From positions 1-34,069 of the forward strand of contig NZ_JALTON010000057.1 of assembly GCF_027000115.1 (NCBI RefSeq): a stretch of DNA of 34,069 nucleotides. The letters run 5' to 3'. Position numbers and translations under genes: made by a program. Each line of letters opens with the position of its first letter. Positions within the stretch are counted from its first letter, which is position 1. Origin of the DNA: Thiohalobacter sp. Lineage in GTDB: Bacteria; Pseudomonadota; Gammaproteobacteria; Thiohalobacterales; Thiohalobacteraceae. This document shows, one piece after another, positions 1 through 34,069 of the stretch. The notes beneath the pieces are model-generated. The model saw only the letters and a list, made by a program, of their open reading frames with translations, searched no databases and was not told the origin of the DNA.

Positions 1-2
1 GC

Positions 3-308
3 GGCATCGATGCCGCCGAGGTCAAGGTGCCCATGAACATCGACGCCAAGGCCATGATCAACCGCGAGGAACACGGCATGATCAAGATCGTGGCCGACAA
101 GGCCACGCAGCGCATCATCGGCGTGCACTTCCTGGCCGACCATGCCGACACCCTCATCGGCGAGGCGGTGATGATGGTCGCGGCCGGGCTCACCCTCGAG
201 CAGGTCGGCAATGCCATTCATCCGCACCCGACCCAGACCGAGCTGTTCGGCGAACTGGCCCGGCGCCTGCTCTCGCGGCTGCGCCGCAGCGCGAAGATGA
301 AGAAGTGA
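3..308 (+). CDS. Flavoprotein pyridine nucleotide-disulfide oxidoreductase, C-terminal part (Lpd/MerA-like)
   Basis: The 5' end is outside the window; the frame is open from base 3 to the TGA at 306-308. The visible ~101 residues are the dimerisation domain of the dihydrolipoamide dehydrogenase / mercuric reductase family. The segment MIKIVADKATQRIIGVHFL is the typical central strand-turn-strand, and HPHPTQTE carries the His-x5-Glu pair that in this family forms the catalytic base across the dimer. It ends in a basic tail (RRLLSRLRRSAKMKK) and lacks the C-terminal Cys pair of true mercuric reductase, so it is more likely an Lpd-like or uncharacterised SidA/MerA-like reductase. Substrate cannot be told from this fragment. 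Confidence 0.85.
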   Translation, partial: GIDAAEVKVPMNIDAKAMINREEHGMIKIVADKATQRIIGVHFLADHADTLIGEAVMMVAAGLTLEQVGNAIHPHPTQTELFGELARRLLSRLRRSAKMKK

Positions 309-670
309 AGAGCGCCACGAAGTCCACTGAAACCACGGAAGGGTACGCTTTTTCGCCGTCGCTTCGCGCGGCGTTCGGTATCAGCGAGGATTGGACGCCG
401 GGTTCAGCCGGCAGGATGGGCAAAGACCCGAAGGGGCGTGCCCATCGTGTAGATCATGGCGCTGTGTCACGGCGCGGAGACGAAGAAATGAAGAGCGCCA
501 CGGAACCCACTGAAACCACGGAAAGGTGCGCTTTCTCGTCGGCGCTTCGCGCGGCGTTCGGTATCAGCGAGGATTGGACGCCGGGTTCAGTCGGTAGGAT
601 GGGCAAAGACCCGAAGGGGCGTGCCCATCGCCTGGGTTGTGGCGCTGTGTCACGCCGGGGAGGCGAGGAA
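305..670. repeat. Two tandem copies of a 183-bp non-coding repeat
   Basis: Bases 305-487 and 488-670 are near-identical copies with a period of exactly 183 bp, followed by a decayed start of a third copy (671-708). Each copy begins with a CACTGAAACCACGGAA block and contains a GATGGGCA...TGCCCATC inverted repeat (415-446 and 598-629). Because 183 is a multiple of three, a frame stays open through both copies, but base differences between copies are spread over all codon positions and the hairpin recurs elsewhere outside any gene (33584-33666), so this is read as an intergenic repeat, not a protein. It fills most of the 483-bp gap before argG. Confidence 0.75.
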
Positions 671-741
671 ACAGAGAAAGCGACGGAATGCACTGTATCC
701 ACGGAAAAGCCCCTGGTTCGAAGCCGGTGCTGAAATGCCGG

Positions 742-768
742 TTTCCGTGGATTCAGTGGATTCAGTGG
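742..768 (-). repeat. Intergenic CCACGGAA/CACTGAATCC repeat, inverted copy upstream of argG
   Basis: The plus strand reads TTCCGTGGATTCAGTGG followed by a second ATTCAGTGG; its reverse complement matches the blocks at 322-341, 506-526 and 688-706, so the argG upstream region is bounded by copies in opposite orientation. Related copies lie downstream of argG and in the purM-purN gap. No function can be assigned. Confidence 0.6.
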
Positions 769-791
769 CGATTGATCAAGGCGATTGACCC

Positions 792-2006
<1,215 letters not shown>

Positions 2007-2009
2007 CCG

Positions 2010-2102
2010 CTGAATCCACGACAGGTTCGGGGTTTCACGACAGCGCGCAGAGCGCGGCTGCCAGATGGGCATATCTCCTGGATTCAGTGGGTTCCGTGGC
2101 CA
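2010..2102. repeat. Inverted-repeat-bounded intergenic element between argG and gloA
   Basis: The interval opens with GCTGAATCCACG and closes with TGGATTCAGTGGGTTCCGTGGCC, which are related blocks in opposite orientation. Inside are a short GCGCGCAGAGCGCGG palindrome and an AGATGGGCA fragment resembling the hairpin family at 415 and 598. It looks like a small, decayed member of the same repeat family found upstream of argG. Confidence 0.55.
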
Positions 2103-2126
2103 CTGTTCCGGGAAGGAGGAAGATTC

Positions 2127-2513
2127 ATGCGCATCCTGCATACCATGATCCGGGTCGGAGACCTCGACCGTTCCATCCGCTTCTATACCGAAGTGCTGGG
2201 CATGAAACTCCTGCGCCGAAAGGACTATCCGGACGGCAAGTTCACGCTGGCCTTCGTCGGCTACGGTGACGAGTCCGAGAATACCGTCATCGAACTGACC
2301 TACAACTGGGGCGTGGACAGCTATGAGCTGGGCACCGGGTTCGGTCATATCGCTATCGAGGTCGATGACGTCCATGCCGCCACCGAGGAGATCCGCAACC
2401 GTGGTGGCAAGATTATCCGTGAGGCCGGGCCCATGAATGCCGGCACCACCATCATCGCCTTTGTCGAGGATCCCGACGGTTATCCCATCGAAATGATCGG
2501 CCGCAAGGGCTGA
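2127..2513 (+). CDS. gloA: Lactoylglutathione lyase (glyoxalase I)
   Basis: Converts the hemithioacetal of methylglyoxal and glutathione to S-lactoylglutathione, detoxifying methylglyoxal in the cytosol. The 128 residues form the usual two beta-alpha-beta-beta-beta modules. The four metal ligands of the family are all present at their standard positions: His5 (RILHTM), Glu56 (VIELTYNW), His74 (GFGHIAI) and Glu122 (YPIEMI). The short form without the insertion seen in the eukaryotic zinc enzymes suggests the Ni/Co-type bacterial GloA. The start has a strong Shine-Dalgarno sequence (AGGAGGAA, 2115-2122). Confidence 0.97.
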
Positions 2514-2537
2514 GTGTTGCCGCTGCGCAATTGGCTA

Positions 2538-2564
2538 CCCGGATTCTGCTCCGCTTCATCCGGG
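2538..2564. repeat. REP-like palindrome (CCCGGAT...ATCCGGG)
   Basis: In the gap between convergent gloA and the DoxX gene, CCCGGAT (2538-2544) and ATCCGGG (2558-2564) pair around a CTGCTCCGCTTC core. This matches the widespread proteobacterial REP-like repeat with the core GAAGCGGAGC. It could serve as a transcription barrier between the two converging units, but there is no T-tract. Confidence 0.6.
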
Positions 2565-2656
2565 CTACGCCATGTGCGGTGGCTTAAGTCCTCTGTGCCT
2601 CGGCGGTCACGGTGTCGGCAAGCCACCGTCGAAACCCGGATGCGCCCTCCTGGCTG

Positions 2657-3259
2657 TCAGCGCCCGCAGCCGAAGCGGCGCTCCAGCCAGTAGTCGATGC
2701 TCACATAACGTCCGCCGCCGATGAAGAACAGCGTCAGCAGCATGATGAAATAGGTGGCCGCGAACTCGATGCCATTGTTCAGTACCACGAACGGCCCCTG
2801 CTCGGTGAGCCACGCGTAATTCCCGTATTCCTGCAGGATTTCCCGTGCCCGGGCCAGCCGCTCGACGGCGGCCTGGGCGTCGGCACAGTTGAACAGGCAC
2901 ATGGTGGGGTCGGCGATGGCCTGCCAGCCGTGTTGCCAGTGGACGGTGACCATGGCAACGATCATGGTGACCATCAGCGGGATCGAAATCCAGCGCACCG
3001 CCAGGCCGACCAGCAGCAGGACGGCGCCCAGCACCTCGCTGGAGGCGGCCAGGAAGGCCATGAGTTCCGGGAAGGGCAGGCCCAGGCCCCAGTCGGGATT
3101 GCCGAACCAGGCAACCGTGTTCTCCCAGCCGCGAAACTTGTTCATGCCCGCGACCCAGAAGATGGGGACCAGGTACAGCCGCAGGGCGAGTGGCGCCAGG
3201 AAATCGAGGTGGCGCGCGCGGTCGAGCAGGCGCTGCAGCGAGCAGAGCAGTCCGGTCAT
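2657..3259 (-). CDS. DoxX family membrane protein (HvfX-like), last gene of the MNIO RiPP operon
   Basis: About 200 residues with four predicted membrane segments: around LALRLYLVPIFWVAGMNKF, ELMAFLAASSEVLGAVLLL, a segment starting ISIPLMVTMIVAMVTVHW, and AATYFIMLLTLFFIGGG. The conserved DoxX features (R near the first helix, FxxAGxxKF-like turn, E in ASSEVLGA) are visible. DoxX proteins commonly accompany DUF692/DUF2063 operons, where they are called HvfX; the molecular role is unknown but the location is the inner membrane. The ATG at 3259 is preferred over a GTG at 3292 because GAGGGG lies 7 bases upstream. A 90-base gap separates it from the upstream gene. Confidence 0.9.
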   Translation of the reverse strand: MTGLLCSLQRLLDRARHLDFLAPLALRLYLVPIFWVAGMNKFRGWENTVAWFGNPDWGLGLPFPELMAFLAASSEVLGAVLLLVGLAVRWISIPLMVTMIVAMVTVHWQHGWQAIADPTMCLFNCADAQAAVERLARAREILQEYGNYAWLTEQGPFVVLNNGIEFAATYFIMLLTLFFIGGGRYVSIDYWLERRFGCGR

Positions 3260-3349
3260 GATGCGTCCCCTCGTTTCGCCTGTGCTGTTCACACAGACAG
3301 ACGCCGGCCCGTTTGGTTCCAGGTTGGCGTCGACAATCGGAGAGGCAGA

Positions 3350-4873
3350 TCAGCCGTGGCTTGCGCGCTCGGAAACGCTGATGGACGGCGTGGGTTCGGG
3401 GTACACCTGGTCGAGGGTCACGGAATGGCCGGCCTCGGTGACCACGCGGGCATGTCGGCGGCGCAGTTCGCGCGGGGAGCTGACGCCGCAGGCATGGGCG
3501 ATCACGCCGACCTCATGGACCAGATTGCGTACATAGTTGGCCACGCGAACGGCCTTGTCCGCGGGATCCAGCCCGCGCTGGAGTCGACGGTCGTGGGTAG
3601 TGATCCCGGTGGGGCAGGTGTCCTTGTTGCATTGCAGGGCCTGGATGCAGCCCAGCGCAAACATGAAGCCGCGTGCCGATACCACGAAATCGGCGCCCAC
3701 GCACAGTGCCCAGGCCACGCGATCGGGCGTGATCAGCTTGCCGGAAGCGATCACCTTGACGCGATCGCGCAGGTTGTATTCCAGCAGCTTGTTGACAGTC
3801 AGAGGCAGCGCCTCGTTGAGGGGCATGCCCATGTTGTCGATCAGACTCATGGGTGCGGCACCGGTGCCACCCTCGGCACCATCGATGGTGATGAAGTCGG
3901 GGGCCGACTCGATGCCGCGGCGGTGTACCTCGCAGAACAGGTCGTCCAGCCAGTCCAGGGAGCCGATCACGGTCTTGAAGCCGACCGGCTTGCCGGTGAC
4001 CGTGCGGATGCGCTGGACCATGTCGAGGATGTCACCGACCGAATTGATCTCCGGGTGCCGGTTGGGGCTGATGGAGTCGGTGTGCACGGGAATGCCGCGG
4101 ATGTGCGCGATCTCCTCGGTGACCTTGGCCGCCGGGAGTATGCCGCCCTTGCCGGGCTTGGCGCCCTGGCTGAGCTTGATCTCGAACATGCGCACCTGTT
4201 CATGCGCGGCGACCGCGCGCAGGCGGTCGTCGCTCAGCCGGCCGTGCTCGTCGCGAACGCCGTACTTGGCGGTGCCGATCTGCACCACCAGGTCGGCACC
4301 GCCTTCCAGGTGATAAGGCGACAGGCCGCCCTCGCCGGTGTTCAGCCAGCAGCCGGCCAGGTTCGCGCCCCGGGAAAGGGCCAGAACGGCCGGCCGGGAC
4401 AGGGCGCCATAGCTCATGCCGGAAATGTTCAGGATGGAATCGGTTGTGTAGGGCTGTTCGCAGAAGGGGCCGATGGTCAGCTCTCTCGGCGGTGCCGCGT
4501 CCTCGCCCAGGGTCGGGAAGGCGCAGTTGACGAAGAAGACGGTGCCGGCCGGGCGCAGGTCCCGGGTGGAGCCGAAGGGCACGGTGGCGTCCACGTTCTT
4601 GGCGGCGCGGTAGACCCAGGAGCGCTCCGCGCGATTGAAGGGCAGCTCCTCGCGATCCATAGCGAAGAAATACTGGCGGAAGAAGGTGCCCATGTGTTCG
4701 AAGAAGTAGCGAAAGCGCCCGATGACCGGATAGTTGCGTCGGATCGCCTGCTTTGTCTGGGTGACGTCGAGGATATAGAGAACGACGACTGCCAGTACGC
4801 CGCCGCCGAGCGCGAGTACGAACAGGGCGGACAGGACCTCGAGCGCGGTGAACAGGAATTCGGATTGCGGCAT
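3350..4873 (-). CDS. FMN-binding glutamate synthase family protein with N-terminal membrane anchor
   Basis: A 507-residue protein with one N-terminal hydrophobic segment (about residues 8-36) followed by the FMN-binding TIM-barrel domain of the glutamate synthase large subunit. Visible family motifs are GMSYGALS, EIKLSQGAKPGKGG, SPNRHPEI and TIDGAEGGTGAAP. A Cys-x5-Cys-x4-Cys motif (C409, C415, C420) matches the 3Fe-4S site of GltB. There is no N-terminal glutaminase domain and no neighbouring GltD, so it is not a classical glutamate synthase; its substrate is unknown. The ATG at 4873 is chosen because AAGGAG precedes it by 8 bases; an in-frame ATG at 4906 lacks one. It lies between hvfC and the DoxX gene on the same strand, so it may be an accessory redox enzyme of that operon, although the 112-base gap leaves room for its own promoter. 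Confidence 0.9.
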   Translation of the reverse strand: MPQSEFLFTALEVLSALFVLALGGGVLAVVVLYILDVTQTKQAIRRNYPVIGRFRYFFEHMGTFFRQYFFAMDREELPFNRAERSWVYRAAKNVDATVPFGSTRDLRPAGTVFFVNCAFPTLGEDAAPPRELTIGPFCEQPYTTDSILNISGMSYGALSRPAVLALSRGANLAGCWLNTGEGGLSPYHLEGGADLVVQIGTAKYGVRDEHGRLSDDRLRAVAAHEQVRMFEIKLSQGAKPGKGGILPAAKVTEEIAHIRGIPVHTDSISPNRHPEINSVGDILDMVQRIRTVTGKPVGFKTVIGSLDWLDDLFCEVHRRGIESAPDFITIDGAEGGTGAAPMSLIDNMGMPLNEALPLTVNKLLEYNLRDRVKVIASGKLITPDRVAWALCVGADFVVSARGFMFALGCIQALQCNKDTCPTGITTHDRRLQRGLDPADKAVRVANYVRNLVHEVGVIAHACGVSSPRELRRRHARVVTEAGHSVTLDQVYPEPTPSISVSERASHG

Positions 4874-4985
4874 GGCCAGTGCTCCTTGGCTGGAATGAAC
4901 CGGCATGCCTGAGTTAACGGCCTGTTCACTCCCTTTCTTGAAGGGAAGCGGATGCTTGCGTGACGGGAGGGCCGGGTTCTTGCGT

Positions 4986-5780
4986 TCAGATGGGAGCGCG
5001 GGCGCCGCAAAGGACGCCGCGTTCGCGCCAGTCCTCGAGCTGACTGCGGCCGGCCTCGACGACCTGGCCGGGATCCGGGTGCTGAAGTTCCCCGGCGACC
5101 CGTTCCAGAGCGGAAATCCCCGTCAGTTCAATGTGTTGGCCTGATTCCTCCAGGCCGTTGGCGAGCAGGTCCAGGAGCCGGGCGCTGACTGCATTGAGGT
5201 GCAGGAAATGCACTGCGTCCTCGTGATCGCGATAGACCACGAGCCAGGTGGGGGTATCCGGTGGTGCTTCGGGACGATAGTCGGGGCCGATCCGGTGCAC
5301 GGGATAGCGATAGGCCAGCGGCCAGGCCAGCGGCGAGACCACAGGGATGCCGGTGAGAAGGTCGCCTGCCGGATCCAGGTCGGCCGGCAGCGGAGCGGCC
5401 TCGGCCACCGACAGGGCGAGTTCGATCCATTCGTAGTGGGCCAGCTCGCGCAGGAAGGGCGGGTCTTCCGGACGCTCGCCGCGCACCTCGTCGAGATAAC
5501 GCAGGAACTCGCGAGGGATGTCGAGAAAGTAGGGCGAGTGGCAGCGGTGGCGGACGAAGAAGTCCCGCACCAGGGCGTGCCAGTGATCGTCGTCGAGCAG
5601 GCGGCGCAGCACCGGGAGGGTGTCAGCCAGGAAACTGTCAATGTTGTTGTAGAAGAGTTCCCGGTAGACAGCCATGCGGCGGTCTTCCACGTCCGCCGGA
5701 GGCGGCGCGTGCTCGGGATCGCGGATGTGTGCCGCGAAGGCGAACTGCCGGGCCTGGAAGTCGGGCCGTGGTTCAGCCAT
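4986..5780 (-). CDS. hvfC: DUF2063 protein, MNIO partner (HvfC-like)
   Basis: 264 residues of the DUF2063 family. The N-terminal region ([17 protein letters not shown] then [25 protein letters not shown]) is the family's signature helical domain; the C-terminal half has a winged-helix-like segment ([13 protein letters not shown]). In characterised MNIO systems this partner forms a complex with the DUF692 enzyme and recognises the precursor leader. The start overlaps the hvfB stop by 8 bases (ATGGCTGA) and has GGAGG 9 bases upstream, indicating coupled translation with hvfB. Assignment rests on family and context; no catalytic residues are expected. Confidence 0.92.
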
Positions 5781-6630
5781 GTTGCCGCGCCTCCTGGCCG
5801 TCGGTGGTCCATCTGGCCTGCAGTTCGCGGATGGTGTCCAGTTCGTCCAGCAACTCGTCCAGTGGCGGGATGTTGAAGTCGCGCTCCAGCAGGGTGGGAA
5901 TGACGCCGAAGCACTGGTAGGTCCGCTCCAGCAGCCGCCATACGGGATCGATGACCGCGGCCCCGTGGGTGTCCACCAGCAGATCCTCGGCCTCGCGGTA
6001 GTGACCGGCAACATGCAGATAGGCGATGCGTTCGCCCGGAATGCGGGACAGGAAGTCCTCGGCGTCGTAGCCGTGGTTGATGCTGTTCACGTAGACGTTG
6101 TTCACGTCCAGCAGCAGATCGCAGTCGGCCTCTTCCAGAACGGCATTGAGAAAGTCGATTTCCTCCATCTCCTTGCCGGGTGCGGCATAGTAGGAGATGT
6201 TCTCGATCGCGATGCGGCGTTCGAGGATTTCCTGGGTGCGCCGGATGCGGCCGGCCACGTACTTCACCGCGTCGCCGGTGAAGGGAATGGGCATCAGGTC
6301 GTACAGGTGTCCGTCATCGCTGCAATAGCTGAGGTGCTCGGTGCAGGCGCGGATGTCATGTTCGTCCAGGAACTGGCGCAGACGGTGCAGAAAGGCCTCG
6401 TCCAGGGGTGACGGCCCACCCAGCGACAGGGAAAGACCATGGGTGACGAAGGCGTGCCGTTCAGTAAAGGCGCGCAATGCCTTGCCGAAGCGGCCGCCTA
6501 CCCCGATCCAATTCTCCGGTGCGATCTCGTAGAAGCCGATGCTGCCCGGATCACGCTCGGCGAGCGTGTCCATCAGGCTGCGACGCAGACCCAGGCCGGC
6601 GCCCTGGACGGGGTAGACGGAAGTGCTCAT
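5773..6630 (-). CDS. hvfB: DUF692 multinuclear non-heme iron oxidase (MNIO; HvfB/BufB-like)
   Basis: 285 residues of the DUF692 family, which fold as a TIM barrel and use two or three irons to oxidise cysteine residues of a RiPP precursor. Candidate metal and active-site residues are visible at the usual places: APENW (37-41), HGLSLSLGG from 64, EHLSY (98-102), IENISYY with E143, LLLDVNN with D175 and NSINHG with H187, YLHVAGH with H206/H210, DTHG with H222, and LLERD with E249. In HvfB-type enzymes the product at EGKCG motifs is reported as an oxazolone-thioamide. The gene follows hvfA by 10 bases and has no clear Shine-Dalgarno sequence, so it may depend on ribosomes finishing hvfA. Confidence 0.96.
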
Positions 6631-6640
6631 CGGCGGTGGC

Positions 6641-7015
6641 CTACTGCTTCATGCCGCCGCACTTGCCTTCCTTCATCTTGGAAGTGGCTTTCTCGGCCTT
6701 GGTCATGCCGCCGCACTTGCCCTCACCGCATTTGCCTTCCTTCATCTTTGCCGCGGGCTTGTCGGCCTTGTTCATGCCGCCGCACTTGCCCTCGCCACAT
6801 TTGCCTTCCTTCATCCTGTCTTGCATCTTGGCAGCGGGCTTGCCGGCCTTGTTCATGCTGCCGCACTTGCCTTCCATTTCAGCCGTCATGTAGCCGCCCG
6901 ACAGTTCGGTGCTGCTGAAGGGGTTGTCGGCGGCGATGGCGCCGGTGGACAGGCTCGTGGCGAAGGCGGCACCGAGTGCCACGGCCAGGGGTTTGCGGGT
7001 AGATTGGTTGGACAT
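6641..7015 (-). CDS. hvfA: RiPP precursor with six EGKCG motifs (HvfA/bufferin-like)
   Basis: A 124-residue secreted precursor. Residues 1-29 are a Sec signal peptide (basic start, hydrophobic core [10 protein letters not shown], cleavage near AIAA). The mature part is Lys/Gly/Met-rich and contains six cysteines (51, 73, 78, 96, 101, 119), every one inside EGKCG; two pairs are fused as [12 protein letters not shown]. Spacers such as [11 protein letters not shown] repeat between them. EGKCG is the motif modified by HvfB-type MNIOs, giving copper-binding peptides in studied relatives. The ATG at 7015 is chosen because GGAGG lies 8 bases upstream; an in-frame ATG at 7030 overlaps that site. First gene of the operon; a 177-base gap precedes it, where no confident promoter was identified. 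Confidence 0.95.
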
Positions 7016-7192
7016 TGGGAGAGCCTCCATGGAACGTTCTTGTCGTGTCGGGGCCGCTAGCCGCCGGTGATATGGCGCTGCCCCGGCCTGCCTGCCGGAA
7101 ACGGGTCCGGTGCCCTGTCAGCCATGCTGACCATTCTCTGACCGCAGCCCGCGCGGAATGGTTCCCGGGATGCGGGTTGCGGGAAACCGGTG

Positions 7193-7627
7193 TCAGCCCC
7201 GGGCGATGGACTGTATGCACGCGAGATAGGCCGCGTCGTCGGGTCCGCGCGCCGAGCGCTGGGCCTCGTGCAGCGCCCTCCCCAGGCATTCCATGATCCG
7301 GTGTTCGACCTCGTGGGCATTGCCGAGCGCTGTCAGCAACCGCTGATATTCGGCGCGAATGCCGGGCGGCCGGTCGGTGGCCAGCTGTTCCCGGATGGCC
7401 AGGTGCAGGCTCATGTGCAGGAAGGGATTGATGCGTCCCAGTTCCGGCGGAAAGTCGTCACCCAGCGCCCGTTCCCGGTCCTCGAGCAACGACCGGTACT
7501 CGCCGTGGTCGAGGATGACGTCCCGGATCAGCGCCTCCATGGCCTCCAGTGGCTGGCCCTCGCGGTGTTTCTGCCAGACATCGCAGTAGACGCCGCGCAG
7601 GCGATCGCGGTCGTTTGCATACAGCAT
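7193..7627 (-). CDS. DUF1841 family protein
   Basis: A 144-residue cytosolic protein of the DUF1841 family, known from many beta- and gammaproteobacteria and without an assigned function. The family opening is plain here: DRDRLRGVYCDVWQKHREGQPLEAMEALIRDVILDH, followed by INPFLHMSLHLAIREQL and the C-terminal HEVEHRIMECLGRALHEAQR, which has a His/Glu-rich helical look. The frame is open far upstream, but the ATG at 7627 fits the family start and has AGGAG 9 bases before it. It lies downstream of nth with a repeat element in between, and upstream of the RiPP operon on the same strand. Confidence 0.85.
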   Translation of the reverse strand: MLYANDRDRLRGVYCDVWQKHREGQPLEAMEALIRDVILDHGEYRSLLEDRERALGDDFPPELGRINPFLHMSLHLAIREQLATDRPPGIRAEYQRLLTALGNAHEVEHRIMECLGRALHEAQRSARGPDDAAYLACIQSIARG

Positions 7628-7644
7628 GGCATTGGGCTCCTGAT

Positions 7645-7720
7645 CTAGCCCGCATATTGCACCCGAGCCCGGCTGCAAATCCGCCATCATCCGCAGCCCC
7701 TGGTGCAACATGCAGGCTGG
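7645..7720. repeat. Short deletion copy of the 264-bp inverted-repeat element
   Basis: The left end CTAGCCCGCATATTGCACC (7645-7663) is identical to the left terminus of the element at 33691-33954, and the rest (CGAGCCCGGCTGCAAATCC... to TGGTGCAACATGCAGGCT) matches the last ~60 bases of that element with a few changes. The internal ~180 bases are missing. It lies between nth and the DUF1841 gene, just upstream of the latter's ribosome binding site. Confidence 0.75.
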
Positions 7721-7770
7721 TCCAAGTAAAGGCGAGCCGGCCCGGGATTGCAAGCCGCCGGCAGCCATCG

Positions 7771-8406
7771 TCAGTCGAGGTTCTTGTGGCGGTACTCGCA
7801 CAGGTCGACGATCGGACACTGGCCGCAGCGGGGCTTGCGCGCCATGCAGACGTAGCGTCCCAGCAGTATCAGCCAGTGATGCGCATCCTGCTTGAATTCG
7901 TCCGGGACCAGCCGTTCGAGACGGTTCTCCACCTCCCGCACGTTGCGGCCGGGCGCGATGCCGGTGCGGTTCGCGACGCGAAAGATGTGGGTGTCGACGG
8001 CGATGGTGGGCTCGCCGAAGGCGGTGTTGAGCACCACGTTGGCGGTCTTGCGGCCCACGCCGGGCAGCGCCTCCAGCGCCTTGCGATCGCGCGGCACCTT
8101 GCCGCCATGCTCCCGTTCGAGGATCTCGCAGGTCCTGATGATGTTGCGGGCCTTGGCGTTGTACAGGCCGAGGGTGCGGATGTGGCGCTTCAGACCCTCC
8201 TCGCCCAGTTCGAGGATGTCCCGTGGCCGTTTGGCGATGCGAAACAGCTCACGCGTGGCCTTGTTCACGCCCTTGTCCGTTGATTGCGCGGACAGCATGA
8301 CCGCGATCAGCAGCTGGAAGGTGTTGCCGTATTTCAGTTCGGTGGTCGGTTTCGGATTGGCCGCACGCAGCCGCGAGAAGATCTCGATGCGCTTTTCCCG
8401 GTTCAT
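7771..8406 (-). CDS. nth: Endonuclease III
   Basis: DNA glycosylase/AP lyase that removes oxidised pyrimidines in base excision repair. The 211-residue protein aligns residue for residue with the E. coli length: helix-hairpin-helix LPGVGRKTANVV with the catalytic Lys120, Asp138 in VDTHIFRV, and the 4Fe-4S cysteines C187, C194, C197, C203. The ATG at 8406 gives the canonical MNREKR start; a longer frame upstream runs back into rnfE and is not used. It follows rnfE by 7 bases and is the last gene of the rnf operon, the same arrangement as rsxABCDGE-nth of E. coli. Confidence 0.98.
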   Translation of the reverse strand: MNREKRIEIFSRLRAANPKPTTELKYGNTFQLLIAVMLSAQSTDKGVNKATRELFRIAKRPRDILELGEEGLKRHIRTLGLYNAKARNIIRTCEILEREHGGKVPRDRKALEALPGVGRKTANVVLNTAFGEPTIAVDTHIFRVANRTGIAPGRNVREVENRLERLVPDEFKQDAHHWLILLGRYVCMARKPRCGQCPIVDLCEYRHKNLD

Positions 8407-8413
8407 GGGCCGT

Positions 8414-9103
8414 TCAGGCGGCGGCTTCGGACGGTACAGTGCCGGCCGCGATCCTGCGGCGGCGCTCCAGCCGCCCATCGATGACATTCTTGAGAGCGAT
8501 CAGCAGGCCCAGGCCAAGGAAGGCGCCCGGCGGCAGCACTGCGATCAGGAAGCCGCGATAGTCGTCGATCAGCGTCAGGGTCCAGTCGCGTGCATGTTCG
8601 CCGAACATCAGGTGGGCATGGGCCAGCAGCGTGCCCTGGCCGATGACCTCGCGCAGGGCGCCGAGGGCGACCAGAACCAGCGTGAAGCCGACGCCCATGG
8701 CCAGGCCATCGGTGAAGGCACGGCCCACGCTGTGCTTGGACGCGAAGGCCTCGGCGCGGCCGATGATGGCGCAGTTGGTCACGATCAGCGGTATGAAGAT
8801 GCCCAGGACCTTGTACAGGTCATGGAAATAGGCGTTCATGCCCAGCTCGATCACGGTGACCACCGAGGCGATGACCAGAACGAACACCGGGATCCGGACT
8901 TCCGGGCGCACGATGCGGCGGATGGCCGACACAGTGACATTGGAGAGCACCAGTGTCAGAGTGGTGGCCAGCCCCAGGCCCAGACCGTTGACGACGGTGC
9001 CCGTGACCGCCAGCAGCGGGCACAGGCCGAGCAACTGCACCAGACCGGGGTTGTTGCGCCAGAGTCCGTCGAGGGCGATGTCGTTGGGTTTGGGGTCACT
9101 CAT
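8414..9103 (-). CDS. rnfE: Rnf complex subunit E (electron transport complex, membrane)
   Basis: 229-residue inner-membrane subunit with six predicted helices. Family hallmarks are [17 protein letters not shown] near the N-terminus, [22 protein letters not shown], and the [16 protein letters not shown] segment; the Cys residues in GLCPLL and TNCAII are those that in the RnfA/RnfE pair hold a membrane-embedded 2Fe-2S cluster. It is homologous to RnfA. The start overlaps the rnfG stop by 8 bases, and the ATG at 9103 gives the normal MSDPKPN opening. Confidence 0.97.
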
Positions 9104-9752
9104 CCGGTATTGTTTCCGTATTCGCCGACGCGGGCGCGGCAAACAGCGCCTCGCGGTGCTGCTCGAAGTATATCAGAGCCCGCTTGACCGCCTTGACCAC
9201 GGCCCGTGGGGTAATGGTGGCGCCGGTGAACTGGTCGAACACGCCGCCGTCGCGCTTCACGGCCCACTGGCTCTCCGGCGGATCGTTCAGGGACCTGCCC
9301 TCGAAACCGAGGATCCAGTCGGAGCGGTCGGCCTCGATGGCATCGCCCAGCCCCGGCGTTTCCCGGTGCGAGAGCACGCGCACGCCGGTGATCCGGCCGT
9401 TGACATCGATGCCCACCAGAAGCCGGATGGAGCCGTTGTAGCCGTCGGGCGCCACCGGCGTCATCACCACGGCCACCGGGTGGCCGCCCATGCGCGCGCG
9501 ATAGACGGTCACCGGCTCGTCGGTGCCGAGCAGGTTGGGATCGACGACCTGAATGGTGTCGTGGAAGAGATCGTTGTCATGGCGTTCGGGGTTGATGATC
9601 TGGTGGATGTGACGCAGCAGGGCCAGGCGTTCGTTCTCGTGGATGCGTTCGCGGGTTGCGTCGTAGGTATAGGCCACCATCCCCGTGCCGATGGCGGCGA
9701 ACAGGAACAGGAACAGGCCGGTGACCAGGATCTGCCGGTGCAGGTTCTTCAT
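9096..9752 (-). CDS. rnfG: Rnf complex subunit G (covalent FMN)
   Basis: 218-residue periplasm-facing subunit with one N-terminal membrane helix (residues 8-30). The flavinylation motif is seen as [12 protein letters not shown] near residue 176, where the Thr of GAT receives FMN through a phosphoester bond. The [12 protein letters not shown] segment around residue 129 is also typical. No apbE flavin transferase is present in the window, so the modifying enzyme must be encoded elsewhere. The start overlaps rnfD by 4 bases (ATGA), fitting one transcript. Confidence 0.97.
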
Positions 9753-10783
9753 TCGCGCGACTGTCCGAATACCCGCGGCTGGGTGTAGTAGTCGATGGTG
9801 GGTACGGCCATGTTCATCAGCAGCACGGCGAAGGCAACGCCGTCGGGGTAGCCGCCCCAGGTGCGGATGACATAGGCAATGACGCCGATGCCGGCGGCAT
9901 ACAGCAGTCGCCCGCGTGGCGTGGTGCTGGCGGTAACCGGGTCGGTGGCGATGAAGAAGGCGCCGAGCATGGCCGCGCCGCTGAACAGATGGAACAGGGG
10001 CGAGGGGAAGGTGTCGGTGTCGATGGCATGGAAGAACAGGGCGATCAGGAACAGGCCGCCGAGCATCCCCGCCGGGATCTGCCAGCCGATGACGCGGCGG
10101 CGAATCAGCCACAGCCCGCCGAGCAGATACCAGAGGTTCACCCACTCCCAGCCTCGGCCCCCGAAGTAACCGAACAGTGGCTTCTCGCTGATCTCGCTCA
10201 GGGTCTGCCCCAGGCCCAGCTCGGTCTTGACGGTGTCCAGCGGCGTGGCCATGGTCAGTGCGTCCAGTCCCACGCCGGCGGGCAGGCGCCCCGCGAACAT
10301 CCAGGCGAGTGTCTCGCCGAGGCCCAGGTGATGCCCGGCCAACGCTGCCGGCGGATTCCACAGGGTCATTTCGCGCGGGAAGGACACCAGCAGCACCACG
10401 TAGCCGACCATGGCCGGATTGAAGGGGTTGAAGCCGATGCCGCCGAACAGATGCTTGGCCACCACCATGGCGAAGCCGGCACCCAGCACCGGCATCCACC
10501 AGGGGACCAGTGGCGGCAGGGCCAGGGCCAGCAGCATGCCGGTGAGCACCGCGCTCCAGTCGCCGAGGAATCGGCCCACGGGGCGACGGCGGATACGCAG
10601 CATGAGTGCCTCGGTCGCCACGCAGGTCGCGGTTGCCAGCAGTACGTTGACCAGCACGCCCCAGCCGAAGAACCACCAGGCTGCGGTCATTCCCGGCAGC
10701 AGCGCCAGCAGTACCTGGCGCATGACCCGGTCGACGCTGTTCACCGGCGGCAGATGGGGTGAGCTGTAGGTGTGGAAACGCAT
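9749..10783 (-). CDS. rnfD: Rnf complex subunit D (membrane, covalent FMN)
   Basis: 344-residue multi-helix inner-membrane subunit, homologous to NqrB. Motifs include SPHLPPVNSVDRVMRQVLLALLPG at the N-terminus, GGIGFNPFNPAMVGYVVLL around residue 115, and the flavinylation site DALTMATPLD (about residue 178-187), in which the Thr of MATP is the expected FMN attachment residue. A cytoplasmic loop and the late FIATDPVTAS segment are as in homologues. Its start shares one base with the rnfC stop (TGATG). Confidence 0.97.
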   Translation of the reverse strand: MRFHTYSSPHLPPVNSVDRVMRQVLLALLPGMTAAWWFFGWGVLVNVLLATATCVATEALMLRIRRRPVGRFLGDWSAVLTGMLLALALPPLVPWWMPVLGAGFAMVVAKHLFGGIGFNPFNPAMVGYVVLLVSFPREMTLWNPPAALAGHHLGLGETLAWMFAGRLPAGVGLDALTMATPLDTVKTELGLGQTLSEISEKPLFGYFGGRGWEWVNLWYLLGGLWLIRRRVIGWQIPAGMLGGLFLIALFFHAIDTDTFPSPLFHLFSGAAMLGAFFIATDPVTASTTPRGRLLYAAGIGVIAYVIRTWGGYPDGVAFAVLLMNMAVPTIDYYTQPRVFGQSRE

Positions 10784-12450
10784 CAGTGCGGGCTTCCGTC
10801 GTTGTCTGGCCGGCTTGAACGGGCCTGCTCGCGTCGTTTCTCGGCCTCGGCGATCTGGCGCTGCTGGGCCTCGGTGAGGTTCTCGGTGTTGGCCGGCGGC
10901 GGTATGTCGCCGGCCGCCTTGCGCGCTCGCGCCCGCTCCAGCGCGGCCTGGATGACTGCCTTCCTGGCCGCATCGGCATCGTCACCCTTCTTCTCCACGG
11001 CCTTCTTGCGCTTGCGCAGACGGGCCTGGCGCTCGGCCTTTTCGCGTTCCAGGCGTTCCAGCCGGAACTCGTGGCGACGACGGGCGAGATCGGCCTTTTC
11101 GCGCTCGCGTTCCTGCGTCCAGATCTCGGTCTTGGCGTAGCGGTAGTACTGCACCAGCGGCAGGTGGCTGGGGCAGACGTGGGCGCAGCAGCCGCACTCG
11201 ATGCAGTCGAACAGGTGGTAGTCCTGGATACGATCGAAGTCCCGCGCATGCGCATGCCAGTAGAGCTGTTGCGGCAGCAGCTGCGCCGGGCAGACCTCCG
11301 CGCAGGCGCCGCAACGGATGCAGGGCACGGGTTCGGGCGGCGGCGGCATCACGGCCCGGGTACTGGCCAGCAGGCAATTGGTGGTCTTGATGACCGGCAA
11401 ATCGTCGGAGGGCAGGGCGAAGCCCATCATCGGGCCGCCCATGATCAGGCGATCGACATCGTCGGTGTAGCCGCCGGCGGCGTCGATCAGTTCACGCATC
11501 AGGGTGCCGACGCGGACCTCCAGGTTGCGCGGCTCGCGGATGCCCTCGCCGGTCACGGTGACGATGCGCGAGACCAGGGGTTCGCCGCGATGGATGGCCG
11601 CGTCGATGGCGGCCGCGGTGCCCGGATTGTGGCAAACGATACCGATGTCGGCCGGCAGGCCCTGCGAGGGCACTTCCAGGCCGGTGAGAATGCGGATGAG
11701 CTGGCGCTCGCCGCCGGTGGGGTAGAGGGTGGGTACCACCGCGACCTGGATGTGTTCTAGCCCGCGCTGGGCGAGATGGGTGCGCAGGGCGTCGATGGCC
11801 TCGGGCTTGTTGTCCTCGATGCCGATGACACACTCCGGCGCGTCGAGGGCATGCAGCAGGATTTCGATGCCACGCACAATGCTGTCGGGGCGGGTGCGCA
11901 TCAGCATGTCGTCGCAACTGATGTAGGGCTCGCACTCGGCGCCGTTGATGACCAGCAGCTCGATGCGCCGCTGCGGTCCCGGATTCATCTTGATGAAGCT
12001 GGGGAAGCCGGCGCCGCCCAGGCCGACGATGCCGGCATCACGGATGCGGTTGCGCAGGGCGCTGGGATCGAGGGCGCGGTAGTCCTCGACGGGGGCAACG
12101 GATTCGTGCCAGCGGTCCTCGCCGTCGGTGTCGATGACGATACAGGGCGCGCTGAGCCCGGAGGGATGGGGAACCGGGTGTTCGGCGATCTCGCGCACCC
12201 TGCCGGAGCTGGAAGCATGCAGCGGCACGCTGACATAGCCCTCGGCACGCGCGATCAGCTGGCCGCGCAGCACGCGCTCGCCCGGTTCGACCACGGGCAC
12301 CGCCGGCTCGCCGATGTGCTGCTGCAGCGGGAATACCAGCCGCTCCGGGATGCCCAGCGTCTCCAGCGGGCGGCGGGTGGACATGGCCTTCTGCGCCGGC
12401 AGGTGCAGGCCGCCATGGATGGGGTGCAGGTGAGCGAAGCTTCGTGCCAT
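10783..12450 (-). CDS. rnfC: Rnf complex subunit C (NADH/ferredoxin module)
   Basis: 555-residue peripheral cytoplasmic subunit carrying the FMN/NADH-binding domain and two 4Fe-4S clusters. The N-terminal HGGLHLP motif opens the family; GLGGAGFPSFIK and NGAECEPYISCDD form the nucleotide/flavin site; the clusters are CIRCGACAEVCP and CIECGCCAHVCP (about residues 378-428). After about residue 440 there is a ~115-residue charged extension rich in Arg, Glu and Lys and predicted coiled coil, which is variable in length between species. One base separates its ATG from the rnfB stop. Confidence 0.97.
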   Translation of the reverse strand: MARSFAHLHPIHGGLHLPAQKAMSTRRPLETLGIPERLVFPLQQHIGEPAVPVVEPGERVLRGQLIARAEGYVSVPLHASSSGRVREIAEHPVPHPSGLSAPCIVIDTDGEDRWHESVAPVEDYRALDPSALRNRIRDAGIVGLGGAGFPSFIKMNPGPQRRIELLVINGAECEPYISCDDMLMRTRPDSIVRGIEILLHALDAPECVIGIEDNKPEAIDALRTHLAQRGLEHIQVAVVPTLYPTGGERQLIRILTGLEVPSQGLPADIGIVCHNPGTAAAIDAAIHRGEPLVSRIVTVTGEGIREPRNLEVRVGTLMRELIDAAGGYTDDVDRLIMGGPMMGFALPSDDLPVIKTTNCLLASTRAVMPPPPEPVPCIRCGACAEVCPAQLLPQQLYWHAHARDFDRIQDYHLFDCIECGCCAHVCPSHLPLVQYYRYAKTEIWTQEREREKADLARRRHEFRLERLEREKAERQARLRKRKKAVEKKGDDADAARKAVIQAALERARARKAAGDIPPPANTENLTEAQQRQIAEAEKRREQARSSRPDNDGSPH

Positions 12451-12451
12451 G

Positions 12452-13030
12452 TCAGCCGGCCGCCTCCTGCTCGGGTGCAGCCGCGATGTCCATTCGGCGT
12501 TCCTCGGGCGATGGCCACTTCCATTCCTGGATGTCCGGCTTCACCGGCACCATCTCGATACAGTCCACCGGGCAGGGGTCGACGCAGAGTTCGCAACCGG
12601 TGCACTCCGATTCGATGACCGTGTGCATGTGCTTGGCGGCGCCGAGGATGGCATCCACCGGACAGGCCTGAATGCACAGGGTGCAGCCGATGCAGAGTTC
12701 CTCGTGGATGATGGCGACCCGCTTGCCCTTGTGTTCGCCGTGTTCCTCGTTGAGCGGCTTGTAGTCGCGGCCCAGCAGGTCGGCCAGCGCGCGGATGCCC
12801 GCCTCGCCGCCGGGCGGGCACTGGTTGATATCGGCCTCGCCGCGGGCGATGGCCTCGGCGTAGGGCCGGCAGCCGGGGTAGCCGCACTGGCCGCACTGGG
12901 TCTGGGGCAGGATGGCATCGATCTGGTCGACGATGGGATCCGATTCGACGTGGAAGCGGATGGCCGCATAGCCGAGCAGCATGCCGAACAGGCCGGCGAG
13001 GATGCCCAGGGCAAGAATGGCGGTCAGCAT
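12452..13030 (-). CDS. rnfB: Rnf complex subunit B (iron-sulfur)
   Basis: 192-residue subunit that takes electrons from ferredoxin. It has one N-terminal membrane helix (residues 3-25), the Fe-S domain [17 protein letters not shown] with a downstream Cys in NQCPPGG, and two ferredoxin-type 4Fe-4S motifs [14 protein letters not shown] and [14 protein letters not shown]. The length fits the RnfB of gammaproteobacteria, with a short C-terminal tail rather than extra ferredoxin repeats. Confidence 0.97.
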
Positions 13031-13035
13031 CCGGT

Positions 13036-13617
13036 TCAGCCCTTCACCAGCCCGGAAAAGCCCATGAAGGCCAGCGACATCAACCCCGCGGTGACCAGCG
13101 CAATGGCCGCGCCCTGAAAGGGTACGGGTACATCGGCCGCGGCCACGCGTTCACGAACCGCCGCGAACAGCGCCAGCACCAGGGAAAAGCCCACCGCCGC
13201 GCCGAAGCCGTAGAACGCCGATTCCAGGAAGCCGTGCTGCTGCTGGGTATTGAGCAGGGCCACGCCGAGCACGGCGCAGTTGGTGGTAATGAGTGGCAGA
13301 AAGATGCCCAGCACCTGGTAGAGTACCGGGCTGGTCTTGTGCACCACCATTTCGGTGAATTGCACCACCACGGCGATGACCAGTATGAAGGTGATGGTGC
13401 GCAGGTATTCCAGGCCCAGTGGAACGAGCAGATATTCGTTGGCCAGGTAGCTGCAGACAGATGACAGCGTCAGCACGAAGGTGGTCGCCAGGCCCATGCC
13501 GGTGGCGGTTTCCAGCTTGCGGGATACGCCCATGAAGGGACAGAGGCCGAGGAATTTCACCAGCACGAAGTTGTTGACCAGGATGGTGCTGATCAGGATG
13601 AGCGCGTAGTGTTCCAT
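13036..13617 (-). CDS. rnfA: Rnf complex subunit A (membrane)
   Basis: 193-residue inner-membrane subunit with six predicted helices, first gene of the rnfABCDGE-nth operon. Hallmarks: [18 protein letters not shown] near the N-terminus and [15 protein letters not shown] around residue 110, whose cysteines pair with those of RnfE around a membrane 2Fe-2S cluster. The complex couples reduced ferredoxin oxidation by NAD+ (or the reverse) to Na+/H+ movement; in gammaproteobacteria it is linked to nitrogenase electron supply or to keeping SoxR reduced. Direction here cannot be told; no nif or soxR gene is in the window. The ATG at 13617 gives the normal MEHYALIL start. Confidence 0.97.
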
Positions 13618-13769
13618 GGCTATGACCGGCACCCTTCGGGGCGCGGCGGCAAGATGCGGGATGCGGGATGCGGATCGCGACAGAACACGCCCGAACAGGG
13701 GGCGGCGGTGGCAGCCTGCCACTGTTGACTGACGGGTATCTTGTCTCCTGTATCTTGCATCTCTGTGGA
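13618..13769. other. rnfA-metG intergenic region with short direct repeats
   Basis: Bases 13649-13677 hold GATGCGG repeated three times in a row; GTGGCAGCCTGCCAC (about 13708-13722) is a short palindrome; 13738-13762 is an ATCTTGTCTCCTGTATCTTG tract that recurs in similar form at 17152-17180 before dcd. Any rnf promoter must lie here, but no convincing sigma-70 hexamer pair was identified. Confidence 0.45.
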
Positions 13770-15800
13770 CTACTTGACCCTCATGCCCGGCTCGGCACCC
13801 GAGTCCGGGCTCAGGATGAACAGATCCTTGCCGCCGGGTCCCGCCGCCAGCACCATGCCCTCGGACACGCCGAAGCGCATCTTGCGTGGCGCCAGGTTGG
13901 CCACCATCACCGTCAGCCGCCCCTCCAGCTCCGCCGGATCGTAGGCGGACTTGATGCCGGCGAAGACCTGTCGGGTCTCTCCACCCAGGTCCAGGGTGAG
14001 GCGGAGCAACTTGTCCGCGCCCTCCACCTGCTCTGCCTTGGCGATGCGTGCCACCCGGAGGTCGATTCGGGCGAAGTCCTCGAAGCCGATCTCCGCCGAA
14101 ATCGGATCATCCGCCAGCGGGCCGGCCGGTGCCGGGCCGGTGGCTGTGGCCAGATCCTCGCGCGAGGCCTCGACCATGGCCGCCACCGCATCCGGATCCA
14201 CGCGGGTCATCAGCGGCCGGAAGGGGCCGATGGCGTGGTCCAGCAGCGGCTGCTCGCGTCCTGCCCAGTCCAGCGGCGGGACCTGCAGGAAGGTCTCCAC
14301 ATTCTCGCTCAGCACCGGCAGCACCGGTTTGAGATAGGTCATGATCACCCGGAACAGGTTGAGTCCCTGGGTGCAGATGGCCTGCACCTCGTCGGCGCGG
14401 TCCGGATCCCTGGCCAGCACCCAGGGCTTGGCCTCGTCGACGTACTGGTTGGCGCGGTCGGCCAGGGCCATGATTTCGCGCATGGCATGGCCGAACTCGC
14501 GTGCCTCGTACAGCCGGGCGATTTCGTCGCCTGCCCGGACGAAGGTGTCGTGCAGGCCAGGATCCGGCAGCCGGGCTGACAGCCGGCCCCGGAACTTCTT
14601 GTTGATGAAACCGGCGCAGCGGCTGGCGATGTTGACCACCTTGCCGACCAGGTCGCTGTTCACCCGCTGCACGAAGTCCTCGAGATTGAGGTCCAGATCG
14701 TCGATGCCGGAACCCAGTTTGGCGGCGAAGTAGTAGCGCAGGTACTCGGGATTCAGGTGTGCCAGATAGGTGCGTGCCTTGATGAAGGTGCCGCGCGACT
14801 TGGACATCTTCTGGCCGTTGACGGTCAGGAAGCCGTGGCAATACACGGCTGTGGGCTTGCGGAAGCCCGCGCCCTCGAGCATGGCCGGCCAGAACAGAGT
14901 GTGGAAGTAGGCAATGTCCTTGCCTATGAAATGATACACCTCGCAGTCGCTGTCCGGCTTCCAGTAGCGGTCGAAGTCCTCGCCGGTGCGGTCGCAGAGC
15001 TGGCGGAAGCTGGCCATGTAGCCGATGGGCGCGTCCAGCCAGACATAGAAGTACTTGCCGGGCGCGTCGGGGATCTCGAAGCCGAAATAGGGCGCATCTC
15101 GGGAAATCTCCCAGTCCTTCAGGCCGGCCTCGAACCACTCGTGCAGCTTGCGCGCGATCTCCGGCTGTACGTGGCCGGCGCGCGTCCACTTGCGCAGCAT
15201 GGGCTCGAAGGCCGCGAGATCGAAGAAGAACTGCTCGGTGTCGCGCAGCACGGGGGTGGCGCCGGAAAGCACCGAAACCGGATGCTTCAGGTCCGAGGGG
15301 CTGTAGGTGGCGCCGCAGGCCTCGCAGGAATCGCCGTACTGGTCGGGGGCGCCGCAGCGCGGGCACTCGCCCTTGATGAAGCGATCCGGCAGGAACATCT
15401 CCCGTTCCGGATCGTAGGGACGCTGAATGGTGCGGGTGTGGATGTAGCCGCCGTCGCGGAGCCGGGTGTAGATCAGCTCGGCCAGCGCGCGGTTCTCGGG
15501 CGAGTGGGTGCTGTGATAATTGTCGAAACCAATATGGAAATCTCGGAAATCGGCGCGGTGCTCCTCGCCCACCCGGGCGATCAGTTCCTCGGGGGTGATG
15601 CCCTCGGACTGGGCACGCAGCATGATGGGCGTGCCGTGGGCATCATCGGCGCAGACGTAGTGGCAGCGGTGCCCGCGCAGGCGCTGGAAACGGGCCCAGA
15701 TGTCGGTTTGGACATATTCCACCAGATGGCCCAGGTGAATGGCGCCGTTGGCGTAGGGCAGGGCACTGGTAACCAGGATGTTGCGGGGGCTGTCTGTCAT
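13770..15800 (-). CDS. metG: Methionyl-tRNA synthetase
   Basis: Charges tRNA-Met with methionine in the cytosol. The 676-residue protein has the class I Rossmann signature [13 protein letters not shown] at residues 14-26 (HLGH variant of HIGH), four zinc-binding cysteines in [18 protein letters not shown] (about 145-162), the KMSKS loop (about 331-335), the anticodon-binding helical domain, and the C-terminal EMAP/Trbp111-type tRNA-binding domain ([14 protein letters not shown] to the end) that makes the enzyme dimeric. This is the full-length E. coli type. Divergent from apbC across a 224-base gap. Confidence 0.98.
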
Positions 15801-15936
15801 CTTTATCCGGTCCGGACGGGCCGCGGCGGCGGCGGGAATTCCGTGCAGTTTCTGGGCGATAGGGCGTGAAGCTGAAGATTATGCCATATTGCCCGCCCGA
15901 TTGACCCGGTCGTCCGTGACGGTATCCGTCCCGGCG

Positions 15937-15966
15937 CAGACAGCGCGAGGGCGATTTGTGTACAAT
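15937..15966 (+). promoter_or_regulatory. Possible sigma-70 promoter for apbC (mrp)
   Basis: CAGACA (15937-15942) and TACAAT (15961-15966) are separated by 18 bases, 59 bases before the apbC ATG. The -10 hexamer matches five of six consensus bases; the -35 is weaker. Prediction by eye only. Confidence 0.4.
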
Positions 15967-16024
15967 GCGCCGTCAGTTTCCGGCGGCGGCCGGCCCCCCT
16001 ACCTGTTCGGAGGTGCAAAGAATC

Positions 16025-17116
16025 ATGGCTGAGGTATCCCAGGCGCAGGTCGAAAGCGCGCTCAAGAGCTACGTGGATCCCTACCTCGAGAAGGATCTGG
16101 TCAGCGCCAAGTGCGTGAAGGACATCCGTGTCAACGGTGGCAGGGCCGAGGTGGACGTGGTGCTGGGCTTCCCCGCCAGTGGCTACGCCGACGAGCTGGC
16201 CGCGCAGCTCAAGTCGCTGGTCGAGGGCGTGGAAGGTGTCGATTCGGCCGAGGTGAAGGTCGAGTCGAACATCGTCTCCCATGCGGTGCAGAAGGGCGTG
16301 GAGCCCATCAAGGGCATCAAGAACATCATTGCGGTCGCTTCCGGCAAGGGTGGCGTCGGCAAGTCCACCACTGCGGTCAACCTGGCCCTGGCGCTGGCAG
16401 CCGAGGGCGCCCGGGTCGGCATCCTCGATGCCGACATCTACGGCCCCAGCCAGCCGCGCATGCTCGGCGTTCATGGCAAGCCCGAATCCAAGGACGGCAA
16501 GACCCTGGAGCCGATGAAAAACCATGACGTTCAGGCCATGTCCATCGGCTTCCTGGTTGACGAGGAGACACCCATGATCTGGCGTGGTCCCATGGTCACC
16601 CAGGCGTTGCAGCAGCTCCTCAATGACACCAACTGGGACGATCTCGACTACCTGGTGGTCGACCTGCCGCCGGGCACCGGTGACACCCAGCTCACCCTGG
16701 CGCAGCAGGTGCCGGTCTCGGGCGCGGTCATCGTCACCACGCCGCAGGATATCGCCCTGCTCGACGCGCGCAAGGGGCTCAAGATGTTCGAGAAGGTCGA
16801 GGTCCCGGTGCTGGGCATCGTCGAGAACATGAGCATCCACATCTGTTCCAACTGCGGCCACGAGGAACACATCTTCGGCGAGGGCGGCGGCAAGCGCATG
16901 GCCGAACAGTACGAGGTCGACTTCCTCGGTGCCCTGCCGCTGGACATCCGCATCCGCGAGGAAACGGATGCCGGCAAGCCCACCGTGGTCGCCGAGCCCG
17001 AGTCGCGCATTGCCCAGATCTACCGCGAGATCGCCCGCCGTACCGCGGCCAGGCTGTCGCAGCAGGGCAAGAACTACGCGGCCAAGTTCCCCAAGATCGT
17101 TATTCAGAACAACTGA
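16025..17116 (+). CDS. apbC: Iron-sulfur cluster carrier protein ApbC/Mrp
   Basis: P-loop ATPase that binds and transfers 4Fe-4S clusters to client proteins in the cytosol. Residues 1-95 are a MIP18/DUF59 domain (SALKSYVDPYLEKDL...); the deviant Walker A GKGGVGKS is at 107-114; the CSNCGH motif near residue 274 provides the two cysteines that bridge a cluster between the two subunits of a dimer. 363 residues, normal length. The ATG at 16025 has GGAGG 11 bases upstream; the frame extends upstream but the extra residues are not family-like. Being next to an Fe-S-rich rnf operon is suggestive but this metG/apbC/dcd order is common in gammaproteobacteria. Confidence 0.97.
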   Translation: MAEVSQAQVESALKSYVDPYLEKDLVSAKCVKDIRVNGGRAEVDVVLGFPASGYADELAAQLKSLVEGVEGVDSAEVKVESNIVSHAVQKGVEPIKGIKNIIAVASGKGGVGKSTTAVNLALALAAEGARVGILDADIYGPSQPRMLGVHGKPESKDGKTLEPMKNHDVQAMSIGFLVDEETPMIWRGPMVTQALQQLLNDTNWDDLDYLVVDLPPGTGDTQLTLAQQVPVSGAVIVTTPQDIALLDARKGLKMFEKVEVPVLGIVENMSIHICSNCGHEEHIFGEGGGKRMAEQYEVDFLGALPLDIRIREETDAGKPTVVAEPESRIAQIYREIARRTAARLSQQGKNYAAKFPKIVIQNN

Positions 17117-17130
17117 TGCCGGACGCAAGT

Positions 17131-17160
17131 GTGGCCCCGTCGGGGCCACGCGCTTGTCTC
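17131..17160 (+). terminator. Possible weak terminator after apbC
   Basis: GTGGCCCC (17131-17138) and GGGGCCAC (17142-17149) form a perfect 8-bp stem with a three-base loop, followed by a T-rich but interrupted stretch (CTTGTCTCTTG). The lack of a clean T run makes this uncertain; dcd may still be read through. Confidence 0.35.
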
Positions 17161-17191
17161 TTGTATCTTGTGACTTGCATCCAGTAGACGC

Positions 17192-17758
17192 ATGCCCATC
17201 AAGTCCGACAAGTGGATCCGCCGCATGGCGGAACAGGAAGGCATGATCGAGCCCTTCGAGCCCGGCCAGGTGCGCGACCTGGGGCAGGGCCGGGTGATTT
17301 CCTTCGGTACCTCCAGCTACGGCTACGACGTGCGCTGTGCCGACGAATTCAAGATTTTCACCAACATCAACTCGGCCATCGTCGATCCCAAGGACTTTGC
17401 CGACGACAGCTTCGTGGACGTCAAGTCCGATGTCTGCATCATTCCCCCCAACTCCTTTGCCCTGGCCCGTACCGTCGAGTACTTCCGCATTCCGCGCAAC
17501 GTGCTCACCATCTGCCTGGGTAAGTCGACCTATGCCCGTTGCGGCATCATCGTCAATGTCACCCCGCTGGAACCCGAGTGGGAAGGACACGTGACCCTGG
17601 AGTTCTCCAACACCACACCGCTGCCTGCCAAGATCTATGCCAACGAGGGCGTGGCCCAGATGCTGTTCCTGGAGTCCGACGAGGTCTGCGAGACCTCCTA
17701 TCGCGATCGTGGCGGCAAGTACCAGGGCCAGCGGGGCGTGACCCTGCCGCGCGCCTGA
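17192..17758 (+). CDS. dcd: dCTP deaminase
   Basis: Deaminates dCTP to dUTP, feeding dTMP synthesis. The 188-residue protein is the normal length for the monofunctional homotrimeric enzyme. Motifs: [13 protein letters not shown] (about 44-56), [21 protein letters not shown] (about 110-130) and [12 protein letters not shown] with the catalytic Glu near 138, then the lid region [17 protein letters not shown]. No good Shine-Dalgarno sequence is seen before the ATG. It follows apbC by 75 bases on the same strand. Confidence 0.97.
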
Positions 17759-17770
17759 GCCGGCAAGCCC

Positions 17771-18511
17771 TTACTCGCCGTTGCGCCTGAATTCCAGCAG
17801 CCTGCTCAGATAGGTCTGCCCCTCCTCGTGCTCGCGCTGGCGCACCTGCACCGGCAGGAAGCCCAGTATCGGCGCGCACCACAGCCAGGTGTCCCGGTCC
17901 TGATCCTCGCGCAGTCGCTGCAGCCGCAGGGTGTCGAACTGTCCCGCCGGCAGGGACAGCCGTTCCTCTCCCGTCACCCGAAAGCGGAAGCGCTTGAGCT
18001 TGCCGCCATCGGCGATATCGAAGGCCAGCTCCCGTGCGCCGCCCGCCAGCTCGAGGGCAAGCGCCAGCTGCACGCTGAGCTTGTCCAGGGTGCCCGGCGG
18101 GATCGGCATCTGCCAGCGTGCCCCGGCCACGTCGTTGATGACGCGCCCCAGTGCCCAGTCGAACTGCAGGAAGGCGTGGCGCGGCGTTCGGCGGCCGGTA
18201 TGGTGGAACTCGTAGTCGAGAACCCGGATGCGGCCGTCGATCAGGCGGAAGCGGCTTTGCTCGTCCAGCCGGTCCCTGCGGAACAGTCGCGCCAGCCCGG
18301 TGGGACGGGTATGCGCGCTGTAGCGCCAGACGTCCCCATCGCGTCGCAGGATCACGCGCTGCTCCCCGATCGCGAAGTTGTTCACCGAGAGCTGGTGCCG
18401 GGCATCGAAAGGCACAAGTTCCGCCGCGAGCGGCGTGCGCAGCACGAGCATGAGCATCGTCAGGAGAAGACGGAGTGCGGGATGCCGGTCTCGTGCCTGG
18501 GCTGGGTTCAT
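17771..18511 (-). CDS. DUF3108 domain-containing protein, probably periplasmic
   Basis: 246 residues. An N-terminal hydrophobic segment (LRLLLTMLMLVLRTPLAAE, about 13-31) looks like a signal peptide. The rest is beta-rich DUF3108: FDARHQLSVNNFAIGEQRVILRRDGDVWRYSAHTRPTGL is the typical opening and the late GKLKRFRFRVTGEERLSLPAGQFDTLRLQRLRE block is the family core, ending in LWCAPILGFLPVQVRQRE. Function unknown; the family usually follows purN in gammaproteobacteria, as here. The ATG at 18511 was chosen to give the signal peptide; the long frame upstream runs through purN in another frame and is not coding. Convergent with dcd, 12 bases apart. Confidence 0.85.
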   Translation of the reverse strand: MNPAQARDRHPALRLLLTMLMLVLRTPLAAELVPFDARHQLSVNNFAIGEQRVILRRDGDVWRYSAHTRPTGLARLFRRDRLDEQSRFRLIDGRIRVLDYEFHHTGRRTPRHAFLQFDWALGRVINDVAGARWQMPIPPGTLDKLSVQLALALELAGGARELAFDIADGGKLKRFRFRVTGEERLSLPAGQFDTLRLQRLREDQDRDTWLWCAPILGFLPVQVRQREHEEGQTYLSRLLEFRRNGE

Positions 18512-18615
18512 GGGCGGATGGTGTGGCCGGGACGAACCCGAAAGATAGCGCAGTGGGCGGCTGCTGTCCGGCGGGGCGCCGGGGCGTGTGAGCGCCGTCC
18601 CGAAAGCGGTGCCCT

Positions 18616-19290
18616 TCAGTCCGCGCCGGCGGTGAGGCGATCGAGTTGCAACGGTGTCTCCAGCGGCCGGTCGTCGAGAAGCGCCTGCCCGTTGTCGAGC
18701 CGGATCCGGCCCTCGGCCAGCAACCGCAGCGCCGCCGGATAGAGCCGGTGTTCCTCGGCCAGCACGCGGGCCGCCAGCGTTTCCGGGGTGTCGTCCGGGT
18801 GCACCGGCACCTTGGCCTGGAGGATGACCGGCCCACCGTCCAGTTCCTCGGTGACGAAGTGCACGCTGGCGCCATGGCGGCGGGCGCCGTCGGCCAGCGC
18901 CCGCTGGTGGGTGTTCAGCCCGCGGTAGGCGGGCAGCAGCGAGGGATGGATGTTCAGCAGCCGTCCGCGGTAGTGGCGCACAAAGCCCGGGGTCAGGATG
19001 CGCATGAAGCCGGCGAGCACCACGACACGGGGCCGGTAGCGGTCGATGCACCGGGCCAGCGCGGCATCGAAGGTCTCGCGGCCGGGATAGTCGCGATGAT
19101 CGACCACCGCCGTCTCGATGCCCGCCGCCCGCGCCCGCTCCAGTCCGGCCGCGTCGGGGCGGTTGCTGATCACGGCGCGGATGTCCACGGGCAGTTCGCC
19201 GCTGGCGGCCTGGTCGATGATCGACTGCAGGTTGCTGCCGCGGCCCGAGATCAGGACCACGATGGGGAGTTTTTCGTTGTGCTTGATCAT
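18616..19290 (-). CDS. purN: Phosphoribosylglycinamide formyltransferase (GART)
   Basis: Transfers a formyl group from 10-formyl-THF to glycinamide ribonucleotide, step three of purine synthesis. 224 residues: VVLISGRGSNLQSII (phosphate-binding loop, residues 11-25), FMRILTPGFV, LLNIHPSLLPAYRG with the catalytic Asn and His (about 108-115), and HFVTEELDGGPVI with the catalytic Asp. The last ~15 residues (DDRPLETPLQL...) are a common extension in this clade. It is co-directional with purM but separated by 220 bases containing repeat remnants, whereas in many relatives the two are adjacent. Confidence 0.97.
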   Translation of the reverse strand: MIKHNEKLPIVVLISGRGSNLQSIIDQAASGELPVDIRAVISNRPDAAGLERARAAGIETAVVDHRDYPGRETFDAALARCIDRYRPRVVVLAGFMRILTPGFVRHYRGRLLNIHPSLLPAYRGLNTHQRALADGARRHGASVHFVTEELDGGPVILQAKVPVHPDDTPETLAARVLAEEHRLYPAALRLLAEGRIRLDNGQALLDDRPLETPLQLDRLTAGAD

Positions 19291-19302
19291 GTCCGGATGG
19301 CC

Positions 19303-19486
19303 ACGAAACCCGGCGAATCCACAAAAGTGAGGTCAGGCCGCGCGTGCTGCGCCTGCACGGATGCGGCCAGGGTGTCTGTCCTCGTCGGGTTGCGACGGAG
19401 GCGGAACTGCGCCCTGTCCATTTCCCGGAGGGCCATGGCAGCAGGGGATGCGGGTGTTGTATGTGCCCTGCGGTGGGTTCCGTGGC
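19303..19486. repeat. Repeat remnant in the purM-purN gap
   Basis: Bases 19303-19324 (GGCCACGAAACCCGGCGAAT and on) resemble the reverse complement of the repeat end downstream of argG (2079-2102), and 19471-19486 reads GTGGGTTCCGTGGCC, identical to part of that same block but in the opposite orientation. So the gap is bounded by inverted copies of the CCACGGAACCCAC motif, like the argG-gloA gap. No gene is seen between them. Confidence 0.5.
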
Positions 19487-19510
19487 CATGATGCCTTTCC
19501 ATGCCCCCGC

Positions 19511-20548
19511 TCACGCAATCACCACCTCACCGTCGCCGGGCACGATCTCGCCCAGCCGCCAGGCGGTCTCGCCGGCGGCGCTGAGCTGGTCGATGGCGGC
19601 GCCCGCCTCGTTGGCGGGTACGCAGACCACCATGCCGACGCCGCAGTTGAAGGTGCGGTACATCTCGGCGTCCGCGACCCTGCCCTGCGTCTGCAGCCAG
19701 TCGAACACGGCAGGCCGGGTCCAGCTTGCCCTGTCGATGCGGGCGGCGGTCCCTTCGGGCAGGACACGCGGCAGGTTCTCCGGCAGGCCGCCCCCGGTGA
19801 TGTGTGCCAGCGCCCGTACCTCGACCGTCTGCATCAGCGACAGCAGGGACCTGACGTAGATGCGGGTGGGCGCGAGCAGGGCGCCGATCAGCGGCTGGCC
19901 GTCGGGCAGGCGGGTGGCGGGATCGGCACCGCTCACTTCCAGGATCCTGCGGATCAGCGAATAGCCGTTGGAATGCGGGCCGCTGGAGGCGAGCCCGATC
20001 AGCACGTCGCCCGGCCCGACCCGGCTGCCGTCGATCAGCGCATCGCGCTCGACGATGCCGACGGCGAAGCCGGCGAGGTCGTAGTCGCCGGCACCGTACA
20101 TGCCGGGCATTTCGGCGGTTTCGCCACCGATGAGTGCCGCACCGGCCTGGCGGCAGCCCTCGGCGATGCCGCCGACCACGCGCTCGGCGACGTCCACATC
20201 GAGCCGGCCGGTGGCGTAGTAATCGAGAAAGAACAGCGGCTCGGCGCCGGCGACCACGATGTCGTTGACGCACATGGCGACCAGGTCGATGCCGATGCCG
20301 TCGTGACGGCCGTTGTCGATGGCCAGCCGGAGCTTGGTGCCGACGCCGTCGGTGCCGGACACCAGTACCGGCTGCCGGTAGCGTTCCAGCGGCAGCGCGA
20401 ACAGGCCGCCGAATCCGCCCAGTCCGCCCAGCACCTCGGGCCGCCGGGTGGCGCGGACCACCGGCTTGATACGTTCGACGAGGGCGTTGCCGGCATCGAT
20501 GTCGACGCCGGCCGCCTTGTAATTGAGAGAGGAATCGTGTTCGGACAC
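19511..20548 (-). CDS. purM: Phosphoribosylformylglycinamidine cyclo-ligase (AIR synthetase)
   Basis: ATP-dependent ring closure of FGAM to AIR, step five of purine synthesis. 345 residues, standard length. Motifs: [12 protein letters not shown] at the start, [14 protein letters not shown] (about 68-81), [40 protein letters not shown] (about 140-150), and [13 protein letters not shown] (about 246). The GTG start at 20548 has GGGAG about 7 bases upstream. Divergent from the DUF2066 gene; no PurR-like operator was recognised in the 126-base gap. Confidence 0.98.
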
Positions 20549-20674
20549 CCGCTCACTCCCGGTCAGGTTGCAGGAGCGACCCGCCGGGGGGTCGCTGCGA
20601 ATATGCTATTGTACCGCGCATGCCGGCGCAGGGTCTTCTGCGCCGGGGATTTTTCCAGAGCAGGGAAACCGGGG

Positions 20675-21709
20675 ATGTCCACAGCGAATGTCGCGAGAGC
20701 CCTTCTGATCGGTCTGCTGGCACTTGTGCCCGCGTTTGCCGCGCAGGCCGCGGGCGAGGACCTGTTCCGCATCGAGGTGCCGGTGGCGGACCGCGGCCCT
20801 GCGAGCCGGGATGCAGCGCTGGCCGCGGCCCTCGACGGCGTGCTGGTACGCCTGACCGGGGTGGCGGAGCCGCGCACGCTGCCCGGTGCCGACGCCCTCC
20901 TCGGCCAGCCGGCGCGCCTCGTGCGCACCTTCCAGTATCGCGAGGGCCCGGAGGACAGGCTGCTGCTGGAAGTGACCTTCGAGCCCGTCGCACTGGAGCA
21001 GGCCGTGCGCGCCGCCGGGCTGCCGCTGTGGGGGCGGGATCGCCCCGACGTGCTGCTGTGGCTGGCCGTGGAGGACAACGGTCAGCGTCGTCTGCTCGCC
21101 TCCGACGACGAGCAGACAGTCGCCGGCCGGGCGCTGAAGGCCGCGGCTCGCCGCCGGGGCCTGCCGCTGGTGCTGCCGCTGATGGATCTCGAGGATCGCC
21201 GGGCCATCGGTATTGCCGATGTCTGGGGCGGCTTCGTCGAGCGGGCCGTCGCCGCCGCCCGCCGCTACGGCGCCCCGGCCGTGGCCACCGCCCGCATCGA
21301 GCAAGTCGGCGGGGGCTGGCGTGGCCGCTGGACGTTGGTGTTCGGTGGGGAAACCCTGTCCTGGGTCAGCGATGGGCCCGATGTCGAGGCCGCCATCGCC
21401 GCGGGCATGGACGGTCTGGCCGACCGGCTCGCCGCCCGGTTGGCGATCCGCGGCGGCGGGCTGGAAACCGGGCACCTGTTGCTGGAGGTCGAGGGCGTGA
21501 CCGGCTTGGCCGACTATGCCAGGGTATTGCGCCATCTCGAGGGCCTCGATGCGGTGCGCAGCCTGCGCCTGCGGGTGTTGCGGGCCGGCGTCATGCGGCT
21601 GCAGCTGGAAGTCGACGGCGGCGTGGCGGCACTGGCCCGCAGCCTGGCGCTGGGTCGCGTACTGGAACCGGTGGATGCGGCCGGCAGCCGCTATCGCCTG
21701 ATGCCCTGA
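20675..21709 (+). CDS. DUF2066 domain-containing periplasmic protein
   Basis: 344 residues with a clear signal peptide (residues 1-25, ALLIGLLALVPAFAAQA). The DUF2066 family has no known biochemical function; characteristic here are EVPVADRGPASRDAALAAALDGVLVRLTG near the N-terminus, the FQYREGPEDRLLLEVTFEP block, and the PDVLLWLAVED segment. The family sits almost invariably between purM and the CDP-alcohol phosphotransferase/hda cluster in gammaproteobacteria, as here, which suggests an envelope-related role but proves nothing. First gene of a four-gene run ending in hda. Confidence 0.88.
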   Translation: MSTANVARALLIGLLALVPAFAAQAAGEDLFRIEVPVADRGPASRDAALAAALDGVLVRLTGVAEPRTLPGADALLGQPARLVRTFQYREGPEDRLLLEVTFEPVALEQAVRAAGLPLWGRDRPDVLLWLAVEDNGQRRLLASDDEQTVAGRALKAAARRRGLPLVLPLMDLEDRRAIGIADVWGGFVERAVAAARRYGAPAVATARIEQVGGGWRGRWTLVFGGETLSWVSDGPDVEAAIAAGMDGLADRLAARLAIRGGGLETGHLLLEVEGVTGLADYARVLRHLEGLDAVRSLRLRVLRAGVMRLQLEVDGGVAALARSLALGRVLEPVDAAGSRYRLMP

Positions 21710-21718
21710 GGAGCCGAC

Positions 21719-22291
21719 ATGCGCTTCGAGGCGCGGCACATACCGAACCTGATCACCTTCTTCCGCTTCCTGCTGGTGGCGCCGGTGGTCTGGATGCTGC
21801 TTCGCGACGACTATGCCGCGGCCCTGATCCTGTTTCTGATCGCCGGCGCTTCCGACGGCCTCGACGGCTTCCTCGCCAAGCACTTCGGCTGGACCAGCCG
21901 GCTCGGCGGGCTCATGGATCCGCTGGCCGACAAGCTGCTGCTGGTGTCCTGTTATCTTGCACTCGGCTGGCAGGGACTGATCCCGGGCTGGCTGGTGGCG
22001 GTGGTGGTGGCCCGTGACCTGATCATCTTCTCGGGCGCGCTGGCCTACCACCGGCTGGTGGAACCGCTCACGGCCGAGCCGTCGGTGATCAGCAAGATCA
22101 ATACCCTGTCCCAGATCCTGCTTGTGCTGGCGGTGCTGTTCGATGCCGGTGTCACGGCGTTGCCCGCCGACTGGGTGTCGACGCTGCTGTACACGGTGCT
22201 CGCCACCGCGGTACTCAGCGGCGCCGACTATGTCTGGAGCTGGGGCTGGCGGGCCTGGAATCGCAAGCACGGGAGCGGACGTTTTCCATGA
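21719..22291 (+). CDS. CDP-alcohol phosphatidyltransferase family protein
   Basis: 190-residue integral membrane enzyme that joins an alcohol to CDP-diacylglycerol in phospholipid synthesis. The catalytic signature D-x2-D-G-x2-A-x-x8-G-x3-D-x3-D is complete: SDGLDGFLAKHFGWTSRLGG continuing into LMDPLADK (about residues 43-70), with Lys replacing the Arg after Ala, a change seen in this subfamily. Several further hydrophobic helices follow. The substrate is uncertain: PgsA-like (glycerol-3-phosphate) or cardiolipin-type. Ends in a 4-base ATGA overlap with the next gene. Confidence 0.9.
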   Translation: MRFEARHIPNLITFFRFLLVAPVVWMLLRDDYAAALILFLIAGASDGLDGFLAKHFGWTSRLGGLMDPLADKLLLVSCYLALGWQGLIPGWLVAVVVARDLIIFSGALAYHRLVEPLTAEPSVISKINTLSQILLVLAVLFDAGVTALPADWVSTLLYTVLATAVLSGADYVWSWGWRAWNRKHGSGRFP

Positions 22292-23361
22292 ACACGGCGC
22301 AACGCTGGTGGTGGCTGACGGCCATCCTGATCGCCGCGGTGCTGATCTACCTGCTGGCGCCGGTACTCACGCCCTTCCTGGTGGGTGCCCTGCTGGCCTA
22401 TCTCGGTGACCCCTTGGTCGATCGCCTGGAACGGCGCATGCCACGCACGCTTGCGGTGGTGCTGGTGTTTCTGGGCATGTTCCTGGTCCTGGTGCTGATG
22501 CTGCTGTTCCTGGTGCCGGTACTGGAACGCCAGATCACGACCTTTGTGCAGCGGCTGCCGCTGTATCTGGACTGGGCGCAGACCCGGCTGTTGCCCGGGC
22601 TGGGTGGGCTGCTGGGCGTCGAGCCGGGACAACTGCTGGACACGGGCCGACTCAAGGCCGCGCTGGCCGCACACTGGAAAGAGGCCGGTGGCGTGGCCGC
22701 GACCCTGCTCAAGGCGGTGTCCACCTCGGGCGCGGCGGTGGCCGGCTGGCTGGCCAACCTGGTGCTGATCCCGGTCGTCACCTTCTACTTCCTGCGGGAC
22801 TGGGATCACTTGATCGCGCACCTCCATCAGCTGCTGCCACGCACGCTGGAGCCGACGCTGGTGCAGATGGCGCGGGAGTCGGACGAGGTGCTGGGCGCCT
22901 TCCTGCGTGGCCAGTTCCTGGTCATGCTCTCGCTCGGAACAGTGTATTCCATCGGCCTGTGGCTGGTCGGCGTGGACCTGGCCCTGTTCTTCGGCATGCT
23001 CGCCGGTCTGGTCAGTTTCGTGCCCTATCTCGGCTTCATCATCGGCGTGCTGGCGGCCGGCGGCGCGGCGCTGGTGCAGTTCCAGTCGGTGATGCCGGTG
23101 CTGGGCGTGGTAGCGGTGTTCGGTGTCGGCCAGCTGCTGGAATCGCTGCTGTTCACGCCCTGGTTCGTGGGCGACCGCATCGGCCTGCATCCGGTCGCCG
23201 TCATTTTTGCGGTCCTGGCCGGCGGCCAGCTGTTCGGTTTCGTTGGCGTGCTGCTGGGCCTGCCGGTGGCCGCCGTGGTCATGGTGCTGCTGCGGCACAT
23301 GCACCGGCGCTACCTGGACAGCGACCTCTACGCAGCGCGCCGTTCCTCCGGTGCAGACTGA
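22288..23361 (+). CDS. AI-2E/PerM family transporter
   Basis: 357-residue polytopic membrane protein of the AI-2E exporter / PerM family. Typical features are the N-terminal pair of helices (ILIAAVLIYLLAPVLTPFLVGALLAYL), the PLVDRLERRMPRT segment, a central soluble stretch, and the late block VSFVPYLGFIIGVLAAGGAAL with GQLLESLLFTPWFVGDRIGLHPVAVIF, where the conserved Pro and Gly residues sit. Members export autoinducer-2 or act as Na+/H+ antiporters; the substrate is not known here. Translationally coupled to the preceding gene (ATGA). Confidence 0.92.
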   Translation: MNTAQRWWWLTAILIAAVLIYLLAPVLTPFLVGALLAYLGDPLVDRLERRMPRTLAVVLVFLGMFLVLVLMLLFLVPVLERQITTFVQRLPLYLDWAQTRLLPGLGGLLGVEPGQLLDTGRLKAALAAHWKEAGGVAATLLKAVSTSGAAVAGWLANLVLIPVVTFYFLRDWDHLIAHLHQLLPRTLEPTLVQMARESDEVLGAFLRGQFLVMLSLGTVYSIGLWLVGVDLALFFGMLAGLVSFVPYLGFIIGVLAAGGAALVQFQSVMPVLGVVAVFGVGQLLESLLFTPWFVGDRIGLHPVAVIFAVLAGGQLFGFVGVLLGLPVAAVVMVLLRHMHRRYLDSDLYAARRSSGAD

Positions 23362-23364
23362 ACC

Positions 23365-24057
23365 ATGGTCCGCCAGTTGCCCCTGGGCATCCGCCTGGCC
23401 GATGCCGCCCGTCTCGACAATTTCGTGGCCGGTCCCAATGCCGAGGCCGTGGCGGCCGTGCGCTCGCTGGTGGATTCGCCGGCCCCCGCCAGCCTGCTGC
23501 TGGCCGGTGCGCCCGGCAGTGGCCGCACCCATTTGTTGCAGGCGGCCTGCCGCCATGCCGGCGAGGCGGGTCTGGCGACGGCCTATCTGCCGCTGGAGAT
23601 GGCAGGGGGCCGGATCGCGGAGGCGCTGGCCGGACTGGAGGCGCTGGAACTGGTCGTGCTGGACGACATCGACGTGCTTGCGGGAAAGGCCGCGGGCGAG
23701 CGTGCCCTGTTCAACCTGTTCAACGAACTGCGCGCGGCGGGCGGACGACTGCTGGCGAGCGCATCCGATCGCCCGGAACGACTTGGCTTCCGCTTGCCCG
23801 ACCTGGTCTCGCGGCTCAACTGGGGCTTGTTCTATGCCCTGCGTCCGCTGGACGACGCGGCGCGCATGCAGGTGCTCAAGCGACGCGCGGCCGAGCGCGG
23901 GCTGGAACTCGGTGACGAGGTCTGCGGCTATTTGCTGAAGCGCTGCCCGCGGGACCTGCCGGCGCTGATGGCGCTGCTGGAACGCATCGACCGGGACTCG
24001 CTGGCGCGGCAGCGGCGCATCACGATCCCCTTTCTTCGCGAGACGCTTCGTCTTTGA
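23365..24057 (+). CDS. hda: DnaA regulatory inactivator Hda
   Basis: AAA+ protein that, bound to the DNA-loaded beta clamp, stimulates ATP hydrolysis by DnaA and so prevents re-initiation. 230 residues, with the clamp-binding QLPLGI motif at residues 3-8, Walker A GAPGSGRTHLL (about 49-59), Walker B LVVLDDIDVL (about 93-102) and the sensor/arginine-finger region DLVSRLNWG. It lacks the C-terminal DNA-binding domain of DnaA, which separates Hda from DnaA. The ATG lies 3 bases after the permease stop. Its 3' end overlaps the convergent DUF2069 gene by 38 bases. Confidence 0.95.
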   Translation: MVRQLPLGIRLADAARLDNFVAGPNAEAVAAVRSLVDSPAPASLLLAGAPGSGRTHLLQAACRHAGEAGLATAYLPLEMAGGRIAEALAGLEALELVVLDDIDVLAGKAAGERALFNLFNELRAAGGRLLASASDRPERLGFRLPDLVSRLNWGLFYALRPLDDAARMQVLKRRAAERGLELGDEVCGYLLKRCPRDLPALMALLERIDRDSLARQRRITIPFLRETLRL

Positions 24058-24400
24058 CGGCCTGCCGGGTTGCCCGCACATAGGCGATGCCGCCGATGAA
24101 CCATAACAGGACCGCGAGCAGTTCGCCGCCGGCGAGCAGCCTGTCGGAAGGCGTGCTGTAGAGTTCGACCATGGCGTGGGTGAAATAGCCCAGCGCCAGG
24201 AACAGGCTCCAGGCCACGGTGTAGCGTCGTCCGTGCAGCAGGCCGCGCAGCGGCAGCAGCAGCGGTCCCACCAGCACCAGCAGCACGAAGGCGGTGGGCA
24301 GCCGCTCCGAGGGCGACAGGAAGCCGTACCAGGCCAGCAACAGCGCAAAGGTGCCGAGGTGACCGGCCTGGGTGATGCGCAAGGCCGATGTCGGATGCAC
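24020..24400 (-). CDS. DUF2069 family small membrane protein
   Basis: 126 residues with four hydrophobic helices (LGTFALLLAWYGFLSP; AFVLLVLVGPLLLPLRGLL; VAWSLFLALGYFTHAMVEL; GGELLAVLLWFIGGIAYV). The LLPLRGLLHGRRYT and YFTHAMVELYSTPSDR stretches are signatures of DUF2069, a gammaproteobacterial inner-membrane family of unknown function usually found next to wrbA and hda. Start is a GTG at 24400, 4 bases after the wrbA stop. The charged C-terminus (RQAVKDEASREERGS) is encoded on the complement of the last codons of hda. Confidence 0.82.
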   Translation of the reverse strand: MHPTSALRITQAGHLGTFALLLAWYGFLSPSERLPTAFVLLVLVGPLLLPLRGLLHGRRYTVAWSLFLALGYFTHAMVELYSTPSDRLLAGGELLAVLLWFIGGIAYVRATRQAVKDEASREERGS

Positions 24401-24404
24401 CGGC

Positions 24405-25402
<998 letters not shown>

Positions 25403-25423
25403 CGGCCAGTCGCTTGCGCGCGC

Positions 25424-25453
25424 TTGACCGGCTGCGAGTCCCGGTGCTAGTTT
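25424..25453 (+). promoter_or_regulatory. Possible promoter for the DUF4398 lipoprotein gene
   Basis: TTGACC (25424-25429) and TAGTTT (25448-25453) are spaced 18 bases apart, and TGC directly precedes the -10, giving an extended -10 element. It lies 56 bases before the ATG at 25509. Confidence 0.45.
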
Positions 25454-25508
25454 CGCGGCGAAGCGCGCCCCTTTCGGTCGCGCCCGGCCGGAGTTTTCGA
25501 TCCCTTAC

Positions 25509-25796
25509 ATGCGTTACCTGCTGTTGTCCGCACTGCTCCTGTTGCTGGCCGCCTGTGCCACGGCACCCGTGCAGGAGATGAGCGATGCCCGTCAGGCCAT
25601 CGCCTCCGCCGAGGCGGCCGGCGCGGAACAGCATGCCGGCGCGGTGCTGTCGCGGGCGCGGGCGCTGCTGGAGCGGGCCGAGCGGGAGTTGTCCGCCGGA
25701 CAATACAAGGCGGCGCGCCAGGATGCCGAGCGGGCGAGGCGTGCGGCCATCGAGGCGCACGAGCTGACCCGCGAGGCCGCCGCAGGGAAGGAATAA
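25509..25796 (+). CDS. Small lipoprotein, DUF4398-like
   Basis: 95 residues. A lipoprotein signal (MRYLLLSALLLLLAAC, lipobox LAAC with Cys16) is followed by two amphipathic helices rich in Ala, Arg and Glu: ARQAIASAEAAGAEQHAGAVL and LLERAERELSAGQYKAARQDAE. This arrangement matches the DUF4398 family of outer-membrane-associated lipoproteins, often found beside OmpA- or LysM-type proteins. Function unknown. The LysM lipoprotein downstream carries a similar helical stretch, so the two are probably related by duplication. Confidence 0.8.
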   Translation: MRYLLLSALLLLLAACATAPVQEMSDARQAIASAEAAGAEQHAGAVLSRARALLERAERELSAGQYKAARQDAERARRAAIEAHELTREAAAGKE

Positions 25797-25877
25797 ACCG
25801 GCGCCTTCGCGAGTCTGCCTTTCTGAGAACAAGATCGCGTTTCGGTGGCCAGACCGCTGCTAAGTGGATGACCCAGA

Positions 25878-25906
25878 TTGACATTTCTCCGAGCTGGGTG
25901 TTAGCT
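25878..25906 (+). promoter_or_regulatory. Likely promoter for the LysM lipoprotein gene
   Basis: A consensus -35 TTGACA (25878-25883) is followed after 17-18 bases by a weak -10 (TTAGCT or TAGCTT, with TG just before). It lies about 90 bases upstream of the ATG at 25996, leaving a 5' leader with GC-rich inverted segments. Confidence 0.45.
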
Positions 25907-25995
25907 TCAGCGCTGATCCAGGTCAGCGGGAAACGTCTCGGGTTTCCGCCGTTCCGGTCGCGGATTCACCTCAACCATCACTGGAGATGAAGGTC

Positions 25996-26757
25996 ATGAA
26001 ATCTACGCACCCCGCCAAGTATTTCACCGTTGCCGCCCTTGCCCTCGGACTGGCCGTCGGCTGCGCCAGCCAGCAGCCGAAGCAGGAGGCGCCCACATCC
26101 GAATCCAGCGGGCCGAGCGCGGCCGTGACCCAGGCCATCGATGGCGCCAAGGCCGCGATCAAGGACGCCAAGGCGGTCGAGTACATCTGGCGCGATACCG
26201 AGAAGTTCCTCAAACAGGCGGAAGCGGCTGCGGCGGCCGGCGACGAGGCCAAGGCCATCAAGCTGGCGAACAAGGCGCGTGACCAGGCCCGGCTGGCGGT
26301 GGAGCAGTACTACATCGAGAAATCCAAGCCGATGCTGGCGCAGCTGTCCCGCTACAGCCTGAACGGCGACCAGAAGGCGCGCCGTGACGCCGCCGCCGAG
26401 GCTCTGCGCAATGGTGAGGGCAAGAAGGCCTACGACATCCTCAGCAAGCTGATGGCCGAACTCAAGGCGGCCAGCATCGAGTACACCGTGGTGCGTGGCG
26501 ACAGCCTGTGGAAGATCTCCGGCAAGCCCGAGATCTACAACAATCCCTACCAGTGGCCGCTGATCTACAAGGCCAACAGCGCCCAGATCAAGGATGCCGA
26601 CCTCATCTATCCGGGGCAGACCTTTTCCATCGACCGGAATCCCTCGGCGGCCGATGTTGATGCTGCCGTGCATCACGCCAAGACCCGGGGTGCCTGGACG
26701 CTGGGCGAGGTCGAGGAATCCGATCGCGCCTATCTGGGTGGTCTGAGCATCCGTTGA
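25996..26757 (+). CDS. LysM domain-containing lipoprotein
   Basis: 253 residues. A signal peptide ends in a lipobox-like LAVGC (Cys near residue 20). Residues about 40-150 form an Ala/Lys/Glu-rich helical region (AIDGAKAAIKDAKAVEY, AEAAAAAGDEAKAIKLANKARDQ) similar to the DUF4398 gene upstream. The LysM domain is at about 158-211 (YTVVRGDSLWKISGKPEIYN to YPGQTFSI), expected to bind peptidoglycan glycan strands. This is a cell-wall-attached outer-membrane or periplasmic protein. The ATG at 25996 is preferred over 25987 because GGAG sits 9 bases before it. A strong terminator follows. Confidence 0.88.
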   Translation: MKSTHPAKYFTVAALALGLAVGCASQQPKQEAPTSESSGPSAAVTQAIDGAKAAIKDAKAVEYIWRDTEKFLKQAEAAAAAGDEAKAIKLANKARDQARLAVEQYYIEKSKPMLAQLSRYSLNGDQKARRDAAAEALRNGEGKKAYDILSKLMAELKAASIEYTVVRGDSLWKISGKPEIYNNPYQWPLIYKANSAQIKDADLIYPGQTFSIDRNPSAADVDAAVHHAKTRGAWTLGEVEESDRAYLGGLSIR

Positions 26758-26777
26758 GACGCGTCGCCGGGATATGA

Positions 26778-26804
26778 AAAAGGGACCTTCGGGTCCCTTT
26801 TTTC
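26778..26804 (+). terminator. Rho-independent terminator after the LysM gene
   Basis: AAAAGGGACC (26778-26787), TTCG tetraloop and GGTCCCTTTT (26792-26801) form a perfect 10-bp stem running into a T tract. The A tract on the other side means it can also end transcription arriving from the PilZ gene on the minus strand. Confidence 0.92.
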
Positions 26805-26834
26805 TTGCTCGCGAACCCGGGTGATTGCCCGCGG

Positions 26835-28427
26835 TCAGGTCTCGAGCGTGAAACGTTCCTGGCCATGGCCGCGCTCGATCAGGCGACCGCAGCGCAAACG
26901 GGCGCGTTCGCCATTGATGTCCAGTTCCAGCAGCCGCTCTGGCCGGAACAGCCCGCGTGGGGCAACGAGAATGCGATAGCGATGGATGCCGTGGGCGAGT
27001 TCGCTCTCCAGCGCCGGCTGGAAGGCGACCTCTTGTCCGGTGTCGAGGGGGCGCACCGCGACCGGCCGTGCATCGTTGGCGATGTATTGGAGGCCGATGT
27101 CGGCGCCGTCCCCGGACTCGCGCTGATGCCAGCGGACCACGGCGACCAGCCAGTCGTGGCGGGCATGCGGCGGCGCCGGCAGCGTCACCAGCTGTCCCAC
27201 GGGTAAACGCCCGGCGGCCTCGCCGGGCACGGCAACGGCCACACCCCCGGCGCTACGATTCAGCAGTTTGCCCTTGCAGGGGGGCTGCGCATGCATCTGG
27301 CGCGGCTCAATCGATTCGAAGCTCGCGGCGAGATCGATCTCGTCGCTGTCCTGATCGGCGTAGGCGCGTGGATCGAAGGCGCGGCCGGCATGCAGTCGGT
27401 AGGCTTCGAACAGGCCGGAATGCAGTTCCAGCGCGCCCTCCGCCTGCACCCGCGGCAGCTTGCGGTCGGCGCGATGTCGCAACTGAAGGGAAAGGTGGCG
27501 CAGGAGCTGGGCGGCATCACTGGCGTACAGGCGCCGTGACAGGCCCAGGTGCTCCGGGCTGGCACCGGCCTGCAGGCGTTGCTGGTCCTGTTCCAGCTTG
27601 GCACGCAGCGCACGGCCGTCGATCAGGCGCCAGAGACGGCGTTCGGTGCCGGACTCGGGCGGGTGCGCAAACTCGCCCGGCTCGCAATGCAGGCAAACGG
27701 CCAGATGGTCCTGGTCGGGCAGCTCGCCCTCGGGCAGCGGTGCGCAGTGCAGCGGGAATTCCAGGCGATCGAGATAGGCCAGCACCTCCCATACCTGTCC
27801 CGCTGGTACCCGGAAGGGATCGGCCAGTCGCAGCACGGCGGCCTCGGCCAGGGCGCGGTCGGCCGACAGCGGGTGGGTGGCAAAGGGAAAATCCGGATGC
27901 TCGGTGGCGGGAATCTCGTGGGATTCGGCATACACGAACAGCTGGCCCAGCTCCCGCCACAAGGTGGCTTCGGCAGGAAGATAGTGCTGATAGCGGCAGG
28001 CCAGCAGCAGATGGATCAGGTGCGCCGCCAGATTGATCGCCTGGTGCAGATGGTGCGGCCTGCCCCAGCGGCGGGGCTCGCCCTGGGCATCGTTGACGAC
28101 GTACTTGTAGCCGATCAGCAGCTGTTCGGTGAAACCGTCCAGCAGTTGCAGCCGGTCGAGGTGCTCCGGGCCGGCGGTGGCACCGCGCAGCGCCTCGTGC
28201 AGGCGGCCGAAGGCGCGGGTGAAAGGCGCCAGCAGGGCCATGCGCCGGGTGGACGGCAGCGGCTGGTGGTTGATGTCGTGCAGCCGTTCGATCAGCCGCT
28301 GCGTGGTCTCGCGATCGCTGGTATAGGGCAGAGACTCGACCCAGGCCCGCAGTCGTTCGGGACGGGTATCGACGCCGGGTATGGCTTCCTGTCGAGGGAC
28401 GGTGAGGAACAGGCTGGCGACATTCAT
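26835..28427 (-). CDS. PilZ domain-containing protein
   Basis: 530 residues. The first ~370 are largely helical and soluble without a recognised catalytic domain (MNVASLFLTVPRQEAIPG..., IERLHDINHQPLPSTRRMALLAPF). A PilZ-like domain covers about 376-460: KLLNRSAGGVAVAV contains the NxSxxG half of the c-di-GMP site and ADIGLQYIA the final strand. The preceding RxxxR half is not clear (only EPRQMHA), so c-di-GMP binding may be weak or lost. Related proteins occur in Chromatiales with no assigned role. It lies 22 bases after the fumarase stop, so it is probably cotranscribed. Confidence 0.75.
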   Translation of the reverse strand: MNVASLFLTVPRQEAIPGVDTRPERLRAWVESLPYTSDRETTQRLIERLHDINHQPLPSTRRMALLAPFTRAFGRLHEALRGATAGPEHLDRLQLLDGFTEQLLIGYKYVVNDAQGEPRRWGRPHHLHQAINLAAHLIHLLLACRYQHYLPAEATLWRELGQLFVYAESHEIPATEHPDFPFATHPLSADRALAEAAVLRLADPFRVPAGQVWEVLAYLDRLEFPLHCAPLPEGELPDQDHLAVCLHCEPGEFAHPPESGTERRLWRLIDGRALRAKLEQDQQRLQAGASPEHLGLSRRLYASDAAQLLRHLSLQLRHRADRKLPRVQAEGALELHSGLFEAYRLHAGRAFDPRAYADQDSDEIDLAASFESIEPRQMHAQPPCKGKLLNRSAGGVAVAVPGEAAGRLPVGQLVTLPAPPHARHDWLVAVVRWHQRESGDGADIGLQYIANDARPVAVRPLDTGQEVAFQPALESELAHGIHRYRILVAPRGLFRPERLLELDINGERARLRCGRLIERGHGQERFTLET

Positions 28428-28449
28428 CCGTTGACGGGTCTCCCGGGTT

Positions 28450-29973
28450 TCAGGCCGTGCTGACCGGTATGCCGGCGATGCGGTTGCGCCATTCGCGCGG
28501 CCCGGTTTCGTGGATGGAACGGCCGCGACTGTCGACGGCCACCGTGACCGGCATGTCGCGCACCTCGAATTCGTAGATGGCCTCCATGCCCAGGTCCTCG
28601 AAGGCGACCACCCGGGCGGCGCGGATCGACTTTGCCACCAGGTAGGCCGCGCCGCCGGTGGCGATCAGGTACACCGCGCCGTGGCGGCGGATGGCCTCGA
28701 TGGCCTGCGGTCCGCGTTCGGCCTTGCCGATCATGCCCAGCAGGCCGGTATGGGCCAGCAGGGGTTCGGTGAACTTGTCCATGCGCGTGGCCGTGGTGGG
28801 GCCGGCGGGGCCGACCACCTCGTCGCCCACCGGGTCGACCGGGCCGACGTAATAGATGAAGCGATTGCGCAGGTCCACGCCCTCGGGCAGCGGCTCGCCG
28901 CGCTCGATCAGCTCGACCAGCCGCTTGTGGGCGGCATCACGGCCGGTGAGCAGTCGGCCGCTCAGCAGCAGTGTCTCGCCCGGCTGCCACTCGGCCACCG
29001 CCTCCCGCGTCACCTCGTCGAGGTCGACCCGCCGCGAGCCCCGGGTCGGGTCCCAGTCGATCTTCGGCCAGGTGTCCAGCGACGGCGGCTCCAGCCGTGC
29101 CGGGCCGCTGCCGTCGAGGGTGAAATGGATGTGGCGGGTGGCGGCGCAGTTGGGAATTACGGCAACCGGCTTGGAGGCGGCATGGGTCGGGTAGTCGAGC
29201 ACCTTCACGTCCAGCACCGTGGTCAGGCCGCCCAGGCCCTGGGCGCCGATGCCGAGGGCATTGACCTTGTCGTAGAGTTCGAGGCGCAGTTCCTCGGCAC
29301 GGCTGGCCGGTCCGCGTTCGCGCAGCGCCTGAATGTCGATGGGCGCCAGCAACGACTGCTTGGCCAGCAGCATGGCCTTTTCCGCAGTGCCGCCGATGCC
29401 GATGCCCAGCAGCCCGGGCGGACACCAGCCCGCGCCCATCGCCGGTACCTGCGACAGTACCCAGTCGACCACGCTGTCGCTGGGATTGAGGATGGCGAAC
29501 CGCGCCTTGTTCTCCGAGCCGCCACCCTTGGCGGCGAGGAAGAATTCGATCCGGTCCCCCGGCACCAGCTCGAAATGCACCACGGCCGGGGTATTGTCCC
29601 CGGTGTTGCGTCGCGCGCCGTCCGGATCCGACACCACCGAGGCGCGCAGGGGATTGTCCGGGTTGGTATAGGCATCGTGCACCCCCTGGTTGATCAGGTC
29701 TTCCAGCGATGCGTCCGCATCCCAGCGGGCATCGCGGCCGACGCGCACGAAGGCGGTGACGATGCCCGTGTCCTGGCATACCGGGCGGTGACCCTCGGCG
29801 CTCATGCGCGAGTTGATCAGGATCTGGGCAATGGCATCCCGGGCCGCCGGTGATTCCTCGCGCAGATAGGCCTCGTGCAGGGCCCGGATGAAATCGGGCG
29901 GATGATAGTAGGAAATGTACTGCAGGCCGTCGGCGACACTGGTGACGATGTCCTGGGCGGAAATGCGTTTCAT
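28450..29973 (-). CDS. fumA: Fumarate hydratase class I (iron-sulfur)
   Basis: Oxygen-sensitive 4Fe-4S enzyme interconverting fumarate and malate in the TCA cycle. 507 residues: N-terminal alpha-type domain (MKRISAQDIVTSVADGLQYISYYHPPDF...) and C-terminal beta-type swivelling domain (GRLLTGRDAAHKRL, YYVGPVDPVGDEVVGPAGPTT). The three cluster cysteines are seen as Cys66 (PVCQDTG), Cys184 (GWCPPG) and Cys276 (IPNCAATRH). The ATG at 29973 has GGAG upstream and matches the family start; the longer open frame does not. Whether it corresponds to the aerobic FumA or anaerobic FumB of E. coli cannot be told. Confidence 0.96.
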   Translation of the reverse strand: MKRISAQDIVTSVADGLQYISYYHPPDFIRALHEAYLREESPAARDAIAQILINSRMSAEGHRPVCQDTGIVTAFVRVGRDARWDADASLEDLINQGVHDAYTNPDNPLRASVVSDPDGARRNTGDNTPAVVHFELVPGDRIEFFLAAKGGGSENKARFAILNPSDSVVDWVLSQVPAMGAGWCPPGLLGIGIGGTAEKAMLLAKQSLLAPIDIQALRERGPASRAEELRLELYDKVNALGIGAQGLGGLTTVLDVKVLDYPTHAASKPVAVIPNCAATRHIHFTLDGSGPARLEPPSLDTWPKIDWDPTRGSRRVDLDEVTREAVAEWQPGETLLLSGRLLTGRDAAHKRLVELIERGEPLPEGVDLRNRFIYYVGPVDPVGDEVVGPAGPTTATRMDKFTEPLLAHTGLLGMIGKAERGPQAIEAIRRHGAVYLIATGGAAYLVAKSIRAARVVAFEDLGMEAIYEFEVRDMPVTVAVDSRGRSIHETGPREWRNRIAGIPVSTA

Positions 29974-30084
29974 CGAAGCTCCGGGATGGAACCTTTTGCA
30001 GTGGTCGGGCGTCTTGTTCATCAAGGCCTCGCCTGCCGGGTGTGCTTGTCCGGTGTGCGTGGCCTGTCGGGATCCCTTGAACCG

Positions 30085-30112
30085 ATTGTAGTCGTCCCCG
30101 GCCACCAAGAAA
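30085..30112 (-). promoter_or_regulatory. Possible promoter for fumarase
   Basis: On the minus strand TACAAT (30090-30085) is preceded 16 bases upstream by TTTCTT, about 110 bases before the fumarase ATG. The -10 is good, the -35 poor. Confidence 0.3.
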
Positions 30113-30180
30113 CCACACTCGGCATGTTGCTTGCAAGTGGGTCAGGGCGGTGGCAGGGTAGGCGGCCGAGGAAACACGCC

Positions 30181-30678
30181 ATGAGATGGTTACGGATGCG
30201 ATACCTGCTGCTCCCCCTTTTGCTGCTGGCCGGGCTTGCCCATGCCGGCATCGACTTCAGCCTGCCCGACGTCGAGGGCAAGCCCCGTTCCCTGTCGGAG
30301 TTTCGCGGCAAGTGGGTGGTGGTGAACTACTGGGCCACCTGGTGCCCGCCCTGCCTTGAAGAGATCCCGGATCTGGTGGATTTTCACGAACGGCACAAGG
30401 ACGGGGATGCTGTGGTGCTCGGCATCAACTACGAGGACATCGACCCCCGCCGGCTGCGGGCCTTCATAGAGGAATACTTCATCAGTTATCCGGTGCTGGT
30501 GAGCAGCGACATGGCGCCACCGCATCCGGACATGCCCGTGGGAGGGCTGCCGACGACCTACATCATTTCTCCCGAAGGCGAACTGGTGGCGCGGCAGGTG
30601 GGTACCGTCACTGCCGAGCTGCTCGAGAAGTACCTGGCCCGCAAGCAGCAGGAACGCGCCGGAGCTGAGGGGAAGTAG
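30181..30678 (+). CDS. TlpA/ResA-like periplasmic thioredoxin
   Basis: 165 residues with a signal peptide or anchor (YLLLPLLLLAGLAHAG, about 7-22). The fold is AhpC/TSA-type thioredoxin: FSLPDVEGKPRSLSEFRGKWVVVNYWATWCPPC with the redox motif WCPPC, then GLPTTYIISPEGELVARQVG with the cis-Pro loop. Such proteins reduce periplasmic disulfides, for example in cytochrome c maturation or copper delivery. The ATG at 30181 has GAGG 9 bases upstream; an internal ATG at 30196 is an alternative. First gene of a five-gene operon ending in acyP; the next gene starts 3 bases after its stop. Confidence 0.88.
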   Translation: MRWLRMRYLLLPLLLLAGLAHAGIDFSLPDVEGKPRSLSEFRGKWVVVNYWATWCPPCLEEIPDLVDFHERHKDGDAVVLGINYEDIDPRRLRAFIEEYFISYPVLVSSDMAPPHPDMPVGGLPTTYIISPEGELVARQVGTVTAELLEKYLARKQQERAGAEGK

Positions 30679-30681
30679 GTC

Positions 30682-31227
30682 ATGTGGCAAAGGGTGTTCG
30701 CGGGCCTGTTGTGCGCTCTGTTGCCGCTGGCCGGTAGCGCCATCGAGCTGCGCGATCCGCAGACACACTTCTTCGAGACCACGCTGGGCGACTTCCGCGA
30801 GGAACTGGTCGCGGCGCGCGAGGCGGGGAAGCAGGGTATCCTGCTGTTCTTCGAACTGGACGAGTGCCCCTTCTGCCATCGCATGAAGGAGACGGTCCTC
30901 AACCGCAGTGACGTCCAGGACTACTATCGCAGTCACTTTCGCATCTTCGCCGTGGACATCGAGGGTGACGTGCCCATCGTCGACTTCGACGGCAATGAAA
31001 CCACCGAAAAGGACTTCGCCTTCCGCCAGCATCGGGTACGGGCCACGCCGGTGTTCCTGTTCTTCGACCTCGACGGCAAGCCCGTTGCGCGCTACACGGG
31101 AGCGACCCGAGACGCCGAGGAATTCCTGCTGCTGGGAGAATACGTGGTCAGCGGCGCCTGGCGCACGCAGAGCTTTACGCGCTACAAGCGCCAGCGGCGC
31201 GCGCAGGACCGAGAGGGGGCTGGGTGA
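30682..31227 (+). CDS. Periplasmic thioredoxin-fold protein with CPFC motif (SoxW-like)
   Basis: 181 residues with a signal peptide (VFAGLLCALLPLAGSA, about 5-20). The thioredoxin fold has the motif ECPFCHRMKETVLN near residue 62, unlike the WCPPC of its neighbour, and a TPVFLFFDLDGKPVARYTG segment containing the cis-Pro. ECPFCxxMK resembles thioredoxin_2/SoxW-type proteins that keep periplasmic partners reduced; no sox genes are seen here. The C-terminus is basic (RYKRQRRAQDREGAG). Its stop overlaps the GTG start of the TolC gene by 4 bases. Confidence 0.82.
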   Translation: MWQRVFAGLLCALLPLAGSAIELRDPQTHFFETTLGDFREELVAAREAGKQGILLFFELDECPFCHRMKETVLNRSDVQDYYRSHFRIFAVDIEGDVPIVDFDGNETTEKDFAFRQHRVRATPVFLFFDLDGKPVARYTGATRDAEEFLLLGEYVVSGAWRTQSFTRYKRQRRAQDREGAG

Positions 31228-32525
31228 GGCGACACGCCGGTGTGTCGGTCCCGCGATTGCTGCCGGGCGTGATGGCGCTGGTATCGGCGCTGTTCGCCCA
31301 CGCCGCGCCCGATACACTCCCCGAGCCGCTGACCCTGCGGGCTGCCCTGGCTGCGCTGGTACCCGACCACCCCGATCTGGCGCGTGCCGACGCTGAAAGT
31401 GCCCTGGCCCGGGCCGAACGCGATGCCGCCGAGGCGCGCTACGGCCTGAGTGCCACGCTCGAGGCCGAGGCCCGCTACATCGATCCCTCCCCGCTGGCGC
31501 CCGACCCGGACCACAACGATTCCCGTGCCGGCCTCGAATTGCGCAGGCGCTTCTACGATTTCGGTCGGACCGCAGCGTTGCACGCGGCCGGCGAGGCGCT
31601 GGTCGGCAGCCGCGCCGAGCGTGCCCGGGCCGCGTGGCAGGCGCGGCGGCTGGATGTCATGGCCCGTTTCTTCGACGTGCTGCTGGCAGACCTGGCCTTC
31701 CGGGTGCAGGATGAGGCCATGGCCATTGCCTATGTGCGCCTCGACCGCGCCCGCGACCGCCATGAGCTGGGTCAGGTCTCCGATATCGAGCTGCTGGAAT
31801 TCGAGACCCGCTACCAGGAGGTGCGCGAAGCCCGCTTCGCCGCCCAGGCGCGGCAGCGGGTGAGCCGCGTGCAACTGGCCGAGGCCCTGGGCCGTCCCGG
31901 CGCCATGCCCTCGGTGCTGATCGAACCGGATCTGTCCGCCGTGCTCGCGCGCGCCCAGCCCGAGGTTACCGCCATGATGGCAGAGGTCGCCGCCGACAGC
32001 CCGGAGCTGCGTGCCCTGCGCATCGAACTGGCGGCCGCCGAGGCCCGTCGCGAGGCGGCCATGGCGCAGAACCGGCCGGTGCTGAGTGGCCGGATAGGTA
32101 GCTATCGCTACAGCCGGGACTTCGGCTCGCGCGATCGCTGGCGCGCGGGCATCATTCTGGAATGGCCCTTCCATGACGGTGGGCGGCGCCAGGCGGCGAC
32201 TGCCGCCGCGCAGGCCGAGCGCGACCGGCTGGCAGCCGAGCTGCGTGCCCGGGAAAGCGCCTTGCGATCGCGGGTGGCGGAACTGGTCGAGCGGCTTGCG
32301 GTATTGCGCGCGGCGCGGGATGCCGCCCGTACCCGCAGCGATTATCGCGAGTTGTATCTCGACCGCAGTCGGGCCCTGTACGAAATGGAAGTCGCCACGG
32401 ATCTGGGCGACGCCATGGTGCTGTCCACCGAGGCGCGGCTGCGCCAGGCCGAGGCCGACTATGCCTACTGGCTGGCCTGGGCCGAACTGGATGCCCTGCG
32501 CGGGCGACTGGGCGAGGAACCCTGA
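31224..32525 (+). CDS. TolC family outer-membrane channel protein
   Basis: 433 residues. A signal peptide (GVMALVSALFAHAAP) precedes two outer-membrane-efflux repeats, long Ala/Arg/Glu-rich helices such as VQDEAMAIAYVRLDRARDRH, HELGQVSDIELLEFETRYQEVREA and the second-repeat YLDRSRALYEMEVATDLGDAM. These form the trimeric TolC-like tunnel. The GTG start overlaps the preceding stop (GTGA). Expected to work with the adaptor downstream in exporting something across the envelope; the pump component is absent locally, so the substrate is unknown. Confidence 0.88.
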   Translation: MRRHAGVSVPRLLPGVMALVSALFAHAAPDTLPEPLTLRAALAALVPDHPDLARADAESALARAERDAAEARYGLSATLEAEARYIDPSPLAPDPDHNDSRAGLELRRRFYDFGRTAALHAAGEALVGSRAERARAAWQARRLDVMARFFDVLLADLAFRVQDEAMAIAYVRLDRARDRHELGQVSDIELLEFETRYQEVREARFAAQARQRVSRVQLAEALGRPGAMPSVLIEPDLSAVLARAQPEVTAMMAEVAADSPELRALRIELAAAEARREAAMAQNRPVLSGRIGSYRYSRDFGSRDRWRAGIILEWPFHDGGRRQAATAAAQAERDRLAAELRARESALRSRVAELVERLAVLRAARDAARTRSDYRELYLDRSRALYEMEVATDLGDAMVLSTEARLRQAEADYAYWLAWAELDALRGRLGEEP

Positions 32526-32526
32526 C

Positions 32527-33270
32527 ATGAGGCAGGCGAGCATGAAATGGATCGTGGCCTGGACATGGTGGTTGCTGGCCGGGCCGGCACTGGCGGAGCG
32601 CTGGAGCGGGCGGCTGGCCTGGGTCGACATCACCCGCCTGTCGACCGGGGTCTCGGGCATGGTCGTGGCGGTTTCGGCGCGGCCGGGCGACCGGGTTGCC
32701 GAGGGCCAGTCGCTGCTGAAACTGGACCAGTCGGCCTTCCGGGCACGGTTGGCAGCGGCCGGCGCCGAGATCGAGAAGGCCGCGGCCGAGCGTGACGAGG
32801 CCAGGCGGGAGCTGGATCGCGCCCGCGAGCTGTTCGAGCGCACCCTGCTCTCGGTGCGCGAGCTGCAACTGGCCGAGATCGGTCTCGCGCGGGCCGAGGC
32901 GGCGCTGCGCGCGGCCCGTGCCCGGAAAGCCGCAGCCGAATTCGATCTGCGTTACAGTGAAATCCGCGCGCCCTTTGCCGGCCGCGTCGTGGCCCGCGAC
33001 GTGATGCCGGGCGAGCGGGTGTCGGTGGAGGAATGCCCGAGGCCATTGTTGATACTGGCGCGTGGTGACCGGATGGCGGTGCGTTTCGCGCCCGGCGACG
33101 CTGTGCCGGCGGTGGGCGACAGCCTGCGGGTGACGGCGGGCGGCGCGAGCTGGACGGCGCGGCTGGTGCGCATCGAGACCGGGGCCGACGGCGAGCCGCT
33201 CGCAGTCGCGGAATTCGAAACCGACCGCCCCTTGCAGGCCGGTCTGCCCGTCGAGGTGCGGCGCCCGTGA
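32527..33270 (+). CDS. HlyD/RND-type periplasmic adaptor subunit, short
   Basis: 247 residues, shorter than the usual 350-400 of RND adaptors. An N-terminal signal or anchor (IVAWTWWLLAGPALAE) leads to a lipoyl half-motif (GVSGMVVAVSARPGDRVAEGQSLLKLD), a helical hairpin (EKAAAERDEARRELDRARELFE to LARAEAALRAARARKAAAEFDL), the second lipoyl half (YSEIRAPFAGRVVARDVMPGERV) and a beta-barrel; the distal membrane-proximal domain seems missing. The ATG at 32527 has GAGGAA 7 bases upstream; an ATG at 32542 is possible. It directly follows the TolC gene and overlaps acyP. Confidence 0.85.
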   Translation: MRQASMKWIVAWTWWLLAGPALAERWSGRLAWVDITRLSTGVSGMVVAVSARPGDRVAEGQSLLKLDQSAFRARLAAAGAEIEKAAAERDEARRELDRARELFERTLLSVRELQLAEIGLARAEAALRAARARKAAAEFDLRYSEIRAPFAGRVVARDVMPGERVSVEECPRPLLILARGDRMAVRFAPGDAVPAVGDSLRVTAGGASWTARLVRIETGADGEPLAVAEFETDRPLQAGLPVEVRRP

Positions 33271-33539
33271 TCGTTGCCCGCCGTTGCCGGGTGACGGGCC
33301 GCGTGCAGGGGGTCTTCTATCGCGCCAGTACCCGCCGTCAGGCCGAGGCGCTGGGGGTGTCCGGTCATGCCATAAACCTGCCGGACGGCGCCGTCGAGGT
33401 GCTCGCCGTGGGTCCGGCCGAGGCCGTCGAGGCACTCTGCGCCTGGCTGTGGGCGGGGCCGCCTGCGGCGGCCGTGCGCGAGGTGCGTTGCGAGGTGCTG
33501 GACCCGCCGCCGGCGGTGCGGGGCTTTGCGACCGGCTGA
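33267..33539 (+). CDS. acyP: Acylphosphatase
   Basis: 90-residue cytosolic enzyme hydrolysing acyl phosphates such as carbamoyl or acetyl phosphate. The phosphate-binding GRVQGVFYRAST contains the catalytic Arg, and the Asn of INLPDGAVEV is the other catalytic residue. A GTG start overlaps the adaptor stop (GTGA), so it closes the operon. Its presence in an envelope operon is likely incidental, since acyP is often found as a small passenger gene. Confidence 0.93.
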   Translation: MIVARRCRVTGRVQGVFYRASTRRQAEALGVSGHAINLPDGAVEVLAVGPAEAVEALCAWLWAGPPAAAVREVRCEVLDPPPAVRGFATG

Positions 33540-33583
33540 AGCCGATCTTCCGCACTGCGCGGATGGTGACGCAGCTTGTGCAG

Positions 33584-33666
33584 GATGGGCAAAGGCGCGT
33601 AGCGACGTGCCCATCAGAGTTTTACCGCTGTTGTGATGGGCACGGCCCTCCGGGCCTTTACCCATC
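33584..33666. repeat. Two GATGGGCA hairpins downstream of acyP
   Basis: GATGGGCA (33584-33591) with TGCCCATC (33608-33615), and GATGGGCA (33635-33642) with TACCCATC (33659-33666), the second enclosing a GGCCCTCCGGGCC hairpin. The same 8-bp arms and an AGGATGGGCAAAG context occur at 415-446 and 598-629. They may act as transcript ends after acyP, but neither has a T tract. Confidence 0.65.
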
Positions 33667-33690
33667 GTACCCGCCCTCGCGAGGCCGGTC

Positions 33691-33954
33691 GCTAGCCCGC
33701 ATATTGCACCAGGTCGGAAGCGGGCGGGAGCCAACTTGTTGTCCTGGTACGTAATGAACCGGATTTTTTGCCCATGGCCCGGAGTACGATTTGTGCCCGC
33801 CCGCTTCCTGCTGCGGCCCTGGCGGATTTTCGCTCGGCCTCGGGGGTGCTTCACTCAAGCCGTAGCGACGGCTACGGCTTGAGCGCCAGCTCTCCCCGAG
33901 CCCGGCTGCAAATCCGCCATCATCCGCAGCCTCTGGTGCAATATGCGGGCTAGC
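33691..33954. mobile_element. 264-bp structured element with perfect 21-bp terminal inverted repeats (MITE-like)
   Basis: Bases 33691-33711 and 33934-33954 are perfect 21-bp inverted repeats that begin with the palindrome GCTAGC; CTAG could instead be a target duplication with the ends starting CCCGCATATTG. Inside are further inverted pairs: a perfect 13-bp pair (33716-33728 with 33796-33808); an imperfect ~26-bp pair (about 33821-33846 with 33894-33919); and in its loop a perfect 12-bp pair CTCAAGCCGTAG / CTACGGCTTGAG (33855-33866, 33873-33884). The whole could fold as a multi-arm structure. No coding frame of note. A deletion version lies at 7645-7720. Confidence 0.7.
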
Positions 33955-33972
33955 TGTGATCTTCCAGTAGGT

Positions 33973-34069
33973 TGTTCACTCGGGGTTTACCCGGAGAATT
34001 GGAGGTGCAACCCAAACCAATGCTTCGAGGACCCCGAATGAACAGCCATAAAAATGCCCGATTAACCGT
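33973..34069 (+). mobile_element. Left end of an IS481-family insertion sequence (cut by window edge)
   Basis: The transposase start at 34038 follows a short leader that opens about TGTTCACTCGGGG (from 33973), a plausible terminal repeat beginning with the TGT of IS481 elements. The right end is outside the window, so the exact ends and target duplication cannot be confirmed. Confidence 0.6.
34038..34069 (+). CDS. IS481-family transposase, first 10 codons
   Basis: ATG at 34038 starts MNSHKNARLT and runs off the window. The opening M-N-x-H-K-N-A-R-L-T is highly characteristic of IS481-type DDE transposases. GGAGG lies about 24 bases upstream and CGAGGACCCCGA immediately upstream could serve as the ribosome site. 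Only this fragment is visible, so intactness is unknown. Confidence 0.7.
   Translation, partial: MNSHKNARLT

Follow-up and report, generated by a model that had tools for sequence, protein, structure and literature searches.

Methanobactin, the product of the MbnABC system, is a small chalkophore for uptake that carries oxazolone/thioamide pairs, and its Cu(I)-binding heterocycles are derived from cysteine by an MNIO enzyme. Cysteine-derived heterocycles that are made by an MNIO and bind Cu(I) are also expected of the precursors with EGKCG motifs (Buf_EGKCG, oxazolins and captophorins). This family, its two-motif repeats and its variable motif number have already been described (PMC12452194, PMC12538549), and NCBIfam already holds a model for the doublet of motifs (NF050137). 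In the relatives that have been studied, the EGKCG cysteine undergoes a four-electron oxidation performed by an MNIO/DUF2063 pair, and HvfA, FonA and NgoA acquire a 5-thiooxazole at each EGKCG motif and bind copper (PMC13097082, PMC13419390). MmrA loses 4 H per cysteine, with the thiooxazole assigned only tentatively (PMC12538549).

The window analyzed here, which is the whole stretch of 34,069 nucleotides from Thiohalobacter sp., contains a complete hvf operon. As in the HvfA/oxazolin system of nontypeable Haemophilus influenzae, hvfA, hvfB and hvfC share the operon with the DoxX gene hvfX, and the precursor has six EGKCG cysteines (all modified in H. influenzae) and a Sec signal peptide, putative here. 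The motifs of H. influenzae HvfA form three doublets (2-2-2), whereas those described here are grouped 1-2-2-1 (PMC13419390). Also unlike H. influenzae hvfABCX, the present operon has a glutamate-synthase-like gene between hvfC and hvfX, and its precursor scores under the HvfA equivalog cut-off. The captophorin copper metallophores fontiphorin (FonABC) and gonophorin (NgoABC) likewise combine EGKCG motifs with an MNIO and a DUF2063 partner, but the seven motifs of FonA are grouped 2-3-2, as judged from reported hydrogen losses, and the minimal FonABC cluster is without the DoxX and glutamate-synthase-like genes that are both present here (PMC13097082). Doublet cassettes are also found in Microbulbifer MmrABC, where the number of cysteines ranges from 5 to 8 between MmrA strains, a narrower range than in the present comparison; the three MmrA cassettes are flanked by KKK, with no spacer methionine described, unlike in the present HvfA (PMC12538549). 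Finally, the Buf_EGKCG/oxazolin type built of 17-residue repeats resembles this system in having two EGKCG motifs per repeat, a variable copy number and a core RiPP-MNIO-DUF2063-DoxX cluster, but a β-helix has been reported for it (PMC12452194), whereas the unit here has 23 residues and no β-helix is predicted.

Organization of the hvf operon

All genes of the operon lie on the minus strand in the order hvfA-hvfB-hvfC-(glutamate-synthase-like)-hvfX, with hvfA (6641..7015) first. hvfB (5773..6630), which starts 10 nt past the hvfA stop, encodes the MNIO (DUF692) maturase (Pfam PF05114, 350 bits; NCBIfam NF003818, 437 bits, cut-off 360), a homologue of the solved DUF692 protein structure 3BWW (E = 1.8e-73). 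The ATG of hvfC (4986..5780) falls inside the end of hvfB (8-nt overlap), and its product, the DUF2063/RRE partner, matches NF050145 (326 bits, cut-off 142), PF09836 and PF22106 and is a homologue of 3DEE. Downstream are the gene for an FMN-type glutamate-synthase-like protein (3350..4906; PF01645, 297 bits) and hvfX (2657..3292), which encodes a DoxX-family membrane protein (NF050144, 246.5 bits, cut-off 80). In a profile search, the only PF05114 match of the genome lay next to hvfA. A sigma-70 scan of the operon found no promoter, and terminator-like sites were no more frequent in it than in shuffles.

An hvfX homologue is present in 58 of the 88 hvf loci sampled (see below). The FMN protein with PF01645 alone has a homologue in 10 of the 88, located between hvfC and hvfX or after hvfX, and is an optional part of the hvf operon; the main text of the family survey (PMC12452194) does not mention it. 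Elsewhere in the window, two 183-nt direct copies lie upstream of argG (289-707). They contain a stretch of ∼40 nt (core at about 405-450) of palindromic appearance, GATGGGCAAAGACCCGAAGGGGCGTGCCCATC, which recurs at dozens of scattered sites across the genome, in the manner of a REP element.

Motifs and repeats of the HvfA precursor

Translation of the hvfA coding sequence from 7015 to 6641 on the minus strand, stop included, yields a protein of 124 residues that ends in EGKCGGMKQ. A Shine-Dalgarno-like GGAGG (7024..7028) lies 8 nt 5′ of the ATG at 7015. A putative Sec-type signal peptide of about residues 1-29 (6929..7015) can be read from the sequence, with a basic n-region, a hydrophobic stretch and an AxA-like site. 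The six cysteines (residues 51, 73, 78, 96, 101 and 119, with steps of 22, 5, 18, 5 and 18) all fall in EGKCG and are grouped 1-2-2-1, exactly as the first-pass annotation had described them: a single motif at Cys51 (6860..6874), a doublet at Cys73 and Cys78 (6779..6808), a second doublet at Cys96 and Cys101 (6710..6739) and a terminal single motif at Cys119 (6656..6670), all on the minus strand. Both doublets lie in matches to the NF050137 profile. Because 200,000 shuffles of the HvfA protein never gave more than one EGKCG per shuffle, the six observed are not due to chance.

At the DNA level, the motifs are part of a minus-strand array of direct repeats (6657..6875) with a 69-nt (23-residue) unit. 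The three copies, at 6657-6725, 6726-6794 and 6807-6875, have spacings of 69 and 81 nt, and the second and third match the first at 86% and 71% identity; the longer spacing, 69 + 12 nt, reflects four extra residues, QDRM, inserted in the first spacer. A shorter 26-nt repeat family has spacings of 54, 15, 54 and 15 nt. The direct-repeat search thus recovers the spacings of 54, 69 and 81 bases noted previously, and TRF independently detects an array at 6657-6815 (period 69, score 241).

The 47 spacer residues include 8 methionines and 13 lysines, and the same annotation had proposed these as possible additional Cu(I) ligands. This proposal has to be given up as a general one, as 21 of the 79 arrays compared below lack spacer methionine; conserved spacer methionine and lysine ligands were rejected on this basis. 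To our knowledge, lysine is not an established Cu(I) ligand. The present array is merely methionine-rich, with 1.33 Met per motif, and 72 of the 78 others have less. An AlphaFold2 model built from a 40-sequence alignment (mean pLDDT 50) contains the signal-peptide helix (residues 8-23) only and no strands, and the core of HvfA is predicted to be disordered.

Family assignment and proposed function

HvfB, HvfC and HvfX each score above an NCBIfam equivalog cut-off, and the precursor exceeds that of the doublet domain, NF050137 (KCGExKCG_twice), with 42.0 bits against 19.5 over three stretches. This match and the hvfB, hvfC and hvfX neighbors bear out the name hvfA given at first reading. The HvfA equivalog model of the H. 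influenzae type (NF050188) gave 45.2 bits, under its 95-bit cut-off, and the precursor is therefore placed in the wider family only. The MbnB model TIGR04159 gave 49 bits on HvfB against a cut-off of 325, which leaves the system outside the methanobactin class, and the 23-residue unit and strandless model likewise separate it from the 17-residue, β-helical type. The cluster is an oxazolin/captophorin (Buf_EGKCG) cluster, and both the 23-residue unit and the 1-2-2-1 order are within the variation of that family. HvfA is an uncharacterized but well-resolved addition to the EGKCG metallophores.

We consider it about 90% probable that hvfA encodes an HvfA-family RiPP precursor that carries HvfBC-made 5-thiooxazoles, binds Cu(I) and buffers copper. 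The assignment follows from the equivalog-level scores of hvfB, hvfC and hvfX, from the adjacency of the sole PF05114 gene to hvfA and from the biochemical study of clusters of the same type; modification, copper binding and the buffering role are what we infer by analogy with those relatives. In the proposed mechanism, HvfC as the RRE partner and HvfB as a diiron MNIO would carry out a four-electron oxidation at all six EGKCG cysteines, each of which would become a 5-thiooxazole before Sec export. The first-pass annotation had asked for the modification state of the peptide but did not name this conversion of the KCG cysteines, which is the key chemistry. The mature peptide, periplasmic or secreted, would then bind Cu(I) via ring-N/S pairs and buffer excess copper. 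With less confidence, the doublet may be the minimal working unit, either as two adjacent thiooxazoles per Cu(I) or as the recognition unit of the enzyme, and the single motifs and spacers may vary freely through unequal recombination of 69-nt units.

Motif number among orthologues

Orthologues were drawn from 80 GTDB contigs with the closest HvfB relatives and from eight genomes of the same family, 88 loci in total, a sample made up of relatives of the present HvfB rather than drawn at random from the family as a whole. Precursors were taken from upstream of hvfB; 79 were distinct, and 78 had complete arrays. The 79 precursors contain 2-14 motifs in 38 arrangements. The exact order 1-2-2-1 was found in none of the other precursors of the sample, but arrays in which singles flank doublets are common, and ten carry singles at either end. 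Of the five pairs that share at least 95% HvfB identity, two agree in motif number and three differ; at 85-90% identity, 9 of 42 pairs agree. In Neptuniibacter, the arrays hold 4, 5, 5, 6 and 7 doublet units of 51 nt and differ by whole units. Their spacer variants are homogenized within species: every full unit of L096 has DKASKS, and those of L093 mostly have DKAEKS. These sequences support a rapid change of motif number between species through a recombination-like gain and loss of whole units, in line with the copy-number change that the repeats had suggested from this one gene. The constant motif number that the first-pass annotation had listed among refuting outcomes is not what the orthologues show.

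Decaying arrays were seen in Nitrosomonas (L028, L031, L033, L049, L052, L062 and L073; L027, cut by a contig end, was ignored). Six of the seven retain a single intact doublet alongside degenerate motifs such as EGKSG and EGKDD, and L028, of the same clade, keeps 2-1-2. The reduced arrays were rejected as proof that the doublet is essential, since on the tree they could stem from no more than two independent reductions, too few for a strong test. In another genome (G253), two HvfA precursors stand in tandem before one hvfB (L129:5753-6073 and 6396-6839, minus strand), in the same rnf-nth-DUF1841 neighborhood as that of the window.

Conservation and possible roles of the doublet

At least one contiguous doublet, counting C[GA], is present in 77 of the 78 complete arrays, the exception being L061, and 73% of all motifs in these arrays sit in doublets or triplets. 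As judged from these arrays of close HvfB relatives, it is the doublet, not the number of motifs, that is conserved. That doublets form paired metal sites, as suggested in the first-pass annotation, is plausible but unproven. By analogy with methanobactin, two adjacent rings might make a single Cu(I) site. By native mass spectrometry, fontiphorin, with seven modified cysteines, bound up to four copper ions; one or two are reported for gonophorin, and the authors favor a stochastic copper-binding network (PMC13097082). The reported loading does not support one copper per doublet through an ordered stoichiometry, nor does it decide the matter.

The doublet might instead be conserved as the substrate of HvfBC, for recognition or for repositioning between adjacent cysteines, and not as a paired copper site, an alternative to which we give a serious but somewhat less than even chance. 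FonBC modified a two-repeat peptide but not a one-repeat peptide, and a change of the Glu between two motifs (E6) impaired its turnover (PMC13097082); in our sample, 173 of 175 doublets retain the Glu that joins their motifs. Against this, MmrBC still modifies doublets in which one Cys has been mutated to Ala (PMC12538549), and so not every system strictly requires a doublet for modification; single motifs, moreover, occur in 55 of the 78 arrays. The presence of singles and doublets in one peptide makes HvfA a convenient internal test of whether the paired motifs are a copper site or an enzyme substrate.

The other alternatives dispense with either the modification or the selection of the motif. 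The methionine- and lysine-rich spacers and the lack of a predicted fold beyond the signal helix would suit an unmodified, low-complexity, metallothionein-like periplasmic protein that binds metal through Cys, Met and Lys while HvfBC acts on something else. We regard this as very improbable, given that the precursor gene directly precedes hvfB and hvfC in nearly all loci, as it does here, that the EGKCG precursors studied in the papers cited here are modified at each motif and that the EGKCG residues are conserved but spacer methionine is not. Hardly any weight, and slightly less still, is given to the repeats being slippage or low-complexity noise that carries the motif without selection: the units do expand, contract and homogenize within species, as those of any tandem array would, but arrays with entirely different spacers still share a nearly invariant Cys, flanking Gly and Glu-Gly-Lys, and in Neptuniibacter the differences among motif codons are almost all synonymous. 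An HvfBC-modified, Cu(I)-binding precursor remains the preferred reading.

Orphan two-motif precursors

Stand-alone precursor genes have been mentioned in the family survey (PMC12452194). A second EGKCG precursor is encoded in the same genome (L103:7947-8246, minus strand; G000:C53, about 42446-42745), flanked by a CusA/CusB/TolC-type operon on one side and a CopA-type ATPase gene with a MerR regulator on the other, the sole MNIO gene being far away. Its two motifs, EGKCG-x7-EGKCGG, are 12 residues apart and form no doublet. In a genome of another family (G214), a similar orphan (L128:6679-6993, plus strand) lies after a gene for a CopA-type ATPase; a MerR gene is close by, and the single MNIO gene is on a different contig. 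This setting fits a putative role in copper detoxification with modification in trans. A more elaborate scheme, which we consider speculative and rather unlikely, would make the doublet the working unit, with the singles of the 1-2-2-1 order acting differently and the single HvfBC acting in trans on the doublet-free orphan of the CusAB/CopA-like island, which would pass copper to the exporters; the flanking singles of 1-2-2-1 precursors might be spares, might bridge chains or might be left unmodified. A related orphan in G001 (L104:7928-8236, minus strand) is located outside any copper-efflux island of this kind.

Follow-up and report, generated by a model that had tools for sequence, protein, structure and literature searches.

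An IS1380-type non-autonomous element with a fold conserved on its minus strand in Gammaproteobacteria

MITEs are usually viewed as short-lived deletion scraps of insertion sequences. Among the described bacterial repeats that fold, REPIN and REP sequences are characterised in the accessible text of PMC3733652 as GTAG- or CGTC-tagged palindromes of 20-40 bp with a RAYT partner, while the MRSC-65-2 motif is portrayed, in the available portion of its source, as one long stem that contains a UYCCGG repeat, with more than 20,000 examples in diverse phyla (PMC11109978). In Coxiella burnetii, some copies of QMITE1 are transcribed as small RNA, and the accessible part of that report mentions no relatives in other genomes (PMC5896051). 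The element considered here lies in a 34,069-nucleotide stretch of Thiohalobacter sp. DNA, referred to as the window. Among the papers listed by the literature searches none described this element, and the 12-mer GCATATTGCACC occurred in none of the papers searched.

In the window, a non-autonomous IS1380-type element (MITE) of 254 bp forms the mobile unit, which spans 33696-33949, has no strand assigned and carries 17-bp perfect ends CCCGCATATTGCACCAG at 33696-33712 on the plus strand and, from an inverted-repeat search, at 33933-33949 on the minus strand. These boundaries rest on 115 elements having both ends, whose conserved sequence begins at the first C of CCCGCATATTGCACC, on the 4-bp duplications beside them and on the copies in the same genome. 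The inverted-repeat search gave perfect outer arms of 22 bp (33691-33712 / 33933-33954), where an earlier note on this DNA had counted 21; the outermost G/C pair extends the end repeats by chance. The three inner inverted pairs that the note had listed are also present, namely a left hairpin at 33716-33808 (no strand assigned) with perfect 13-bp arms at 33716-33728 / 33796-33808, which differs in sequence among lineages with its pairing retained, an imperfect 26-bp pair at 81% (33820-33845 / 33894-33919) and an innermost perfect pair of 13 bp rather than 12 (33854-33866 / 33871-33883). The fold of this copy is far beyond chance, since its folding energy is -170.6 kcal/mol, whereas 200 dinucleotide shuffles averaged -106.3 +/- 5.3 (z -12.2) and not one of them was as good. 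Inspection of ORFs and gene calls revealed no gene within the element, as the note had also held; a minus-strand ORF at 32952-33854 runs through part of it, yet also overlies plus-strand genes. A search of the whole window with 4227 Rfam models gave no match at curated score (the best weak match reached 26 bits against a cut-off of 59), and nothing above cut-off was found in 16 further loci. Two other repeats neighbour the element. A second, unrelated palindromic repeat (GATGGGCAAAGGCGCGTAGCG...) adjoins it at 33584-33666 and recurs at dozens more places in the same genome (81 matches, many being one place seen on both strands), and an imperfect inverted pair TGTTCACTCGGGG / CCCCGAATGAACA lies just downstream at 33973-34044.

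The sequence CTAG stands on the plus strand at both sides of the element (33692-33695 and 33950-33953), and the question of whether it represents a 4-bp target duplication can be answered from other copies. The flanking 4 bp are identical in 59 of the 115 elements (CTAG 51, ATAG 2, TTAA 2, CTAA 2, CAAG 1, CTTA 1). Shuffling of the right flanks yielded a mean of 0.83 non-CTAG identities and a maximum of 5 in 10,000, compared with the 8 observed. Since matched non-CTAG flanks exceed what shuffling produces, CTAG is a target duplication and the element measures 254 bp. In the remaining 56 elements the two flanks differ by at least one base, which could reflect decay of old copies. This duplication is the mark of DDE cut-and-paste, and the single-strand mobilisation that had been proposed for the element finds no support.

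Searches of genomes and databases, as proposed in the note, established that the element is a repeat. Counted in the query orientation, with self-complementary and end-only matches set aside, its own genome (2.65 Mb, 63 contigs) contains approximately 40 places, of which 24 are full length; identity to the window copy is as high as 98%. Long copies at 77-86% identity are found in two genomes of the same family (G008 and G003), and relatives occur in other genomes. The element was absent from the plasmids and phages searched (query 33695-33948, i.e. shifted by one base), its end sequence had no match in the viral contigs scanned, and a search for relatives using the neighbouring efflux gene found nothing. 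Several contigs of the own genome break within copies (G000 C55:1, C30:1, C36:1 and the end of C27), so that further copies or a helper may be missing from the assembly.

Elements of 245-262 bp in several genera have a common layout consisting of the ends, a variable left hairpin and an alignable right module. In the window this structured module, including the right end, occupies 33807-33949 on the minus strand and scores 141.5 bits with R1, a covariance model of the module in minus orientation. Applied at E <= 1e-4 with strict filters, at the cost of some weak matches, R1 located the module in 35 of 369 gammaproteobacterial genomes sampled, or 30 of 272 genera. R2, a model of the tip, matched 28 of the 369 genomes in the class sample and 3 of 398 in a phylum-wide sample, where the two genomes besides the own one gave weak matches but with clear IS1380-type ends. 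The end types vary by lineage (CCCGCATATTGCACC, CCCGCATTTCTCACC, CCCGAAAGTTGCACGAAG, CCCGAATATTTCATG, CCCGGATTTTTCATGA), and the module persists behind them. A second family in the own genome combines CCCGAAAGTTGCACGAAG ends with the same module (L286 400-544, L287 422-566 and L288 387-531, on G000 C37, C15 and C34). In another genome (G296, loci L305-L308) the tip motif sits on long single hairpins, some adjoining terminator-like sequence, and no IS1380-type ends are visible at these loci; one of them (L305) carries two tip hairpins in tandem. Forms of about 140-156 bp without the right hairpin were also encountered (L014 2433-2572, L175 1306-1445, L179 1165-1306, L182 1469-1624), three of the four showing a short CTGG repeat where the deletion was joined. 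A further module copy (L289 454-592 and beyond) is broken after GAGTGA by some 100 bp, itself palindromic-looking, which is perhaps a nested small element.

The ends connect the element with the IS1380 family. Public genomes contain a 19-mer end, CTAGCCCGCATATTGCACC, in at least 119 stretches, and among the matches listed (80 titles) all are Gammaproteobacteria, named or by group, save one 'Proteobacteria bacterium'. In Halomonas lysinitropha an IS1380 relic (L067), which has the same ends as the window copy, shows two such 19-mers 1.56 kb apart around pieces matching PF13701 (IS1380-type transposase). In ISMaq4 and ISPa33, both of them named IS1380 elements, CTAG stands at each end and the end repeats are related; the same holds for ISPosp7, whose repeats are less exact. 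The end CCCGCATATCTCACCA is common to an IS1380 element in G052 and an element in G298, a genome of the same genus. With ends resembling those of potential helpers, a CTAG-type target duplication and a short, multi-copy body without a transposase gene, both the assignment as an IS1380-type MITE and the 4-bp duplication are near certain. The shared ends suggest that an IS1380-family transposase moves the element in trans. The own genome gave no match to PF13701 or PF01609, i.e. no IS1380 transposase was found; perhaps its copies are stranded, or an assembly gap may hide the helper.

Ends that match IS1380 elements would also be expected if the element had recently arisen by deletion from an IS1380 element with this structure in its own non-coding region, an origin that we regard as very improbable. 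The interior of a parent IS, which is common in MITEs though not required, was sought with R1 in 21 loci with IS1380-type transposase hits, and only end fragments were recovered (E 0.019 and 0.13). Moreover, copies differ too much over some 30 genera to have arisen recently. Judged from these comparisons, the interior is not a deletion remnant of the ISs examined; for the combination of known IS ends with a simple deletion origin, against which the note had set its own reading, this leaves related ends around an unlike interior.

Selection on the fold of the interior is supported by covariation. Alignment A2 was made by sequence alone with pairing disregarded, and its structure is the one that RNAalifold itself chose. 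In A2, 94.7% of cells are paired against 78.6% after shuffling and changes on both sides occur in 25 of the 36 module pairs, with none of 500 shuffles as high; versions slid out of register had 23-39% paired. In this count, as in the other covariation counts, copies are related by descent and hence are not independent events. The number of further pair types was not above that of shuffles (378 of 500 as high). A second set was collected by a scored search for the tip, which returned 107 rows at a score of at least 17, and the 100 at 20 or above were used as A3. Here both sides change in 14 of 16 pairs, with 293 such cells against 87 shuffled, figures that are inflated by a score rewarding motif and pairing. 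In the same motif-selected set of 100 tips, the loop residues U, G, G, A opposite G, A, A are conserved in 98, 99, 97, 92 and 97, 99, 99, respectively, and GA/GA in 72. These UGGA/GAA and GA/GA loops are probably stacked sheared G.A pairs. The left hairpin, although variable, also retains its pairing, with a duplex energy of -20.7 kcal/mol for own arms against -12.8 for arms swapped across lineages, and in 25 of 29 elements the arms pair better than their cross-lineage mean. Three elements were too different for inclusion in alignment A1, namely L041 and one of L087, at 46-47% identity, and L093, at 56%. In the covariance check of the inner arms, compensatory change across genera was found rather than the uncompensated divergence that the note had named as counting against a structured element.

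Template correction is able to mimic covariation, and the element could be an ordinary MITE with a neutral filler interior, its palindromes having arisen by replication slippage and quasi-palindrome correction. Some observations would fit such events, as several copies in the own genome, including that of the window, have a loop partly swapped for the complement of the opposite arm, and the deletion forms of about 140 bp lack the right hairpin and carry CTGG at the joint. However, correction would erase mismatches, yet UGGA/GAA is kept in 92-99 and GA/GA in 72 of 100 tips while the neighbouring pairs covary, and the same module lies behind several end types in many families, which makes a neutral interior improbable. 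The window copy itself departs from the consensus at its tip hairpin (33845-33893, minus strand). Elsewhere the consensus is CU-GGA-NN-GA-stem-GA-NN-GAAG, with CUGGA-NN-GA opposite GA, whereas the 5' side in the window reads CUGGC-GC-UC opposite GA, a TC/GA state seen in 8 of 100 tips, five of them from the own genome. By this comparison the window copy has lost part of the conserved loop motif. As the tip consensus has mismatched loops, the perfect 13-bp inner hairpin is most simply derived, perhaps through quasi-palindrome correction.

The fold also has a strand. Consensus energy is -57.5 on the minus strand against -41.1 on the plus strand, and of 29 sequences the minus strand has the lower energy in 25 when RNA parameters are used and in 28 when DNA parameters are used. 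A plus-strand reading was dropped, as RNAalifold and single-sequence folding both favour the minus strand. Module pairs read on the minus strand include 49 G.U against 13 A.C. The end repeats, intended as a strand-neutral control, show no lean when unoriented, but when oriented they give 18 against 7, which is not significantly different from the module (p 0.58), so that the G.U lean is not confined to the module. Overall, the evidence for a conserved fold on one strand is strong. The earlier view that such deep nesting exceeds a simple MITE is borne out as far as the compensatory arms, an interior unlike the examined ISs with related ends, and the one-strand fold are concerned; the element is still a MITE.

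Whether the folded minus strand would act as RNA or as DNA is a separate matter, on which our first guess is RNA, against which several observations count. The commonest apical loop would be a UACG tetraloop on the plus strand, not the minus; UACG tetraloops are stable. No sigma-70-like promoter was seen in or beside the element. Gene context was scored with genes called by our own seven-state decoder, 13 of 124 elements at a locus edge being left unscored, and none of the 111 scored elements lies within a called gene. Where the two neighbouring genes run in the same direction, the folding strand is antisense to them in 45 cases and sense in 22 (p 0.007), so read-through mRNA would mostly carry the opposite strand. 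Such a bias argues against a simple function in the neighbours' mRNA, and suits a transcript of the element's own, a DNA role or selection against the fold in mRNA. It is one reason to consider that the minus strand acts as folded single-stranded DNA or a cruciform arm recognised in replication or transposition, for which the strand preference is equally strong with DNA parameters and in which sheared G.A pairs and G.T wobbles can form as well. Nevertheless, 4-bp duplications with IS1380-type ends point to double-stranded cut-and-paste, and the sole Y1-type transposase match in the own genome is weak (27.9 bits), so that a DNA role, the main alternative to RNA, is considered unlikely, if well short of negligible.

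The reading we favour, with moderate confidence, is that of a long-lived non-autonomous element, moved by IS1380 transposases, whose minus-strand fold is kept by selection and acts as RNA. An IS1380-family DDE transposase supplied in trans would bind the 17-bp ends and place the element in CTAG-like sites with duplication of 4 bp. Instead of leftover transposase DNA the interior has a structured module, its minus strand forming a long helix capped by a hairpin with the non-Watson-Crick loops UGGA/GAA and GA/GA, and a second hairpin, free to vary, adjoins this helix. Covariation supports the view that selection has preserved the fold through changes in sequence and even in the type of IS ends. 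The minus-strand RNA may then bind a host or transposase-related factor and so aid persistence of the element. A broader proposal, which we hold to be evenly balanced between true and false, is that structured RNA, or else strand-specific folded DNA, of a new class is the cargo of a long-lived non-autonomous lineage that has switched its type of IS1380 helper many times around the same UGGA/GAA and GA/GA core. An element that keeps its fold in some 30 genera and with several helper types must derive an advantage from it. It would offer a testable bacterial counterpart to the long-lived non-autonomous elements known from eukaryotes, along with a motif by which the binding partner could be sought.

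Compared with described systems, the element resembles each in part. Like REPINs and their RAYTs, as far as the sources available describe them, it is a non-autonomous hairpin element persisting long in bacterial genomes. However, at about 254 bp, with 4-bp target duplications and IS1380-type ends, it has neither the size nor the ends of REPIN or REP sequences, and apart from the one weak Y1_Tnp match nothing in the own genome points to a RAYT partner. MRSC-65-2, known here from the description in the accessible text, is likewise multi-copy, covarying and possibly active as DNA or RNA (PMC11109978), whereas the present element is branched and its tip model is rare in the phylum-wide sample. 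The module belongs to a branched element, though it does include arms with CCGG, and another motif of that collection could be this element (PMC11109978, going by the part available). QMITE1 is also a gammaproteobacterial MITE that folds strongly and, as its report has it in the portion accessible, differs in having 2-4 bp repeats of other composition (PMC5896051). TIMEs are similarly small, non-autonomous and stably folding but are Tn3-derived, and the accessible portion of their description claims no covariation for them (PMC4133298). The closest relation is to IS1380 insertion sequences (ISMaq4, ISPa33, ISPosp7) and MITEs, with which the element shares CCCG/CCTG-type ends beside CTAG and, with MITEs, a non-coding body in many intergenic copies; it differs from them in an interior that shares nothing with the ISs examined by R1 and in a fold that covaries across genera.
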